Both the position numbers and the translations under genes were made by a program. 64,000 nt of DNA from Actinomyces sp. oral taxon 170 str. F0386 (GTDB taxonomy: Bacteria > Actinomycetota > Actinomycetes > Actinomycetales > Actinomycetaceae). The notes under the pieces were generated by a model. That model saw only the letters and a program-made list of their open reading frames with translations, ran no database searches and was not told the origin of the DNA. The stretch covers positions 186,001 through 250,000 of the forward strand of contig NZ_GL882544.1 of assembly GCF_000195595.1 (NCBI RefSeq), written 5' to 3'. The first letter of the stretch is position 1. The number at the start of each line of letters is the position of its first letter. Shown piece after piece: positions 1 through 64,000 of the stretch.

Positions 1-471
1 CAAGGGCCCCCTGGGCATACGGCCCAGAGGGCCTCCCAGGGCGCGCCGCGGCCTCGCCTGTGACTCATCTGACTCATCAACACCGCCACCTTGATGCTCA
101 GGCTCGTCGTAATCGCCTTGCGGGTCGTTCGGGTAGGCGACACGGTGATAGCGGCTCTGGTCACCACCGGTCCTCGGTCTCATGGGTGGCGGACCGTTAT
201 CCACCGTCCGCTGAGGAGGAAGTCCTTGAGGCGAGGGGACGTTGATCTGCCAGTGAGCCTGCGGCTCGACGGCGGACGACGCCGTTGCGCCAGTGAGACG
301 TGAGCCGGTGAATCGTGCCTCCTCTGCAGGTTGGGAGATCGCCGGCAGGTTCTCGGTGTGCGCGTCCTGCTGATTCTGCTGAGCCATCTCCTGAGCTCGT
401 TCGAGCGCACGGCGCTGACGCCGGGTCAGGGGAACGCCTGCTCCGGAGTCCGGGCTGGAGGTAGTGCTCAT
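1..471 (-). CDS. hypothetical protein with basic/disordered N-terminus (partial, runs off left edge)
   Basis: From the ATG at 471 the frame stays open for 157 codons to the window edge, so the C-terminus is missing. The start is preceded by a GGAAGA ribosome site 6 bases upstream and lies 47 bases after the pafA stop on the same strand. The N-terminus carries a basic stretch, LTRRQRRALERAQ, followed by a Gln/Pro/Gly-rich region with no predicted helix or membrane segment, which looks disordered. Similar basic leaders occur on cytoplasmic tails of actinobacterial membrane or exported proteins (recollection), but no domain is visible here. Function unknown; it may be cotranscribed with the pupylation genes. 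Confidence 0.6.
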   Translation of the reverse strand, partial: MSTTSSPDSGAGVPLTRRQRRALERAQEMAQQNQQDAHTENLPAISQPAEEARFTGSRLTGATASSAVEPQAHWQINVPSPQGLPPQRTVDNGPPPMRPRTGGDQSRYHRVAYPNDPQGDYDEPEHQGGGVDESDESQARPRRALGGPLGRMPRGPL

Positions 472-518
472 GCTGTGTCTTCCGTCGGTCAACTCACCAG
501 TGCTGTCAACGTTGCCAT

Positions 519-1979
519 TCACACCCCGGTGGGGAGGTCGGTTACCGAGTGTTCCATGCTCTCCAGGAGTGCGTCGATGCGCTCATCCGCGGCGCGGAAA
601 GGATCACTCAGGGTAACAGTCGGGGAGGCGCCGTCGTCGAGTCGAACGCCCACCCAGTCGACCGTCAGGTCACGGCGCAGGTCCTCGGCTCTGGCCACGA
701 CCGCACCGCGCAGGTGCGCGCGCGTTGTGGCAGGCGGGGTACTCATCGCACGTCGGCACGCCTCATCGTCGATGAAGCGGCGCAGCATGCCTGCGCTCTC
801 CAGACGTTGGCGCAGACCCTGCCCGGGTGAGACGTCGTGATAGGCCAGGATCAGCCGGGTCACCCGCGGATCAGTGAGGTCAGTACCGTGCCGCTGACAG
901 TAGCGGGTCACCAGCTGGTGCTTGGCCGCCCAGTCCAGTTCCGTGGCCACGCGTTCGGGCTGCTGAAGGCGGACGGCCTCAAGGCCTCGCTCCCACAGGT
1001 CCAGTGCGGCGGCGTGCAGGCCCGTCACCTCGATGTCTCCTCTGAGGGCGTGGTCACGCAGCCGCTCGAGGTGCTCGGCCTGCATCTCCAGCGCCGTCAG
1101 GGTGCGACCGTCGGAGCGCTCCAGAAGCGCACCCCCACTCAGATCGCGACAGGTTTCGCGAATGGCCCGCATGGGATCGGCCAGGGCCAGGTCCCTCAGG
1201 TCTCCCCCGGCCTCCAGATAGTCCAGAAGCAGGTCCATGGCCGCCACCTTGAGCAGGGTGGATCCCTGGGCGATGTTGGAGTCCCCGACGATGACGTGCA
1301 TGCGGCGGTAGCGCTCGGCGTCAGCATGTGGCTCGTCACGAGTGTTGATCAGCGGTCTGGCGCGGGTCGTGGCCGAGGAGACGGCGTCCCACATCTGGTC
1401 GGCCCGCTGGGAGAAGACGTACCCCGAGTGTCCGGGACCGGCGAGGTGAGCCACGGGGCGCCTCTCGGCATCTCCTGTGATGTGGCCGGCACCAACGAGG
1501 ATCTGCCGGGTCACCAGGTGTGGGACGAGGGTGCGCGCATCGTTCCAGAAGTCGCCTCGGCGGCGCACGAGGTAGTTCTCATGACAGCCGAAGCCGTTGC
1601 CCTCGGCGTCGAGGTTGTTCTTCAGCAGGTGGATCCGCCCGGGGACGCCTGCAGCGGACAGCCGGGCGTTGGCCTGCTGGGCAAGATCAGCCATGACCAG
1701 CTCGCCGGCGCGGTCCTGAGCGAGCAGATCCTCAAGGCGATCGCACTCGGCGGTGGCGAACTCCGGGTGTGAGCCCACGTCCAGGTAGAGTCGGGCGCCA
1801 CCGCGGGTGAAGACGTTCGAGGAGCGCGATCGCTGAACCACCGGTTCAAAGAGTTCGCGAGCGGCGTGGTCGGCGTCCAGGGGCGGCAGGCCGTCCCCCG
1901 TGGGGGCGCAGGTGATGCCGTACTCGGTCTCCACCCCGATGATGCGACGTGCCGGGGGCCGCGAGCCGCTCATGCTCAC
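519..1979 (-). CDS. pafA: Pup--protein ligase PafA
   Basis: 486 residues. PafA uses ATP to join the C-terminal glutamate of Pup to lysines of target proteins. The N-terminal RRIIGVETEYG, the NGARLYLDVGSHPE-like segment (here GGARLYLDVGSHPEFATAEC near residue 60), KNNLDAEGN, GCHENYL and NTRDEPHAD are hallmarks of the glutamine-synthetase-like PafA/Dop fold and contain the Mg-ATP-binding acidic residues. It differs from Dop in DVGSHPE where Dop has DHAHPE. The frame starts at a GTG overlapping the Pup stop (GTGA); an ATG two codons later is the alternative. Translational coupling to Pup is likely. No proteasome subunit gene separates pup from pafA, unlike in mycobacteria. Confidence 0.95.
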   Translation of the reverse strand: MSMSGSRPPARRIIGVETEYGITCAPTGDGLPPLDADHAARELFEPVVQRSRSSNVFTRGGARLYLDVGSHPEFATAECDRLEDLLAQDRAGELVMADLAQQANARLSAAGVPGRIHLLKNNLDAEGNGFGCHENYLVRRRGDFWNDARTLVPHLVTRQILVGAGHITGDAERRPVAHLAGPGHSGYVFSQRADQMWDAVSSATTRARPLINTRDEPHADAERYRRMHVIVGDSNIAQGSTLLKVAAMDLLLDYLEAGGDLRDLALADPMRAIRETCRDLSGGALLERSDGRTLTALEMQAEHLERLRDHALRGDIEVTGLHAAALDLWERGLEAVRLQQPERVATELDWAAKHQLVTRYCQRHGTDLTDPRVTRLILAYHDVSPGQGLRQRLESAGMLRRFIDDEACRRAMSTPPATTRAHLRGAVVARAEDLRRDLTVDWVGVRLDDGASPTVTLSDPFRAADERIDALLESMEHSVTDLPTGV

Positions 1980-2206
1980 TGGCCGCCCTTCTGGATGAAC
2001 CCCTGGACGAAGGCCGCCGCATTGGACTCGATGACCGAGTCGATCTCATCGAGGATGCTGTCGACGTCACTGAACGGGCCGGCCACTGCTGCCTGCGCCG
2101 ACGTCGATGTCCCGGCACCGACCTCCTCCTCGGTGTCCTCGGCGGTGGACTCGACGCCGGCGCGACGAACCTGTCCGTGAGACTGATCGGCATGCTGCGG
2201 CGTCAT
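1976..2206 (-). CDS. pup: prokaryotic ubiquitin-like protein Pup
   Basis: 76 residues, a normal Pup length. The protein is hydrophilic and Asp/Glu/Ser-rich, with the conserved C-terminal helix (DVDSILDEIDSVIESN) that in the family binds the ATPase coiled coil, and it ends FVQGFIQKGGQ. The terminal Gln means that Dop must deamidate it to Glu before ligation. An AAGGAG ribosome site stands 9 bases before the ATG. The gene sits 58 bases after dop and its TGA overlaps the pafA start, giving the order dop-pup-pafA. Confidence 0.95.
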   Translation of the reverse strand: MTPQHADQSHGQVRRAGVESTAEDTEEEVGAGTSTSAQAAVAGPFSDVDSILDEIDSVIESNAAAFVQGFIQKGGQ

Positions 2207-2264
2207 CAGGGCTCTCCTTCACTCGTCCTCTGGGACAGCGCGTCGGTGACGAGCGCTGTCAGGC

Positions 2265-3923
2265 TCAGTCTCTCGCAGGTGCTGCCCGACGACCAATTTC
2301 CTCCAGGATGGTTGCCGTCTCACCCGCTCCGACGGCGACGTCGTCGGGCAGGCGCAGACGCAGCAGGTCAGGGGCACCAGGGACGTCGAGAACGAGGCAG
2401 GTCCAGGAGGCGCTCACGATCTGCGGGTAACGGTTGATGGCGGTTCCGCGGATGGTAGCGCGCGTGCCCTCAGGAGCCACGTCGGCGGCGCGCTGGACCT
2501 CGGCCTCAGTGACCAGACGATGGATCCGGCCAGCAGCATCGAGCTTGTCGACGACGGAGCGTCCCGGGCGCAGATCAGCCCACTGGATATCAAGCGCAGC
2601 CAGGCGGGGATCGTCCCATCCGGTTCCCGACCGGCGGCGCATTCCCTCGCAGAGCTCGTACTTGGCGACCCACTCCACGAGCTGGGCGGCCGGGCCCGAT
2701 CCATCGCTGCGCCACTGCTCCAGGGCGTCGAGGATCTGTCCCCACAGGAGCAGGGCGCGCTGTGCCTCTCGCTCGCCGGTGCGCTTCACGACTGGAGTAA
2801 TGATCTCCAGATAGGCGCGCTGGATCGCCAGGGCGCTCATGGCTCCACCCTGTGTGGTCAGCTCGTAGGAGAGAGTGGGGTCGTGGGACACGGCCCAGTG
2901 CTCCTCAACGGGGTCACCGATGATCGCCAGGCGCCCCAGGTCACTCATGGTGTCCTTGAGCACGCCGGAGCCCTCCGCGTGTGCCTGCTCCAGGAGCCAC
3001 ACGAGCAGGTCGGTTGTGGCGACCTTGAGGTAGATGGGGACGTCGAAGCGGTTGGCGTCGCCGTTGATGACGTGCAGCCGGCGCCAGCGCGCGTCGTCGG
3101 CGTGCGGCTCGTCCCGGGTGTTGATGATGGGGCGGTTGAAAGTGGTCTGCAGGCCGATCTCGGACTCGACATAGTCGGCACGCTGGCTGATCTGGAAACC
3201 GGGCCGCTCACTGCGCTGGCCGATACCGACCCGCCCGGCGCCCACCAGCACGGGCCGGGTGATGAGGAAGGGGGTGAGGACCGCCGCCAGCTCCTCGAAG
3301 GGCAGCTCGCGTCTCACGAGGTAGTTCTCATGGGAACCGTAGGCGGCGCCCTTGCCATCGACATTGTTCTTGTACAGGACGACCTCCACTGGTGCACCGG
3401 CTGCGCCGGCGCCGCTACCACCGTCGCTCAGAGCCGTCATAGCGCGCCTGGCCACCACCTCTCCGGCCCGGTCCCAGATGACGGCGTCGTGGGGAGTGAG
3501 GACCTCCGGTGAGGAGTACTCGGGGTGGGCATGGTCCACGTACAGGCGAGCCCCGTTGACAAGGACTGCCGTCGTGGCACGGGGAAGCGCCGCCTCGGCG
3601 GCGCCGGGCCGGGCACGTGAGCCCCAAGGAGCCGGCGGCGGAGCGTCACCTGACGGCGCCGGACACGTAGGGTCGTCGGTGAGCTGGCTGGGATGGGCTG
3701 CCGACCGCTGAATCCTCCCACCACGCAGGTCGGCCAGAGGATCCTCCCCCTCGTAGTCCCATCGCACCGCGGGCACGTCGGCAGCGGTGCAGTAGGCCTC
3801 CACCATCTGGCTGGAGAGGACCACGGGGTTGGCGTAAGGGTCGTCCGGGCGCAGGACTCCGAACTCAGTCTCCAGGCCGATGGGGCGCCTCACCGGCCCC
3901 GGCTGAAAGCCGCCGTCGCTCAT
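2265..3923 (-). CDS. dop: Pup deamidase/depupylase Dop
   Basis: 552 residues from the ATG at 3923; the frame extends 23 codons further upstream, but this ATG overlaps the ATPase stop (ATGA) and has a GGGAGA site. Dop converts the C-terminal Gln of Pup to Glu and also removes Pup from substrates. The diagnostic pieces are RRPIGLETEFG at the N-terminus, RWDYEGEDPLADLRG, LYVDHAHPEYSSPE, KNNVDGKGAAYGSHENYL and INTRDEPHADDARW. It is about 50 residues longer than the mycobacterial enzyme as I recall it, with the extra length in a low-complexity Pro/Ala stretch around residues 70-115, the region of the family's regulatory Dop loop. Confidence 0.94.
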   Translation of the reverse strand: MSDGGFQPGPVRRPIGLETEFGVLRPDDPYANPVVLSSQMVEAYCTAADVPAVRWDYEGEDPLADLRGGRIQRSAAHPSQLTDDPTCPAPSGDAPPPAPWGSRARPGAAEAALPRATTAVLVNGARLYVDHAHPEYSSPEVLTPHDAVIWDRAGEVVARRAMTALSDGGSGAGAAGAPVEVVLYKNNVDGKGAAYGSHENYLVRRELPFEELAAVLTPFLITRPVLVGAGRVGIGQRSERPGFQISQRADYVESEIGLQTTFNRPIINTRDEPHADDARWRRLHVINGDANRFDVPIYLKVATTDLLVWLLEQAHAEGSGVLKDTMSDLGRLAIIGDPVEEHWAVSHDPTLSYELTTQGGAMSALAIQRAYLEIITPVVKRTGEREAQRALLLWGQILDALEQWRSDGSGPAAQLVEWVAKYELCEGMRRRSGTGWDDPRLAALDIQWADLRPGRSVVDKLDAAGRIHRLVTEAEVQRAADVAPEGTRATIRGTAINRYPQIVSASWTCLVLDVPGAPDLLRLRLPDDVAVGAGETATILEEIGRRAAPARD

Positions 3924-5638
3924 GTGCTCTCCCTTCCGAGCCTGCGCACGCTGCGGATCTGCAAGGCAGTGGCGCCGATGAGTCGGGCCCACCCCTCGGG
4001 GGTGGTGGCGCCGGTGATCTCCTCGTTCTGCCGGGCCTCGACCTCAACGGCCGAGCGGAGCCTGTTCGTGCTCAGTCCCCCCTCTCCCCCGGCGAGCTCG
4101 TCCTTGACGGAGGCCATCTTGGCCCGCGAGACGATAGCGGCCAGCAAAGCGCCACTGGCCAGGTCGGCGAGATGGACAGTGCGAGTGGTGGCGCTATCAG
4201 AAGCCGCGTGCGCCTCGGTGATCTCCAGGACAGCGGTGGTCTCGTTTCGCGCGTAGAGCGTCTCAACCACGACGCGACGCAGCGAGGCCGCAGCAGCCTC
4301 ACGGTCTCCTCCGTGAGCCGCGAGCTCAGCGGGAGCCAGAGGCAGGTCGGCGGTGAGGTGTCGAGCGAGGATCTCCTCGGCGCCGGTCTCATCAGGCCGG
4401 TTGATGCGAACTTTCACGTCCAGGCGCCCGGGGCGCAGGATCGCGGGATCGATCATGTCCTCCCGGTTGGAGGCACCGATGATCACGACATTGCGCAGGG
4501 ACTCCACGCCGTCGATCTCCGCGAGGACCTGCGGCACGATCATGGTCTCGACATCGGAGGACACACCGGTGCCGCGGGTGCGGAAGAGCGCCTCCATCTC
4601 ATCGAAGAAGATGACCACCGGCCGGTCCTCGGCGGCGGCCTTGCGGGCCTGGTCGAAGATGGCGCGGATCTGACGCTCGGTCTCGCCGACGAACTTGCTC
4701 AGCAGTTCGGGGCCCTTGATGTTGAGGAACGCCGCCGCGCGTCCGTTCACGCCGGAGGTGCCTCCGGAACCGGCCAGCGAGGTGGCCACGGCCTTGGCAA
4801 TGAGGGTCTTGCCGCAACCCGGTGGACCGTAGAGCAGCAGCCCCTTGGGCGCGCGCAACCCGTAGGCCTGGAAGAGCCGCGGGTGAGTGAAAGGCAGCTC
4901 GAGGGCGTCGCGGATCTGCTCGATCTGCGGCCCCAGTCCCCCGATGTCGGCCCAGGAGACGTCAGGGGTCTCTGCGACGACGAGCTGCTCGACGCTGGTG
5001 CGTTCGACGAGAGCCGTGGCGATGTCGGCGCGCAGGTCGGCGGCCAGGGTGTCCCCGGGCTTGAGCCCCTCTCCGGTCCCGGCTACGTGGCGCAGTGAGG
5101 AGGACAGGGTGAGGATCCTTGTACCCCCTCCACCGGTGGTCACCAGGACGCGGGCGTCGTCGAGACTCTCCTCGAGGGTGACGGCCTCGCCGGTGCGGGG
5201 CTCGGGCAGGATGGCGACGACGAGCATCTGGTCGTTGACGGCCACGAGCCGCCCGACCCTCAGGTCGGCGTCGTCCACGCCCGGGTGAACGTGTAGGAGC
5301 ATCTGGCGGCCCGACAGGCTCACGGCAACCTCACGCTCCCGGGCCGTGTCTTCTCCGGCCCGCTCGGTGCTGCCGACGTCGGAGAGGCCCTGCGTGCCGG
5401 GAAGTCCGGTGAGCAGCCCCAGGGTGACCGGGGGGCGGGTGACGGCGTCGAGCTGCTGGCCGAGCTCGGTGATGCGCTCGCGGGCGGTGCCCAGGGCGGC
5501 GACGAGGCGCTCGTTCTTGGTGGCCAGGCTCACGGCCTGGGCGCGGGCCTCGCGCAGCTGGTAGCTGGTGAAGTCCTTGGCCGGCATGCGCAGGGACTGA
5601 GGCATTCCAGCTCCTGCTTCGGGGGCCTCAGACATCAT
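3920..5638 (-). CDS. arc: AAA+ ATPase ARC/Mpa of the Pup system
   Basis: About 572 residues from the ATG pair at 5638/5635, chosen because an AGGAC site precedes it; upstream ATG codons in frame lie inside trmI. An N-terminal coiled coil (about residues 25-65, the Pup-binding part in this family) is followed by two OB domains, then the AAA domain with Walker A GPPGCGKT near 272, Walker B VVIFFDEMEALF near 341 and an arginine-finger region, and a C-terminal beta-grasp-like tail. The protein ends RRLGREST. The C-terminal Gln-Tyr-Leu that opens the 20S gate in M. tuberculosis Mpa is missing, in line with the missing prcBA genes. It is coupled to trmI upstream (about 11 bases overlap) and dop downstream. 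Confidence 0.93.
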   Translation of the reverse strand: MMSEAPEAGAGMPQSLRMPAKDFTSYQLREARAQAVSLATKNERLVAALGTARERITELGQQLDAVTRPPVTLGLLTGLPGTQGLSDVGSTERAGEDTAREREVAVSLSGRQMLLHVHPGVDDADLRVGRLVAVNDQMLVVAILPEPRTGEAVTLEESLDDARVLVTTGGGGTRILTLSSSLRHVAGTGEGLKPGDTLAADLRADIATALVERTSVEQLVVAETPDVSWADIGGLGPQIEQIRDALELPFTHPRLFQAYGLRAPKGLLLYGPPGCGKTLIAKAVATSLAGSGGTSGVNGRAAAFLNIKGPELLSKFVGETERQIRAIFDQARKAAAEDRPVVIFFDEMEALFRTRGTGVSSDVETMIVPQVLAEIDGVESLRNVVIIGASNREDMIDPAILRPGRLDVKVRINRPDETGAEEILARHLTADLPLAPAELAAHGGDREAAAASLRRVVVETLYARNETTAVLEITEAHAASDSATTRTVHLADLASGALLAAIVSRAKMASVKDELAGGEGGLSTNRLRSAVEVEARQNEEITGATTPEGWARLIGATALQIRSVRRLGREST

Positions 5639-6728
5639 CGCCGTCCTGGGCTTCATCGTCACACCCGCTCTGGACCGGCGTGGCGTCGGTGGGCTGTTTG
5701 GTCCGGCAGTCGCGCAGGACGCGACGGACCTTCTTGTCGGTGCTGGTGCGTTCTTTGACGTCGTCGGGCAGCCAGTAGCCGCCCTCGTCGTAGGCGCCGC
5801 GGGCGGGTGGACGCCTACGGGGCAGGGGCCGGGATCCGGCGGCCAGGCGACGAGCGGTCAGGAGGAACCCGGTGTGCGCCACCATGCGGTGGTCTGGGCG
5901 CACGGCCAGCCCGTCGACGTTCCAGGTGCGCACCATGGACTCCCAGGACTCGGGCTCGGTGAACAGCCCGCTGTGGCGCAGGGCCTCCACGGTACGCGAG
6001 AGCTGGGTGACGGTGGCGACGTAGGCCAGGAAGAGCCCGCCTGGGGCCAGGGCCGAGGACGCGGCCCCGACGTTCTCCCAGGGCGCGAGCATGTCCAGCA
6101 CCACCCTGTCGATGCTGCCCGGTTCCACCCGAGAGGCGACGACGTCGGCGAAGTTCCCAGTACACAGCTCCCAGGCCGGATGGTGACGGCCGAACCAGGC
6201 GTCCACGTTGGAGGCGGCGATCTGGGCGAAGTCCTCACGGCGCTCGATGGACAGCAGATGGCCGTTCTCGCCGATGGCGGAGAGCAGGTTCATGGTCAGC
6301 GCGCCCGAACCGACCCCGGCCTCCAGGACACGGGCACCGGGGAAGATGTCACCCACGGCGATGATCTGCCCGGAGTCCTTGGGGTAGACCACCTGCGCGC
6401 CGCGAGGCATGGAGAGCACGTAGTCGGCCAGGAGCGGGCGCAGCAGGAGCAGCTCGTGGCCGGTGTCCGTCTCAATGACGCTGCCCTCGTCCAGACCGAC
6501 GACGTCACGGTGGTGGAAGGAGCCGCGCACGGACTGGAAATAGCCCTGGGGGTCGAGCAGGAAGGTGTTCTTGCGGCCTTTGGTATCAGTGACCTGGATG
6601 CGTTCGCCGTAGCGAAAGGGGCCGCGGCGGCCGGCCTGGCCCAGGACCTCCTGAGGGTCCGGGCGCCGGGAGGGCGGTTGCTCTGTGGGGGCATCATGCT
6701 CTGGGGCGGACTCGTACTGGCTCATCAC
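5628..6728 (-). CDS. trmI: tRNA (adenine-N1)-methyltransferase TrmI
   Basis: 366 residues. It methylates N1 of adenine 58 in the tRNA T-loop as a homotetramer. The N-terminal GPFRYGERIQVTDTKGR domain, the PQGYFQSVRGSFHH segment, the SAM motif VLEAGVGSGALT and the catalytic-side VVLDMLAPWE are all typical of TrmI. The frame can start at GTG 6728 or ATG 6725. No Shine-Dalgarno is present, but a -10-like TACACT (6734-6739) ends 5-8 bases upstream, which suggests a leaderless message. It precedes the ARC ATPase as in many actinobacteria. The C-terminal 40 residues are Lys/Asp-rich and probably disordered. Confidence 0.93.
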   Translation of the reverse strand: MMSQYESAPEHDAPTEQPPSRRPDPQEVLGQAGRRGPFRYGERIQVTDTKGRKNTFLLDPQGYFQSVRGSFHHRDVVGLDEGSVIETDTGHELLLLRPLLADYVLSMPRGAQVVYPKDSGQIIAVGDIFPGARVLEAGVGSGALTMNLLSAIGENGHLLSIERREDFAQIAASNVDAWFGRHHPAWELCTGNFADVVASRVEPGSIDRVVLDMLAPWENVGAASSALAPGGLFLAYVATVTQLSRTVEALRHSGLFTEPESWESMVRTWNVDGLAVRPDHRMVAHTGFLLTARRLAAGSRPLPRRRPPARGAYDEGGYWLPDDVKERTSTDKKVRRVLRDCRTKQPTDATPVQSGCDDEAQDGDDV

Positions 6729-6772
6729 CGAGCAGTGTAGTCAGGGCCCATGACGCGGCACCTACGTAGATC

Positions 6773-7645
6773 CTACGGCCGGGACCCGCCCGGCCGGCGG
6801 GCAACGACGACGAGCTGAGAGGCAGCATGTCGCGCATCGCCGGGTCGGTGAAGCGGTAACCGCCTTCGCAGGGCTCCATGAGGTCGGGCCAGCGGTACCA
6901 GGCACTCACACGGGCCTCGCTCACCTCCTCCAGGACGAGGCCCGCCCCCAGCAGGGCGGTGAGGATCTCCCCCCACCGCGTGGTTCCACTGGTGGCTGCG
7001 GGTGTGGGTGATCGGCGCGGCGCCCTCGGGGGCCTCCACGTAGGAGTCCTCTTTCTCCCAGGTCATGGGCTCCTCCTGCTGGAAGCAGGGCTCGTGGAGG
7101 CTGAGCCCCTGGGAGGTGTCGTCTCCGACAGCCATGAAGACGGGGTGGTCATCGCGCAGGACGAGGCGTCCGCCAGGGCGCAGCAGACGGGCCACGACAC
7201 GCGCCCAGAGGTCGATGTCGGGCAGCCAGCACAGAACGCCCAGCGTGGTGTAAACCAGGTCGAAGTCCCCAGTCACGGCTTCACGGGCTGCGTAGACGTT
7301 GGACTCGACCAACTCGATGCGGGCACCAGCCCGCCGCGCCAGCTCCCGAGCCCGCTCCAGTGACCGCGGGGACAGGTCGAGACCGACAACGCGCCGCGCC
7401 CCCAGCCGGGACAGGCTGATCGTGTCGAGCCCCAGGTGGCACTGGAGATGGATGACGTCGAGGTCGACCAGATCCCCCAGGAGCTCCCGGTCATCGGTGA
7501 CGTCCTTGGTGAGCGCTGTGGGCGAGGCGAGAAGCTCGGCGATGCCGTAGCCGGAGGCCTCGTGGAGCGTGGCACGGTCGTCCCAGTTGGCGCGGTTATC
7601 GACGAAGTGGGTGCGGTGCACGGTATCGGGGTCCGGCTCTGTCAT
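6773..7645 (-). pseudogene. class I SAM-dependent methyltransferase, frameshifted
   Basis: The first 210 codons from ATG 7645 encode a SAM-dependent methyltransferase with HLQCHLGLDTISLSRLGA (motif I region), VVGLDLSPRSLE and the VYTTLGVLCWLPD post-motif. After SHQWNHAVG, within a run of six G (plus-strand C6 at 6969-6974), the frame changes. The expected continuation (EEVSEARVSAWYRWPDLMEP, then GYRFTDPAMRDMLPLS) is intact in another frame down to about 6810, and the last residues LVVVARRPGG return to the first frame before the TAG at 6773. Two shifts are therefore needed to rebuild the family C-terminus. This is either a decaying gene or a homopolymer sequencing error. The substrate is not recognisable. 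Confidence 0.75.
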
Positions 7646-7685
7646 GCCGCCAGCGTAGCGGGGAGCCGGCTGGCGCCGCTGCTCC

Positions 7686-8807
7686 TCAGCGCGCACCGGT
7701 GGGCACGGCTCCGCTCAGGGTCCCCGAGTCCACTAGCACCAGCCAACGAGAGACCTCCCGAGCCCGTTTCATGGCGTCTGCGGCCGCCTGCCCGGTCAGC
7801 TCGCTGGTCACCGCCGCGGCGGGCAGCACCGTGCAGACCTGGCCCGCGGTCACACCGGCATCGGAGGCGGAGTCCGCTGTGTCACCGAGCCCAACCTCGT
7901 CGAGGGACGCCTCGTCGATCGCGCCCACGAGCTCGGTCCCGTCAATCACCAGAACCAGGGCGGCTCCACCGGCAATCGCCTTGCGAGCCTGGGACAGGGA
8001 CGCATCGGGTCCGACGACGTGCACAGGCCGGGACAGCTCGCGCAGGTCTAGCCTCGAGGCGGCCCGGGCACCTCCCCCGAGCTCGAGCACCTGCCGGCTG
8101 GAGTCCACGATCGACCAACTTACCATGATGACCAGGACGAGGTTGAAGGCGCCGGGCTGGCGGCCGTACAGCACAAGTGGGCGCAGGATCCACCACCACA
8201 CGACACCGCCGACCACGATGAGTCCGCCCCAGCCGGCGGCCTTGAGGCCGAGCCGGCGATCTCCGGTCACCTGGACCACGAGCGCCGCCAGAGCGTAGCC
8301 GCCGTCGAGGGGCAGTCCCGGCAGGGCGTTGAAAATGGCCAGAGCCAGGTTGACCAGGGTCACGGCCCACACGGCGAAGGCTACGGGAACGGACAGATCA
8401 TCAGATTTCTGCATCTGCGTACCGACCAGCCAGATGAGCAGATTGGTTGCTGGACCGGACAGGGAGGTGACCAGGTCCTTCCAAGCGGTCCACTCGTCTG
8501 CCGGCCCGAAAGACGTACGCCCGCCCCACAGGTAGAGCTCGTAGCGTGTGGGGCGACGCCCCATCAGGGTGCCCGTCATCCCGTGGGCCAGCTCGTGCAG
8601 CAGGACCGAGGCGGCCACGCCCAAGACCGTGGCGACCACCACGAGCAGCACCGTTGCGGTTCCGAAGGGCCCCAGGGCGGCGGAGACCAGTGGGTACCAG
8701 CTGCCGGCAATGAGCAGGCCGAGCAGGAGCGAGGTCGGCGAAATGACGACGGGGGCACCACCGATGCGGGCGATCACCCACTCGCCGGTTGATGTGGAGG
8801 CAGGCAT
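7686..8807 (-). CDS. site-2 protease family (M50) membrane metalloprotease with C-terminal CBS region
   Basis: 373 residues from the ATG at 8807. Multiple hydrophobic segments surround the zinc motif HELAH (near residue 75) and the second metal motif LPGLPLDGG (near 165), both diagnostic of intramembrane M50 proteases. The last 130 residues are soluble and resemble a CBS-domain pair (PVHVVGPDASLSQARKAI and LVLVIDGTELVGAIDE), as in the Rip3/SpoIVFB-with-CBS subgroup, where CBS domains may sense nucleotides. It probably cleaves a membrane-bound anti-sigma factor or small membrane peptides; no substrate gene lies beside it. It is divergent from the RecB-like gene. Confidence 0.88.
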   Translation of the reverse strand: MPASTSTGEWVIARIGGAPVVISPTSLLLGLLIAGSWYPLVSAALGPFGTATVLLVVVATVLGVAASVLLHELAHGMTGTLMGRRPTRYELYLWGGRTSFGPADEWTAWKDLVTSLSGPATNLLIWLVGTQMQKSDDLSVPVAFAVWAVTLVNLALAIFNALPGLPLDGGYALAALVVQVTGDRRLGLKAAGWGGLIVVGGVVWWWILRPLVLYGRQPGAFNLVLVIMVSWSIVDSSRQVLELGGGARAASRLDLRELSRPVHVVGPDASLSQARKAIAGGAALVLVIDGTELVGAIDEASLDEVGLGDTADSASDAGVTAGQVCTVLPAAAVTSELTGQAAADAMKRAREVSRWLVLVDSGTLSGAVPTGAR

Positions 8808-8962
8808 GGGCGCGAGCCTAACGCTGTCAAGGGCAGCACACCGCATGCGCCCGACCTGCCCGGGGCCACAGCCAGCTCCGATGCCCAATGAGAGGGCATG
8901 CTGTGGACGAGTCACCTCCCAGATCCGACGCCACGTCACCTCCTCGCGGTAGCGTCACCTTC

Positions 8963-9892
8963 ATGCCCAGCGACCCTCATATCGTCACCAGATCATCGGC
9001 CCACACCGACAGCAGACCCACTGGGCCGGGAGCGGGCGGCAACCCGGGGCGAGGTTCCGGCGGTGGACGCCGCGCAGCCCTGTCCCCCTCCCGAGCCAGG
9101 GACTTCATGCAGTGCCCGCTCATGTTCCGCCTGCGCACGGTCGATCGGCTCCCCGAGCCCGGTTCCCTGGCTACGCACAAGGGAACGGTCGTTCACGGCG
9201 TGCTGGAACGTCTCTACGACCTACCGGTCTCCGAACGCCGCGTTGAGGTGGCTCTCGAACTGCTGCCCGGTCAGTGGGAGTCTCATCGGGAGAAGAGTCC
9301 GGAGGTCATGGGACTGTTCGAGGATCCGACTCAGGTGGAGACCTGGCTGGAGGAAGCGCGTGGACTCATTCGTACCTACTTCACCCTGGAGAACCCGCAG
9401 CGTCTGGAACCCGCGGAGCGCGAGCTCTTCGTCCAGGCCGAGACCAGTGATGGTCTGCTCCTGCGGGGCTTTGTCGACCGCCTGGATGTGGCGCCCGACG
9501 GCGCCATGCGCGTGGTCGACTATAAGACCGGCCGCAGCCCGGGCACGCGCTTCGTGGAGGAGGCGCTGTTCCAGATGCGCTTCTACGCCCTGGTCCTGTG
9601 GCGCCTGCGGGGTCGGGCACCGACCCGGCTCCAGCTGGTCTACCTCAAGGACGGGCGTGTTCTGACCCACGACCCTCGCCTGGCCGAGCTGGAACGGACC
9701 GAGACCCGCCTGACACATCTGTGGGATGAGGTCGAGGACTGTGCCCGCACCGGGTCCTTCCGCCCTCAACGCTCCCGCCTGTGCGACTGGTGCGCCTTCC
9801 ATGCCCAGTGCCCAATCTTCGGCGGTACCACGCCGCAGATCCCCGACGACGGGCTCGCCCGTCTCCTGAGTGCCCGACGCACTGCCGCCTGA
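8963..9892 (+). CDS. RecB-family PD-(D/E)XK exonuclease with Cys cluster
   Basis: 309 residues from ATG 8963; the frame is open 25 codons further upstream without a clear start signal. LSPSRARDFMQCPLMFRLR at the N-terminus and CDWCAFHAQCPIF at the C-terminus supply the four cysteines that hold a 4Fe-4S cluster in AddB/Cas4-like nucleases. Between them are the nuclease residues, including GTVVHGVLE, RGFVDRLDVAPDG (catalytic Asp) and VVDYKTG (catalytic Asp/Lys). This is the stand-alone RecB C-terminal nuclease family common in Actinobacteria. No helicase or CRISPR genes are nearby, so a role in DNA repair is inferred from the family only. Confidence 0.88.
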   Translation: MPSDPHIVTRSSAHTDSRPTGPGAGGNPGRGSGGGRRAALSPSRARDFMQCPLMFRLRTVDRLPEPGSLATHKGTVVHGVLERLYDLPVSERRVEVALELLPGQWESHREKSPEVMGLFEDPTQVETWLEEARGLIRTYFTLENPQRLEPAERELFVQAETSDGLLLRGFVDRLDVAPDGAMRVVDYKTGRSPGTRFVEEALFQMRFYALVLWRLRGRAPTRLQLVYLKDGRVLTHDPRLAELERTETRLTHLWDEVEDCARTGSFRPQRSRLCDWCAFHAQCPIFGGTTPQIPDDGLARLLSARRTAA

Positions 9893-9912
9893 TCTCGGCC
9901 TCCGTTCCAGAA

Positions 9913-9941
9913 TTGCTACAGGGCAAGCTCTCGTCTACAGT
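9913..9941 (+). promoter_or_regulatory. candidate promoter of the thiosulfate-uptake operon
   Basis: TTGCTA (9913-9918) and TACAGT (9936-9941) are separated by 17 bases, which places a transcript start near 9948. Immediately downstream, GTTGAC (9950-9955) and GTCAAC (9963-9968) form an inverted repeat that could be an operator. The leader peptide start follows at 9990. Confidence 0.45.
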
Positions 9942-9989
9942 CCGTGGCAGTTGACAACCGTCGTCAACCACGTCGCAACGGAGAAGCAC

Positions 9990-10073
9990 ATGAACGTCGC
10001 CCAGGCTCGTACCGCCCGCATCGCCCTGCGCGGGGCCGGCATGTGTATGCGCTGCCTGGTTCGGGCGTTCTGA
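9990..10073 (+). CDS. 27-residue Cys-containing leader peptide (putative cysteine attenuator)
   Basis: A GGAG ribosome site 6 bases before ATG 9990 opens a 27-codon frame that begins MNVAQARTARIALRGAG and ends MCMRCLVRAF. Two cysteine codons lie near its end, 204 bases upstream of a thiosulfate transporter gene. Its stop codon is inside a 17-base perfect palindrome (10069-10085). Actinobacterial cysteine and sulfur operons are known to carry short Cys-rich upstream reading frames whose slow translation under cysteine starvation switches on the downstream genes. The position, ribosome site and paired Cys codons fit that scheme, but regulation is inference. Confidence 0.6.
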   Translation: MNVAQARTARIALRGAGMCMRCLVRAF

Positions 10074-10085
10074 GACGGTCTCAGA
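10069..10085 (+). promoter_or_regulatory. palindrome spanning the leader-peptide stop codon
   Basis: The 17 bases TCTGAGACGGTCTCAGA form an 8-bp stem with a single central base and contain the TGA of the leader peptide. A second copy of CTGAGACGG follows about 45 bases later between two GGCGCC palindromes. Together they could fold into alternative structures in the 204-base leader of the transporter gene. No Rho-independent terminator tail is present. Confidence 0.4.
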
Positions 10086-10277
10086 CAGATCGTTCTCTCC
10101 GGCTCCCGGCGCCCCTGAGACGGCGCCCGGACAACCGCGTCCAGCCAGGTCTCCTCCTCACTCCCCCACCGGATGACGTGGCTTGTTGTCTCAGTCTTTT
10201 CCACGCTTGCGCTGCGTCACCGGTCCCCCACGCAGGCTGCTTGCGTCTCAAAGCAGCAGCCGGACAAGGACCACATC

Positions 10278-11363
10278 ATGCCGTCACCTACCGTCCTGAC
10301 CGGGCTCGCCGTTGGAGCCGTTCTCGGATTCATCCTCCAACGCGGCCGTTTCTGCATCACCGGAGCCTTCCGTGACCTATGGGTCTCCCGCTCCTGGCGC
10401 TGGTTCACAGCCTTCCTGCTGGCCATCACCATTCAGGCGGTCGGAGTCGCCGCCCTCACCGGAGTCGGCTTCATCAACCCTGAGATCCCCAGGTTGTCAG
10501 TGGTCGCCACCGTCGCCGGTTCCTTTTTCTTCGGAGTCGGGATCGTCCTGGCCGGAGGCTGCGCCACAGGCACCTACTACCGCGCCGGCGAAGGCCTGGT
10601 CGGCTCCTGGTTCGCGCTCGTGTCCTACGCCACCACCGCAGCTGCGTCGAAGACGGGAGTCCTGTCCGGCCTCACCACATGGGTCAAGGGACTGTGGGTC
10701 ACCAACCTCACCACGATCCCCGCCACCATAGGTGTGCCTGACTGGGCCGGCGTCGTCATCCTGGCCGGAATCACCGGGGTCGTCGTGCACCGGTTCGTCG
10801 TTCTGGGGCGCAGTCGCCCCGCCCAGGTCCAGCTGCCCGCACAGCGTACGGGACTGGCCCACCTGCTGCTGGAGAAGCAGTGGAACCCACTGGTCACGGG
10901 ACTCCTCGTCGGGATCGTCGCCATCGTCGCCTGGCCCACGTCCTGGGCCTCGGGGCGTCAGGACGGGCTCGGAATCACGACTCCGTCGTCAAACCTGGTA
11001 GGACTCATCGTCACTGGTGACACCAAGCGACTCGACTGGGGCGTACTCCTGGTCCTGGGAATCCTGATCGGCTCCTACATAGCGGCCAAGACCTCCGGCG
11101 AGTTCCGTGTCCGCGTGCCCAACGCCCAGATCATCCAGCGCTCCATCACCGGCGGCATTCTCATGGGAGTCGGCGCCGTCTGGGCCGGCGGCTGCTCGAT
11201 TGGCAACGCCCTGGTGCAGACCTCGCTCCTGTCATGGCAAGGCTGGATCGCCCTCGTCTTCCAGGTTCTGGGGGTCGGGGCAGCCGCATGGTTCCTCCTC
11301 ATCAGCCCCCGGCAACGGCGTCGCGCCGAGCGCGCCGCTACCCGCGTCCCCACCGCCGTCTGA
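10278..11363 (+). CDS. YeeE/YedE (TsuA-like) thiosulfate/sulfur transporter
   Basis: 361 residues from ATG 10278, preceded by AAGGAC. About nine to ten hydrophobic segments carry the family signatures QRGRFCITGAFRDL near residue 20, GIVLAGGCATGTYYRAGEG near 90 and GAVWAGGCSIGNALVQT near 300; the conserved cysteines relay thiosulfate through the membrane in the structurally characterised TsuA. The long frame extends upstream to 10173, but that part is the structured leader. The TusA-like gene follows 49 bases later, the usual YeeE-YeeD (TsuA-TsuB) pairing. Role: import of thiosulfate for cysteine synthesis (inferred from family). Confidence 0.9.
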   Translation: MPSPTVLTGLAVGAVLGFILQRGRFCITGAFRDLWVSRSWRWFTAFLLAITIQAVGVAALTGVGFINPEIPRLSVVATVAGSFFFGVGIVLAGGCATGTYYRAGEGLVGSWFALVSYATTAAASKTGVLSGLTTWVKGLWVTNLTTIPATIGVPDWAGVVILAGITGVVVHRFVVLGRSRPAQVQLPAQRTGLAHLLLEKQWNPLVTGLLVGIVAIVAWPTSWASGRQDGLGITTPSSNLVGLIVTGDTKRLDWGVLLVLGILIGSYIAAKTSGEFRVRVPNAQIIQRSITGGILMGVGAVWAGGCSIGNALVQTSLLSWQGWIALVFQVLGVGAAAWFLLISPRQRRRAERAATRVPTAV

Positions 11364-11412
11364 CACCGCGTCGGCACCTCATCAGCACCACACCGTCACC
11401 AAGGAGAGATTC

Positions 11413-11634
11413 ATGCGCACTGTTCTGGAAACCACTGGCCAGGTCTGCCCCTTCCCCGTCATCGAGGCCGAAGAGGCCATGGAGGACCTCGACATCGGCG
11501 ACGAACTCGTCATCGGATTCGACTGCACCCAGGGAACGCAGTCCCTGCCGGCCTGGGCTGCTGACAACGGCTACACCGTCACTGAGTTCGAGCGCACCGG
11601 CGACGCAGCCTGGACCATCACCGTACGCAAGTAG
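11413..11634 (+). CDS. TusA/SirA family sulfurtransferase (TsuB/YeeD-like)
   Basis: 73 residues with the family CPxP motif (TTGQVCPFPVIEAEEAM, Cys at residue 12) and a short alpha/beta fold. An AAGGAGA site 7 bases before ATG 11413 fixes the start. It accepts a persulfide on the conserved Cys and, next to a YeeE transporter, probably takes sulfur from imported thiosulfate. It closes the leader peptide-transporter-TusA operon; the next gene starts 23 bases later and may be read through. Confidence 0.9.
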   Translation: MRTVLETTGQVCPFPVIEAEEAMEDLDIGDELVIGFDCTQGTQSLPAWAADNGYTVTEFERTGDAAWTITVRK

Positions 11635-11657
11635 GCCGAACCGCTACGGTTGGGCCT

Positions 11658-12638
11658 ATGGAGCACAGGAGACTCGGCCGGACCGGCCTGCGCGTGTCCT
11701 CCGTGGGCCTGGGCACGATGACCTGGGGCCGGGACACCGACGAGCTCGAGGCCAAGGAGCAGCTCGACATCTTCCTCGACGCTGGGGGCACCCTCGTGGA
11801 TACCGCCGCCTCCTACGGCGAAGGCGTCAGCGAGGAGGTCATCGGCGCGCTCCTGCGCGAGCACGTGGATCGCCAGGACCTCGTCCTGGTCTCCAAGGCC
11901 GGGGTACGCACCTGGCGCACCGGGGAGCGGTCCTCTGTGGCCGACGCCTCGCGCGGCTCGCTGCTCGACACTCTCGATACCAGCCTGGCCCGGCTGGGCA
12001 CCGACCACCTCGACCTGCTGCTGGTTCAGGTGCCCGACCCCACCACCTCCCTGGAGGAGACGGCCCACGCTCTGAGCCTGGCCGTCTCCTCCGGGCGCAC
12101 CCGTTACGTGGGCATCGCCAACCACCCGGCCTGGGCCTCGGTGCGCATGCACGACCTGCTTAGCGAGGCCGGCCGAGGGCCGGGACTGGGGGCCGTCGAG
12201 GTCGAGCACTCACTGCTCTCCCGGGGCATCGAGCGCGAGCTCATGCCAGCCTCCCAGGCCCTGGGTTTCGGCATCCTGGGGTACGCGCCCCTGGGACGAG
12301 GAGTCCTCACGGGCAAGTACCGGGCGACCATCCCTCCGGACTCGAGGGCGGCCTCACCCCACCTGCGTTCCTACATCTCCCCCTACCTGGGCGACCCTCA
12401 CCGAGGGGTCGTCGAGGCCGTGGCCACCGCCGCATCGGGTCTGGACCGTAAGCCGGCGGAAGTGGCCCTGGCCTGGGCCCGCGATGCCACCGGGGTCTCC
12501 TCGACCATCGTGGGGGCGCGCACCCCGGCTCAGCTCCAGGGCGTGCTCTCAGCCGATGATCTGGAGCTTCCGGTCCAGATCCGCCATGCCCTGGACGAGG
12601 TCACCTCCGTGCAACTCGGATATCCTGAGCGCTTCTGA
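11658..12638 (+). CDS. aldo/keto reductase
   Basis: 326 residues, the usual length for the (beta/alpha)8 aldo/keto reductases that use NADPH to reduce carbonyls. It begins RRLGRTGLRVSSVGLGTMTWG and shows the catalytic Asp/Tyr region DTAASYGEG (near residue 52), the lysine in LVLVSKAG and a C-terminal NADPH-binding IVGARTPAQLQ. The tetrad looks complete. It is closest in layout to the YajO/Tas-like subgroup of unknown substrate. A strong hairpin terminator follows the stop. Confidence 0.9.
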   Translation: MEHRRLGRTGLRVSSVGLGTMTWGRDTDELEAKEQLDIFLDAGGTLVDTAASYGEGVSEEVIGALLREHVDRQDLVLVSKAGVRTWRTGERSSVADASRGSLLDTLDTSLARLGTDHLDLLLVQVPDPTTSLEETAHALSLAVSSGRTRYVGIANHPAWASVRMHDLLSEAGRGPGLGAVEVEHSLLSRGIERELMPASQALGFGILGYAPLGRGVLTGKYRATIPPDSRAASPHLRSYISPYLGDPHRGVVEAVATAASGLDRKPAEVALAWARDATGVSSTIVGARTPAQLQGVLSADDLELPVQIRHALDEVTSVQLGYPERF

Positions 12639-12646
12639 GCCGCGAA

Positions 12647-12683
12647 GCGGTGGGGCCCGCGCACCTGGCGCGGGCCCCACCGC
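12647..12683. terminator. bidirectional hairpin terminator
   Basis: GCGGTGGGGCCCGCGC (12647-12662) pairs perfectly with 12668-12683 across a 5-base loop, giving a 16-bp G+C stem. It stands between the convergent aldo/keto reductase (+) and the acidic-tailed protein (-). No U-tract is obvious, as is common in high-GC hosts. Confidence 0.75.
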
Positions 12684-12712
12684 TGAGCGACAGCTGAGTG
12701 AGAAGAAGTCAG

Positions 12713-13018
12713 TCAGTCCTCGTCGTCGTAGTCCTCGTCATCCTCGTCGTAGTCGTCTTCTTCATCATCTTCGTCATACTCGCCGTCGTCGTAGTCCTCG
12801 TCGTCATCGTCATCGCTGTCGGAGTCGAAGGCCTCAAAGGGAAGTTCGATGCCATAGGCGGTGAACAGCGAGTCGTCGTAGGTGAAGAAGGCGTCCTGGA
12901 GGGCGTTCTCAGCCGCAACCACGGCCGGGGAGAGCTCGTCACCGGTCGCGGCAGCATCCAGGTGCGCCTCGAAGGCGGCGATGAGTCGGTTGAGCGCGGA
13001 CCGCGGATCGTTCGTCAT
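12713..13018 (-). CDS. small conserved actinobacterial protein with Asp/Glu/Tyr tail
   Basis: 101 residues from ATG 13018 (MTNDPRSALNRLIAAFEAHL). A helical N-terminal domain of about 65 residues (PAVVAAENALQDAFFTYDD, GIELPFE) is followed by about 38 residues made almost only of Asp, Glu and Tyr, ending EDYDDED. Related short actinobacterial proteins are sometimes labelled DNA primase or primosomal protein in databases, on weak grounds (recollection). There is no catalytic motif. The tail could mimic nucleic acid or bind basic proteins or metals; function unknown. Confidence 0.75.
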   Translation of the reverse strand: MTNDPRSALNRLIAAFEAHLDAAATGDELSPAVVAAENALQDAFFTYDDSLFTAYGIELPFEAFDSDSDDDDDEDYDDGEYDEDDEEDDYDEDDEDYDDED

Positions 13019-13090
13019 GTAGGACACACTACCGGCTCTCCCTCGCCCAGCACACAGGCGCAACTCAACACGGGGACGCGTCGCGTCCGA

Positions 13091-14191
13091 TTACGCCTCC
13101 TGCTCAATCCCCAGCTCCTGGCGGATGAAGCCCAGGAAGAGGTCCTCTCCCTTGATCCTGCTGGTCTCCTCAGATCCGACGACGACGCGCACGCCGTCGC
13201 GCAGGATCTGTGAGGCGCCCCCGTCGGGCCCCAGGGGCAGGATGATCCGTTCGGTTCCCGGCGTGTAGGTCGTACCGGGCTCCCGCCCCGCGATGAGGTC
13301 GGTGATGTTCTGGGCGACGACTCGGGCATGGGCCCGGGCGGCGTCGGCGCGCTTGGACTCGCGCACGTCGGTGATGTCACCGATCGCCCAGACGCCGGGG
13401 TGGTCGACCACTCGCAGGTAGTCGTCGACGCGGATCGTGCCGTCATAGTGACGCACCTCGTCGTAGTCCTCGCTGAGGAATCCGGTGGCTGCCGCCGAGC
13501 CGTAGGCGCGGAACCACATGTCGGCCTCAAGGGGGCGCCCGCCCTGAGTGGTGACCCGGAAGGGCGAGAGAACGCCGACATCGACCGGCGGCAGGAAGCT
13601 GAGAGAGTCACCGGTGATGACCTCCACCCCGCGCTGGGCGAGCTGGTCGGAGATCGCCTCGCGGATCTCCGGTTTGTAGTCGCCGGCCGGCAGGATCCTG
13701 TCGGCGGACTCCAGCATGGTCACCTTGATGTTCGGGAAGGCCGAGGTGATCTCACCGGACAACTCGATGCCGACTGCGCCGGCTCCCACGACAAGTACCC
13801 TCGAGGACTGCTCGAGGTTGGCGTGAACCCGCTCGATACGAGCCTTGGCGATGACAGATGAGGACTCCATGTGCTTGGCCGGGAAGGGGTAGGCGGTCCC
13901 GGTCGCCAGCACCAGGTAGTCGGCCTCGATCGGTCCGTGCCCGGAGACCTCGACGGTGGTGCCGCGGACAGCCAGCGCCGTTCCATGAACAACGTGTCCG
14001 TTGGCCAGCAGCCGGTCGTAGGGCAGGAAGATCTTCTCCGCCCAGTCGCGGTCGACCGCTGCCCGCAGCGCTGCGGCGTGGCTGACAAACGTGTCCTTCT
14101 GCTCCACGAGGGTAACCTCGGCGACGTCGTCGAGGGCCTTGGCGACGGTGATGCCGCCGTATCCACCGCCGACGATGGTGACGCGAGCCAT
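13091..14191 (-). CDS. FAD-dependent NAD(P)H oxidoreductase (NDH-2/AIF-like)
   Basis: 366 residues. Two dinucleotide-binding folds are visible: VTIVGGGYGGITVAKAL at residues 4-20 for FAD and RVLVVGAGAVGIELSGEI near 130 for NAD(P)H. The typical DHPGVWAIGDITD segment near 290 contacts FAD. It has no CxxxC redox disulfide, so it belongs to the NDH-2/AMID-like group that passes electrons to quinone or other acceptors. The C-terminus ends in a helix (LFLGFIRQELG), suggesting peripheral membrane attachment. It is a single gene upstream of the acidic-tailed protein; the substrate is not known. Confidence 0.88.
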   Translation of the reverse strand: MARVTIVGGGYGGITVAKALDDVAEVTLVEQKDTFVSHAAALRAAVDRDWAEKIFLPYDRLLANGHVVHGTALAVRGTTVEVSGHGPIEADYLVLATGTAYPFPAKHMESSSVIAKARIERVHANLEQSSRVLVVGAGAVGIELSGEITSAFPNIKVTMLESADRILPAGDYKPEIREAISDQLAQRGVEVITGDSLSFLPPVDVGVLSPFRVTTQGGRPLEADMWFRAYGSAAATGFLSEDYDEVRHYDGTIRVDDYLRVVDHPGVWAIGDITDVRESKRADAARAHARVVAQNITDLIAGREPGTTYTPGTERIILPLGPDGGASQILRDGVRVVVGSEETSRIKGEDLFLGFIRQELGIEQEA

Positions 14192-14239
14192 AGTGTGTTC
14201 CTTCCGGTGATGAGAGGGTGAGAATGCGGACTGCGCCCG

Positions 14240-16291
14240 TCAGGTGAGTCCGCGACGTTGAAGAAGAGGCAGGATGCTGGGGTCGCGCCCGGCGAAGGCG
14301 CGGTAGGAGACCAGGGGATCCCGGGAGTCGCCGTGGGAGAGGAACTCGCGACGAAAGGCATCCCCTGCCTGACGGTTCAGGCCGAGGTCGCCGTCGATCG
14401 CTCCATCGGTGGTGAACCACGCGATGGCGTCGGCGTCCATGACCTCGCTCCAGATGTAGGCGTAGTAGGCCGCGCTGTAGCCGCCGGCGAAGATGTGGGA
14501 GAAGTACGTGGTGCGGTAACGCGGAGGCACGAGCGCGTCATTGATCCCGGCCTTGGCCAGAGCTCGGTGCTCGAGCTGCTCGACCTGATGGACGTCCCTT
14601 GGGACCTCATCCGGGGCGAGCGTGTGCCAGGCCTGGTCGAGCAGGGCTGCTCCCAGGTACTCCGTAGTGGCGTACCCCTGACCGAAGGTGCCTTGGCCGC
14701 GCAGCTGCTCGGCCAGCTCGACCGGCAGAGGCATACCGGTGTCCACGTGGCGTGCGTAGCTGGACAGCACCTCGGGATGAAGGGCCCATTTCTCGTTGAG
14801 CTGGCTGGGGAACTCGACGACGTCCCGAGGCACGGCGGTCCCCGAGGCCGAGGGGTAGCGGGCCTTGGAGAACAGGGCGTGCAGGGCGTGTCCGAACTCG
14901 TGGAAGCAGGTGATGACTTCGTCCCAGGTCAGCAGGGCCGGGCCGGAGGTGGGCTGCTCGATGTTGCAGCAGTTGATGACGACCGGCCTGCGGCCGGTGA
15001 GTGTTGAGCCGGTGACGAGGCTGTCCATCCAGGCCCCTCCGGACTTACCGGCTCGCGCGTAGTAGTCACCGACGAAGAGCCCGAGAACCGGCGCGTCAGT
15101 CCCCTCGCCGTCGCGTACCTCCCAGACCCGGATGCCCGGTGCGTACATGTGCTCGGCCAGGTCCTCACGCTCATGGAAGGTGATGCCGTAAAGGCGGGTG
15201 GCGGCGTAGAAGACACCCTTGGTGACCACGCTCCACAGCTCCAGGTAGGGGGCCAGAACCTCATCGTCGACACCGAAGCGGTTCTTGCGCTCGGCGGCCT
15301 CGTAGAGAGGCCAGTCAGCAGGGCCGAAGGTCTCTCCCGACTGGGTCTGGGGGTCACTGTCCATGCGGGCGGCGTAGACCTGGGCATCGCGACGGGCATT
15401 GGCCATGGCGAGAGGGGTGAGGCGGGCCAGCATCTCGGACACCGCCTCGGTGGTTCGGGCGGCCGACTCGGCGGCCACGAGAGCGGCGTGGTGCGGGTAG
15501 CCCAGGAGAGCAGCCCGTTCGGCGCGCAGTACCGCGAGCTCCAGGACGATACCTCGAGTGTCGCCAGCACCGCCCTGCCCGCCCAGTCCCCGGCTCATGG
15601 ACTTCTCCAGGAGGGCGAGCCGGGCGGGGTGGGGGCGCGTAGTGGCCAGAACAGGCGGGACCGTGACGTTGGAGACACCAGCGGCGTGCATGGCCTCAGT
15701 GGCCAGGACGGAGAAACGCATCTTGAGCGCGTTGACGCGGGCATTGATCTCCTTGAGGGCGTCGGTCTCCGACTCGTTCAGACCGACGCCGTTGCGTTCG
15801 AACTCCTCGACGGTCAGGCGGATGAGACGGGCGGTCTCGGCGTCAATGACTGCGCCGTCGGCGTCGCGCGCCTGCTCGCCATCGGACGCGGCAGCGACGA
15901 GGTCGTCGAGTGCCTTGAAGCGCTCATAGAGACGTGAGTCAAGGTGGTAGGCGTCGGAGTGCGCCGCCAGCTCGGGAGCGAGCGCCTCCTCGAGCTGATC
16001 AAGGTCCGGGCAGTCGGTGGCGGAGGTCAGTGCGTCCAGAACCGTCAGCGCCCGCTCGAGGAGATCTCCGGATCGCTCCAGGACATCAACGGTGTTGGCG
16101 ATCGTGGGTTCGGCCTTGTTGGTAGCGATGGCCTCCCACTCCTGGCGTTCGGCAGCCATCCCTGCCCGGATGGCCGGCTCGATATCAGCGTGGTCCACGG
16201 CCGTGAAGCCGGGCAGGCCCAGGTCGAGCAGCCATGGCCTGGCGAAGACGTTCGACTCCGGGAGGTCGGTGCCGTCAGTGGTCTCGCTCAT
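14240..16291 (-). CDS. M3 family oligopeptidase / peptidyl-dipeptidase (Dcp-like)
   Basis: 683 residues, the normal size of cytoplasmic M3 zinc peptidases. The zinc motif HEFGHALH is at about residue 463, with the downstream third ligand in the FPSQLNEKW segment and the substrate-binding tyrosine region HIFAGGYSAAYYAY near 610. The N-terminal half is helical. It cleaves short peptides and is closest in motif layout to peptidyl-dipeptidase Dcp. No signal peptide is present. It stands alone between an oxidoreductase and a TetR gene on the same strand. Confidence 0.92.
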   Translation of the reverse strand: MSETTDGTDLPESNVFARPWLLDLGLPGFTAVDHADIEPAIRAGMAAERQEWEAIATNKAEPTIANTVDVLERSGDLLERALTVLDALTSATDCPDLDQLEEALAPELAAHSDAYHLDSRLYERFKALDDLVAAASDGEQARDADGAVIDAETARLIRLTVEEFERNGVGLNESETDALKEINARVNALKMRFSVLATEAMHAAGVSNVTVPPVLATTRPHPARLALLEKSMSRGLGGQGGAGDTRGIVLELAVLRAERAALLGYPHHAALVAAESAARTTEAVSEMLARLTPLAMANARRDAQVYAARMDSDPQTQSGETFGPADWPLYEAAERKNRFGVDDEVLAPYLELWSVVTKGVFYAATRLYGITFHEREDLAEHMYAPGIRVWEVRDGEGTDAPVLGLFVGDYYARAGKSGGAWMDSLVTGSTLTGRRPVVINCCNIEQPTSGPALLTWDEVITCFHEFGHALHALFSKARYPSASGTAVPRDVVEFPSQLNEKWALHPEVLSSYARHVDTGMPLPVELAEQLRGQGTFGQGYATTEYLGAALLDQAWHTLAPDEVPRDVHQVEQLEHRALAKAGINDALVPPRYRTTYFSHIFAGGYSAAYYAYIWSEVMDADAIAWFTTDGAIDGDLGLNRQAGDAFRREFLSHGDSRDPLVSYRAFAGRDPSILPLLQRRGLT

Positions 16292-16352
16292 GGGCCCATC
16301 GTGCCATGAGCCTGGGCCTTCTCAAGCACAACAAGCAGACATTTGTGGGTCG

Positions 16353-16919
16353 TTAGTCCTTACCGGAAGATCTGCCACGTACCTGGTCAGGCGCGTTTCC
16401 CGCCGCTAGGGACACGATAAGACCGGCGATGGCGGGGTCATCGGGGTCCTGGTTGTCACTGTCGACAGCGCGGTTCGCCCACCATCCATCCACTGCCAGC
16501 AGTGCCACACGTTGCATCGGGGTCAGCTCAGAGGTCTCCCCAACCCACTCGTGGCGCAGCGCGTCCCAGGCGTCCTTGAGCATCTCCGCCTCTGGCGTCG
16601 CCGAGAGCATGAAGCTGACCTCCCCGGGCAGGATCTCACCGTCGACGACGGAGCGCACCAGAGCCTCGATGCGCTCGGCCCGGCTTGCCTCCTCCAACGG
16701 CTTTCCCAGTGCTTCCAAGGCCTCGGCCCGCCAGCGCTCGAAGAAGGCGCTCGCAATGCCTTCCAGGAGCTCGGTCTTGTTGCGGAAGTGGTAGATGACT
16801 CCACCGCGCGTCAGCCCGACGTGCTCGGCCAGGGCGTCGAAGGTGAGCGTGTCGAAGCCGTCGCGGTGGGCGAGCTCGAGCGCTCCGGCGATGATGCGGT
16901 CCCGTTTCGAGGTTCTCAC
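16353..16919 (-). CDS. TetR/AcrR family repressor of the adjacent exporter
   Basis: 188 residues. The N-terminal helix-turn-helix is RIIAGALELAHRDGFDTLTF ... LAEHVGLTRGGVIYHFRNK (residues 8-50); the ligand domain has the TetR_C_6-like pattern with WWANRAVDSDN near 155. Its ATG overlaps the stop of the exporter gene by four bases (ATGA), so exporter and regulator form one operon. The inverted repeat just before the exporter start is the natural operator, giving autoregulation and drug-induced export (inference). Confidence 0.9.
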   Translation of the reverse strand: MRTSKRDRIIAGALELAHRDGFDTLTFDALAEHVGLTRGGVIYHFRNKTELLEGIASAFFERWRAEALEALGKPLEEASRAERIEALVRSVVDGEILPGEVSFMLSATPEAEMLKDAWDALRHEWVGETSELTPMQRVALLAVDGWWANRAVDSDNQDPDDPAIAGLIVSLAAGNAPDQVRGRSSGKD

Positions 16920-18427
16920 GAGGTCTCCTCACTCGTAGCCGGAACATGACGCGCTGCCATGACGCCTGCCACCAGGAGGATCGCCGCGGCAATGACGGCT
17001 GTGACCTGCATGGCGTGGATGAAGGCGGTCTGAGCGTGTGCCATCAGCTGGGCCTGTGCGGGGTCAGTCGGATCGATGACGCCAGACAAGGTTGCCAGCG
17101 ACTGCTCAGCGGCGTCGACCACCCGACTCGGAAGACCCGAGAGGGCAGGCCCGAGCATGAGCCGGTAGCCGACGTCCTGGGTCGTTCCCAGCACGGCGAT
17201 TCCCAGGGCGACACCGAGCTCAAAGCCGGTCTCTGAGATGGCGGAGGCGGCTCCGGCCCGGTCCGCCGGCACCGACCCCAGGACCGCGCCGGTGGAGACT
17301 GTGAAGGCCAGGCCAATGCCGGCACCGATGATGAGCAGACCGACGCAGATCACGATGATCCCGCCGTAGGACTCGCCCACAGCAACGACGAGGAGGCCCA
17401 CTGCCGCCAGAATCAGGCCTCCTCCGAGCGCCCGGCCGTTTCCGAGTCGGCGTACCACCGAGGCTACGACCACCACGACGGCGATGGAGGCCAGAGAGGT
17501 CGGGAGCTCGGTCAGGCCCGCCTGGAGCGTGGAGTAGCCCCGGACGAGCTGCAGATACTGGGAGAAGAAGTACAGCAGACCGGCCAGGGAGAAGATCGCC
17601 AGCACGGTGGCGATGATCGCCCAGGTGAAGGCGGGCCGCTTGAACAGATCGACGTCGATCAGCGGCGTGGCCAGCGTGCGCTGGCGCCGTAGGAAGACCC
17701 CTCCGGCGCCGAGGCCTGCGAGCAGGGCAGCCACGGCGATGACCGTCAGACCGTTGTGGGCGAAGGACTTGACGGCATAGACGATCGGCACGATCGCCAG
17801 AACGGACAGCATCGCAGAAACTACATCCACCGGGGCGCCCTGATCGTTCTTCGACTCGGGCAAGAGCCACAGTCCGGTGATGACGACGGCCGCCATGACG
17901 GGAACATTGATGAGGAAGACGCTGCCCCACCAGAAGTTCTCCAGCAGGACCCCACCGACCAGCGGCCCCAGTGCGGTGCCACCGGAGCTTCCGGCCGACC
18001 AGATCGCGATGGCGGTGGCGCGGTGATTGGCATTGGGGAAGATGTTGCGGATGAGGGAAAGGGTGGAGGGCATGATGGTGGCACCGCCGATGCCCAGCAG
18101 TGCACGCGTTGCGATGAGAGTTCCCGCGCTCGGCGCGAAGGCTGCTATGACGCTGGCCGCACCGAAGCCGAGGGTCCCGATGAGCAGGAGACGTCGCCTG
18201 CCGATACGGTCAGCAACGTTGCCCATGGTCACCAGCAGGCCCGCCAGGGTGAAGGAGTAGATGTCACCGATCCACAGCAGCTGGCTGGCCGTGGGCCTCA
18301 GGTCCGCGCTCAGCGAGGGAATCGCCAGGGCCAGCACCGTGGAGTCGATGGCCAGCAGGGTCACGGCGAGAGTCAGGACGGCCAGAGCCGCCCAGGCACG
18401 AAGTCCGGGAGAACGAGTCACAACCAT
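16916..18427 (-). CDS. MFS drug exporter, DHA2 (14-TM, QacA/EmrB) family
   Basis: 503 residues from ATG 18427, which follows the operator directly; the open frame extends 16 codons upstream through the operator and is unlikely to be translated. About fourteen hydrophobic segments can be traced. LAIDSTVLALAIPSLS in helix 1 contains the conserved Asp, DRIGRRRLL is motif A between helices 2 and 3, and LGPLVGGVL is motif C of antiporters in helix 5. It should expel cationic or lipophilic compounds by proton exchange. It is translationally coupled to its TetR repressor. Confidence 0.9.
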   Translation of the reverse strand: MVVTRSPGLRAWAALAVLTLAVTLLAIDSTVLALAIPSLSADLRPTASQLLWIGDIYSFTLAGLLVTMGNVADRIGRRRLLLIGTLGFGAASVIAAFAPSAGTLIATRALLGIGGATIMPSTLSLIRNIFPNANHRATAIAIWSAGSSGGTALGPLVGGVLLENFWWGSVFLINVPVMAAVVITGLWLLPESKNDQGAPVDVVSAMLSVLAIVPIVYAVKSFAHNGLTVIAVAALLAGLGAGGVFLRRQRTLATPLIDVDLFKRPAFTWAIIATVLAIFSLAGLLYFFSQYLQLVRGYSTLQAGLTELPTSLASIAVVVVVASVVRRLGNGRALGGGLILAAVGLLVVAVGESYGGIIVICVGLLIIGAGIGLAFTVSTGAVLGSVPADRAGAASAISETGFELGVALGIAVLGTTQDVGYRLMLGPALSGLPSRVVDAAEQSLATLSGVIDPTDPAQAQLMAHAQTAFIHAMQVTAVIAAAILLVAGVMAARHVPATSEETS

Positions 18428-18433
18428 AACTTT

Positions 18434-18447
18434 ACTGTATGTACAGT
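18434..18447. promoter_or_regulatory. probable TetR operator
   Basis: ACTGTA-TG-TACAGT is an inverted repeat with 6-base arms ending 7 bases before the exporter start codon, where it would block promoter or ribosome access. The surrounding 18428-18450 is unusually A+T-rich. The assignment to the adjacent TetR rests on position and symmetry. Confidence 0.6.
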
Positions 18448-18475
18448 TCAGTTTCGGCGTGACGATGCACTCCAC

Positions 18476-19603
18476 TCAGCGCAGGCGACGGTGACGCAGC
18501 ACCTGGGCCACGTCCGGCGCGAAGTAGCCCGGACCTTTGAGCACCTTGCCGTCCTCGCGATAGATCGGCTTTCCGTCGGCGCCCAGCTTGGACATGTTGG
18601 AGCGCTGCACCTCCGCCAGCACGGCCGCCAGATCGATCCCGGTTTCCAACGCCATGCCGTAGATGACGTAAACGAGGTCCGCCAGGGCGTCGGCAGCCTC
18701 GACGGCGTCACGACCACCGCCATCGACGGCCACAGCGCTTCGGTAACCCGACTCAACCTCGTTGCGCGCGGCCTGCCCGTAGACGGCGCCGACGAGCTCG
18801 GCGAACTCCTCGGCGATGAGACTCATGCGCATGTGCAGGCTCTCACGCTCGAGGCTGGCGCCGTCGGTCTGGACGGGAAGTCCGTAGACGTGATGGAAGC
18901 GGCGCACGAGGGCCTCGGGATCATTGCCTTCGCGCTCTCCGACGCCGTCGTGCGCCACGAGGGGCACAGTGCCGTCGGCATCGACAGGGCCGTCCCAGGG
19001 TGCTTGCGGTTCGCGCGGGTCATCGGGGAGCAGGGTGGCTATCCAGCCGTCGTGAAGCGCTCCGTCATTGAGCAGGAATCGGCGTACTCGTCCCTCACGC
19101 TGGAAGCCGAGCGACCAGGCGACCTTCCAGGAGGCCCAGTTGGGGACCGGACCGCGCCCCGAGTCATGGATGTCGCAGCGCCACCGCAGTGCAGACAGGT
19201 TCAGGGGACCGTCCGGATCGAAGGCCATATCGATGAGGGCAGCAACGGCGCGGGTCATGGTGCCGCGACCTCGCGCGGCACCAGTGAGCCAGTAGCCGAC
19301 TTCTCCCGTCCGACTACCTTCAGGGCCACTCAGGGTGACACTGAGCATCCCCACGAGGGTTGCCGACGAGCCGTCCGCACCGGCCTCACGCACGGCCCAG
19401 GTGAGCGTACTCCCCTCGATCCAGCCCTTGACGACGATCTCCTCGACGAAGATCCGGGCGTCACTGCGCTGATATCCGCGGGGGATGACGGTCCACTCCT
19501 GGATGTCGGCCTCCTGGCAGATCTCGGCGATGCGGTCGACGTCGTCGCCGGTCGGGACCGACAGGACAAGAGCGGGCAGACCGGGTTCGGCAGCAACAGT
19601 CAT
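18476..19603 (-). CDS. GNAT acetyltransferase - MazG-like fusion protein
   Basis: 375 residues from ATG 19603, which has a GGAG site 9 bases upstream; another ATG lies 15 bases earlier without a site. Residues 1-190 are a RimJ/RimL-type GNAT domain (GEVGYWLTGAARGRGTMTRA is the acetyl-CoA loop; SWKVAWSLGFQREG is the C-terminal wedge). Residues 230-375 are a MazG/PRA-PH-like all-alpha pyrophosphatase with the metal motif EEFAELVGAVYG ... DALADLVYVIYG. Separate family members acetylate N-termini or small molecules and hydrolyse nucleotides. Why they are joined is unknown; detoxifying a modified nucleotide is one guess. Confidence 0.85.
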   Translation of the reverse strand: MTVAAEPGLPALVLSVPTGDDVDRIAEICQEADIQEWTVIPRGYQRSDARIFVEEIVVKGWIEGSTLTWAVREAGADGSSATLVGMLSVTLSGPEGSRTGEVGYWLTGAARGRGTMTRAVAALIDMAFDPDGPLNLSALRWRCDIHDSGRGPVPNWASWKVAWSLGFQREGRVRRFLLNDGALHDGWIATLLPDDPREPQAPWDGPVDADGTVPLVAHDGVGEREGNDPEALVRRFHHVYGLPVQTDGASLERESLHMRMSLIAEEFAELVGAVYGQAARNEVESGYRSAVAVDGGGRDAVEAADALADLVYVIYGMALETGIDLAAVLAEVQRSNMSKLGADGKPIYREDGKVLKGPGYFAPDVAQVLRHRRLR

Positions 19604-19735
19604 CTCAAAGTGCTCCATGGAGGCCGATGCTAACGCCTCTCCCCTGCCTCACTCTTGACGAGACCCTCAAATCCTCTCCCAGGTCATTTCGTGGGCCTAT
19701 GCTCGAGGGCGACGCCCCCGACGAAAAGAGCCTGA

Positions 19736-21130
19736 GTGACTACCGCCCCCACACCTGAGAGCCAACGCCACGGTCCCGCAATCCCCCGTTGGAAGCTGCC
19801 CACGGTGCACGTACGCAGACAGGGCGACGTCATCACGGTCGAGCAGAGGGTTCCCGCCCGCGTCGTCAGAGTCGAACAGCACAGGTACGGCGTGGACAAC
19901 GCTGGCGAAACGGGTTCGGCAAGGTCTCGTGACACTGTCTCCTCGCCACTGAGGCCTTCTCCGTACCGGACCAGGCGAGTCCCCTATTACGAGTCCGGTC
20001 TGACGTCGGCAAAGACTCTCCCCCTGGTGCGCGAGCGTCTCACCGTCCCAGCGTCTGCCGTTGACGAGCAGCGCGTCCGCCAGGCGGTCGATACCGCAGT
20101 CAGCTCCTACGATCCTGGATCCGCTGCACTTTCGGCCCAGGTCAGCTCCGGCGTAGTCCGCCATGTGGTGCAGGGGCTCCTTGGCCTCGCCATCGTGACT
20201 GCCGCCATCTTCATCGCGGTGCGCATCCAGCTGGCCTTCTCCAGCTCCCCGGCTCCCGCTGGATTCGATCCGCGTAGCATCTTTCTGATCCCGATCATCA
20301 TCTTCATGCTGATCGGAGCGCTTCTGGCCACTGCCAACCTCCGCCGGGCCTGGATACTGCGAACTCCCCCGTTTGTTGCAGAGGAGCAGTGGGGGCTACT
20401 TCGCACCACGCTGACACAGATGACTGGGCAGGAACCCGGCTCGTCGCGTCCTCTGGACATTGAGGCTGGGCGGCGACGGGACCTCATCACTCATCCGGGC
20501 GGTGGCACCGTTGCACGTGGCGCCACGCGTGACGGCCGTATGGGGCCGACCTGGCCCGATTCCTCAGATATCGCCAGACTTCGCCGAGAAGCACGGGGCC
20601 GAGCAGCCAAGGCAGCCGTCATCTTCTCCTGTTTTCTGGTCCTCGGCTCCTTGGTCATCGGGTCGTTCGTGCGACTTGGTGTACTGCCTGTTCTTCCCTT
20701 CGTGCTCCTGGGCTCAGGAATCGCCGCTGTCGTCATCATCGGGTCGATGCGGGTGTGCGACCGAAAGCTGCTGGCTCATCCCGCCGCGATTCCCGGAGAG
20801 GAGCAGCCTTACCGCCTGCAGGTTGAGGATATTGACGTGGCGAGCCTTGAACCCTGGTGCGCAGCACGACGCCGGGAGGACACCTGGCGTGTGATGACAG
20901 CCGCGTTCTGGCCGCCGATGGCTGTTGGCTTTCTTCTCGCCTTCTACGCCTTCGCGCATTTCGACACCGAGGCGATATTCGACTCCTCACCTTCAGCGCC
21001 GCAGCTACCTCTCACAACCCCCGTGATCGTATCGCTGACGATCGCACTGGCGTTGTTGACCCTTGCTATCGGCCATCTCTGGGCCCGACACCGTGACACT
21101 GAGCGCCGACGTCGGGCAGGACTCGTCTGA
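19736..21130 (+). CDS. uncharacterised multi-pass membrane protein (tandem paralogue 1)
   Basis: 464 residues from GTG 19736, preceded by GAAAAGAG. A soluble N-terminal part (IPRWKLPTVHVRRQGDVITV, YYESGLTSAKTLPLVRERLT) is followed by hydrophobic segments near 145-165 and 190-210, a conserved cytoplasmic-looking block (RRAWILRTPPFVAEEQWGLL, GQEPGSSRPLDIEAG, DGRMGPTWPD), another pair near 295-340 and a last pair near 385-450. The next gene is a clear paralogue sharing all these blocks. I recognise no family and no catalytic motif. Confidence 0.75.
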   Translation: MTTAPTPESQRHGPAIPRWKLPTVHVRRQGDVITVEQRVPARVVRVEQHRYGVDNAGETGSARSRDTVSSPLRPSPYRTRRVPYYESGLTSAKTLPLVRERLTVPASAVDEQRVRQAVDTAVSSYDPGSAALSAQVSSGVVRHVVQGLLGLAIVTAAIFIAVRIQLAFSSSPAPAGFDPRSIFLIPIIIFMLIGALLATANLRRAWILRTPPFVAEEQWGLLRTTLTQMTGQEPGSSRPLDIEAGRRRDLITHPGGGTVARGATRDGRMGPTWPDSSDIARLRREARGRAAKAAVIFSCFLVLGSLVIGSFVRLGVLPVLPFVLLGSGIAAVVIIGSMRVCDRKLLAHPAAIPGEEQPYRLQVEDIDVASLEPWCAARRREDTWRVMTAAFWPPMAVGFLLAFYAFAHFDTEAIFDSSPSAPQLPLTTPVIVSLTIALALLTLAIGHLWARHRDTERRRRAGLV

Positions 21131-21163
21131 GCCCTTCCCATCACCCCATGGAGACAAGCCATC

Positions 21164-22525
21164 ATGAGTATGATCAACCCTGCTGAAAGTCGTCGCTATG
21201 GCCTCGCAATCGCCCGCTGGAAGCTCCCGGCTGTGCGAGTACGCCAGGAAGGCGCCGTCGTCACAGTTCAGCAGAGGGTTCCCGCCCGCGTCAGCAATAT
21301 CTCGGTGAGCACCACGACTGGTAGCAATGGACAGCCGCACACCCAGCGCACGTACTACTACGAGTCGGGGCTCGGATCCGATTCCAGACTGCCCCTGGTT
21401 CGTGAGCGTCTCACTGTCCCTGCATCCATTGCCGGCCGCGAACAGGTCGAGCAGGCGGTCAAGGCCGCCGTCTCCTCCTACAATCCCGGAACAGCGGCGC
21501 CCGGCAAGCAATGGGGCTCGGGGATGTGGAGCAGGTTGGCAGTGGCCGGCTTCGGGGTGTTCTTCTCCCTCATCTCTTTCTTCATTCTCAGCATGGCCGT
21601 ACCTATGATGAGGATCGACGAAGAGGCGTACGGACGTGTTTCGACGTTTAGCTCTCCGATGCTGTTCGTGCCCGCAGGATTCGTCGTCCTGGGCTTACTC
21701 ATCACGGCCGTGGGGCTCCGAAGCGCCTGGATCCTGCGGACACCTGAGTTCATCGCCGAGGAGCAGTGGCAGCTCCTGCGCTCGACCCTCACCCGGCTGA
21801 CCGGGCAGCAGCCGGGATCATCACGCCCGCTCGACGTGGAGGCGGGGCTACGTCCAGACCTCGTCACCCACCCCCACGGGGAGACGCGCAGGCGGGGCGT
21901 CACACTTGACGGCCGTATGGGTCCGGCCTGGCCCGACGCCTACAGCATCGCGAAGAGCGTCAGGAAGGGCAGGATGAGAGTCGTTGCCACGTCACTAACA
22001 GTGATGGCCATCATCGGCCTTTACTACGTCTTCTTCAAGGGCGGGGAGATGTTGAGCACCGGTCGGGTAGCGACCGCAATGATGGTCGGCGCAGGAATGG
22101 TGGGAATGGCCATCATTCCATCACTCCAGTCATGCGATCGGCTCCTGGCCGCCTATCCGACGCACGTTCCCGGGGATGATGCTCCCCGCCGAGTAGGCCT
22201 GCGAGACGTCGACGTCGACAGTCTGCCCGGATGGTGCGCGGCGCGCCTTCGCCGGGACCGCTGGAACGTGACGGCCCGCACCTTCTGGGCCCTGTGCGGG
22301 GTGGGCGGCATCCTGCTCTTCATTCAGCGCCGTTCAGAAGGCTCGACGGACGCCTCGGGAGCATCAGCATTCCTCCTGAGCGCTCCCGTGTGCATCGGAA
22401 TCGCAGTGATCGCTGTTGTCGCCACCATCGTGGCCGGTATCGTCTGGGCCCGTCAACGAGACGCAGAACGACGACGCAGGATCGGCCAGCAGGTGACCAT
22501 GATGAGGCCTCCCAGCAATCCGTAG
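21164..22525 (+). CDS. uncharacterised multi-pass membrane protein (tandem paralogue 2)
   Basis: 453 residues, starting 34 bases after paralogue 1. It shares the opening (ARWKLPAVRVRQEGAVVTVQ), LPLVRERLTVPAS, LRSAWILRTPEFIAEEQWQL, GQQPGSSRPLDVEAG, DGRMGPAWPD and a CDRLLAAYP segment, with the same spread of six hydrophobic segments. The pair therefore arose by tandem duplication and is probably one operon, perhaps a heteromeric membrane complex. Its last 70 bases overlap the 3' end of the convergent MFS pseudogene. Function unknown. Confidence 0.75.
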   Translation: MSMINPAESRRYGLAIARWKLPAVRVRQEGAVVTVQQRVPARVSNISVSTTTGSNGQPHTQRTYYYESGLGSDSRLPLVRERLTVPASIAGREQVEQAVKAAVSSYNPGTAAPGKQWGSGMWSRLAVAGFGVFFSLISFFILSMAVPMMRIDEEAYGRVSTFSSPMLFVPAGFVVLGLLITAVGLRSAWILRTPEFIAEEQWQLLRSTLTRLTGQQPGSSRPLDVEAGLRPDLVTHPHGETRRRGVTLDGRMGPAWPDAYSIAKSVRKGRMRVVATSLTVMAIIGLYYVFFKGGEMLSTGRVATAMMVGAGMVGMAIIPSLQSCDRLLAAYPTHVPGDDAPRRVGLRDVDVDSLPGWCAARLRRDRWNVTARTFWALCGVGGILLFIQRRSEGSTDASGASAFLLSAPVCIGIAVIAVVATIVAGIVWARQRDAERRRRIGQQVTMMRPPSNP

Positions 22526-23731
22526 GCAAGGGCCACCCACAGCCCGTGACTATCGGCGAGCCAGCCGACAACCGGTGGGGCCAGAAGGCCGGTGAGACGG
22601 GCCAGCCAGGACACGATGGTCAGCCCCAGCCCGGGCGGGAGACCTTCGACGTCGTCGGCCGCAGAGTAGGTCACGGGTACGGCGACGGCGCAGCCTGCTC
22701 CGGAGATGGCCATTCCTATGAGCGTTCCGGGGACGGAGGAGAGCAGGAGGGAGACGCTCATGCCGAGGGTCACAAGCGCTCCACCCCAGGCGATGACGGC
22801 GCGCCGACCGACGGTGTCGATGATCCGGTCGCCCACCAGGCGCCCCACGATCATCGTCCCCTGGAGCGCCACAAGCCCAAGCCCCACGTGGCCGGCTGCT
22901 GCGCCCTGCTCGGACAGGAGCAAGGATGACCAGTTCATGGCGACGTCCTCGGGAAACATGGATGCTGCGCACAGCACCCCGACGACGCTGAGAACAAGAG
23001 CCGTCACTGGGAACGGACGACGAGACGAAGCCATCGGTGGCTCATGGTTGAAGTCATTGGAGGTGTCAAAGACCTCGGCGTGGTCGGAGGTGCGCTCCTC
23101 AGAGTCGTGACCGGGCAGAAACCAGCCCGCAAGCAGGGGCCCTACCGAGATGGCCAGCAGTATCACAGCTACCAGCATCATGTGGGCTCCCGGTCCCACA
23201 CCGGCTCCAGCCGCGGCCTGCCCCATGGCCGCGCCCAGGACCGCCCCCAGCGACCAGGACCGCCCCCAGCGACCAGGCCGCGTGGAAGCTCGTCACGATC
23301 GATGCACCCCAACGGCGCTGGACCCGCAGGCCGTGGGCGTTCTGTGCGACGTCGACGATGGCGTCCGTCCCGCCCACGACCAGCAGGCAGCCGGCCAGGA
23401 CGATCCATGAGCGGGCCAGGCCTGCGCCAAGAAGTGCCAGAGCCACGACGAGCATGCCCAGGCTGGCAACCCTGGCCGAGGTCAGGCGGGAGATGAGCCA
23501 GGACGCGGCCAGCCCTGCCACCAGTGCTCCGACGCTGGCCGCCGCCACGGCCTGCCCGAAGGCCGCTTTGCTCAGACCCAGCTGCTCCACGATCTCCGGG
23601 AAGCGTGGAACCAGGTTCGCGAAGCCCAGCCCATTGGCCAGAAACACGAGGTAGACCCCGGATCGTGCGCGTATCAGCTCAGGGCTCCGGTCCGTACTCA
23701 GACGGTTGCCCAGAGGATCAGCGGAACGCAT
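22453..23731 (-). pseudogene. MFS transporter (YbjJ-like), split by a 19-bp tandem duplication
   Basis: The 5' part from 23731 encodes six MFS helices (YLVFLANGLGFANLVPRFPE, VVGGTDAIVDVAQNAHGL) and the 3' part to 22453 the remaining six (NWSSLLLSEQG, IVGRLVGDRIIDTVGRRAV). They are in different frames. The break falls in a perfect tandem duplication of 19 bases (23236-23254 and 23255-23273). Removing one copy joins SFHAAWSLGAVLGAAMGQAA in a single frame and gives a protein of about 420 residues. As it stands only a half-length product could be made. Similarity to YbjJ-type permeases is by motif memory; the substrate is unknown. Confidence 0.85.
23236..23277. repeat. 19-bp tandem duplication inside the MFS gene
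   Basis: CAGGACCGCCCCCAGCGAC occurs twice head-to-tail, followed by a partial third CAGG. Because 19 is not a multiple of three, the extra copy shifts the frame of the MFS gene. Loss of one copy by slippage would restore it. Confidence 0.9.
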
Positions 23732-23919
23732 CGATACAGACTACCGGAGAGCAACGAGATTCTCGGGCAGTACTGCCCATGAGATATGTCTGAGCAGGGA
23801 TGGTCACAACGATGCCCAACGCCTAGGCTAGCGGTGGCAGAGCGTTCGTGCACCACAAGAGTTGTTGGCTCTTGCGCATATGCCCACAATCCCTCGACCT
23901 CGTCTTACATGGAGGATGA

Positions 23920-24456
23920 ATGTCTTACGGAAGCGGACCTACCCCGTACCCTGCCAACCAGCCCCCTTACGGCGCTCCTCAACAGTTCGGGGCTCCGGGC
24001 CTGGCTCCCGATATCGCTCCTCTGCCGGGTGCGAGCTTCGGCGAGGCTATTAAGCGCTACTTCCAGCGCTACGCCCAGTTCCGCGGCTACGCCTCCCGCT
24101 CGGAGTACTGGTGGCCGTGGCTGATGAACTTCGTCATCAGCTGCGCCTTCTCCCTGTTCATGATCATTCCGATACTGAGCGCCATGTCCACCGTCATCGA
24201 GGCGGCCCAGAACGGCGACCCCACAGTGACGCCTGTGTATCCCAGCAGTGTTTACATCGCGTCCGGCATCTCCTCGCTTTACAGTCTCGCAGTTTTGCTC
24301 CCCAATCTCTCTTCTTTGGTACGGCGCCTGCACGACACTGGAAAATCAGGACTCTGGTTCTTCATCCTGCTCGTACCAGTAGCCGGGCCGATCTGGTTGC
24401 TGGTCCTTCTTGCGTCAGAGTCCCGCCCGGATCTCTACCGCCCCGAGTGGAGCTGA
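23920..24456 (+). CDS. DUF805 family membrane protein
   Basis: 178 residues; GGAG stands 8 bases before the ATG. The first 40 residues are Pro/Gly/Tyr-rich (NQPPYGAPQQFGAPGLAP). The DUF805 core follows with RYAQFRGYASRSEYWWPWL, hydrophobic segments near 65-85, 105-125 and 145-165, and the hallmark LVRRLHDTGKSGLWFF; it ends ESRPDLYRPEWS. The family is small, inner-membrane and of unknown function. A hairpin terminator lies 25 bases after the stop, and a second, broken copy of the gene follows. Confidence 0.88.
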   Translation: MSYGSGPTPYPANQPPYGAPQQFGAPGLAPDIAPLPGASFGEAIKRYFQRYAQFRGYASRSEYWWPWLMNFVISCAFSLFMIIPILSAMSTVIEAAQNGDPTVTPVYPSSVYIASGISSLYSLAVLLPNLSSLVRRLHDTGKSGLWFFILLVPVAGPIWLLVLLASESRPDLYRPEWS

Positions 24457-24480
24457 CGTCCGCCCTCTTCTCAGAGCAGC

Positions 24481-24514
24481 GTGATCCCCAGAACCTCAAG
24501 GTTCTGGGGATCAC
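24481..24514 (+). terminator. hairpin terminator after DUF805 copy 1
   Basis: GTGATCCCCAGAACC (24481-24495) pairs perfectly with 24500-24514 around a TCAA loop. The 15-bp stem is followed by GTGTTAATT. Its sequence nearly repeats the terminator after copy 2. Confidence 0.8.
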
Positions 24515-24735
24515 GTGTTAATTGCTCCGTCGTGGAACAAGACCCGTCAAGTCAAGAGGGCTGGGAGGACAAGAGGAAGTTCTCCCCACTTCACGATGCG
24601 TTGTCAAGATGACAGCGAAGGGCTTCTACCTCTAGGCTGCCTGCGCCATGCTGACCCGCGTATGGCTCTGTATCTCCCTCGAGACGCCATGGATGCATTG
24701 CTCCCCAACGTCTCTCAGTCTCACTTGGAGGATTC

Positions 24736-25250
24736 ATGTCCTATGAAGCGGCCCTGCACCCTATGGCGGCCAGGCGCCCTACGGCGCTCCCAACCAGTTC
24801 GGATTCGGGACTCCGCCCCTGACCCCCGATATTGCCCCTCTCCCGGGTGCGAGCTTCGGCGACGCCGCCAAGCGCTACTTCCAGCGCTACGCCCAGTTCC
24901 GCGGCTACGCCTCCCCGTCCGAGTTCTGGTGGTCTTTCCTGCTGTACCAGGTAATCATCCCCACTGTTCTCGGCGTACTGGCCGTTGCCATCATTCTTGC
25001 GGGAGCAGGGACGGGCTCAGAGGACGCAGCCGCTGGAGCGCTTCTCGGCAGCGGCCTGGTTCTGCTTCTGTACAGTGTCTACGCCCTTGTGATCCTTGTA
25101 CCGTCCCTCGCCGTCATGGTGCGTCGTCTTCATGACAACGGGAAGTCAGGATGGTTCGTCCTGCTGGGCCTCGTTGGACTGGGAATCGTGCCGCTCATCC
25201 TGTGCTGCTTCGAGTCCCGCCCGGACCTCTACCGTCCAGAATGGAGCTGA
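24736..25250 (+). pseudogene. second DUF805 gene, frameshifted at codon 4
   Basis: ATG 24736 has a TTGGAGG site but reads only MSYEAALHPMAARRP before a stop about 30 codons on. One extra G after codon 3 restores the frame and gives a 171-residue paralogue of the preceding gene: SGPAPYGGQAPYGAPNQFG, then RYAQFRGYASPSEFWWSF, MVRRLHDNGKSGWFVLL and the same ending ESRPDLYRPEWS. No other start codon is available in the correct frame, because TGA directly precedes it. A one-base deletion or a sequencing error in a GG pair explains this. Confidence 0.82.
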
Positions 25251-25280
25251 CGCCGATCTAGCGCCAGCCCGAACATGAAG

Positions 25281-25312
25281 TGATCCCCGGAACCTCAGGG
25301 TTCCGGGGATCA
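25281..25312 (+). terminator. hairpin terminator after DUF805 copy 2
   Basis: TGATCCCCGGAACC (25281-25294) pairs with 25299-25312 around a TCAG loop, a 14-bp stem. It closely matches the terminator after DUF805 copy 1, so gene and terminator were duplicated together. Confidence 0.8.
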
Positions 25313-25321
25313 TATGCTTGG

Positions 25322-25412
25322 TGGTGTCCGAGGGGGGACTTGAACCCCCACGCCCGTTTAATAAGGCACTAGCACCTCAAGCTAGCGCGTCTACCTATTC
25401 CGCCACTCGGAC
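25322..25412 (-). tRNA. tRNA-Leu (anticodon GAG), CCA encoded
   Basis: On the minus strand the acceptor arms GTCCGAG and CTCGGAC pair over 7 bases. The anticodon stem CTAGC/GCTAG holds the loop TTGAGGT, so the anticodon is GAG (Leu, CUC/CUU). A long variable arm of about 18 bases (TGCC...GGGCG) and a T-arm GGGGG-TTCAAGT-CCCCC fit a class II leucine tRNA. The discriminator A and CCA (25322-25324) are encoded in the DNA. Confidence 0.95.
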
Positions 25413-25525
25413 TCATGTTGTCTGTTCCGCCTTTCAGCGGTGCCACCGGGATCTCGCTCCGGCGACGCAGAGAAACTTAGCATGACGGCCACCAAGGCCA
25501 CCAAACCACCTTCAAGTGCTTCCCA

Positions 25526-26440
25526 TCACACTCCGGCATTCTCGACGCTCAGGGTCACCTGCATTGACCAGCTCGCCCCGGGCTCGATGGTGGGTGCGTG
25601 CTCTCGCACCGCTCCGCTCTCGACGCAGACCATGGTGGGGAACTCGTCGTCGGCCATGTCCGGCAGCGGGGCGCTGTAGGTTGACCAGGGGTTCCACACG
25701 ATGGTGGAGGGGGCGTTGCGCTTGTCGATATGGATCGCGCGTCGGTGCCCGGGGTCGGTCACCGTGACCGGCTCAGCGGAGTCGTAGATGCGGTCCACCG
25801 GTCCGGTGATTCTCACGTCACCGTCCTGCACCTGGCGGAGCTCCTGCGGACTGCGAGCCAGATTGTCACTGTAGGAGGCACCGGCCAGTCCGCTGACGAG
25901 GCTGGCGGTGACGTCGTGGACCGACAGGTAGGTGTGGGCAGCAGCCTCTACCGTGCGGGGCTCGGTCCCATCGTTGCGAAGACTGAGGCCCAGGCGAAGA
26001 GTCTCGCCGATCTGGATCTCACAGAGCGCCGTCAGGTGATCGCGGCTGACACTCAGAAGAGCACGGACGCCGCCGTCATCGGTACTGGTGACCGTCCGCA
26101 GTCGCCAGGGGGCGATGCGCGCCCAACCGTGCTTTGGTACGGCATCTCCGTTGATGCCGGCACCGAACTCGGGCAGGCACAGAGGAATTCCTCCACGAAT
26201 AGCGGTAGCGCCGTCGAAGACCGCCTGCCGTGAGGTGAAGATGACTTCTGCCCCACCGCGTGGCACCCACGAGGTCACGGTGGCGCCGTGAAGGTAGATC
26301 TCCGCGGCCCCGGCCGGAGCGTCGATGAGGAGCCGTGGCTGTTCTCCCCGCCCCGGTCCCAGCGCAGCGGTGCGTGGCAGACGCACCTGGTTCGCCGTCG
26401 CGGCGGAGCGAGTCGGATTGCTGACATTCGGGGCGGTCAT
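25526..26440 (-). CDS. D-hexose-6-phosphate mutarotase (YeaD/aldose 1-epimerase family)
   Basis: 304 residues. It interconverts alpha and beta anomers of glucose-6-phosphate-type sugars. AEIYLHGATVTSWVPRGG, IRGGIPLCLPEFGAG (arginines that bind phosphate) and PKHGWARIAPW (catalytic His) lie in the first third, followed by AAAHTYLSVHDV and VWNPW. The catalytic Glu falls in the VCVESGAV segment near residue 280. This is the hexose-6-phosphate branch rather than GalM. It is divergent from the AI-2E family gene. Confidence 0.92.
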   Translation of the reverse strand: MTAPNVSNPTRSAATANQVRLPRTAALGPGRGEQPRLLIDAPAGAAEIYLHGATVTSWVPRGGAEVIFTSRQAVFDGATAIRGGIPLCLPEFGAGINGDAVPKHGWARIAPWRLRTVTSTDDGGVRALLSVSRDHLTALCEIQIGETLRLGLSLRNDGTEPRTVEAAAHTYLSVHDVTASLVSGLAGASYSDNLARSPQELRQVQDGDVRITGPVDRIYDSAEPVTVTDPGHRRAIHIDKRNAPSTIVWNPWSTYSAPLPDMADDEFPTMVCVESGAVREHAPTIEPGASWSMQVTLSVENAGV

Positions 26441-26509
26441 GGGGCCACGCTAGTAGGCTGTCCGTGTTTCGTCAGCCCGATGACCAGCGAAGGACTGAAC
26501 GTTTACCCC

Positions 26510-27961
26510 ATGGCAACAAGCAGCTCTCCGTCAGAAGATTCGTCAGAGGACGTGCCCGTTCGAGCTCCCGAGTCCTCGCAGTGCTCCAGCTCCCACCAGT
26601 CGGGTAGCACACCTGATTCGGGAACGAAGTCGTCCCGAGTGAGCAGCAGTGGCCTTCTTGGGCGGCTCAGAAGTGCTCGCTCGGTCCTGGATCGGGGGAT
26701 CGACTGGGCGGAGAGGCGCAGGCAGGCGGACCGCGACTACCAGTTGCACTGGGAGCCCATCGCAGCCGAGGAGACGACCACGAGCTCCGCTCCCCCTGTG
26801 TCCACCACCCACGTCCGGGTGGCGCCGTCGGTGTCCTTCCCGGAAACGGTGACGACTCGTTCCTCTGTCATGAGCTCCCTCCCCTCCTGGCTGGTGCAAG
26901 GCGGCATAGGGGCCTGGCTGGGACTGGGCATCATCATTGTCATCGGTCTTGTCTTCTACGCCACCTCCCAGGTGATCCCAGTCTTCATCGGACTGTTCAT
27001 GGCGCTGGTGTTCACCTCTATCCTCCAGCCGATGGTCAACCTCTTCGCCAGGATCATGCCCCGCTACCCGGCGACCTTTCTGGCTCTACTGACTACTATC
27101 GGGGCGATCGCCGGACTGGTGACTTACGTGGTCACCTCGGTCACCAGCCAGTGGAACTCCCTGGCCTCCCAGTTCAGTGACGGCCTCGACACGATCATGG
27201 AGTTCCTGGAGCGCGGTCCGCTTCATCTGACGCAGCAGCAGGTCTATCACCAGCTCCAGCTCTGGCTCCGCCAGGGGCAGCACTATCTGCAGTCCAACGC
27301 CCCTTCCCTGGCCTCTGAAGTCGTCTCCAACGCGAGCGCAGTCGTTGACGTGCTCACGGTCCTGGCCCTGGCACTGTTTGTGACAATCTTCTTCCTCGCC
27401 TCCGGGGGGAGGATGTGGCGCTGGTTCCTCAACGAGCTGCCCGCCACGATGCGCGAGTCGACCCACCGGGCTGCGGGTGCGGGCTGGTACACCTTCGCCG
27501 GGTACGCACGCGGCACTGTGCTGGTGGCACTGACCGACGCCATCATGGCCGGGATCTTTCTGCAGCTGGTGGGGATCCCGCTGGCGGCCCCCTTGGCAGT
27601 ACTCGTGTTCATCGGCGCCTTCATCCCGATCATCGGTGCACCGTTGGCGATGCTTGTGGCCATGGTGGTGGCGTTGGCCTCGGGCGGCTTCGTCACCATG
27701 ATCGTCGTCGGCGTAGGAGTAGCCGGCATCGGCCAGATCGAGGGACATATTCTTCAGCCCCTCATCATGGGCCGGCAGGTGTCGCTGCACCCGGTGGTGG
27801 TGATCATCGGCGTGGCTCTGGGTACCTACGCCTCCGGACTGCTCGGGGCGATCGTCGCGGTGCCGCTGATCAGCGTGGCCTGGTCCGTCTACTCCGAGCT
27901 GCATACCAAGGACGCTCCGGTCACTGGCGAGCTGCCCGCGTACTCCTCCCGCAGAGAGTAG
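26510..27961 (+). CDS. AI-2E family transporter (YhhQ/PerM-like permease)
   Basis: About 483 residues from ATG 26510; ATG 26480 is an alternative and the frame is open much further upstream, so the start is uncertain. The first 125 residues are Ser/Pro-rich and charged, presumably cytoplasmic. The permease core has about eight hydrophobic segments, among them LGLGIIIVIGLVFYATSQVI and VFIGAFIPIIGAPLAM, and the family motif GQIEGHILQPLIMGRQVSLHP near residue 420. Members export diverse small molecules or act as Na+/H+ antiporters; the quorum-signal name should not be taken literally here. Confidence 0.85.
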   Translation: MATSSSPSEDSSEDVPVRAPESSQCSSSHQSGSTPDSGTKSSRVSSSGLLGRLRSARSVLDRGIDWAERRRQADRDYQLHWEPIAAEETTTSSAPPVSTTHVRVAPSVSFPETVTTRSSVMSSLPSWLVQGGIGAWLGLGIIIVIGLVFYATSQVIPVFIGLFMALVFTSILQPMVNLFARIMPRYPATFLALLTTIGAIAGLVTYVVTSVTSQWNSLASQFSDGLDTIMEFLERGPLHLTQQQVYHQLQLWLRQGQHYLQSNAPSLASEVVSNASAVVDVLTVLALALFVTIFFLASGGRMWRWFLNELPATMRESTHRAAGAGWYTFAGYARGTVLVALTDAIMAGIFLQLVGIPLAAPLAVLVFIGAFIPIIGAPLAMLVAMVVALASGGFVTMIVVGVGVAGIGQIEGHILQPLIMGRQVSLHPVVVIIGVALGTYASGLLGAIVAVPLISVAWSVYSELHTKDAPVTGELPAYSSRRE

Positions 27962-27977
27962 ACGTCCACTCAGGCGC

Positions 27978-30900
27978 TCAGCACCAGTCCCGGCTGCCGG
28001 TGACGGGAACGCCGGAAAGGGCCTGGAGGTGCTCTGCCATGAGGGCAACGACGCCGTCGCCCCTCTCCACGGTACCGCGCACGATAAGGGCGCTGGCGCG
28101 TCTGCCGATGCTGCGGTAGCGGCGCCACATGCCGGCTCGACAGGCGACGTTGAGCAGGCCGGTCTCATCCTCCAGGTTGAGGAAGATCATGCCGGATGCC
28201 GTATGGGGTCGCTGCCGATGGGTGACGACACCGGCAACCCGCACCCGGTTCCCGTGCTCCTGGCCGGAGAGGTCAGCCGCAGTCAGCACGCCGTCCGCCG
28301 CCAGTCCGGGACGCAGAGATGTCAGGGGCGAGCCCTGGGTGGATACTCCGGTCAGGTTCAGGTCAGCTGCTTGTCGCTCACGACCGGTCATGATCGGCAG
28401 GGGCGGGGCGATGGCTCCGACGGCGGTGCCCGCAAGCGTGGGCTGGAACCATGCACCTTGTTCCCGACGGGAGGCCCCGCGGATCTGACCGTGCTCATCG
28501 GACAGAACCCCGGCGGCCCACAGTGCCCGACGGCGCTCCACTCCCAGACTGTCCAAGGCCCCTGAGGCTGCCAGCGCCTCAAGGCGGGATCGGCTCAGAC
28601 TCACGCGCCGGGCGAGGTCAGTCAGGTCCTGGTAGGGGCCGTGGGCGCATCTCTCGGTGACGATGGCCTGCGCGAGCCGCTCCCCCAGTCCCTTGATCGG
28701 AGCCAGACCGAGTCGCACTGCGAGATCGTCGTGGACGTCAAGTGATGACGGGACGGCAGGATGGGGTACCAGTGGCTCCCACTGATCTGATCGGTTTGCC
28801 TCCCGGCGGTCTTCTCTCTGCTCGACGGTGGCCTGCGCCAGAGAGCGGTTGACGTCTGCGGGTAGCACGCGCACCCCGTGGCGGCGGGCGTCGGCCACGA
28901 GGGACTGCGGGGACCAGAAGCCCATGGGCTGGGCGGCGAGAACCCCGGCATAGAAGTCCTCGGGCTTGCGAGCCTTGAGCCAGGCCGAGGCGTAGACCAG
29001 GTAGGCGAAGGAGAAGGCGTGGGACTCGGGGAAGCCGAACTCGGCGAAGGACCTCAGCTTGCTGTAGATCTTCTCGGCGGTGGGCTCGTCGATACCTTGA
29101 GCCTTCATACCGGCCACGAGCCTGCCGTGGAGGGCGTCCATGCGCTCGATGGACCGTTTGGCCCCCATGGCCTGACGCAGGGTGTCGGCCTCAGCGGGAC
29201 TGAACCCTGCGGCGTCGACAGCGATCTGCATGAGCTGCTCCTGGAAGAGCGGTACGCCCAGGGTCCTGGCCAGGGCAGGTTTGAGGGAGTCGTGCAGATA
29301 GGTGACCTGCTCACGCTTCAGTCTGCGGCGGATATAGGGGTTGACGGCGTCGCCCTGGATGGGACCCGGGCGGATGAGAGCGACCTCGACGACGATGTCG
29401 TAGAACTCCTTGGGTCGCAGACGGGGCAGGGTGGCCATCTGCGCGCGCGACTCGACCTGAAAGACCCCGACCGTGTCCGCAGCAGTGAGCAGTCGGTAGA
29501 CGGCCGGGTCCTCCTCGGGCAGGGTGTGCAGTCCCCAGGGACGGCCGGTCTGAGAGGTGCGCAGCTCTCCCTCCTCGACGGCGTCGGGGACGGTCTGGCC
29601 GCGCTCGGCCAGAGTCGCGAATGCCAGGCGCAGGGCGGTGAGTGATCCGAGGCCTAGGAGGTCGAACTTGACCAGGCCGGCCTCGGCGCAGTCGTCCTTG
29701 TCCCACTGGAGGACGGAGCGGTTGTCCATGGTGGCCCAGCGCACCGGGCAGACCTCGGTGACGGGGCGTCCGCACAGGACCATGCCCCCAGGGTGGACCC
29801 CCAGGTGACGGGGTAGGCGCAGCAGCTTCTCGGCGACGTCGAGGACCGGTGCGGGAACCTCATCACTCCGCCCTGTGAGTCCTCCGGGACGCACCGTGGC
29901 CCACCGATCCATCTCCTTGGCCCAGGCGTCCTGCACGCCGGCGGGGTGCCCAAGGGCTCGGGCGGCGTCGCGCACAGCGGATCGGGGGCGGTAGGAGATG
30001 ACGTTGGCGACTTGGGCCGCGCAGTCGCGCCCATAGCGGGAGTAGACGTGCTGGATGACCTCCTCTCGACGGCAGGCCTCGATGTCGAGGTCGATATCCG
30101 GGTAACCGCCTCGCTCCGGAGACAGGAACCGTTCGAAGAGCATCTTGTGTCTGACGGCGTCGACGGCGGTGATTCCCAGGGCGTAGCAGACTGCGGAGTT
30201 GGCGGCGGACCCTCTTCCCTGGCACAGGATCCCCGACTGCCTGCAGAACTCGACGATGGAGTGCACGATGAGGAAGTAGCCGGGGAAGCCCAGGGACTCG
30301 ATGACGTCGAGCTCGTGGTTGAGCACCTCCCAGGCCCGAGGGTGCTCCTGTGGGGTGCCGTAATGGCGGGTAGCGCCTTGGCGGGTGAGCTCACGCAGCC
30401 ATGTGGTGGGGGTATACCCTTCCGGAACATCAGCATCAGGCAGGTCCGGAGCGATGAGGGACAGATCGAAGGCGAGGTCGGAGGCAAGGTCTGCGGCCAG
30501 GTCGACGGCGTCGGGACTGCGTCGGTGGAGTCTGGCCATGTCCTGGGCTCCTCGTAGCCAGCGACCGATGGCAGGAAGGTGACCGCGGGCTCCTTCCAGG
30601 TCGGTGACCAGACGGGTCGCGGTGAGGACGTCGGCAAGACGAGCGTCGGTGGGGCGAGCACAGCGCACCGCGCCGGTGGCTACAAGCGGCAACCGGTGAG
30701 CGTGAGCCAGTCGGGCCAGGATCTTGGTGAGAGCGGCGTCGGTGGGTCCACCGTCCAGAGTGAGCTCGACGGCCAGGCCGACGGCAGCATCCCCTTCCAC
30801 GTGGCCACCTCCTTCCACGTGTGTTGTATGGGCCGTGGCGCTGGATCCGACTGGGCGGCCGCGGTCGGGAGCGGCGAAGAGCTCGGCGAGATGACCCAGG

Positions 30901-31742
30901 CAGGTGTCTGCCGCCGCCAGGTCCCAGGTTCCGGGGCGGTGGGGATCACCCAGGGCCCGGCGCAGGGGGCCGTTGACGGTACCAGTGAGGATGAGGCAGG
31001 TTCCGGAAGTCCCCCCGGTATGGCTGGTGGGGACGGCACGGAGGGCTGAGGCAAGAGTGGGCAGGTCATGAGCGGGATCTCGGCGTTCTCCAGCATCCAG
31101 GTTGTGTTGGGAGATTGCTGAGACCAGGAGGTGATACCCGGCAGGGTTGCGAGCCAGGACGGGTAGGTGGGAGCCGTCAGCCAGGGTGAGCTCGGTGCCG
31201 TGAACAGTGGGCAGACCGTGAGCACGACCAGCCTGGGCATGCTTGACGATTCCGGGCACACCATTGTGATCGGTGAGGGCGAGGGCCTCCAGACCAAGCT
31301 CGATGGCGGCTGAGGCCAAGTCATCGGGCTCGTTGGCTCCATCCAGGAAGGAGTAGGTGGAGTGAGCGTGCAGCTCGGCGTAGCGGTGTCGGTTGGTCAT
31401 GACTGTCCGTAGCACCTCAGAGCTTTTAGAAAGGTGGGTGTGGTCGATGAGGAGTGCCAAGCCCAGGGTGTGGGTGGCGTTCGGGTAGGGGGTCTCGTAG
31501 TCTCCGGCTCTTTGGCCGGAGTATGGGCCGCGGGTCGTGAGCCGGGCGCCGCCGCTACCATCGACACCGGGGCGGGAGGCGGCGTTGTTGAGGACCTGGT
31601 TGAGGCGGTCGATGGTCTCGGGGCTGATCTGCTTGCTCAAGTCCGTGGGGACGACGGCGCCGGGAGCGTGGTGCTGGATCTCCAGCACCACCGGAACCGG
31701 CATCCCCTCCAGGCGGCGGGTCACAAGGAAGCACATCGCCAT
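27978..31742 (-). CDS. dnaE2: error-prone DNA polymerase DnaE2
   Basis: 1254 residues from ATG 31742. The PHP domain begins at RHRYAELHAHSTYSFLDGAN; the polymerase core has GYFLIVHSIVEFC, GRGSAANSAVCYALGIT and the catalytic aspartates in YPDIDLDIE; the tail carries an OB fold (VRVAGVVTHRQRPHTASG). DnaE2 copies past lesions with ImuA' and ImuB, its genes lying 3.4 kb upstream on the same strand. The polymerase homology starts at an ATG at 31400, which is the alternative start; about 114 extra residues with coding-like codon use precede it, and the only good promoter with a LexA-like box lies directly before 31742. The extension has no family I recognise. Confidence 0.88.
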   Translation of the reverse strand: MAMCFLVTRRLEGMPVPVVLEIQHHAPGAVVPTDLSKQISPETIDRLNQVLNNAASRPGVDGSGGARLTTRGPYSGQRAGDYETPYPNATHTLGLALLIDHTHLSKSSEVLRTVMTNRHRYAELHAHSTYSFLDGANEPDDLASAAIELGLEALALTDHNGVPGIVKHAQAGRAHGLPTVHGTELTLADGSHLPVLARNPAGYHLLVSAISQHNLDAGERRDPAHDLPTLASALRAVPTSHTGGTSGTCLILTGTVNGPLRRALGDPHRPGTWDLAAADTCLGHLAELFAAPDRGRPVGSSATAHTTHVEGGGHVEGDAAVGLAVELTLDGGPTDAALTKILARLAHAHRLPLVATGAVRCARPTDARLADVLTATRLVTDLEGARGHLPAIGRWLRGAQDMARLHRRSPDAVDLAADLASDLAFDLSLIAPDLPDADVPEGYTPTTWLRELTRQGATRHYGTPQEHPRAWEVLNHELDVIESLGFPGYFLIVHSIVEFCRQSGILCQGRGSAANSAVCYALGITAVDAVRHKMLFERFLSPERGGYPDIDLDIEACRREEVIQHVYSRYGRDCAAQVANVISYRPRSAVRDAARALGHPAGVQDAWAKEMDRWATVRPGGLTGRSDEVPAPVLDVAEKLLRLPRHLGVHPGGMVLCGRPVTEVCPVRWATMDNRSVLQWDKDDCAEAGLVKFDLLGLGSLTALRLAFATLAERGQTVPDAVEEGELRTSQTGRPWGLHTLPEEDPAVYRLLTAADTVGVFQVESRAQMATLPRLRPKEFYDIVVEVALIRPGPIQGDAVNPYIRRRLKREQVTYLHDSLKPALARTLGVPLFQEQLMQIAVDAAGFSPAEADTLRQAMGAKRSIERMDALHGRLVAGMKAQGIDEPTAEKIYSKLRSFAEFGFPESHAFSFAYLVYASAWLKARKPEDFYAGVLAAQPMGFWSPQSLVADARRHGVRVLPADVNRSLAQATVEQREDRREANRSDQWEPLVPHPAVPSSLDVHDDLAVRLGLAPIKGLGERLAQAIVTERCAHGPYQDLTDLARRVSLSRSRLEALAASGALDSLGVERRRALWAAGVLSDEHGQIRGASRREQGAWFQPTLAGTAVGAIAPPLPIMTGRERQAADLNLTGVSTQGSPLTSLRPGLAADGVLTAADLSGQEHGNRVRVAGVVTHRQRPHTASGMIFLNLEDETGLLNVACRAGMWRRYRSIGRRASALIVRGTVERGDGVVALMAEHLQALSGVPVTGSRDWC

Positions 31743-31757
31743 CGAACATACGTACAG
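31742..31757. promoter_or_regulatory. LexA-like SOS box and -10 element of dnaE2
   Basis: TCGAACATACGTACAG has a perfect left half of the actinobacterial LexA box TCGAAC-N4-GTTCGA and a weak right half. It overlaps a minus-strand -10 hexamer TATACT (31755-31760), so bound LexA would cover the promoter. The transcript would start about 5 bases before ATG 31742, nearly leaderless. Confidence 0.55.
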
Positions 31758-31987
31758 TATAGCCACGCCCTCCATCGCCCGCACGACGAGCTAACTCCCG
31801 ATGTTTACTGAGATTGCAACATAAAACCCAACTCTCCAGAGCAACTCACCCAGCGGCACCCAGTGGAACGCCGGAGACGTCACAGCCGGAAGATCAACGA
31901 CAAAGGCCGCACCATGCCAACGACAGACAGCCCTCAAGAGACGTTGCACCAGCCATGCCTACCGCACGTACCACCTCTTCCACTAAC

Positions 31988-32764
31988 TCAGGCGAGGTGA
32001 ATGGCCACCGCGCCCAAGACCGCCAGGATCCAGGAGGCGAAAGAACCGATGAGGAACTCCTCAGCCTTCTGCCCTCCGTCATCCTCTTTCACATCCTGAC
32101 TGATCTCGGGGAATCGGATGACACCCTTGGCGGCAACGATTGCGGCGACAGCAGCAGGCGCCTCGATGGAAGCAAGCAGGAGAATGAGAATTCGCTCAAG
32201 CGGACCGATCCAACGACCACCACGCATTGACGCCCCTGTTTTGCCCCGTTTCTCATTCTTCTGCGGGGACTGGCGAGCAACAGCAAGGACGTCGGAGACG
32301 ATTCGATTAGCAGGCACAGTCAGGAAAACAGCGACTCCGACGGTGGCAGCCACCTTGGCGGCTCTGGAACCAAGCGGCTCGGACGCGAGGGCGCAGACCG
32401 TCACGACAAGGAGCAGGAGAGCCGCACAGGTCAGTCGCACGCGAGGCAGCACATGCCCCAGGCCCTCCCTGAAACCCTCGCACCCCATCCGGTCCTGCTG
32501 GCGGAATCCCGGCAGCCTTGCCCACCATCGCCGTGGAACCAGGTTCCAGGACAGCCACGCCACTGCCATCAGAACAGCAGCAACGACGGCCTCACCGCGG
32601 AGATGAAGAACCGGCCATCCGACCAGAACGCCAAGGACAGTCAGAACCGAGACCGTCACCAAGAGCCCTACCGTCAGCCGCGAACCCCACAGCCTTCGCC
32701 CCGCCCGAACGCAGTCGTCGAGCACAGAAGCCATGGCAAGCAGAAGAATAAGAAGAGCCGTCAT
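31988..32764 (-). CDS. membrane protein partner of SatD-type regulator (DUF3307-like C-terminus)
   Basis: 258 residues. Hydrophobic segments lie near 1-15, 30-50, 60-75, 108-128 and 135-155, followed by a charged loop and a final block IGPLERILILLLASIEAPAA ... RFPEI ... EEFLIGSFASWILAV. That last block is typical of the DUF3307 membrane proteins that accompany SatD in other bacteria. Its ATG overlaps the stop of the SatD-like gene (ATGA). The function of the pair is unknown beyond a link to stress and acid tolerance in streptococci. Confidence 0.7.
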   Translation of the reverse strand: MTALLILLLAMASVLDDCVRAGRRLWGSRLTVGLLVTVSVLTVLGVLVGWPVLHLRGEAVVAAVLMAVAWLSWNLVPRRWWARLPGFRQQDRMGCEGFREGLGHVLPRVRLTCAALLLLVVTVCALASEPLGSRAAKVAATVGVAVFLTVPANRIVSDVLAVARQSPQKNEKRGKTGASMRGGRWIGPLERILILLLASIEAPAAVAAIVAAKGVIRFPEISQDVKEDDGGQKAEEFLIGSFASWILAVLGAVAIHLA

Positions 32765-33468
32765 TCACCGCCACCTCTCCCACTCCGCGCAGCCACTCCG
32801 TCGAGGATCTTTTGAACCTCCAGCAAGGAGGATCCGGCACCGCGAGCAAAATCAGAGACGGCCTGCTGACTCACTTTCTCCCGACGGGCGACCTCGACCT
32901 GGGTCGCCCCCATGAGAAGCCCGGCCATCATGCGCCGCTGACGCGGCTGAAAACGGAATACGGTTTGGTCGCGCAGGATCAGCAAGGAATTGACGAGCCC
33001 CTCGCGCTCACCCCACTTCCCTCCTGATCCGTTCTCCGCATCCGAGTGGATACGCAGCCAGGTGCGGGCATACGATCTCCCTTCGTCCTGGAGAGCGTGA
33101 GCCCTCTCGATCGCCTCCCGAGCAGCCCACCACGCCGAGCCGTCCTGGATAGGGTGCGCTGCCGCGCCTCCAGGACTCCCTTCAACTACGCCGTCGATCT
33201 CGGAGATCGTTCCGACACCGACGCCGAAACGCAGGCCGAGGCCTTCGGGTAGAAGCAGGTGCGTGCGCACCGTGAGAGCAAGAGCATCGGCGAGGGTTGC
33301 CGAGACCGCCTGCAGCTCGTCACCAACGGTGGCGTACGGGCGCTGCGTCAGCGCCAGCCCCTCGGCGGCCCGCCCCAGAGCTTCATAGACGGCCTGCTGA
33401 GCGAGTCGCCGATCAGGCAGCTCTCGTGAACCGACGATGTCTGCGATGAGCGCATAGGAGACGTCCAC
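32761..33468 (-). CDS. SatD family protein with C-terminal helix-turn-helix
   Basis: 235 residues from GTG 33468. The N-terminal YALIADIVGSRELPDRRLAQ and the internal ATVGDELQAVSATLADAL are SatD signatures. Residues 185-225 form a likely helix-turn-helix (GATQVEVARREKVSQQAVSD), so the protein may bind DNA. GTG 33468 is preferred over ATG 33495: a -10-like TATTGT (33475-33480) ends 6 bases before the GTG, giving a leaderless message, and the ATG is in the spacer of a perfect inverted repeat that is probably its operator. It is coupled to the DUF3307-like membrane gene. Confidence 0.75.
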   Translation of the reverse strand: MDVSYALIADIVGSRELPDRRLAQQAVYEALGRAAEGLALTQRPYATVGDELQAVSATLADALALTVRTHLLLPEGLGLRFGVGVGTISEIDGVVEGSPGGAAAHPIQDGSAWWAAREAIERAHALQDEGRSYARTWLRIHSDAENGSGGKWGEREGLVNSLLILRDQTVFRFQPRQRRMMAGLLMGATQVEVARREKVSQQAVSDFARGAGSSLLEVQKILDGVAARSGRGGGE

Positions 33469-33481
33469 AGGTTCACAATAG

Positions 33482-33507
33482 CACTTGTATTGCATTCAAT
33501 ACAAGTG
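33482..33507. promoter_or_regulatory. 26-bp perfect inverted repeat, probable operator of the SatD operon
   Basis: CACTTGTATTG (33482-33492) and CAATACAAGTG (33497-33507) are exact reverse complements separated by CATT. The element is A+T-rich in a G+C-rich region and covers -35 to -10 of the promoter inferred for the GTG start at 33468. The SatD protein with its helix-turn-helix is the best candidate binder (inference). Confidence 0.7.
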
Positions 33508-33587
33508 AAATCTCGGAACATTCTCAGTTCTCCCATCACGCTTCGCCTTGTATCCCTCCCAGAACAAGCGCCACCCCGGAACTTGGC

Positions 33588-34235
33588 TCACTGACAGAGG
33601 AGCCTCCCACCAGCGGCGAGGTAGCACTTTCCGCACAGCGACTCGTAGGTGACGTCCCCGGAGTCGATGGCCACCTGGTCGCCGTCGAAGACGAAGGACT
33701 CCCCCACCTTGCGGGCATTGAAGACTGCCTTGCGCCCGCAGCGGCAGATGGTCTTCAGCTCCTCCAGGGAGTGGGCGATCTCCAGCAGTCTCCGCGACCC
33801 GGGAAAACTGACCGTACGGAAGTCGGTACGGATCCCATAGGCCAGAACGGGGACATCGTCGACCAGCACGATCTCCATGAGCTGGTCCACCTGAAGAGCC
33901 GTGAGGAACTGGGCCTCATCGATAAGCACGCAGTCCAGGACCTCCCGCAACGGCACCGTCTCCTGCTGTTCCCATCCCCCTTCCGAGACGGCCTGCGCCC
34001 CAGCCAGGGCCCGCCGGCGCACCAGGGCACGCAGGTCGTCATCGGCGTCGACAAGAAGGTCCACACGGCGAGACACCCCGAGCCGGGAGACCACGAAGTC
34101 CTCCCCCTTGGTGTCGACCACCGCCTTGATGAGCAGGACGCGCTGACCACGTTCCTCGTAGTTGTAGGCGGTCTGCAGCAGCCCGATGGACTTACCGGAG
34201 TTCATGGCGCCGTAGCGGAAGTAGAGCTTGGCCAC
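33588..34235 (-). CDS. tdk: thymidine kinase
   Basis: 215 residues from GTG 34235, which has an AGGAGG site 6 bases upstream; the frame continues 33 codons further upstream without a better start. It phosphorylates thymidine with ATP in pyrimidine salvage. The P-loop GAMNSGKSIGLL is at residues 8-19, the DEAQFL metal/lid motif near 108, and four zinc cysteines appear as CRCG and CGKC near 165 and 203. The length is typical of the bacterial type II TK. Confidence 0.93.
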   Translation of the reverse strand: MAKLYFRYGAMNSGKSIGLLQTAYNYEERGQRVLLIKAVVDTKGEDFVVSRLGVSRRVDLLVDADDDLRALVRRRALAGAQAVSEGGWEQQETVPLREVLDCVLIDEAQFLTALQVDQLMEIVLVDDVPVLAYGIRTDFRTVSFPGSRRLLEIAHSLEELKTICRCGRKAVFNARKVGESFVFDGDQVAIDSGDVTYESLCGKCYLAAGGRLLCQ

Positions 34236-34372
34236 GCGGGTCCTCCTGAGCCGGATCCGATCACTCGGCCCGGATGCTACCCGCAGAACGCTGTGGGCGC
34301 GGGCAACACCACTCAGCCGGCCCACGGCGCACACATAGCCCCACCCAGACCACCATAGATAGCCTCACCCTC

Positions 34373-35128
34373 ATGCTCTCACTCGATCACTTACCCGGCA
34401 CCTGGCGCACCAGACGCGCCGGCGCGCTGGCCGTGACCGCTGTCATCACGCTGTCGACCTTCTGCTGGCTGGCTATCACCACAAGCGTCGGAACAGGACT
34501 GGCACCCCACGACCAGGGAGTCACCGCCTGGGCCGTGGACGGACGTCACCCAGCCCTGACCGTCATCATGCAGGTGTTCACCGCCCTGGGCTCCACCGTG
34601 GGACTGACGGTCCTGACCGCGCTCTGCGCCACTCTCCTCTTCATGCGGGGGCACCGCGTGCGCGCCCTGGTCCTGACCTTGACGATGCTCGGCTCCAGCC
34701 TACTGACAGTGGCTCTCAAAGGGATCCTCGGGCGCACACGTCCCTCAACCGACACCCTCCTGGGCCCGCCCGCCACAACCACCTCCTTCCCCTCGGGGCA
34801 CTCCTTCAACACGGCCGTCTTCACAGGACTGCTGGCGGGAATGGTCCTGCTGTCCACGACGGCGGTGGTACACCGGACACTGGCGATCATGGCAGCGGCA
34901 GGGGCAACCCTCCTGGTGGGCACCTCCCGCGTCTATCTGGGCTACCACTGGATGACTGATGTCATGGCGGGATGGTCCCTGGGACTGGCCTGGTTGTGCC
35001 TGGCCACACTGGCGATTCTGTGGCTGCAGGGACGACGGCGCCCGCCTCAGGCTCATTCCAACGATCCCTCGGGCGCATCATCAGCGACGACCTCAGGAGT
35101 ACACGGCGTCGAGCCACCATCGGCCTGA
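34373..35128 (+). CDS. PAP2-family membrane phosphatase
   Basis: 251 residues, start at the ATG 34373 before a hydrophobic N-terminus. Five to six membrane segments frame the acid-phosphatase triad: KGILGRTRPS (Lys/Arg) near 120, FPSGHSFN (His) near 142, and RVYLGYHWMTDV (Arg, His, Asp) near 185. Such enzymes dephosphorylate undecaprenyl pyrophosphate or phosphatidate; the catalytic set is intact. The 3' end overlaps that of the convergent imuB by 36 bases. Confidence 0.9.
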   Translation: MLSLDHLPGTWRTRRAGALAVTAVITLSTFCWLAITTSVGTGLAPHDQGVTAWAVDGRHPALTVIMQVFTALGSTVGLTVLTALCATLLFMRGHRVRALVLTLTMLGSSLLTVALKGILGRTRPSTDTLLGPPATTTSFPSGHSFNTAVFTGLLAGMVLLSTTAVVHRTLAIMAAAGATLLVGTSRVYLGYHWMTDVMAGWSLGLAWLCLATLAILWLQGRRRPPQAHSNDPSGASSATTSGVHGVEPPSA

Positions 35129-36799
35129 GCGCACCAGCAGACGAGGCGGTCCGACGTCAGTGACCACCTGGAGGTAGGCACGACGCGAAGGGCCCTGCGG
35201 AGTCCACCAGCCCTCGTCGACAGGCCAGGGCCCGGCCCACGCAAGCACGGACTCCAAGCCCCCACCATTGGCGCCGCCACCGATGACGCCACCACCTTCC
35301 TCGGCATCATCGCCGATGGCCAGGAAGCCGGGAACGCCGTCGAGCTGACCGTGGATGTCGACGCCGAGCTCGCACCCCTGGGCATCAGTGAGACGCACAG
35401 GAACCGGCCGGGGCAGGATGATTGAGGGCGAGGGCTCGGGCAGGGAACCGCTCCAGGGCGCCGAGGCGCCACCAGAGGGCTCACCTACACGCTCCTCCTC
35501 ACCCCAGAAGATCAGACGCACCCGCGAGCGCGGGTCGCGTCCGGGAACGACTGTGGGGATCTGGACGGTGCCGGCTCCGATGAGGGACTCCACGCGCTCG
35601 GCGGCGCGGTGGGCGCGTGCCTGGGTCTGTTGGCCGGGCGCTTGCCACAGTCCTGTCTGGGAGGTTGTGGCGGGACTCAGCTCGAGGGCCGTCAGGCTCA
35701 GGTGGGTCAGTCCGGAGGAGGGCGGTCGCCCGGAGCGCCCGGAGAGCCAGCCCTCGAGCTGCCAGCGCACACGGTCGGCGAGCTCTGCGGTGGTGGGGGT
35801 GGTCTCCAGCATCCAGGTTCGGGCCAGGTCGGCGCCGTCCTCGCAGCGGGCCTGCACGCAGAGGCATCCGACGGCGAGACCTTGGGACAGGAGCCGGGTG
35901 ACCAGGTTCTCGGCGAGGTGGCGGGCGGCGAAGGCGGCGGTGTCCGCGCGTTCCACGGGTGGGTCGAGATCGGAGGTGACGGTGATGTCCTGGGCGGGTC
36001 GAGTCATGGCGGGAGCCTCGTGGTGGGTGCCGGCGGCCAGGTGGTGGAGTCTTTCTCCCATGGGGCCGAAGCGGGCGACGACGTCTTTTCGGGGCAGGGA
36101 GGCCAGGTCCGCCAGGGTGCGCAGGCCGAGCCGGGTGAAGGTCTCCAGCAGGGGGCGAGCCTCGCGTCGCAGGCGTCTGAGGGGTAGACATGCCAGGAGC
36201 GCTTCCAGGGGCCAGGGGGCGAGGAAGTCCGGGGTCTGTCCCGGTTTGACGATGATTCCCTGGCGGGCGGCGAGGACGGCTCCGGACAGGGAGTCGGCGA
36301 TACCGACTTGGCACTCGGTATCGGCCTCCTGGGCGACGGCCTCGACGAGGGCTGCGGCAAGAAGCTCTTCTCCGCCGGCCCAGGTGGCAGGTCCTTTGGC
36401 TCCGGACAGGGCCAGTCCGGGACGGGCCACGATGGGCTCCGCGAGGAGAGAGGTGAGGGCCTCCATGACGGTTTCGAAGGCGCGACCCTCGCGTTCCTCC
36501 TGGGGAGGTAGGACGGTGAGTCCGGGGCACAGGGACCGGGCGGCGCGCAGTCGCATACCGGTGGTGATTCCGGCGCTGCGGGCGGGGGCGGAGGCGGCGA
36601 GGACTCCGCGGACGCCGACGACGGCGACGGGCTCGGTGGCTGGGTCCAGTAGGCGCAGATCACTCTGGTGGGCGCGGTGGTGGCGGCGCTGCCGGCGGGC
36701 CTCCATGGTGAGGGCGACGACGGGCCAGTCGGGGACCCAGATGGCCACGAGCCGGGCAGCGGGCAGTCCGGGTGGCAGGCTCGGTTGCGACCGGCTCAT
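35093..36799 (-). CDS. imuB: ImuB, catalytically inactive Y-family polymerase homologue
   Basis: 568 residues from ATG 36799, overlapping the imuA' stop (ATGA). It opens RLVAIWVPDWPVVAL, where active Y-family polymerases have the first catalytic aspartate, and continues with VVGVRGVLAASAPARSAGIT and a helix-hairpin-helix region (RLGLRTLADLASLPRKDVVARFG). The catalytic acidic pair is not apparent, as expected for ImuB, which acts as a hub binding the beta clamp, ImuA' and DnaE2. The C-terminal tail ends RRAYLQVVTDVGPPRLLVRSG in the family manner. Confidence 0.88.
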   Translation of the reverse strand: MSRSQPSLPPGLPAARLVAIWVPDWPVVALTMEARRQRRHHRAHQSDLRLLDPATEPVAVVGVRGVLAASAPARSAGITTGMRLRAARSLCPGLTVLPPQEEREGRAFETVMEALTSLLAEPIVARPGLALSGAKGPATWAGGEELLAAALVEAVAQEADTECQVGIADSLSGAVLAARQGIIVKPGQTPDFLAPWPLEALLACLPLRRLRREARPLLETFTRLGLRTLADLASLPRKDVVARFGPMGERLHHLAAGTHHEAPAMTRPAQDITVTSDLDPPVERADTAAFAARHLAENLVTRLLSQGLAVGCLCVQARCEDGADLARTWMLETTPTTAELADRVRWQLEGWLSGRSGRPPSSGLTHLSLTALELSPATTSQTGLWQAPGQQTQARAHRAAERVESLIGAGTVQIPTVVPGRDPRSRVRLIFWGEEERVGEPSGGASAPWSGSLPEPSPSIILPRPVPVRLTDAQGCELGVDIHGQLDGVPGFLAIGDDAEEGGGVIGGGANGGGLESVLAWAGPWPVDEGWWTPQGPSRRAYLQVVTDVGPPRLLVRSGRWWLDAVYS

Positions 36800-37695
36800 C
36801 CGGCTGCCTCCTGCGGTCCGGCGGCCGGTTCGGCGGCCCCGTGGGACCGGGCCTGCAAGCCCTGGGCGGTCAGGGAGAGCGTGAGGGCGCCCGTGGTGGC
36901 GGTCTGTGGGCGCCGAGGGTCGGTCAGTGTCCAGGTGAGGCGGCGCAGGTATCCGGCCGGTATCTCCACCGCTTGTGCCGGAGCACGTGAGGTCCTTCGC
37001 CCGATGGGGATGACGACGCCGTCGGTGGAGGGCTCCGCAGGGGCCTGGGTAGAGGCTCCGTCTTCGCTTCCGGTGTCGGAGGCCAGGGGGTGGGCCTGGA
37101 GAATACGTGCTCCTTCCCAAGGGGCGGAGGTCAGGATGAGGTGGCCGCGTTCGCGCGCCCGAGCCAGAAGGCGTCTGCGGTGCTGGGGACGCAGGCGCTC
37201 GGCGACGGTGGAGCCGATGAGGAGGGCGTCGACGCCGTCGAGCAGGGTGGAGACGACGGTGGGGATGGAGGCGTCATCGAGAGCTGATGCGGGGACAGTC
37301 AGGACCCGGTCGAGGTCGAGGCCGACCTCGACGGCCGCGCACCATCCCACCTCGTCTGCTCCAACGGCGGCGCACCAGCCGGCACTTCCCTGGCGCAGAG
37401 CGAGGGCGGCCAGGAGAAGGGTGGCGGAGCCTTGCAGGCTGAGCGCACCTGAGTCCTGCGCGGCCGTGAGCGCCATGAGGGACGCCGTCTGAGACGAGCC
37501 GGCCGCAGCACTCGCGGCGCTCATTGACGGGCTGGTTGGCGCCGAGGAGACGGCGCGTTGCACCTCCAGGGCTGCTGCGTCACGCAGACCTGTGCGCTCC
37601 TCAGCCAGTCTCAGGGCGAGGCGGGCCTGGACGAGGCGGTCCCGAGCGCCTGATGGTACGAGTGCGGTCACGGCTGTCACGACACCTTTCTCCAT
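36796..37695 (-). CDS. imuA': ImuA' mutasome protein
   Basis: 299 residues from ATG 37695 (MEKGVVTAVTALVPSGARDR). It belongs to the RecA-like ImuA' proteins of actinobacteria, recognised here mainly by context: immediate coupling to imuB and a perfect LexA box two bases before the start. Internal features are ALRQGSAGWCAAVGADEVGW near residue 110 and a LTSAPWEGARIL segment near 195. The frame continues 18 codons upstream through the LexA box, which argues against the longer form. Confidence 0.8.
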   Translation of the reverse strand: MEKGVVTAVTALVPSGARDRLVQARLALRLAEERTGLRDAAALEVQRAVSSAPTSPSMSAASAAAGSSQTASLMALTAAQDSGALSLQGSATLLLAALALRQGSAGWCAAVGADEVGWCAAVEVGLDLDRVLTVPASALDDASIPTVVSTLLDGVDALLIGSTVAERLRPQHRRRLLARARERGHLILTSAPWEGARILQAHPLASDTGSEDGASTQAPAEPSTDGVVIPIGRRTSRAPAQAVEIPAGYLRRLTWTLTDPRRPQTATTGALTLSLTAQGLQARSHGAAEPAAGPQEAAG

Positions 37696-37696
37696 G

Positions 37697-37712
37697 TCGA
37701 ACAAGTGTTCGA
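37697..37712. promoter_or_regulatory. LexA SOS box of imuA'-imuB
   Basis: TCGAACAAGTGTTCGA has two exact half-sites of TCGAAC-N4-GTTCGA. It ends two bases before the imuA' ATG and lies just downstream of a minus-strand -10 element TATTCT (37724-37729). DNA damage induction of the mutasome follows from the family. Confidence 0.85.
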
Positions 37713-37913
37713 TGATGAGGTCCAGAATAGCGCTCCGGTGTGACATCAATCAGGGCCGGCAGTAACAAACTATCCTCAAGGCAGTGACAAACTCCTTGGA
37801 GGTCTTCCACAGGAGATCCACAGGGACGGGTTTACGCAGGGGCGTCTACAGTGGTGGCCGTGCCCTCACGGAAGGTCACCACCCTCATCCATATCCTGCC
37901 TGGAGGTACACCT

Positions 37914-38489
37914 ATGACAGCCGACCTCACTCGCCCTCGTCCGCCGGCCCCCACCGGCTTCCTGCCCACGGTCCCCACCTTCACCCTGACCTCTGCGGAC
38001 CTGACCGAGCAGGGACGGATCCCGGATGTCTTCACCGGCGTCCATGACAACGTCTCCCCGGCCCTGAGCTGGTCGGGGTTCCCCGAGCAGACACAGTCCT
38101 TTGTCGTGTCCTGCTTCGACCCGGACGCTCCGACCATGTCCGGCTGGTGGCACTGGACCATCGTGGACCTGGACGCCTCGGTCACCTCGCTGGAGCGGGG
38201 TGCGGGGGCCAGTGACCTTCAGCTCGATGGTGCCGCCTTCCACCTGGCCGGGGACTCAGGCGACCACGCCTGGTTCGGCCCCTACCCGCCAGCGGGCGAC
38301 GGCGACCACCGCTACGTCTTCACCGTCTCCGCCCTGGACGTGAACACCCTGGGCCTGAGTGACGAGGCCAGTCCCACCATGGCGGCTTTCACCATGGCCC
38401 CGCACTGCATCGCCCGGGCCACGCTCACCGCCATCTACTCCGTGCCCGGTGAGACCGGGGCTGCAGCCTTTCTCAGGGACGGCAAGTGA
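37914..38489 (+). CDS. YbhB/YbcL (PEBP) family protein
   Basis: 191 residues; TGGAGG lies 7 bases before ATG 37914. The phosphatidylethanolamine-binding-protein signatures are NVSPALSWSGFPEQTQSFVV and CFDPDAPTMSGWWHWTIVDL in the first half and WFGPYPPAGDGDHRYVFTVS near 130, which together shape the ligand pocket. Bacterial members are cytoplasmic with no agreed role. The stop overlaps the start of the SDR gene (GTGA). Confidence 0.9.
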   Translation: MTADLTRPRPPAPTGFLPTVPTFTLTSADLTEQGRIPDVFTGVHDNVSPALSWSGFPEQTQSFVVSCFDPDAPTMSGWWHWTIVDLDASVTSLERGAGASDLQLDGAAFHLAGDSGDHAWFGPYPPAGDGDHRYVFTVSALDVNTLGLSDEASPTMAAFTMAPHCIARATLTAIYSVPGETGAAAFLRDGK

Positions 38490-39349
38490 GCCCGCAGATC
38501 GCCCAGGTCGATACCGCAGTCTCCAAGTCGGGTCGACGGCGTAGACAGGGCGAGTCCGTGCCCTTCACTCCCGCCCGCGGTTTCACGCGCCCGGGCTCCG
38601 GCCGCCACCAGCGCCGCCCCATCGCCCTCATCACCGGGGCGACCTCCGGGATCGGCCTGGCCGTGTCCAGGGACCTGGCCCGGGACCACAACCTCATCCT
38701 GCTGGCCCGTTCCACCAATGACCTTGAGGAGCTGGCGCTCGCCCTGGAGGAGGAGTCGCAGACCGCGGTCCTCATCTGCCCGGTCGACCTGACCGATGAC
38801 ACGGCCCTGGCCAGGCTGATCAGCCGGATCGACATCGAGAGCCTCGACGTGCTGGTGCACAGTGCGGGAATGGAGGCTCCCGGAGCGGTCGACAGGATCA
38901 CGCCCACGCGCTGGCGCGCGGTGCTCAACCTCAACCTGGTGGCGGCGGCGTACCTGACGAGCCTGCTGTTGCCGGCGCTGCGGGAGGCCCATGGGCTGGC
39001 GGTGTTCATCAACTCCGGTGCCGGAGTGAGCCCTCGTTCGGGCAACGCCCTCTACTCCGCCTCCAAGGCGGGGCTGAAGTCCCTGGCCGACACGCTGCGT
39101 CAGGAGGAGGCGGGCAAGGTGCGGGTGACCTCGATCTACCCGGGTCGGGTGGACACCCCCATGCAGGAGCGGTTGCACGCCTTCAACGCGGCGCGCCTGC
39201 GCACCGAGGGAATCATGGCGACCCCCGCGTACCGGGCGGCGGACCATATGGCGCCGCAGTCGGTGGCCGCGGCCGTGCGCCTGGCCGTGGACACCCCGCT
39301 GGACGCGGTTGTGGAGGACCTGGCAATCCGCCCCGCCGGCATGCTCTGA
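38486..39349 (+). CDS. short-chain dehydrogenase/reductase
   Basis: 287 residues from a GTG that overlaps the PEBP stop. After a basic 40-residue lead-in, the Rossmann motif ALITGATSGIGLAVS is at 47-61, NAG is replaced by VHSAGMEAPG near 125, and the catalytic Ser and YSASK appear near 170-192. The C-terminus lacks a membrane helix. Substrate unknown; pairing with the PEBP gene is translational and probably one operon. Confidence 0.88.
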   Translation: MSPQIAQVDTAVSKSGRRRRQGESVPFTPARGFTRPGSGRHQRRPIALITGATSGIGLAVSRDLARDHNLILLARSTNDLEELALALEEESQTAVLICPVDLTDDTALARLISRIDIESLDVLVHSAGMEAPGAVDRITPTRWRAVLNLNLVAAAYLTSLLLPALREAHGLAVFINSGAGVSPRSGNALYSASKAGLKSLADTLRQEEAGKVRVTSIYPGRVDTPMQERLHAFNAARLRTEGIMATPAYRAADHMAPQSVAAAVRLAVDTPLDAVVEDLAIRPAGML

Positions 39350-39373
39350 GGCGGCGGGGCCTGGGACAGGACC

Positions 39374-39832
39374 TCAGGCTCCACCGGCAAAGTCCAGGGA
39401 GCGCCAGGCCTCGTACAGGCCGATGGCGGCGGAGTTGGCCAGGTTGAGGGAGCGGTTGCCCTCCACCATGGGGATGCGCAGATGGGCGCTCACCCTCGGA
39501 TGGTCGAGGATCTCCTGGGGCAGACCGGTGGGTTCGGGGCCGAACAGGAGGGTGTCGTCGTCGCGCCAGTCGACCTGGGTGTAGAGACGCTCGGTGTGGG
39601 AGGTGAAGGCGAAGATGCGCCCAGGGACATGCTCCAGACACTCCTGCCAGGTGGCGTGGACAAGCGTGTTGGCCAGGTCGTGGTAGTCCAGGCCGGCGCG
39701 ACGCAGCTTGGCATCGTCCATGTCGAACAGGGGGTCCACGAGGTGAAGCATGGAGCCGGTGTTGGCGCTCAGGCGGATCGCCGCCCCGGTGTTGCCCGGG
39801 ATGCGCGGGGAGAAGAAGATGACGTGCAGCAC
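39374..39832 (-). CDS. trmL: tRNA (cytidine(34)-2'-O)-methyltransferase TrmL
   Basis: 152 residues, typical of the minimal SPOUT enzyme that methylates the wobble ribose of leucine tRNAs. It starts at GTG 39832 (MLHVIFFSPRIPGNTGAAIR), with GRIFAFTSHTE and the knotted SAM-binding part LLFGPEPTGLP ... IPMVEGNRSLNLANSAAI. The first 17 coding bases and 27 upstream bases recur at 43925-43968, marking one edge of the inserted cassette. Confidence 0.93.
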   Translation of the reverse strand: MLHVIFFSPRIPGNTGAAIRLSANTGSMLHLVDPLFDMDDAKLRRAGLDYHDLANTLVHATWQECLEHVPGRIFAFTSHTERLYTQVDWRDDDTLLFGPEPTGLPQEILDHPRVSAHLRIPMVEGNRSLNLANSAAIGLYEAWRSLDFAGGA

Positions 39833-39859
39833 GGGGACAATGAGACCACATGCTGAGGC
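39816..39859. repeat. direct repeat A (trmL 5' end) bounding the ABC cassette
   Basis: These 44 bases cover the first codons of trmL and its leader. They match repeat B (43925-43968) at 40 positions and exactly over the 23 bases 39834-39856, in the same orientation. All four differences are A/G changes. Confidence 0.85.
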
Positions 39860-39880
39860 CGGCCTCCTCAGATGATCTCC

Positions 39881-40666
39881 TCAGATGGTGTCGGTGCGTT
39901 GGCCCTGCCGGAGTCGGGTGATGGCTCGGCGGGTGACGGCCAGTCCGATCCCGGCCCACGCGGCGGCGACCGCGAGATCCCGGCCCAGCAGAACGGGGAC
40001 GGCGTCGACCGGTGCGTCCAGGACCGTCAGGGTTCCGCTGACCGGAACTACCCGGGCCAGGGCCTGCAACCAGGCGGGGCACTGCTCGAGCGGCACGATG
40101 ACGCCGGTAAGCAGTGGCAGGAACGTCGCGATAATCGTGGTCCCCAGGTAGGGGTCGGGCAGGCTGACGCCGACGCCGGCAGCGGCGATCCCCATAAGCA
40201 GCCCGCACACGATCGCCGGAGCCGCCAGCACGATGACGCGCCCCAGCATCGCCGGATCATGCTGCGGCGACAGGGTGAAGACAGCTCCGATCGCGACGAC
40301 GGCCGTCAAGGCGGCCAGGAGCGCCGGCACAACGGCAACGGCCAGCCAGTAGGCGACGTCGAGGCGCCTGCGGGTGTGAACCTCTTGGAAGACGCCCAGC
40401 ATCCGGTCTGTGGCCACGGTGCTCACCACGCCGGAGGCCACCGAGACGGACAGCGCTACCAGGACCGCGGCGTAGCCAGTGCGCACCAGGTCGGGTGCGG
40501 AGAGGTCCGAGCCCATGAGAACGTCGAAGAGCACGTCCAGCAGCGGCAACACCAGTAGCGTCACCACGGCCGTCCCCAGGGTCGCGAAGGCCGTCGACGA
40601 GGCCCAGGACACCCTCACCCCGGAGGCGAAACGGTGGACGAAGGCCAGAGCCTGAGCGCGCATCAT
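39881..40666 (-). CDS. ABC-2 type permease (second permease)
   Basis: 261 residues from ATG 40666, which overlaps the stop of the preceding permease gene and has a TGGAGG site 5 bases upstream. Six hydrophobic segments (FATLGTAVVTLLVLPLLDVL, VLAAPAIVCGLLMGIAAAGV and others) are arranged as in ABC-2 exporters, with the conserved central amphipathic part LPLLTGVIVPLEQCPAWLQA. It would form a heterodimer with the first permease and use the ATPase encoded upstream. The size and pairing resemble LanE/LanG-type peptide exporters. Confidence 0.85.
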   Translation of the reverse strand: MMRAQALAFVHRFASGVRVSWASSTAFATLGTAVVTLLVLPLLDVLFDVLMGSDLSAPDLVRTGYAAVLVALSVSVASGVVSTVATDRMLGVFQEVHTRRRLDVAYWLAVAVVPALLAALTAVVAIGAVFTLSPQHDPAMLGRVIVLAAPAIVCGLLMGIAAAGVGVSLPDPYLGTTIIATFLPLLTGVIVPLEQCPAWLQALARVVPVSGTLTVLDAPVDAVPVLLGRDLAVAAAWAGIGLAVTRRAITRLRQGQRTDTI

Positions 40667-41421
40667 ACTACCTCCAGGGTCCCGGCCCGCGTCGCCAGCC
40701 GCAGCGCTCGTCGCCCCAGGAAGGAGGAGACCCCTAGCCACGCGGCGGTGCACACCAGCCAGCCGCCCAGGGCAGCCACGCTCGTCACTCGACCTAGCAG
40801 TAGCTCGAAGGGCACCGACAGCGGCAGGAATCGACTCGCCGCGGCCAGCCAGGCGGGCGGCGCCGCCGAGGTGAACACGATGCCCGAGGCAACGAACACC
40901 GGCACCAGCAGCAGCCCCTCGTACTGGATCGCGTTGGGAGTGAGCACGAACAGCGCCGCGATGACCAGGCTCAGGGCCACGCAGCCGGCCAGCAGCATGA
41001 GAGCACCCACGACCAGGCGTGCCCAGACCTCCCATCCCGGCCCCGTGAAGGACACCGACGCCGACAGCAGCGCCCACGTGCACCAGGCCACCGGGAAGGC
41101 GGCCAGCCCGAAGGAGGCCGCCGCGCATACCACGGCCGCCAGCGATCGCAGTGCCCCCACCGGAGCCAAGATCAGGTGGACGAGAGTACCCTTGTACCGC
41201 TCAAAGCCGATAATCCCCGCTGCACAGGTCGTCGTCGTCCACATCCCGACAACGCCCCCACGCACCCAGCCCTGCATCGGGGTGATCCCGCCCCAGGCCG
41301 AGGCCGCTAGGAACTGCACCAGCGTGGTCGCAGTCGTGGTCATGACCATGAGCTGGATAAAGTAGGGCACCGAGACGAACTGACGGACGTGAAAGGCCGT
41401 CATCCTCAGCTGGCGTTTCAT
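40663..41421 (-). CDS. ABC-2 type permease (first permease)
   Basis: 252 residues, starting in an ATGA overlap with the ATPase stop. Six hydrophobic segments are visible (YFIQLMVMTTTATTLVQFLA, LMLLAGCVALSLVIAALFVL), with the EGLLLVPVFVASGIVFTSAA core typical of ABC-2 proteins. It is unlike the second permease in sequence, so the exporter is a heterodimer. It stands in the run TPR-like gene, ATPase, permease, permease. Confidence 0.85.
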   Translation of the reverse strand: MKRQLRMTAFHVRQFVSVPYFIQLMVMTTTATTLVQFLAASAWGGITPMQGWVRGGVVGMWTTTTCAAGIIGFERYKGTLVHLILAPVGALRSLAAVVCAAASFGLAAFPVAWCTWALLSASVSFTGPGWEVWARLVVGALMLLAGCVALSLVIAALFVLTPNAIQYEGLLLVPVFVASGIVFTSAAPPAWLAAASRFLPLSVPFELLLGRVTSVAALGGWLVCTAAWLGVSSFLGRRALRLATRAGTLEVV

Positions 41422-42416
41422 CGGACGAGCCTGTCTGCCAGGGCCAGATAGGCCTCTTCCAGCGAGGCCGGCCGCGTCACCAGGTCCGACGGCACCCCCA
41501 CGCCGGCCTCGGCCAGGACCTGTCGAACCCGCTCGTCCGCGTCGGTGGTGTCAGCAGCCTCGGCTGCCCAGTAGACCGTGACCGCCCACCTGGCCGAGGA
41601 GGCGCGTTGATCCACTGTCGCCCGCGATCCCAGACGACCGCGAATCGCCTCAACAGCGTCCCCGTGACGGGCCAGCAGCGTGAAGGTCGTTGTGGCACTC
41701 ACCCCGGCGAAGGCGGACACGTCACCGACGCCGCCGCGCACAACGATCCGGCCTGCACCGATCACCGAGATGACGTCGGCCAATTCCTCGACCTCTGGCA
41801 TCGAGTGCGAGGTCAGCAGCACCCCGGTTCCTCGCTGCGCCAACTCACGCACCAGGTCACGTACCTGCAGCGCCACGTCCGGATCCAGGCCGATGGTGGG
41901 CTCGTCCAGCAGCAGGAGCGAGGGCGAACCGAGCAGCGCCCGAGCCAGGTGAAGACGCTGACGCATCCCTCGAGAGAGCTCGGCGGTCTTACGGGACGCC
42001 GCCTCGGCCAGCCCCACACGCTCCAGGGCGTCCATGACCGAGCTCTGTCGTCGTCGGGCATCAAGCCCCTGCAGGTCGGCGAAGAACAGCAGGTTGTCGC
42101 GCGCCGTGGCCCTCGGATAGAAACCCAGCTCACCGCCCAGGACCAGGCCGAGCCGAGACCTGGCCCGCTCCGGATGGCGCACCGCGTCGATACCCTCAAC
42201 CCAGACCTCGCCCGATGTCGGAGCCAGAAGCGTGGCGCACATCCGCACCGTCGTCGTCTTACCGGCGCCGTTGGGCCCCAGCAGGCCGTGAACCTGACCC
42301 GCCCCCACATCCAGGGACACGTCCTCCACGGCGACGAAGGTCTTGTCTTTTTTCCCGAAAGAGCGAACCAGACGGGAAGCACGCAGCAGCAACAGATTCT
42401 CATCAAATGAGGCCAT
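41418..42416 (-). CDS. ABC transporter ATP-binding protein
   Basis: 332 residues from ATG 42416, which has a strong GGAAGGA site; upstream ATG codons are inside the preceding gene. Walker A GPNGAGKT is at 47-54, the signature LSRGMRQ near 147, Walker B LLLLDEP near 167 and the H-loop SHSMPE near 202. The 80-residue C-terminal extension is typical of DrrA/BcrA/NatA-type exporters. It overlaps the upstream unknown gene by 14 bases, tying that gene to export. Confidence 0.92.
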   Translation of the reverse strand: MASFDENLLLLRASRLVRSFGKKDKTFVAVEDVSLDVGAGQVHGLLGPNGAGKTTTVRMCATLLAPTSGEVWVEGIDAVRHPERARSRLGLVLGGELGFYPRATARDNLLFFADLQGLDARRRQSSVMDALERVGLAEAASRKTAELSRGMRQRLHLARALLGSPSLLLLDEPTIGLDPDVALQVRDLVRELAQRGTGVLLTSHSMPEVEELADVISVIGAGRIVVRGGVGDVSAFAGVSATTTFTLLARHGDAVEAIRGRLGSRATVDQRASSARWAVTVYWAAEAADTTDADERVRQVLAEAGVGVPSDLVTRPASLEEAYLALADRLVR

Positions 42417-43554
42417 AGATTCCTTCCAACCCCAAAGGATCACGTTCAAAAACTTCAACCACTCTCTCAGCCTTACCCTCTGATCCTAACTTAAAATGAC
42501 ATGCGGCCATAATTTCACGAACCGATTTCATGGCACTTAAAGATCCTATTTGTTGGAATCGCCAGAAGGCATCTGGCCCAATATCAAGCACAGCATCATA
42601 CTCTTCATTTAAGTACATAACATAACAATACTCAGCCAATGCCTCAGGGAAATATTCATACGATTCTTCATAAATAAACCGAATGTTGTCCTTCAAGATT
42701 TTCAAAGCATCAAGAGGCTTACTAGACGCCACTCGTAGTTGCGCCTGATTAATTGCTATTTGACTTCGATACCTACCTGCCATCGACCATGTATCTAAAT
42801 CAAAATCTTCTCGACACACACTTGAAGATTCTAGGCATTCACACGCCTTCACCATGAACTCCACAGATCGAGGATCCCCTAGTTTGAGGTATCCGAGAGC
42901 CATGAGATTATACATCAATGCCTGATCTAAAATTTGTCGAAAATTATTCGAACAAACGTAGCGCTCGCCAGCAATATTCAATCGTTGTAACGCCTTGTTG
43001 GATGCCGAAAGTTTCTTGATTTCAAATGCGGCCGAACGATGTGCTGCCGCATAGGCATTCGTTGGATTATGTGCGACACATTCAGCTTCATCAAAAAACT
43101 CTATCGCTTTCACGTCGCCACACGCACCAGTTACCACACCACAGTATATCAACAACTCGTAGTCACCAGATCCAAGTATCTCTGAAGAACGCTCACGAAT
43201 AGCATCAATAACGGTCTCGTAGTCGCCAAAAAACAGAATGGCTGCATCAATCCTATGCTTTAGATTATCGAGCTTGGACTTGTGAATAAAATCTTTGAGA
43301 GCGGATCTCGGAATTGCCTCGGTGTTGGCAAGTTTTAGATGAGCGTCATAAAATAGACGTGGATCATCAAACAATCTAACACCCATGTCTGTCACATAAT
43401 ATGGAGCACCTACGGAACGCCCGGAAAAATCGACTCCACTATCGAGCGAATCCCATAAAAAACGAAACCTCTCGGCGAACGCCGGAGATATAGGACGACC
43501 ACTCAGATGAGTATTCAACTCATTTAAATGATCTTGAATGTTCTGATGACACAT
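42403..43554 (-). CDS. unknown TPR-like helical protein of low G+C
   Basis: 383 residues, start fixed by GGGAGG 6 bases before ATG 43554. The protein appears almost wholly alpha-helical. Repeating helical pairs after residue 150, such as ALMYNLMALGYLKLGDPRSV, AINQAQLRVASSKPLDALKI and AEYCYVMYLNEEYDAVLDI, suggest tetratricopeptide-like repeats. There is no helix-turn-helix, signal peptide or membrane segment. A+T content is far above the neighbours, indicating transfer. It lies between a 33-codon peptide gene and an ABC exporter. Size and build recall Rap/RRNPP peptide sensors, but I see no firm homology; function unknown. Confidence 0.8.
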   Translation of the reverse strand: MCHQNIQDHLNELNTHLSGRPISPAFAERFRFLWDSLDSGVDFSGRSVGAPYYVTDMGVRLFDDPRLFYDAHLKLANTEAIPRSALKDFIHKSKLDNLKHRIDAAILFFGDYETVIDAIRERSSEILGSGDYELLIYCGVVTGACGDVKAIEFFDEAECVAHNPTNAYAAAHRSAAFEIKKLSASNKALQRLNIAGERYVCSNNFRQILDQALMYNLMALGYLKLGDPRSVEFMVKACECLESSSVCREDFDLDTWSMAGRYRSQIAINQAQLRVASSKPLDALKILKDNIRFIYEESYEYFPEALAEYCYVMYLNEEYDAVLDIGPDAFWRFQQIGSLSAMKSVREIMAACHFKLGSEGKAERVVEVFERDPLGLEGIYGLI

Positions 43555-43623
43555 TTCTAACCTCCCATACCTCCGACGTTCACCAAATTAATCATGTGCA
43601 CAGAAACACGGTTCCAGCCACCA

Positions 43624-43725
43624 TCACTGCGGCGCGGGGCCGTGGTTCCACCCCATCATCATAGCAGCGAACACCCGAGTCTTATCATCCTCGAGCTTGC
43701 TGACAATTTTGTCGACCTTCTGCAT
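43624..43725 (-). CDS. 33-residue peptide, possible precursor of an exported or signalling peptide
   Basis: A strong ribosome site (AAAGGGGGTGA, 9 bases before ATG 43725) opens 33 codons: a charged amphipathic start MQKVDKIVSKLEDDKTR, then VFAAMMMGW and the ending NHGPAPQ. It is on the same strand as, and 69 bases before, the TPR-like gene, and heads the run that ends in the ABC exporter. An acidic/basic leader followed by a small-residue and aromatic C-terminus resembles precursors of ribosomally made peptides or pheromones. It could also be a plain leader peptide. No family recognised. Confidence 0.5.
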   Translation of the reverse strand: MQKVDKIVSKLEDDKTRVFAAMMMGWNHGPAPQ

Positions 43726-43863
43726 CGCTAAAGTCACCCCCTTTCATCAAGTAAACGAAACCGCCCGAAAATACATCAGGACCGCAAGATACGCGAACCA
43801 AGCGGTTGCAGATATTCAAGCAACCAGTCTTGAGCCACAGCAAGAGGATCTCAAAATATGACA

Positions 43864-43892
43864 CATTTACTATTAAAATTTGCATTTTTCAA
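43864..43892 (-). promoter_or_regulatory. tentative promoter of the peptide/ABC operon
   Basis: On the minus strand TTGAAA (43887-43892) and TAAATG (43864-43869) are spaced by 17 bases in a very A+T-rich stretch, about 140 bases before the peptide start. The -10 is weak, so this is only a candidate. Confidence 0.3.
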
Positions 43893-43924
43893 TATTTTTG
43901 ATTAAACATCGTACAAGACTCGGA

Positions 43925-43968
43925 AAGATGACATGCGGCACAGGGACAATGAGACCACATGCTGAAGC
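43925..43968. repeat. direct repeat B (displaced trmL 5' end)
   Basis: This stretch matches 40 of 44 bases of repeat A at the trmL start and is exact over 43943-43965. On the minus strand it reads as a start-like GTG followed by PHVIF, like the first residues of TrmL, then runs into unrelated A+T-rich sequence. It looks like a trmL beginning cut off from its gene. Confidence 0.85.
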
Positions 43969-44008
43969 ATCCCGACGATGACCGCGCTGCGGCTGGCATG
44001 ATCGGGAC

Positions 44009-44662
44009 ATGAGCACCGCCCGGTATCCTCTTTCCTCCTCCAGCCTGTCCTCTGATGCACTTGCGAACGACGTCGTACGTCTCGAACCGCTGACTCCCGA
44101 GCACGTTCCCGGACTGCAGCTGGCCGCCGAGGCGGCTGCGACGAGCCCCTTCGCCACGGTGCCGACGCCGGAGACGGTCGAGGACTACGTGGCCCGCAGC
44201 CTGGCCCGTCGGGACACGGGTACCTACGTGCCTTTCGCGCAGGTGGAGGTCACCACTGGTCGCGTCGTCGGGCACACCGCGTACCTGACGCCGCGGTGGA
44301 TGCCGGATGGGCGGCTCTTCGCGGTCGAGATCGGCTCCTCCTGGCTCTCGCCGGCGGTTCGCGGTACCGCCGTCAACCCGGCCGCCAAGCTCCTGCTTCT
44401 CGCGCAGGCTCTTGAGGAGTGGGGCGTGGACCGTGTGGACATCAAGACCGATGCGCGCAACGAGGTGGCTCGCGGCGCGATCGAGGCGCTGGGCGTGACC
44501 TTCGAGGGGGTCCTGCGCGCCTGGCAGCCCTCGCTGGCACCCGGTGAGGAGGGGAGTACGCGCGACACGGCCATGTTCGCCATCACCCCGACGCAGTGGC
44601 CTGGAGTCAGAACCCGTCTAGTGGAACGCATCGAGAGGCGCTCCACGTCGCCGAAAGGATGA
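44009..44662 (+). CDS. GNAT family N-acetyltransferase (RimJ/RimL-like)
   Basis: 217 residues. After a Ser-rich start the RimJ/L-type core reads DVVRLEPLTPEHVPGLQLA, ... FAVEIGSSWLSPAVRGTAVN (beta 4 and acetyl-CoA loop) and VDIKTDARNEVARGAIEALG near 150, then GVLRAWQPS. It probably N-acetylates a protein or small molecule; the target is unknown. The YbaK-like gene follows 5 bases after its stop and is likely cotranscribed. Its upstream region is the right edge of the inserted cassette. Confidence 0.87.
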   Translation: MSTARYPLSSSSLSSDALANDVVRLEPLTPEHVPGLQLAAEAAATSPFATVPTPETVEDYVARSLARRDTGTYVPFAQVEVTTGRVVGHTAYLTPRWMPDGRLFAVEIGSSWLSPAVRGTAVNPAAKLLLLAQALEEWGVDRVDIKTDARNEVARGAIEALGVTFEGVLRAWQPSLAPGEEGSTRDTAMFAITPTQWPGVRTRLVERIERRSTSPKG

Positions 44663-44667
44663 GAGGA

Positions 44668-45261
44668 ATGACTGATCTGCGTGATCCTGCTGAGGTCTTC
44701 GCCGCGGAGATCGGCTGGCAGCCGGCGCTGGAGCGCACCGACCTGCTCGCTGACCCGGTGGCTGCGGCGCTGCGGGCACTGAAGACCTCCTCCCCCGACG
44801 GTGCGCACCTGGCCCGCCAGGCTCAGGTGGTTCCGATCGACCCGCAGTACTCCGACACCGACGCGCTCAACGCCCACTACGCTCTGGATCCCGAGGCGAC
44901 CGGGAACTGCGTGCTCGTGGCCGGCAAGCGCACGGGCGAGGAGCGCATCGCCGCCTGCGTCGTGCGGGCGCCCGACTTCGCCGACGTCAACCACGTCGTC
45001 AAGAAGCGCATGGACGTGCGCAAGGCCTCGTTCCTGCCGGTGGAGCGGGCCGTGGAGATGAGCGGCATGGAGTACGGCGGGATCACGCCGGTCGGTCTGC
45101 CCGAGGACTGGAGGCTCTTCATCGACGGCGCTGTGGCGGACCGTGCCACGGTGCTCATCGGCTCGGGCGTGCGTCACTCCAAGATCCTCGTTCCTGGGGC
45201 GCTGCTGGTGGCGCTGCCGGGAGCCGAGCGCGTTGAGAACCTGGGCATGCGCCCCGCCTGA
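44668..45261 (+). CDS. YbaK/EbsC-type aminoacyl-tRNA deacylase
   Basis: 197 residues from ATG 44668 with AGAGGA just upstream. The YbaK fold is marked by GNCVLVAGKRTGEERIAACV, the catalytic lysine region VKKRMDVRKASFLP near 115, the GMEYGGITPVGLP segment near 135 and the GSGVRHSKILVPG motif near 170. Relatives hydrolyse mischarged aminoacyl-tRNAs. No synthetase gene is adjacent, so specificity is open. Confidence 0.88.
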   Translation: MTDLRDPAEVFAAEIGWQPALERTDLLADPVAAALRALKTSSPDGAHLARQAQVVPIDPQYSDTDALNAHYALDPEATGNCVLVAGKRTGEERIAACVVRAPDFADVNHVVKKRMDVRKASFLPVERAVEMSGMEYGGITPVGLPEDWRLFIDGAVADRATVLIGSGVRHSKILVPGALLVALPGAERVENLGMRPA

Positions 45262-45304
45262 GCAGGTCCTTCAGACCGTCCAGGCGAGGCCCGGCCTCAG
45301 GTTC

Positions 45305-46756
45305 TCAGCCCAGGGAGTCCAGGACGATGTTGAGTCCCTCGCTCATGGTGGGGTGGGTGATGACGGCGTCGCGCACCTGCTGCCACCTCAGGCCTCCCAG
45401 CATCGCCATCTGGATGCTGGTGATGACCTCGCTGGCCTCGGCGCCGATGATGGCGGCCCCCAGCATGAGGTCGGTGTGGGCATCGATGACGATCTTGAAG
45501 AAGCCCTCGGTGCGGCCCAGGGTCTTGGCTCGAGGGACGGCGGCCGTGGGGGTCTTGGCGATGCGCACCTCGTAGCCGGCCTGGCGGGCCTCGGCCTCGG
45601 TCAGGCCCACGTGCCCGAGCTCGGGCGTGGTGAAGACGGCCCACGGGATGAGGCGCCCTGAGGTTGAGGCCTCCTTACCGGCGAAGAGGTCGCGCAGGAC
45701 GCGGAAGTCGTTCCAGGAGGCGTGGGTGAACTGGGGAGTGCCGGCCACGTCCCCGGCGGCGTAGACGCCCTCGGCGGTGGTGCGCAGGTGGTCGTCGACG
45801 CGCACGAAGCCGCGCTCGGTCAGCTCCACGCCCGTGGCCTCCAGGCCGAGACCGGCGGTGACGGGGGTGCGCCCCAGGGCGACGAGCAGGTGGGAGCCGG
45901 TCGCCTCGCGCCCGTCGGCGGTGGTGACGACGATGCCGTGCCCTTCGGGGGCGGCGGCGACCTTTGAGGCGCGTGCGCCGGCCAGGACCGTGACGCCCAG
46001 GGCCTCCAGGCCGGCGGTCACCTCGGCGGCGACGTCGTCGTCCTCGCGGTCCAGGATGTGCTGCCCGGCGTGGATGATGGTGACCGGCACGCCGAGGAGG
46101 CCCATGAGGGAGGCCATCTCGACGCCGATGACGCCGCCGCCCAGGACCACGAGCCCGGTGGGCAGCTCGGGCAGGGTGAGCAGGTCCTCGCTGGTCCAGT
46201 AGCGCACGTCGGCCAGGCCCTCGATCGGGGGAACCGACGGCGTGGTGCCAGTGTTGATGAGGACCTTGGCGCCGCGTACTCGCCTCAGGCCACCGTCGTT
46301 CAGGGCGATCTCGACGGTGCGCTCCCCCACGAAACGGGCGGTGCCCCTGACGAAGTCCATGCCGGAGGCGGGGAACATCTTCTCGTGGGCGGCCACCATG
46401 CCCGCCACGACGGTCTCCTTGCGGGCACGGAAGGAGGCCAGGTCGATGCGGGCCTGGGCCAAAGCATCGGTGTCACCGTCCTGCCCGGGCAGGGTGACGC
46501 CGTAGGTGCCCGAGCCCTGGACCTCGTGGAGGACCCGGGCGGCGGAGATGAGGGTCTTGGTGGGGATGCAGGCGACATTGATGCACGTGCCGCCCACCTT
46601 GTCCCGCTCCACCATGACGACCTTGTCTCCGGCCTTGGCGCGCAGCATCGCCAGGGACTTGCCGGCCTTGCCGCCTCCGACGACGAGGAGATCGATTTCC
46701 TCGACCGGGACGTCAGCCTGGCTGAATGAATCGCTGTTGACGGTGGACTGGGACAT
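45305..46756 (-). CDS. FAD-dependent pyridine nucleotide-disulfide oxidoreductase (Lpd/MerA-like)
   Basis: 483 residues from ATG 46756, which has an AAGGAG site 10 bases upstream. FAD fold DLLVVGGGKAGKSLAML is at 22-38, the redox disulfide is GGTCINVACIPTK (Cys four residues apart) near 58, the NAD(P)H fold VVLGGGVIGVEMAS near 195, and the C-terminal His-Glu pair sits in ITHPTMSEGLN. All catalytic parts of a dihydrolipoamide-dehydrogenase-like enzyme are present, but no lipoyl-complex genes are nearby. This subgroup is often annotated as mercuric-reductase-like; the metal-binding Cys pair of MerA is absent. Confidence 0.85.
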   Translation of the reverse strand: MSQSTVNSDSFSQADVPVEEIDLLVVGGGKAGKSLAMLRAKAGDKVVMVERDKVGGTCINVACIPTKTLISAARVLHEVQGSGTYGVTLPGQDGDTDALAQARIDLASFRARKETVVAGMVAAHEKMFPASGMDFVRGTARFVGERTVEIALNDGGLRRVRGAKVLINTGTTPSVPPIEGLADVRYWTSEDLLTLPELPTGLVVLGGGVIGVEMASLMGLLGVPVTIIHAGQHILDREDDDVAAEVTAGLEALGVTVLAGARASKVAAAPEGHGIVVTTADGREATGSHLLVALGRTPVTAGLGLEATGVELTERGFVRVDDHLRTTAEGVYAAGDVAGTPQFTHASWNDFRVLRDLFAGKEASTSGRLIPWAVFTTPELGHVGLTEAEARQAGYEVRIAKTPTAAVPRAKTLGRTEGFFKIVIDAHTDLMLGAAIIGAEASEVITSIQMAMLGGLRWQQVRDAVITHPTMSEGLNIVLDSLG

Positions 46757-46962
46757 GGATGCGCATCTCCTTCGGCGGTTGCCGGTCGGCATGATCTGGA
46801 CGCCAGGGCAACGAGGAGCGAAGGCTCGCTATTCCAGCGCGACTGCGGAAGCCCTCAGCGGCGCACCGCTCACACGTGAGGAATCCTCATACGGTTGCCG
46901 TCCCTCCCAACCGGTCATTGAGTCAACTTATTCTTTTGTTCCCGCCAATAAGGCGCACCGCC

Positions 46963-47544
46963 CTACCGTCCACCCATCGCGGTCAGGGCAACATCCAGAG
47001 AGCCGACAAGTATGGCGAAACTCATATCAATGGGTGCATCCATGGCAAAGCCCCCGTGGACCTCGATATCCACGAAGCCGTGAAGTGACGCCCGGGTCAT
47101 TCGCACCGCGTCAACCATTCGCTCATCCGGGATGCGATAGCCGGCCAGCGCCGCGGTGACGATGTCAACCGTACGTCGAGCAGCCATCGAACGCATCGGG
47201 TCCGATTCTCCTTCGAGCGTCTCCACGGGGGCCTGAGTCATCGGGTAGAGCCCGGGGTGCTCATGAGCGAAGGCCCGGTAGGCATTGGCCAGGGCCTGCA
47301 GTGCGTCACGTCCAGCTCTCCCCATAACGGAGGCCGCCAGGCAGTCGGCGAGCTCCCCCACTGCCCGCACGGAGACCTGCTGAACCAGGTCACTCATACC
47401 TGCAACGTGCTTGTACAGGCTCGGGGGTGCGACTCCGAGATCTGCGGCCAGACGGCTCAGGGACAGCACCTCGAGTCCGTCGGCATCGACGATCTGCGCC
47501 GCCCGCTCCACCACACGTTCGGTACTCAGTCCTGCTCTCGGCAT
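46963..47544 (-). CDS. TetR/AcrR family regulator (WHG-type ligand domain)
   Basis: 193 residues from ATG 47544, with AAGGAGA 6 bases upstream. The helix-turn-helix is VVERAAQIVDADGLEVLSLS ... LAADLGVAPPSLYKHVAGM at 10-50. The C-terminal part with ALANAYRAFAHEHPGLYPMT and SLHGFVDIEVHGGF is the TetR_C WHG-type domain. It starts 10 bases after the alpha/beta hydrolase stop, so the two genes form an operon and the regulator probably controls the hydrolase. Confidence 0.88.
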   Translation of the reverse strand: MPRAGLSTERVVERAAQIVDADGLEVLSLSRLAADLGVAPPSLYKHVAGMSDLVQQVSVRAVGELADCLAASVMGRAGRDALQALANAYRAFAHEHPGLYPMTQAPVETLEGESDPMRSMAARRTVDIVTAALAGYRIPDERMVDAVRMTRASLHGFVDIEVHGGFAMDAPIDMSFAILVGSLDVALTAMGGR

Positions 47545-47554
47545 CTTGCTCTCC

Positions 47555-48436
47555 TTACCTCTCCCCCGCCGGCCTCGGCGCAGCGTTGTCAGCGACGACA
47601 CGCCGGATGAAGTCGACCACGCGCGGCCCGACGACGTCGGGACGCTCCAGCATCGGGGCATGTCCTGCGCCGGGAACCATCATGACCTCTCCCGAACCTT
47701 CACCAACGGCACGAGCCGCCCAGGCGGCCTCGGCAACCGGGTCCCTCCAGTCGGGATCCACCTGCCCCATGACCACGAGGGACGGGCAGCCAACCTTTTC
47801 CAGCCATGGGGCAACCACGCGATGGTCGGTGCGGGTCGTGGCCCAGAAGGCCCGCCAGCGCCCCGAACGGCGCAGTAGACCGGCCAAATGGGCGGCTCGC
47901 TGCCGGGCGTCAGGCAGACCGGGCCACAGACGGGCCGAGTAGCTGCGCCACACGGCCGGCCCCCAGGGGCGCAGCAGCGCGATCCCAAGCATGGTGCGCT
48001 GCACGAGAGTCTTGACTCGACTCTGCGGCCCACGCAGAAAGGGGCAGACGAGCACGAGCCCGCACACCAGGTCGGGGCGGCGCCCGGCTGCGATCACCGC
48101 AGCAGCCCCGGACATGGAGGCTCCTACGACGACGGCGGAGCCGGCGTCGAGAGCCTCGATCAGGGCAATGAGGTCGGATGCTGTGGCCTCGTCACCATAA
48201 GCGGTGAAGGTTGCCGAGCTGTCCCCGTGACCGCGCAGGTCCGCAGTGACAACGCGGAAGCCCGCCTCGCTCAGGGACTGCGCCAGCGGTGCGTAGACGT
48301 CCCGCACGTCCCCCATGGCCGGTGAGCAGACGACGAGCGGCCGACTCGCTGCAGCCGATCCAGCACCTGCACCGACAGGCTCATGCACCTCGTAGGCGAT
48401 GGTGCCGCCCGGCACCCCAAGTTGGCTAATAGTCAT
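47555..48436 (-). CDS. alpha/beta hydrolase
   Basis: 293 residues from ATG 48436. RPLVVCSPAMGDVRDVYAPL gives the oxyanion region, GHGDS precedes the nucleophile elbow VVGASMSGAAAVI (Ser near 107), DPDWRDPVAEA near 232 supplies the acid and PGAGHAPMLERPD near 262 the His. The catalytic triad looks complete. The start has no ribosome site, but TAACTT with TTGCCC 17 bases upstream ends about 7 bases before the ATG, suggesting a leaderless transcript. Substrate unknown. Confidence 0.86.
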   Translation of the reverse strand: MTISQLGVPGGTIAYEVHEPVGAGAGSAAASRPLVVCSPAMGDVRDVYAPLAQSLSEAGFRVVTADLRGHGDSSATFTAYGDEATASDLIALIEALDAGSAVVVGASMSGAAAVIAAGRRPDLVCGLVLVCPFLRGPQSRVKTLVQRTMLGIALLRPWGPAVWRSYSARLWPGLPDARQRAAHLAGLLRRSGRWRAFWATTRTDHRVVAPWLEKVGCPSLVVMGQVDPDWRDPVAEAAWAARAVGEGSGEVMMVPGAGHAPMLERPDVVGPRVVDFIRRVVADNAAPRPAGER

Positions 48437-48955
48437 AGCTATAAAGTTACTGACATTCACGCCCGAGGGCAAGTACTCCTTGCACAGCCGCTCAAGATCA
48501 AGAACAGTGCACTCGAGACCTCATCGACACTGCACGAGCACCCTTCTCAACACACCAACCACACCTGGAGGTCACCAAGTTGACCAATTGGCAAGAGACA
48601 ACTGCGACAATTGCCGCAGGTCTGAGCCCGCAGCCGGTCGAGTGACTCGACGATGAGGACGATGAAACGGTCGTCGACCGCCCCTGATCATATCCAAGAA
48701 GAACATGGTTCCACAGCCGGCGAGGAAGTCGGAGTACATCTTGAAATACACCACGAAGTAGTCCGAGAAAGAGCGGCTAACCTCGTGGCCGCGATAAGGA
48801 ATCCCATGAGCGACGCCTGAGACTCCCTGAGTTACTCGCCTCTCACGATAACCCCGACCAACTAACAGCTCGAAGGACCCCTATGTGCGACGACCCTAGG
48901 TGGTCGCACTTTTCAGCACTGGCACACAAACCTGCCTTGAAGGGCACAGAATAGG
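48437..48955. other. 519-bp stretch without a convincing gene
   Basis: Apart from the hydrolase promoter at its left end, I see no supported gene. A TTG at 48581 after a GGAGGT site opens 21 codons (MTNWQETTATIAAGLSPQPV) to a stop. On the minus strand FVVYFKMYSDFLAGCGTMFF reads like a protein fragment without a start. The segment looks like decayed coding sequence next to the low-G+C MarR/hydrolase pair. Confidence 0.4.
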
Positions 48956-49411
48956 TCACACAGACACTGCAGAGGAGTAGACCACCCGCAAGAGATGACA
49001 AAGTTGATCATATTCCGCATCAGAGAGACCACGAAAAAATTTCGCCCGAGACGGAGCTAACATAATCTGGACAGTGTCGAGCAGATCAGCTCCCTCAACA
49101 CTCAATCTAATCTGTTTCACGCGACGATCCTCCAACGCAGGCGCCACCTCAACGAGACCTCGATCAGTTAGAGAAGCTACAACAGGAACGATGTTGCGAG
49201 GATCACTTCCAACGTGGATCGCAAGATCTCGCTGTCGAACCATCACCCCGTCAGCAAGAGTTGCAAGAATCGCGAACTCAGCCTGAGTGAGCCCAACATC
49301 TCGCAACAAAGACCCCCACTCCTTCTCAACCATACCCCCCAATCGCGAGATCAGGAACCCGGCCCCTTCACGAAAACTGACAAGCGACGAACGACTCGAT
49401 GTGGTAGACAT
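48956..49411 (-). CDS. MarR family transcriptional regulator
   Basis: 151 residues. The winged helix-turn-helix spans about 40-105: LTQAEFAILATLADG, VRQRDLAIHVGSDPRNIV as recognition region and LVEVAPALEDRRVKQIRLS as wing. The DxR wing motif is conserved (EDRRVK). It is divergent from an alpha/beta hydrolase whose ATG is 5 bases from its own, and both start codons lie in a perfect palindrome, so it should repress both genes. A+T content is higher than in flanking genes, suggesting the pair was acquired together. Confidence 0.9.
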   Translation of the reverse strand: MSTTSSRSSLVSFREGAGFLISRLGGMVEKEWGSLLRDVGLTQAEFAILATLADGVMVRQRDLAIHVGSDPRNIVPVVASLTDRGLVEVAPALEDRRVKQIRLSVEGADLLDTVQIMLAPSRAKFFRGLSDAEYDQLCHLLRVVYSSAVSV

Positions 49412-49427
49412 GTTTCATGTCTACCAC
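49401..49427. promoter_or_regulatory. 27-bp palindrome containing both start codons (MarR operator)
   Basis: GTGGTAGACATG (49401-49412), TTT, CATGTCTACCAC (49416-49427) is perfectly symmetrical. The minus-strand ATG (49411) and plus-strand ATG (49417) are inside the two arms, so both proteins begin Met-Ser-Thr-Thr. A Shine-Dalgarno is absent on both sides, so initiation is probably leaderless, and bound MarR would cover both starts. Confidence 0.75.
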
Positions 49428-50268
49428 GATCAGCACTCACGACGTCACCCTCGACGACCGCGTCTTCCGTATCCTTCGCGCTGGAGACCCTTGCGCGCCC
49501 ACTATAATTTTTCTTCACGGGTGGCCGCAGGACAGCACAGCCTGGAAAGATATTCTCCTTCTGGCCGCTCACGACTATCAATGCATAGCAGTGGACCTAC
49601 CTGGTATCGGCGCTTCAAAAACAACAGGACCCTGCGGCAGTAAGGTCTTGCTGGCACGACAAATCCACGACTTCCTCGAATACCTAGGCCTGGAGAATGC
49701 CGCTATGGTCGGTCACGACGTTGGAGGCATGATCACCTTCTCCTACCTACGAGAGTTCGGAGACCTGACCAAAGCCGTCATCATGAACACAGTGATTCCT
49801 GGAATTGCGCCATGGGATGATGTCATCAGAATTCCCTGGTTATGGCATTTCGCCTTTCACTCCATCCCAGACCTACCAGAACAGGTCACCGTAAATAATC
49901 TGCCAGCATACTTCGACTACTTTTACGACACAACGAGCGCCACCCCAGAGAGAATCAGCAGAGCCTCACGTAGGCAGTTCGTCTCTTCCTACCAGTCCCC
50001 TGACTCTTTGCGCCAGGGATTCGAATTCTACCGAGCACTTTGGGATGATGCCCAAGAGAACGCAACATCAAGTGATGTGATTAACATTCCATTACTTTAT
50101 TTACGAGGCGACCAAGAACACGGGGACATCAACACCTACATTGCCGGTTTCAAACAAGCAGGGTTGACCAATATTCAAAGTGCCCTCGTACCTGGATCAG
50201 GACATTTCACCTTACAGGAAAATCCTGCAGATACCTGGAGTGCTATCCGAAACTTCCTCTACGGGTAG
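49417..50268 (+). CDS. alpha/beta hydrolase (haloalkane dehalogenase/epoxide hydrolase-like)
   Basis: 283 residues. TIIFLHGWPQDSTAWKDI holds the HGWP oxyanion motif, the nucleophile elbow is VGHDVGGMI with Asp as nucleophile near residue 104, and PGSGHFTLQENP supplies the His. Asp nucleophile plus HGWP is the pattern of epoxide hydrolases and dehalogenases rather than esterases. Lower G+C than neighbours and a private MarR regulator suggest an acquired detoxification module. Its 3' end faces acnA, 22 bases away. Confidence 0.88.
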   Translation: MSTTISTHDVTLDDRVFRILRAGDPCAPTIIFLHGWPQDSTAWKDILLLAAHDYQCIAVDLPGIGASKTTGPCGSKVLLARQIHDFLEYLGLENAAMVGHDVGGMITFSYLREFGDLTKAVIMNTVIPGIAPWDDVIRIPWLWHFAFHSIPDLPEQVTVNNLPAYFDYFYDTTSATPERISRASRRQFVSSYQSPDSLRQGFEFYRALWDDAQENATSSDVINIPLLYLRGDQEHGDINTYIAGFKQAGLTNIQSALVPGSGHFTLQENPADTWSAIRNFLYG

Positions 50269-50290
50269 AAACGCCATGCGTCTCACATCC

Positions 50291-52966
<2,676 letters not shown>

Positions 52967-53201
52967 CGTCGTTCCTGTTCTGCACAAGGGGGCGGGCCGC
53001 CAAGCGCCCGCGGGGTGCGGGAGCCGGCCTGCCCGGTCAGGCCGCGACACACGCTAGACGAAGCTCCGTCATCCCGCGTCAACATGCCGCAGGGTCTGAA
53101 GGATCCCCGGCAGGGTACCGATCGCGCTGCCGGGCCCGCCGCGGGGGCGGAGCCGATTAACGTGCGGTCACCCGTACCTATCGCCGGCCGGGGCTCCGCG
53201 C

Positions 53202-54275
53202 TCACGCAGGGCCGGGCTTCCAGTGCGCCAGGTGCAGCGCGCCGGAATCGTCCAGGTCCATGACCCAGAAGGCGGACCCCTGCTCTCCCAGGGCGGAGTC
53301 AATGGCCACGACCGCACCCGGGCGGGCCTCCAACGGAACCGACCACAGCTCCTCACCCGAGGTGTGCTCCGCCCTGTAGCCCGCGTCGTTCATTCTCTCC
53401 CGCGGCATGAACGCACGGACCGCGACCGCTGTCCCGTCGTCGTCGACCCCCACCCGCATCCTCCTGCCGGCCTCAGTGTCGACGGCGAAGACCCCCTCCC
53501 GGGGCCCGATACGACGGAAGTCCACCAGCACCAGGTTGTACTCGCCGCTGTCCAGGTCGTAGCGGTCCGATAGCCCGATGGAAACCTCATTGCCTTCGTA
53601 GTCGAGCGTCAGTGACGCCGCACCCGGGTCGTCGATCCCAGTGCACCACCTCTCCGAGCAGCCACGGGGCTCCAGGCAGACGAGCTCACTCCTGTCGCCG
53701 TAGCCGGGCACGACGGTCACGACGACGCCCTCACCGGCCACCAGGTTGACCGCCCGGGATACCGCCTCGGGCGCCCTCCTCACCTCACCGGTCCCCAGAT
53801 CCACAGCACCCGCATTGGTCCACACCAATCCACGCGACACGCCCCCGGCCACCACGCCCTGAGGAGCCTCCAACACCACCGACCAACGCACCCGCTCATC
53901 GGCACGCTCAAGCGCACACACCCCTGCCCCCGCCTGAACCACCACACAGTCGTCATCCTCATGCACCAGCTTGGGCATCTCCGCAAAATCCTGGCGGGAC
54001 GAACTGAGCCCCTCAGGACCGTCGTCGTCGAGGTAGTCCCCGCTTAAGGAACCGGTGAACCGCAGCCCCGTGTCCGTCCGCCAGCTCGCCGCAGTCGCCG
54101 TCTCCCACAGACGACCGTCCACGTCATCACGATCGTTGCGAATCTTGGTCTCAACCCCCGGATCTTGCCCTGGCCGAGGACAGGAACCACCACTATCCCG
54201 GCGGAGCACCACGCCGGCACCGCCGAGCGCGACTAGCCCCGCAAGCGCACGACGACTCACCACCATGGAACTCAT
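53202..54275 (-). CDS. exported protein of unknown function, beta-propeller-like
   Basis: 357 residues. The N-terminus MSSMVVSRRALAGLVALGGA has a twin-arginine-like SRRALAGL and a short hydrophobic core, then GGSC, a possible lipobox cysteine near residue 32. The rest is rich in beta-strand patterns and Asp/Gly turns (CVVVQAGAGVCALERADERV, AVDLGTGEVRRAPEAV, VFAVDTEAGRRMRV) that resemble PQQ/Kelch-like propeller blades. No enzyme motif. Function unknown; it lies beside a wall-anchored adhesin but is transcribed the other way. Confidence 0.7.
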   Translation of the reverse strand: MSSMVVSRRALAGLVALGGAGVVLRRDSGGSCPRPGQDPGVETKIRNDRDDVDGRLWETATAASWRTDTGLRFTGSLSGDYLDDDGPEGLSSSRQDFAEMPKLVHEDDDCVVVQAGAGVCALERADERVRWSVVLEAPQGVVAGGVSRGLVWTNAGAVDLGTGEVRRAPEAVSRAVNLVAGEGVVVTVVPGYGDRSELVCLEPRGCSERWCTGIDDPGAASLTLDYEGNEVSIGLSDRYDLDSGEYNLVLVDFRRIGPREGVFAVDTEAGRRMRVGVDDDGTAVAVRAFMPRERMNDAGYRAEHTSGEELWSVPLEARPGAVVAIDSALGEQGSAFWVMDLDDSGALHLAHWKPGPA

Positions 54276-54533
54276 GGCGTCACGATGAACGCAGAACCGT
54301 GCCGGGGTCTATGGAGATATCTCCCCGGCGGCCGGAACCCGTGGGCGGCCGCGCGGGCCCGAGAAAACTGCGCACACCCAAGCATCCGATCAGCAAATAT
54401 ACCAATACGGCAACGCAATGGTTACAAAACGTAAATGGTACGCCCGCCGTTGGAGTCAACATCATAGTATCCCGACGAATTCCTGCACTTCCCCCAAAAC
54501 ACAGGAACATCCCCATCAAGACGGAGATAAAGA

Positions 54534-56615
54534 ATGCACTTACAGCACCTCTCTGTGCATCGCAAGCACGTGGCGACTCTGCTCGCCGGCGTACTGCTGA
54601 TCGCACTGGGTAGCTTTGCTGCGCTAGTGGCACCTCGTGCGAGCGCGGATCAGAATACCGGGGTGAAGGTTTCCTTCAGTCCTCTCATCCTGGCGGACAA
54701 GGATGGAACGGAGTTTCCGGGCAAGCCTGCGCACCTCGAGGACCCGGTTCGCATGAAGTTCGCCTGGGACGCATCTACCGCCAATCCACAGCCGGGCGAG
54801 TCCTTCAGCATCGGTCTTCCGGCGGAGTACCGGTACCGTGAGATCGGTCGACACGACGATCTTGTTCTCGGGAACGGCACCAAGGTGGGCGACTGCGTCA
54901 CGACCACCGAGACCCTCACCTGCACCTTCAACGCCTCGATCAGCGCCGCCACCGAGCTCAAGGGCTCGGGAAACCAGATGATCGTGGCCCAGAAGGTGAC
55001 CCAGGACAACAAGACCACCTTCGACGCCAACGGCACCAAGGTCGAGGTCTTCCACCCCAACAACGAGCGGATTCTACCTATCGCATGGGTTGAGAAGGAC
55101 CTTGGCAAGTACGCCAACTCCCTCAAGCGCGAGTCCAGCAGCCTGACCTGGCACATCCAGTTCAGTGGTACGACCATCGCCAACCACCTGAAAGCGGAGG
55201 CGGGTAGCGTCAACAGCGTCACCTTCAACGACGTCTCCGGGGGCGGGCAGAAACTCAACCCGGATCTCGGCTCCTGGTACGTGCGGGTCAACCCCGAGGA
55301 GTTCGGCGGTGGCGCCGACGGTTACTTCGACGTCGCCAAGGCCGATGGCACAGCCATGAACACCGACCACGGAAAGTTCGTCCTGAAGCCGACCATCGGC
55401 GCCGACGGGACCACTGCGTCCATCACCCTGTCCCGTACGGACGGCAACTTCGCCAAGAACGCGAACTACGAGATCGTCTACCAGTCCCTGGCCGAGGGCG
55501 GCAAGATCGTCCCAGGCAAGGTCTACACCAACAGCGCCACCCTGAACGGCGGTAAGAACACCACGGTGTCCGCTCAGATGGCCTACAAGGACCCGATCTC
55601 CTACGACGTGCAGCTGACGCAGGGATTCGGATCCTTCGGGGTCAAGAAGTACGTCACCGGCGCCCACCAGAATGACGTCCCTGCGGACACCAAGGTCCGT
55701 GTGAACGTCTCCTACGAGCTTCCCAACGGCACGACCGAGGCCGACTACCCGTCCTGGGCCAAGAAGCCGGCGTCGAACCCCTACACCGTTGAGGTGGCTG
55801 CGGGCCAGCAGCAGGCCGGGGATACCCTGCGCGAGTTCCCCAAGGGAACCAAGATCACGCTGACGGAGGACACGTCCGCAGCAGCCCTTCCCGGGGCCCT
55901 TGGCTGGGGAGGCAAGACCTTCTCCGTCAACGGTACTGAGACGCAGGAGACCGCGACGTTCTCGGTCGATTCCTCCGTGCAGGCTGTGGGCCTGTACAAC
56001 GAGGTCATTCAGAAGACCGGTTCCTTCTCCGTCGTGAAGAAGGTCGAGGGAAGCAACAAGGAGGCTTTCTCCAAGGAGACTTTCCAGATCGCCTACACGT
56101 GTGAGAACGGCTCTGAGGGAACCCTTGACGTGAAGGGCGACGGCACGCCCGTCAACGGCCCGTCCGTACCGGTAGGTACCAACTGCGAGGTCACCGAGAA
56201 GGAGAAGCAGGCTGACGGCGGCGCTGAGCGCGAGGGCTACACGGTCGACACCAAGATCGACAACGGAGCCTTCACGATCAAGGAGGGCGCTGCCAGCGCC
56301 ACCCTTGTCACGGTGACCAACACCTATTCGGAGGTCCCGAAGCCCACGCCGACGCCGACCCCCACCGAGGAGCCCACGCCGACGCCCACTCCCACCGAGG
56401 AGCCCACGCCGACGCCGACCCCCACCGAGGAGCCCACGCCGACGCCCACCCCCACCGAGGTCCCCGCGCCCGGTACCTCGGCCAGCGCGCCATCGGGCAA
56501 TGGCGGCAGCAACCTGGCAAGTACTGGTACCAGTGCCATGCCGGTGGTCGCGGCCGTTGCCACCCTCCTGGCAACGGGATATGTGATCCTGGCAGTCCGT
56601 CGTCGCGCATCGTGA
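54534..56615 (+). CDS. sortase-anchored surface adhesin with DUF5979-type repeats
   Basis: 693 residues, with GGAGATAAAG before the ATG. A long signal peptide ([20 protein letters not shown], cleavage after ASA near 38) leads to two Ig-like adhesin domains of the SdrD/AgI/II kind (residues 40-350). A region of paired beta domains ([43 protein letters not shown]) typical of DUF5979/SpaA-like isopeptide modules follows, then four [10 protein letters not shown] wall-spanning repeats and the sorting signal LASTG + hydrophobic helix + RRRAS. LAxTG replaces LPxTG, as used by class E-type sortases in high-GC actinobacteria. No sortase gene is adjacent. Confidence 0.88.
56341..56460 (+). repeat. four 30-bp tandem repeats in the adhesin gene
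   Basis: Four 30-base units beginning AGCCCACGCCGACGCC and ending CCCACCGAGG encode ten-residue Pro-Thr-Glu repeats just before the sorting signal. The units differ at one or two bases and alternate in type. Being a multiple of three, changes in copy number would only lengthen or shorten the wall-spanning stalk. Confidence 0.9.
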
Positions 56616-56652
56616 CCGATCACCGGCTGACTAGGCTCCTTCCCGGAGCATA

Positions 56653-56689
56653 AGATGGGCCCCAGTCCTTCACGGACTGGGGCCCATCT
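56653..56689. terminator. bidirectional hairpin terminator
   Basis: AGATGGGCCCCAGTCC (56653-56668) pairs with 56674-56689 around TTCAC, a 16-bp stem. It lies between the convergent adhesin (+) and RNA methyltransferase (-) genes. Confidence 0.8.
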
Positions 56690-56697
56690 CCATGACC

Positions 56698-58086
56698 TCA
56701 GGCTCTGTCAAGCACGGCGATCGTCTCGAAGTGGTGCGTGTGCGGGAACATGTCCAGCGCGCTCATGGCACCCAGGCCGTAGCCGGAGCGCAGAAGGGTT
56801 CCCAGGTCCCTAGCCAGGGCCGCCGGGTCACAGGCCACCAGGACGATTCGCTCGGCCCCGAGGGCGGCGACGGCCTCAATGACCTCACGACCGGCACCCT
56901 GGCGCGGCGGGTCGAGGACGACGACGTCGGGGCGGCCTGCGGAGAAGGAGCCTGCAAGCTCGCGCACCGAGCGGGCGCTCACGCGTCCGGCAGCCAGGCG
57001 GGCGCCGGGATGCTCGTGCAGGGTGCGGCGGGCGTCGCGGACGGCCTGCTCACTGCCCTCCAGGGAGAGGACCTGTCCGCCGCTGCCCACGAGGGCGGCC
57101 AGCGGCAGGGTGAACAGACCGGCCCCCGAGTAGAGCTCTAGGACGCGACTGCCCGCGGCCCGTTCGAGGTTCTCCCCCAGAGCGGCGCGCACGACGCGCT
57201 CGACCAGGACCCTAGGGGCATCGACGTGGACCTGCCAGAAGCCCCCGGCGTGGACGGAGTAGGTCAGCTCCCCCAGGCCCAGGGCCGAGGCGTCAACGAT
57301 CTCCTGGACGCGGCGCCGCCCGGTGCTGCGCGCCTGAGCGGTCAGAAGCCGGTCGTCGAGCAGGACCACGGGCTCGCCGCCGCTGGGGGCGATGGCCTCG
57401 ATGCGCATGCCGGGCCGGTAGTGGGCGCGCCAGCGGGAGCGCTCCAACAGGCCGATCTCGGTGATGGCGAGCACGGCCAGGGGCAGGCGGTGAAGGGGCA
57501 GGACCGTCCCGGAGCGGAAGGCGTGCATGCCGGGCTCACCGTCGTCGGTGACCGTCAGGCTCACGCGGGTGCGGGTGGCGGTTCCGGCCAGGGCGCGCCT
57601 GCGGGAGCTAGTGGATGCCTGGGCGGCGACGTCGGTGGGCATCGGCTCGATCGGCACAGCGGCCCCGGCGGAGGCCTCGGGCAGGGAGGCGACGGCATCA
57701 GCCACCTCCTGCCCGCCGATCCGGCTCAGGCAGTCGGCCAGGACCCAGCGCTTCCAGGTGCGCTGGGCGTCCAGGGCGACGTGGGCGAGTTCTCCCCCAC
57801 CCACGCCCGCGGGGCCGGCCTCGGGCCAGACGGACTCGACGCGGTCAGGGGAGGCCTGGAGGATCTCGACGGCGTCGGCCCGCCAGGTCCGCGATGTCAT
57901 CTCGGTCAGCCGGGCCCGCACCGTCTCACCGGGCAGGGCGTGGCGCACGAAGACGACACGGCCGGCCGGGTCGTCCACGGGCCGGGCCACGCAGTGCCCA
58001 CCGTGCGCCGGGGACCCCACTGCCAAGATGAGCTCCTGGGGCCGCCCGCGGCCGAGAAAGGGCTGATCGCTGGACTGCGAGGTCAT
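56698..58086 (-). CDS. RNA (uracil-5-)-methyltransferase, RlmD/TrmA family
   Basis: 462 residues from ATG 58086, overlapping the permease stop (ATGA). An N-terminal TRAM-like domain ([20 protein letters not shown] ... [14 protein letters not shown]) precedes the SAM domain with [18 protein letters not shown] near 310, [11 protein letters not shown] near 400 and [13 protein letters not shown], where the catalytic Cys of the family is found. It methylates uracil-5 of rRNA or tRNA. The position next to the permease and ceoBC matches Rv2689c. Confidence 0.9.
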
Positions 58087-60182
58087 CGGGTCTCCTGGTG
58101 GTCGGTGCCGGCACCACCGGCATCGGTACTGCTGAGGTGGCTGAGGTGATCGTCGACGTGTCGGCGCATGGCGACGTCGGCGTCGAGGATGCCTTCGGCG
58201 GTGCGTGCACGCACGCCGTGGTGGAAGTGCCGCTGACCGGGAAGGCCCAGCTGCCAGGGCACGGAGGCGACGACGACGCCGGGGGTGAACAGCAGGACGG
58301 TCTTGAGGCGCAGGGCGGTCTGGTTGTGGAGGATCTGCTCCCACCAGTGACGCACGATGTACTCGGGCAGGAAGACGACGACGAGGTCGCGGGGCGACTC
58401 CCGACGCACTGAGCGCACATAGTTGATGACCGGGCGGGTGATGTCCCGGTAGGGCGAGTCCAGGACCGTCAGCGGCACTGCGATGTCGGCCTCCTCCCAG
58501 GCGTCCAGGAGATGCTCAGCGCTACCGTCACCGGTGTCTACGGTCAGGGCCTCCAGGGCGGTCGGGTGGGTCGACTGGGCGTAGGTCAGGGCCCGCAGCG
58601 TCGGTTGGTGGAGGCGTGAGGCCAGGACGATCGCGTGGACGTGGGCCGGCAGGACGCGCGCGTCGTGGAGGTCGGAGATGGCCACCTCCTCGCTGACTCG
58701 CCGGTAGTGGCGGCGGATCCGGTTCATCACCAGGTAGAGCAGCGCCATGATGGTCAGGGTGATCCAGGCGCCGCGGGTGAGCTTGGTGAGCAGGACGATG
58801 ACGAGGACCGTCCCGGTTCCCAGGACGCCGATGGCGTTGATGAACCGGGCGCGGTGCATGCGCGAGCGGGCCTTGGAGTCAGTGGCGATGGTGAGCTCGC
58901 GCGTCCAGTGGCGCACCATGCCCACCTGGGAGAGCGTGAAGGAGATGAAGACGCCCACGATGTAGAGCTGGATGAGGCGGGTCGTGTTGGCCTCGAAGCC
59001 GATGAGGAAGGCCACGGCCCCCAGCCACAGGACGATGATGCCGTTGGAGAAGGCCAGGCGGTCACCGCGCTGGGAGAGCTGGCGGGGCAGGAACTCGTCT
59101 CGGGCCAGGACGCTGGCCAGGACCGGGAAGCCGTTGAAGGCGGTGTTGGCGGCCAGGACCAGGATGAGGCCGGTGACGGCGGCAACCAGGTAGAACATAG
59201 GCCGGAAGCCGGAGAAGACGGTGGCGGCGATCTGTCCGATCGCGGGATCCTGGTGGTAGCCGTCTCCAACCGGGACACCGTTGCGCAGGAGCTGGTGGGC
59301 CGGGTCCTCCACCATGCGCACGCCGACGGCACCGGCCAGGTGGATGACGCTCATGAGCATCAGGGTGGCGATGGCGCCCAGGAGCAGCAGAGTGGTGGCC
59401 GCATTGCGGGACTTGGGACGCTGGAAGCTGGGGACGCCGTTGGAGATCGCCTCCACGCCGGTCAGGGCCGCGCAGCCTGAGGAGAAGGCCCGCAGAACCA
59501 GGAACCCTCCGGCCAGGCCGGTCAGACCCTGCTCCCAGCCGGAGTGGGTGACGACCTCGAGGCCGGCCGACTCGGCCTGTCCGAGTGTCCCGGTCAACTC
59601 CTGGATGAGGCCGACAACGGCCATGATGCCGATGACGCCCATGTACAGGTAGGTGGGAATGGCGAAGGCCCGACCCGACTCGCGTGATCCGCGCATGTTG
59701 AGCACGGCCAGGACGGTGACGACGGCGACGGCGATCTCCACCTTGTAGGGGACCAGCGCGGGCAGGGCGGCAGCCAGGTAGGCGGTGCCGGAGGAGACGG
59801 AGACCGCGACGGTCAGGACGTAGTCGCTCAGTAGGGCCGAGGCCACCAGGAGGCCGGCGTGGGAGCCGAGGTTGGCCGAGACCACCTCGTAGTCTCCACC
59901 GCCTGACGGATAGGCGTAGACGGTCTGACGGTAAGAGGCCACCACCACCACGAGAACCCCGACGACGGCCAGGGCGACCCACGGCGACAACGACGTGGCG
60001 GCGACTCCGGCCACGGCCAGGGTGATGAGGACCTCATCAGGGGCGTAGCCGACGGAGGACAGGGCGTCGGAGGCGAATACCGGAAGGGCGATCCTCTTGG
60101 GTAGGAGCGTCTCGCCCAGGGCTCCGCTGGGGACGGGACGGCCAACGAGAAGCCGCTTGATGCGGTCTGCGAAGTCACGCAC
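58083..60182 (-). CDS. APC-superfamily permease, KimA-like (probable potassium uptake)
   Basis: 699 residues from GTG 60182 (VRDFADRIKRLLVGRPVPSG). Twelve hydrophobic segments follow LPVFASDALSSVGYAPDEVL, with YAYPSGGGDYEVV and TGVEAISNGVPSFQRPKSRN as core APC motifs, then a cytoplasmic domain of about 190 residues. KimA/YdaO of Bacillus is a proton-coupled K+ importer with this motif set. The divergent ceoB and ceoC TrkA-type genes support a potassium role. GTG 60182 has GGAGA very close and a -10-like TAACAT 8 bases upstream, so the message may be leaderless. Confidence 0.85.
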   Translation of the reverse strand: MRDFADRIKRLLVGRPVPSGALGETLLPKRIALPVFASDALSSVGYAPDEVLITLAVAGVAATSLSPWVALAVVGVLVVVVASYRQTVYAYPSGGGDYEVVSANLGSHAGLLVASALLSDYVLTVAVSVSSGTAYLAAALPALVPYKVEIAVAVVTVLAVLNMRGSRESGRAFAIPTYLYMGVIGIMAVVGLIQELTGTLGQAESAGLEVVTHSGWEQGLTGLAGGFLVLRAFSSGCAALTGVEAISNGVPSFQRPKSRNAATTLLLLGAIATLMLMSVIHLAGAVGVRMVEDPAHQLLRNGVPVGDGYHQDPAIGQIAATVFSGFRPMFYLVAAVTGLILVLAANTAFNGFPVLASVLARDEFLPRQLSQRGDRLAFSNGIIVLWLGAVAFLIGFEANTTRLIQLYIVGVFISFTLSQVGMVRHWTRELTIATDSKARSRMHRARFINAIGVLGTGTVLVIVLLTKLTRGAWITLTIMALLYLVMNRIRRHYRRVSEEVAISDLHDARVLPAHVHAIVLASRLHQPTLRALTYAQSTHPTALEALTVDTGDGSAEHLLDAWEEADIAVPLTVLDSPYRDITRPVINYVRSVRRESPRDLVVVFLPEYIVRHWWEQILHNQTALRLKTVLLFTPGVVVASVPWQLGLPGQRHFHHGVRARTAEGILDADVAMRRHVDDHLSHLSSTDAGGAGTDHQETR

Positions 60183-60231
60183 GTCTCCAGATGTTACGTC
60201 CGCGGCCCGACAACGGAGTACCGTCGTCCTC

Positions 60232-60897
60232 GTGCACTTCGTCATCATGGGTTGTGGTCGCGTCGGAGCGTCCATGGCCGTACAGCTCGACCGCATGGGG
60301 CACTCGGTGTCCGTCATCGACCGTTCCTCGGACTCCTTCCGCCGTCTGCCCTCGGACTTCAACGGCCGCAAGGTCAAGGGAGTCGGTTTCGACCGCGACG
60401 CCTTGGAGCAGGCCGGCATCGACGAGGCCTACGCCTTCGTCGCCGTGTCCAACGGGGACAACTCGAACATCGTGGCTGCGCGCGTGGCCCGGGAGAGCTT
60501 CGGCGTGGACAACGTCGTGGCCCGGATCTACGACTCTCGCCGGGCCGACGTCTACGAGCGTCTGGGCATCCCCACGGTGGCCACCGTGCGTCAGACAGCC
60601 GATCAGATGATGCGCCGGATCCTCCCCGGCTCCAGCGCCCGTGAGCTCGAGGACCCCTCGGGCACGGTCGCCCTCATCCAGCCCAGTGCCTCCCCTCAGT
60701 GGGTGGGCACGACGATCGGAACGCTCGAGGACCGACTGGGGGTGCGTGTCGCCTGGATCTCACGTGATGCCACCGCTCTGCTGCCGGAGTCCGCCACCGT
60801 CATCCAGGAGCACGATCGTCTGCACCTGGCGGTGAGCACCGACCGCATCGGCCAGGTGCGCCGCGCGCTGTCCCACGCCCCGACCCAGGAGGTCTGA
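60232..60897 (+). CDS. ceoB: TrkA-type potassium regulator CeoB
   Basis: 221 residues from GTG 60232 (HFVIMGCGRVGASMAVQL). The Rossmann motif binds NAD(H) or nucleotides and FDRDALEQAGIDEAYAFVAV with SNGDNSNIVAARVARE completes the RCK-N domain; the last 75 residues (VGTTIGTLEDRLGVRVAWIS) are an RCK-C domain. A -10-like TACCGT (60220-60225) ends about 6 bases before the GTG, so a leaderless transcript is likely. It gates or controls potassium uptake with CeoC and presumably the divergent permease. Confidence 0.92.
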   Translation: MHFVIMGCGRVGASMAVQLDRMGHSVSVIDRSSDSFRRLPSDFNGRKVKGVGFDRDALEQAGIDEAYAFVAVSNGDNSNIVAARVARESFGVDNVVARIYDSRRADVYERLGIPTVATVRQTADQMMRRILPGSSARELEDPSGTVALIQPSASPQWVGTTIGTLEDRLGVRVAWISRDATALLPESATVIQEHDRLHLAVSTDRIGQVRRALSHAPTQEV

Positions 60898-60900
60898 GCC

Positions 60901-61563
60901 ATGCAGATCGTGATTGCCGGAGCCGGATCAGTGGGCCGTTCCATCGCCCGCGAGCTCATCAGCCACGGCCACGAGGTCACACTCGTCGACCGCTCCGCCG
61001 AGGCCATGCGCATCGCCTCGGTGCCGGAGGCCGACTGGCAGCTGGCGGACGCCTGTGACATCGAGGCCCTCGAGCGCGCCGGAGCCGAGAGCTGTGACGT
61101 CATCGTGGCCGCTACCGGTGACGACAAGGCCAACCTGGTCATCTCCCTGCTGGCCAAGACCGAGTACGGGGTGCCCCGTACCGTCGCCCGGGTCAACAAC
61201 CCCAAGAGCGAGTGGCTCTTCGATGAGACCTGGGGGGTGGACGTGGCCGTATCGACACCTCGCTTCATGACGGCGCTGGTGGAGGAGGCCGTCAGCGTGG
61301 GCAGCCTGGTGAGCATCTTCCACTTCCACCAGTCTGGCGCCTCCATGCATGAGCTGACCCTGCCGGAGGACTCGCCGGTCATCGGCGAGCTCGTCTCCGA
61401 CATCGAGCTGCCGCCCCACACAGTGCTGGTCGCGATCCTGCGCGACTACCGACCCATCACGCCGGACCGCGACGAGCGCTTCGAACGCGGGGACGAGCTC
61501 ATCTTCCTCACAGCGCGCGAAGGAGAGTCCGGCCTGGAGGAGCTGCTCCTCATCTTCACATGA
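60901..61563 (+). CDS. ceoC: TrkA-type potassium regulator CeoC
   Basis: 220 residues, start 3 bases after the ceoB stop. MQIVIAGAGSVGRSIARELI is the nucleotide-binding fold, DIEALERAGAESCDVIVAAT and TGDDKANLVISLLAKTEYGV follow, with an RCK-C domain (LPEDSPVIGELVSDIELPPH) at the end. It is the partner of CeoB in one operon; together they form the cytoplasmic gating ring of a K+ transporter in this family. Confidence 0.92.
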   Translation: MQIVIAGAGSVGRSIARELISHGHEVTLVDRSAEAMRIASVPEADWQLADACDIEALERAGAESCDVIVAATGDDKANLVISLLAKTEYGVPRTVARVNNPKSEWLFDETWGVDVAVSTPRFMTALVEEAVSVGSLVSIFHFHQSGASMHELTLPEDSPVIGELVSDIELPPHTVLVAILRDYRPITPDRDERFERGDELIFLTAREGESGLEELLLIFT

Positions 61564-61579
61564 CCATCAGCCGCTCTCA

Positions 61580-61594
61580 CCGGCTCTGAGCCGG
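61580..61594. terminator. weak hairpin between ceoC and the DUF3159 gene
   Basis: CCGGCTC-T-GAGCCGG is a perfect short inverted repeat in the 50 bases between two convergent genes. The effective stem is about 5 bp, so termination is only a suggestion. Confidence 0.35.
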
Positions 61595-61613
61595 GGCTAC
61601 TGCTCGGCACGGG

Positions 61614-62384
61614 TCAGTGCCGGTCAGTGTCAGTGCCTTCCTCAGCCTGAGCGATCCGGTTGGGGGCGACCAGTAGCCAGATGAACCACAGGGTCACGGC
61701 GTACAGCGGCACCCCCAGGATGAGACGGGCGGCGCCCAGATAGGACACGGCGTGCTCACCCGCAAGGTAGAGAGGCACCTCCACGATGAGCCTCAGGGCG
61801 AACAGCAGCGTCAGGACCCAGGTGCCGGCGTGGTAGCGGCGCCTCACGTTGCGCAGGGCCGGTTCGGTGCGCCAGGCGGACGGGCGTGCAGCGGGATCGT
61901 CACCGGTCCCCTCAGACTCCTTCGACTCCCCGGACTCCCCCGGATCTGCGGGCTCATTGGCAACCCGGTGCCACAAGGTCATGAGGGCTCCCACGATCGG
62001 CCAGCCGATGAGCAGGGAGACCAGGCAGACGACTAGCCAGGCGGCGTTGATCATGAGGCCGGCGGCGTAGAAGTTGGAGGCCTCACCACTGCGCCAGGCC
62101 CACAGGGCCGAGATGAGGACCAGCACGATCCCACTCACGACCTGGGCCGGCGACTGTCGCTGCACCAAGCGGGCCACGAGGCCGACGGCGCTGACGGCCA
62201 GTGAGGCGGCCAGGGCTGCCGCCAGGGCGGTGGGCCGCACCGCCATCACGAGGACGAACACGAGGGTGGGAACGACGGACTCGAGGATACCGCGCCAGCC
62301 GCCCACTGCGGCCATGGCGTCGAAACGCTCGGAGTCTATGGCGCCCAGACCCGTGCGGGTGGTATCAGCAGAACGGCCGCTCAT
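61614..62384 (-). CDS. DUF3159 family membrane protein
   Basis: 256 residues with six hydrophobic segments (ESVVPTLVFVLVMAVRPTAL, AAGLMINAAWLVVCLVSLLI, ILGVPLYAVTLWFIWLLVAP). The cytoplasmic loop in the middle is Glu/Ser/Asp-rich (PADPGESGESKESEGTGDDP) and longer than I expect for the family. Its place after ceoC on the opposite strand matches Rv2693c. The family function is unknown. Confidence 0.85.
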   Translation of the reverse strand: MSGRSADTTRTGLGAIDSERFDAMAAVGGWRGILESVVPTLVFVLVMAVRPTALAAALAASLAVSAVGLVARLVQRQSPAQVVSGIVLVLISALWAWRSGEASNFYAAGLMINAAWLVVCLVSLLIGWPIVGALMTLWHRVANEPADPGESGESKESEGTGDDPAARPSAWRTEPALRNVRRRYHAGTWVLTLLFALRLIVEVPLYLAGEHAVSYLGAARLILGVPLYAVTLWFIWLLVAPNRIAQAEEGTDTDRH

Positions 62385-62421
62385 TCGTCAGTCCTTCTTC
62401 CCCTGAGGTCGCTAGCGGTTG

Positions 62422-62799
62422 CTACTGCCCCGGTCCCAGCAGCTGGTACGCGGGGTTGTGGATCTGCTGGCGATGGATGCCGTCAGCGACCCGGCCCTCG
62501 GCCAGCAGGTGGGCGCCCGGTTTGATGCCGGCGATACGTCGCCGGCCCCACCACACCAGATCAATGCTGCCGGTGCCATCGTAGAGCTGCCCGACGAGAA
62601 TGGGCTTGTCCTGGCTGGAACGGTAGGTGACCGCCTGCAGAACACCTGAGACTCGGGCCCGTTGACGCGACGCCAAAGACCCGATCGGGTCAGTGCCCCG
62701 GCGGCTGGCGGAGCGCTCCTCGTCCTCTGCCTCCAGGTGCTCGCGGCTGGTGCGCAGCGACTTGGACAGCCGCCTCAGTCGGGCGGACAGAGCCGGCAT
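62422..62799 (-). CDS. OB-fold nucleic-acid-binding protein
   Basis: 125 residues. RQRARVSGVLQAVTYRSSQD, VGQLYDGTGSIDLVWWGRRR and AEGRVADGIHRQQIHNPAYQ trace a tRNA-anticodon/OB-type beta barrel, as in single-stranded nucleic-acid binders. The first 35 residues are charged and probably helical. The ATG directly abuts the stop of the DUF3710 gene, so they are one operon, equivalent to Rv2694c. Its ligand is unknown. Confidence 0.85.
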   Translation of the reverse strand: MPALSARLRRLSKSLRTSREHLEAEDEERSASRRGTDPIGSLASRQRARVSGVLQAVTYRSSQDKPILVGQLYDGTGSIDLVWWGRRRIAGIKPGAHLLAEGRVADGIHRQQIHNPAYQLLGPGQ

Positions 62800-63513
62800 C
62801 TAACGCACTTCGGCGATGGTCGGGCCGGGGGCCAGCGGGTCGATGCCGGGCAGGTCCTCGGCCTCGGGGCCGGCCACGGCTCCGGGCGCGTGCAGCGGCA
62901 GGATCTCCCTGGGAGGGCGGGCCTGGCCGTCGCGAACGACGACGACGCCGCGCAGCACCTCCCGCAGCGCCTGGGCAGACTGCTCGGAGGAGGCGGCATG
63001 CCCCTGGAGGACACCTCGCAGGAACCAGCGGGGGCCGTCGATCCCCAGGAATCTGATCGTGCCGGTCGTCGTGGTGCCGTCAGGGCCTCGCATGGGCAGG
63101 TGGGCGACCAGCTCGGTGCCGTACTCCCCGTAGCTCTCCTCATAGCGGGCACCGTTTCCGGCGAGCTCATCGGCGATGTCGCCTCGCAGCTCGTCCCATA
63201 TGCCGGCGGTGCGCGGTGCGGCGAAGGCACGCAGCTCGAGCGCAGAGCCGCCCAGCGCGAGGACAACGGCGGTGACGGTACCGTCAGGGGCCTGCTCCAT
63301 GCGCAGCTGCATCCCATCAACGGCCGGGATCTGCAGCGACCCCAGGTCGATGCGGGGCACGTCCTCCTGGTCGGCGGGCAGCTCGCTGAGGTCCCAGGGA
63401 CCGGAGGCTGCGGACTCGTCGGGGTCGTCGACGTCAGCCCCGGTGTCGCGCTCGAGGGCGAAGTCGTCGATATCAGTGGATGCGTCGTCACGGCGGCGCG
63501 AGAACAGTCCCAT
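62800..63513 (-). CDS. DUF3710 family protein
   Basis: 237 residues from ATG 63513 (MGLFSRRRDD), with AGGAGA 5 bases upstream. An acidic disordered start of about 45 residues leads to the DUF3710 core: GPWDLSELP, VPRIDLGSLQIPAVDGMQLR and DGPRWFLRGVLQGHAASSEQ. It is restricted to actinobacteria and of unknown function. In mycobacteria (Rv2696c) dut lies next to it; here no dut gene separates it from the DUF4193 gene. Confidence 0.88.
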   Translation of the reverse strand: MGLFSRRRDDASTDIDDFALERDTGADVDDPDESAASGPWDLSELPADQEDVPRIDLGSLQIPAVDGMQLRMEQAPDGTVTAVVLALGGSALELRAFAAPRTAGIWDELRGDIADELAGNGARYEESYGEYGTELVAHLPMRGPDGTTTTGTIRFLGIDGPRWFLRGVLQGHAASSEQSAQALREVLRGVVVVRDGQARPPREILPLHAPGAVAGPEAEDLPGIDPLAPGPTIAEVR

Positions 63514-63541
63514 GGGGTTCTCCTGAGTTGTGATAGGAGCG

Positions 63542-63847
63542 TCAGCCGGCGCAGTCGGCGCACACCGGAAGACCGGTCGCCTCGTCGACGAAGGCCAGCT
63601 GACTGCGGTGGTGAACGAGGAAGCACTCCGAGCAGGTGAACTCGTCCTCGAGCTGGGGAACGACATGAACGCTCAGCTCCTCACGGGACAGGTCCGCTCC
63701 GGGCAGCTCGAAGCCTTCAGCCGCCTCGTTCTCGTCCTCCTCGATCGCGGCGGAGGACTGGTCCTTCTGCCGTGAGGTCAGCTCCTCGATGGAATCGGCC
63801 TCGGGCTCGTCATCATTCTTGCGCGGGGCGTCGTAGTCGGTCGCCAT
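63542..63847 (-). CDS. DUF4193 family small zinc-ribbon-like protein
   Basis: 101 residues. The first 60 are acidic and disordered (DEPEADSIEELTSRQKDQSS). The C-terminus EFTCSECFLVHHRSQLAFVD ... VCADCAG has two CxxC pairs, a likely zinc site. The family is actinobacterial, equivalent to Rv2699c, and has no known function. It probably starts the DUF3710/OB-fold/DUF3159 run. The last 150 bases of the window upstream of it hold no gene I can support. Confidence 0.87.
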   Translation of the reverse strand: MATDYDAPRKNDDEPEADSIEELTSRQKDQSSAAIEEDENEAAEGFELPGADLSREELSVHVVPQLEDEFTCSECFLVHHRSQLAFVDEATGLPVCADCAG

Positions 63848-64000
63848 GGCCTCGTCACTCTTTCTGTCGACGGCTCTCGGGTGACCTCCGGAAGGCGGGA
63901 GTCGAGTCGCGCACGCGTCACTGGCGTCGCGGCGACGATCGGTACATCCGTCCCGGAAGGCACGCGCACAATAGCACCGACAGGCGGCTCGTCAAGCCAA

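Follow-up and report, generated by a model that had tools for sequence, protein, structure and literature searches.

In the Rap-Phr systems of Bacillus, the phr gene lies downstream of rap. Passages of two papers describe Rap proteins not as transcription factors but as acting on two-component systems, the blocking of ComA included (PMC9765709, PMC3246441). Two surveys, in their relevant parts, search or treat Bacillota, and it is from this phylum and its mobile elements that cytoplasmic TPR pheromone receptors are described (PMC10075063, PMC12700828). RRNPP systems are defined there by five criteria, namely a propeptide of 10-100 aa, a receptor of 250-500 aa, TPRs, gene adjacency and Sec secretion, and the propeptides of SHP and PrgQ, which leave via PptAB, are given as the exceptions to the last (PMC10075063). 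For Actinobacteria, TPR appears in the available part of a quorum-sensing review nowhere but in a table, as the name of a domain (PMC4748050). Comparison of one locus in the window (the whole stretch of 64,000 nucleotides that was analysed) with its relatives revealed a conserved peptide-TPR module in two settings, with a regulator in the family f91 and with an exporter in Actinomycetaceae. The layout looks like peptide signalling of a kind known until now chiefly from the phylum of Bacillus and Streptococcus, and no earlier description of the module was found in open PubMed Central papers.

Gene run and insertion site

Five genes form a run on the minus strand, from 43725 to 39881, encoding a peptide, a 383-residue protein, an ABC ATPase and two ABC-2 permeases (Table 1). 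All five frames described by the sequence-only reading are present at their minus-strand positions, the 33-residue frame with the ribosome site AAAGGGGGTGA, which ends 8 nt ahead of its ATG. The coupling by overlaps claimed for the whole run holds only for the last four genes (14, 4 and 4 nt), since in the window a gap of 69 nt separates the peptide stop from the ATG of the 383-residue gene. The G+C content of the latter gene is about 0.41-0.48, compared with about 0.69 in the exporter genes and the flanks.

The run is flanked by a SpoU-type methylase gene, which we take to be trmL, and by a GNAT gene. A 44-bp direct repeat bounds it, and the trmL-side copy of this repeat forms the start of trmL itself. 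The gene trmL was matched in 49 of the 49 genomes of the genus. In four of them (G000, G003, G022 and G023) its first 44-45 bp occur a second time upstream, and in G047 the second copy is longer. Inspection of about 3.1 kb in each of 16 relatives revealed exactly one copy of the repeat core in 13 and none within four mismatches in three, with the GNAT gene directly upstream in 9/16. Thus, the cassette of the window is a repeat-flanked insertion at the 5' end of trmL, and the earlier suggestion of a transferable cassette gains its signs in these repeats and in the single-copy sites of the relatives. No recombinase was seen among the genes of the cassette. Other loci sit elsewhere, for example behind a gene that is presumably ispH-like in G196 and G190.

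Table 1. Positions of the genes and repeats in the window
Feature	Position	Strand	Remark
W-x-H peptide gene, 33 aa	43624..43725	-	sequence MQKVDKIVSKLEDDKTRVFAAMMMGWNHGPAPQ; conserved W-x-H peptide family
TPR-like protein gene, 383 aa	42403..43554	-	probable intracellular receptor or peptide partner
ABC transporter ATPase	41418..42416	-	ABC_tran 1.5e-30; best NCBIfam match drrA, under its cut-off
ABC-2 permease 1	40663..41421	-	
ABC-2 permease 2	39881..40666	-	
Direct repeat, trmL-side copy at trmL start	39816..39859	-	
Direct repeat, GNAT side, far end of cassette	43925..43968	-	91% identical; marks insertion at 5' end of trmL
SpoU-type methylase (trmL-like), insertion target gene	39374..39832	-	

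The W-x-H peptide and the TPR-like protein

A search of 213 Actinomycetaceae genomes for the 383-residue protein gave matches in 17, comprising 11 full-length proteins, one split into two frames (G179), one truncated protein (G170), three fragments (G029, G190 and G023) and one match in G121 that was taken as chance because neither exporter nor peptide is found there. The identity of the window protein with the ten other full-length ones is 26-72%, and A. oris WE8B-23 is the one named record encoding a relative. A search for similar small frames beside these homologues, which had been proposed as the check on the first interpretation, found a frame ending in W-x-H(-G) just upstream, conserved at the residue level, in 10 of the 11 Actinomycetaceae loci with a full-length homologue, and in the split G179 locus as well. 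In G892, a genome of another family, peptide and exporter are present and the TPR frame is broken by one stop. The truncated G170 locus has no peptide upstream. The one intact exception is L025 (in G196), where a full-length TPR protein and an intact exporter stand without the peptide; overall, the homologues neither lack an adjacent small frame nor carry a peptide without residue-level conservation. The initial observation of a conserved peptide with a TPR-like protein and an exporter is therefore confirmed.

The peptides, 23-40 aa as read (the starts in L089 and L094 are uncertain), follow the pattern I...L....F(A)....(A/G/S/V)W(N/S/T/A/R)H(G) with a tail of 0 to 9 residues. The W is the one invariant column across 18 aligned peptides, and the tail after it is variable. 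Over the first 28 codons, the window and A. oris differ by 9.5 synonymous changes at 14.5 sites and 7.5 non-synonymous changes at 69.5 sites, and the counts in the other two reading frames of the same codons are 2.5-3.5 and 12.5-13.5. The resulting pN/pS is 0.16, and 0.25 when pooled in f91, indicating that the peptide is under purifying selection. A strict automatic test asked for small sense frames within 450 nt upstream that measure 20-60 aa when read from their most upstream start and close with xW[NSTAR]H and no more than 10 further residues. By this test, 20 of 29 TPR loci were positive compared with 4/2521 small frames elsewhere in the same loci, although the loci are related, so that the 29 are not independent trials and the nominal significance is overstated. 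Five of the nine negatives (L028, L087, L093, L098 and L099) have the motif in a frame longer than 60 aa from the most upstream start, two have P (L089) or Q (L101) in place of His, and two (L025 and L033) have no motif. None of 27 peptides shows a signal-peptide-like hydrophobic stretch, the maximal 12-residue hydropathy being 1.18, which makes a Sec-exported pheromone unlikely.

The protein encoded next to the peptide measures 374-408 aa in the family, depending on the start chosen. The Rap-like size attributed to it is borne out, and the searches recognised no DNA-binding domain. It was also said to lie outside known families, and indeed no NCBIfam or Pfam family matches the window protein except Pfam ANAPC3 at E 0.16; PHROGs and PADLOC gave no match for four family members. 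No TPR match was obtained for the window member alone up to E 0.1, and across 19 family members the matches are weak, TPR_12 in five (best E 7.9e-4) and TPR_2 in three. In profile searches of the PDB, the best E values with the A3 alignment were 5.5e-5 for a designed repeat protein and 0.0075 for kinesin light chain TPRs, and the A1 alignment matched the HOP TPR (0.0038); HOP and kinesin light chain TPRs, both of which bind peptides, are thus the nearest natural solved sequences, weakly. No RRNPPA chain was found among the 19 PDB sequence matches up to E 10. Asn216 and Asn269 are invariant and both lie in TPR-like helices; in RRNPPA receptors, asparagines of this kind hold the backbone of the peptide. 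A structure model from two sequences was mostly helical and poor (pLDDT 54.5), and uninterpretable beyond that. Judged by these profile matches, the 383-residue protein appears to be a divergent TPR protein.

The TPR family is rare in wider samples. A sample of the phylum yielded one match in 396 genomes, the own genome, and the sample of the family of G892 one in 81. At the level of the class, 6 genomes other than the own gave weak, partial matches with E 1.9e-5 to 6.4e-4, located in frames of 592-1089 aa; these were taken as generic TPR or chance, because the W-x-H small frame is absent within the fetched stretches. No homologues were found in phages, plasmids or viral contigs.

Regulator and exporter beside the pair

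In the sample of the order, 18/396 genomes matched, 16 of them from a single family, f91, and the other two being the own genome and G892. Within f91, the TPR gene was found in 16/18 genomes, and in all ten whose completeness is 90% or more and whose contamination is 5% or less. Fifteen of the 16 loci were examined, L102 being left out as a 3.9-kb contig. The peptide is present in all 15, and in all 15 there is a TPR start codon that overlaps the peptide stop by 4 nt, this start being our choice among further in-frame starts nearby. The f91 peptides retain W-T-x-G in 15/15 and His in 13/15 (P in L089 and Q in L101), with a mean identity of 74% compared with 67% for the TPR protein. The third gene encodes a receiver with a GerE/LuxR HTH (by Pfam on L092, by alignment in 13 loci and by reading in L089). 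It comes next in 14/14 loci with room for it, the contig ending in L096. In each of the 14 the regulator frame runs across the TPR stop; taken at its longest, it begins 8 nt ahead of that stop in eight loci and further inside the TPR gene in the other six. The regulators of L095 and L101 have Glu in place of the Asp of the others, which we take, by eye, to be the putative phosphorylation site. No exporter gene was found beside the pairs in the stretches examined at the 15 loci, at least 5 kb downstream being seen in 9/15; an extracellular step in f91 therefore stays a proposal. A motif scan found no LuxR-type regulator near the Actinomycetaceae loci, the single match, in L027, being to what seems an unrelated protein.

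The arrangement in f91 bears on two readings in which the peptide is not a signal. It might be a cis-acting leader, a ribosome-stalling or attenuation frame that tunes translation of the TPR and exporter genes, with a drug or an amino acid as a conceivable cue. The shortness of the frame, its good ribosome site and its place immediately upstream would suit such a leader, as would the conservation towards its C-terminus and a downstream exporter ATPase resembling drrA. However, the overlap of peptide stop and TPR start codon leaves no room for an attenuator in f91, where the peptide is kept without an exporter alongside, and the length of the tail behind W-x-H is not fixed (0 to 9 residues). 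The stretch between the peptide and TPR genes of the window contains no terminator-like site, the one nearest to the peptide being upstream of it (the locus has 5 such sites compared with 3.4 in shuffles), and no Rfam family reaches its gathering score, the single match being rejected for that reason. We consider a leader function very unlikely. Alternatively, the peptide may be a microprotein that stays in the cell as a constitutive cofactor of the TPR protein, which would regulate the response regulator in f91 or the exporter in Actinomycetaceae. The overlapping peptide, TPR and regulator genes, the lack of a signal-sequence-like stretch and of an exporter alongside the f91 pairs, and a peptide at least as conserved there as its partner are what such a cofactor would lead one to expect. 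The association with a co-inherited exporter in Actinomycetaceae is not, and this reading seems to us rather improbable.

The adjacent three-gene ABC exporter of the sequence-only reading is borne out in Actinomycetaceae: in 12 of 13 loci, the TPR gene is followed by genes for the ATPase and then for permeases 1 and 2, and the contig ends in the thirteenth. The divergence of the TPR protein correlates with that of the exporter (r=0.77, n=11, 0/2000 permutations), indicating that the two are co-inherited. The ATPase scored 227.5 of the 312.45 bits required by NCBIfam drrA and permease 2 scored 16 of 223.05 bits for drrB, both under the cut-off, and permease 1 had no match. Permease 1 was found in 30/213 genomes, so many exporter copies exist without the peptide-TPR pair. 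Among 18 loci inspected that lack a full TPR gene, four retain TPR fragments (G022, G023, G029 and G190). The other 14 have no TPR remnant, apart from G011, with a relic peptide that reads WNR for WNH and a possible TPR tail, and from three tblastn matches (L141, L145 and L146; E 0.034-0.045) taken as chance. The matching stretch of L141 lies at the expected position of a remnant, and its translation is unconvincing. Counting G170, six loci are decayed; the exporter genes are open in five (G011, G022, G029, G170 and G190), and permease 1 of G023 carries a stop, so that retention of the exporter is not universal. It is chiefly on these decayed loci that an immunity-like or independent role of the exporter would rest, and they speak against a pure pheromone exporter.

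These loci also raise the question of a bacteriocin-like or self-toxic leaderless peptide, which the TPR protein would restrain or chaperone and the ABC exporter would secrete while giving immunity. With peptide and TPR gene lost or eroded in six loci and the exporter open in five, the remains look as orphan immunity would; the distribution is patchy, the cassette is repeat-flanked, and one ATPase with two permeases is the layout of LanFEG and Drr. The product is a small peptide without a leader, as in leaderless bacteriocins. The latter, however, are cationic and amphipathic, and the net charge here spans -7 to +6. In addition, the f91 pair is near-universal and accompanied by a response regulator with no exporter seen alongside, the W is retained in all aligned peptides with a variable tail behind it, and the G023 permease is interrupted. 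We regard a bacteriocin-like function as unlikely. Of the two functions offered by the sequence-only reading, bacteriocin is the weaker half on account of charge, of the missing leader and of near-universal presence in f91 with no exporter seen alongside, and draws some strength from the decayed cassettes that retain the exporter. As a whole, that first interpretation is partly supported, and it gains from the f91 operon of the pair with a NarL/LuxR response regulator, which lay outside its view.

Proposed mechanism and comparison with known systems

We propose a peptide-receptor module, in which the TPR protein would be a cytoplasmic receptor for the peptide and gate a partner, and put its chances at about even. 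A short peptide would be made without a signal sequence, and its C-terminal W-x-H(-G) segment would be the ligand of the co-encoded cytoplasmic TPR protein. The latter, having no recognised DNA-binding domain, would act through contact with another protein, as Rap does. In f91 the partner would be the co-encoded NarL/LuxR-type response regulator, in a Phr-Rap-ComA layout; in Actinomycetaceae the dedicated ABC-2 exporter would most likely carry the peptide out in a PptAB-like role. Once re-imported or retained, the peptide would report the density of its producers. Peptide binding, export, signalling and the direction of control are what we infer. Five matches to oligopeptide-binding proteins in the host genome (G000) count for a signalling module, and against the peptide-receptor module count L025, with TPR gene and exporter but no peptide, and the many genomes with the exporter but neither peptide nor TPR gene. 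More tentatively, and with somewhat less than even confidence, a Rap-Phr-like superfamily may exist in Actinomycetota, separate from RRNPPA, in which W-x-H peptides and TPR receptors are plugged into either a NarL-type regulator or a trmL-inserting exporter cassette. If true, Actinomycetota, oral Actinomyces included, would gain a means of peptide communication whose ligand motif is clear, and a comparison group for the origin of such receptors. With its small synthetic peptide, the system would suit simple binding and reporter tests.

Similar to LanFEG and DrrAB-type ABC-2 exporters, the exporter combines one ATPase with two permeases of about 250 aa; it differs in falling under the NCBIfam drrA and drrB cut-offs and in standing, orphan and decayed copies apart, behind a peptide-TPR pair. 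A small peptide encoded with ABC genes is shared with actifensin of Actinomyces and with leaderless bacteriocins, as described in parts of two papers (PMC6989792, PMC11580447). Compared with the actifensin genes in the first of these, the cassette has no Cys framework, leader, protease or LuxR set (PMC6989792), and compared with the leaderless peptides in the second, it shows variable net charge and a TPR partner (PMC11580447). A further resemblance is to Rgg-SHP and PrgX with PptAB, in which, by the account in one survey, a non-Sec peptide leaves through another translocon and meets a cytoplasmic TPR receptor (PMC10075063). The receptor here, however, has no recognised HTH, and the exporter is in the same operon, its ATPase being nearest to drrA among NCBIfam models. 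By the RRNPP criteria, propeptide size, receptor length, TPRs (weak) and gene adjacency (with the exception of L025) are found here, and Sec secretion is not. The sequence matches in the PDB gave no homology to RRNPPA receptors. The f91 operon follows the logic by which Rap acts on two-component systems, and we therefore describe it as working like Rap-Phr, not as a member. The module differs from Rap-Phr in its phylum, in a peptide that lacks a Sec-like stretch, is encoded upstream of the receptor gene and carries the W-x-H motif, and in the dedicated ABC-2 exporter of one branch. The module resembles Rap-Phr of Bacillus in pairing a small peptide gene with that of a TPR protein of 250-500 aa in which no HTH is recognised, in that it can sit on a mobile cassette, and in f91 in an operon completed by a NarL/LuxR-type regulator, ComA being a target of Rap in the passages cited (PMC9765709, PMC3246441).

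Insertion at the start of trmL

The start of trmL, a SpoU-type methylase gene, is an insertion site used recurrently: the cassette of W-x-H peptide, TPR-like protein and ABC exporter lies there with repeats in five Actinomyces genomes (the window; L022, L023, L036 and L086), two of these being decayed copies (in G022 and G023) and one, in G047, having a longer trmL duplication. No recombinase was seen among the genes of the trmL-start cassette.

Features in the window
Feature	Position	Strand	Remark
Y-family polymerase	35093-37120	-	IMS domain
Gene before polymerase	36796-37749
Repeat copy flanking cassette	39816-39859		trmL-start insertion
Repeat copy flanking cassette	43925-43968		trmL-start insertion

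Decaying cassettes and the related operon

The peptide and TPR genes are eroded or lost in six cassettes (L086 in G022, L036 in G023, L139 in G011, L034 in G029, L035 in G190 and L033 in G170), with the exporter genes still open in five. At L087, from a further family (G892), one in-frame TGA near the start of the TPR gene, with peptide and exporter otherwise open, reflects either a sequencing error or a recent pseudogene.

In the peptide-TPR operon of family f91 (L088-L095, L097-L101 and L051), the third gene encodes a response regulator whose N-terminal extension, roughly 100 residues long, is variable; the L095 and L101 regulators carry Glu instead of Asp at the presumed phosphorylation site.

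Y-family polymerase and its neighbour

The gene before the polymerase yielded no Pfam match up to 0.001 and is possibly ImuA-like; the polymerase itself is ImuB-like.
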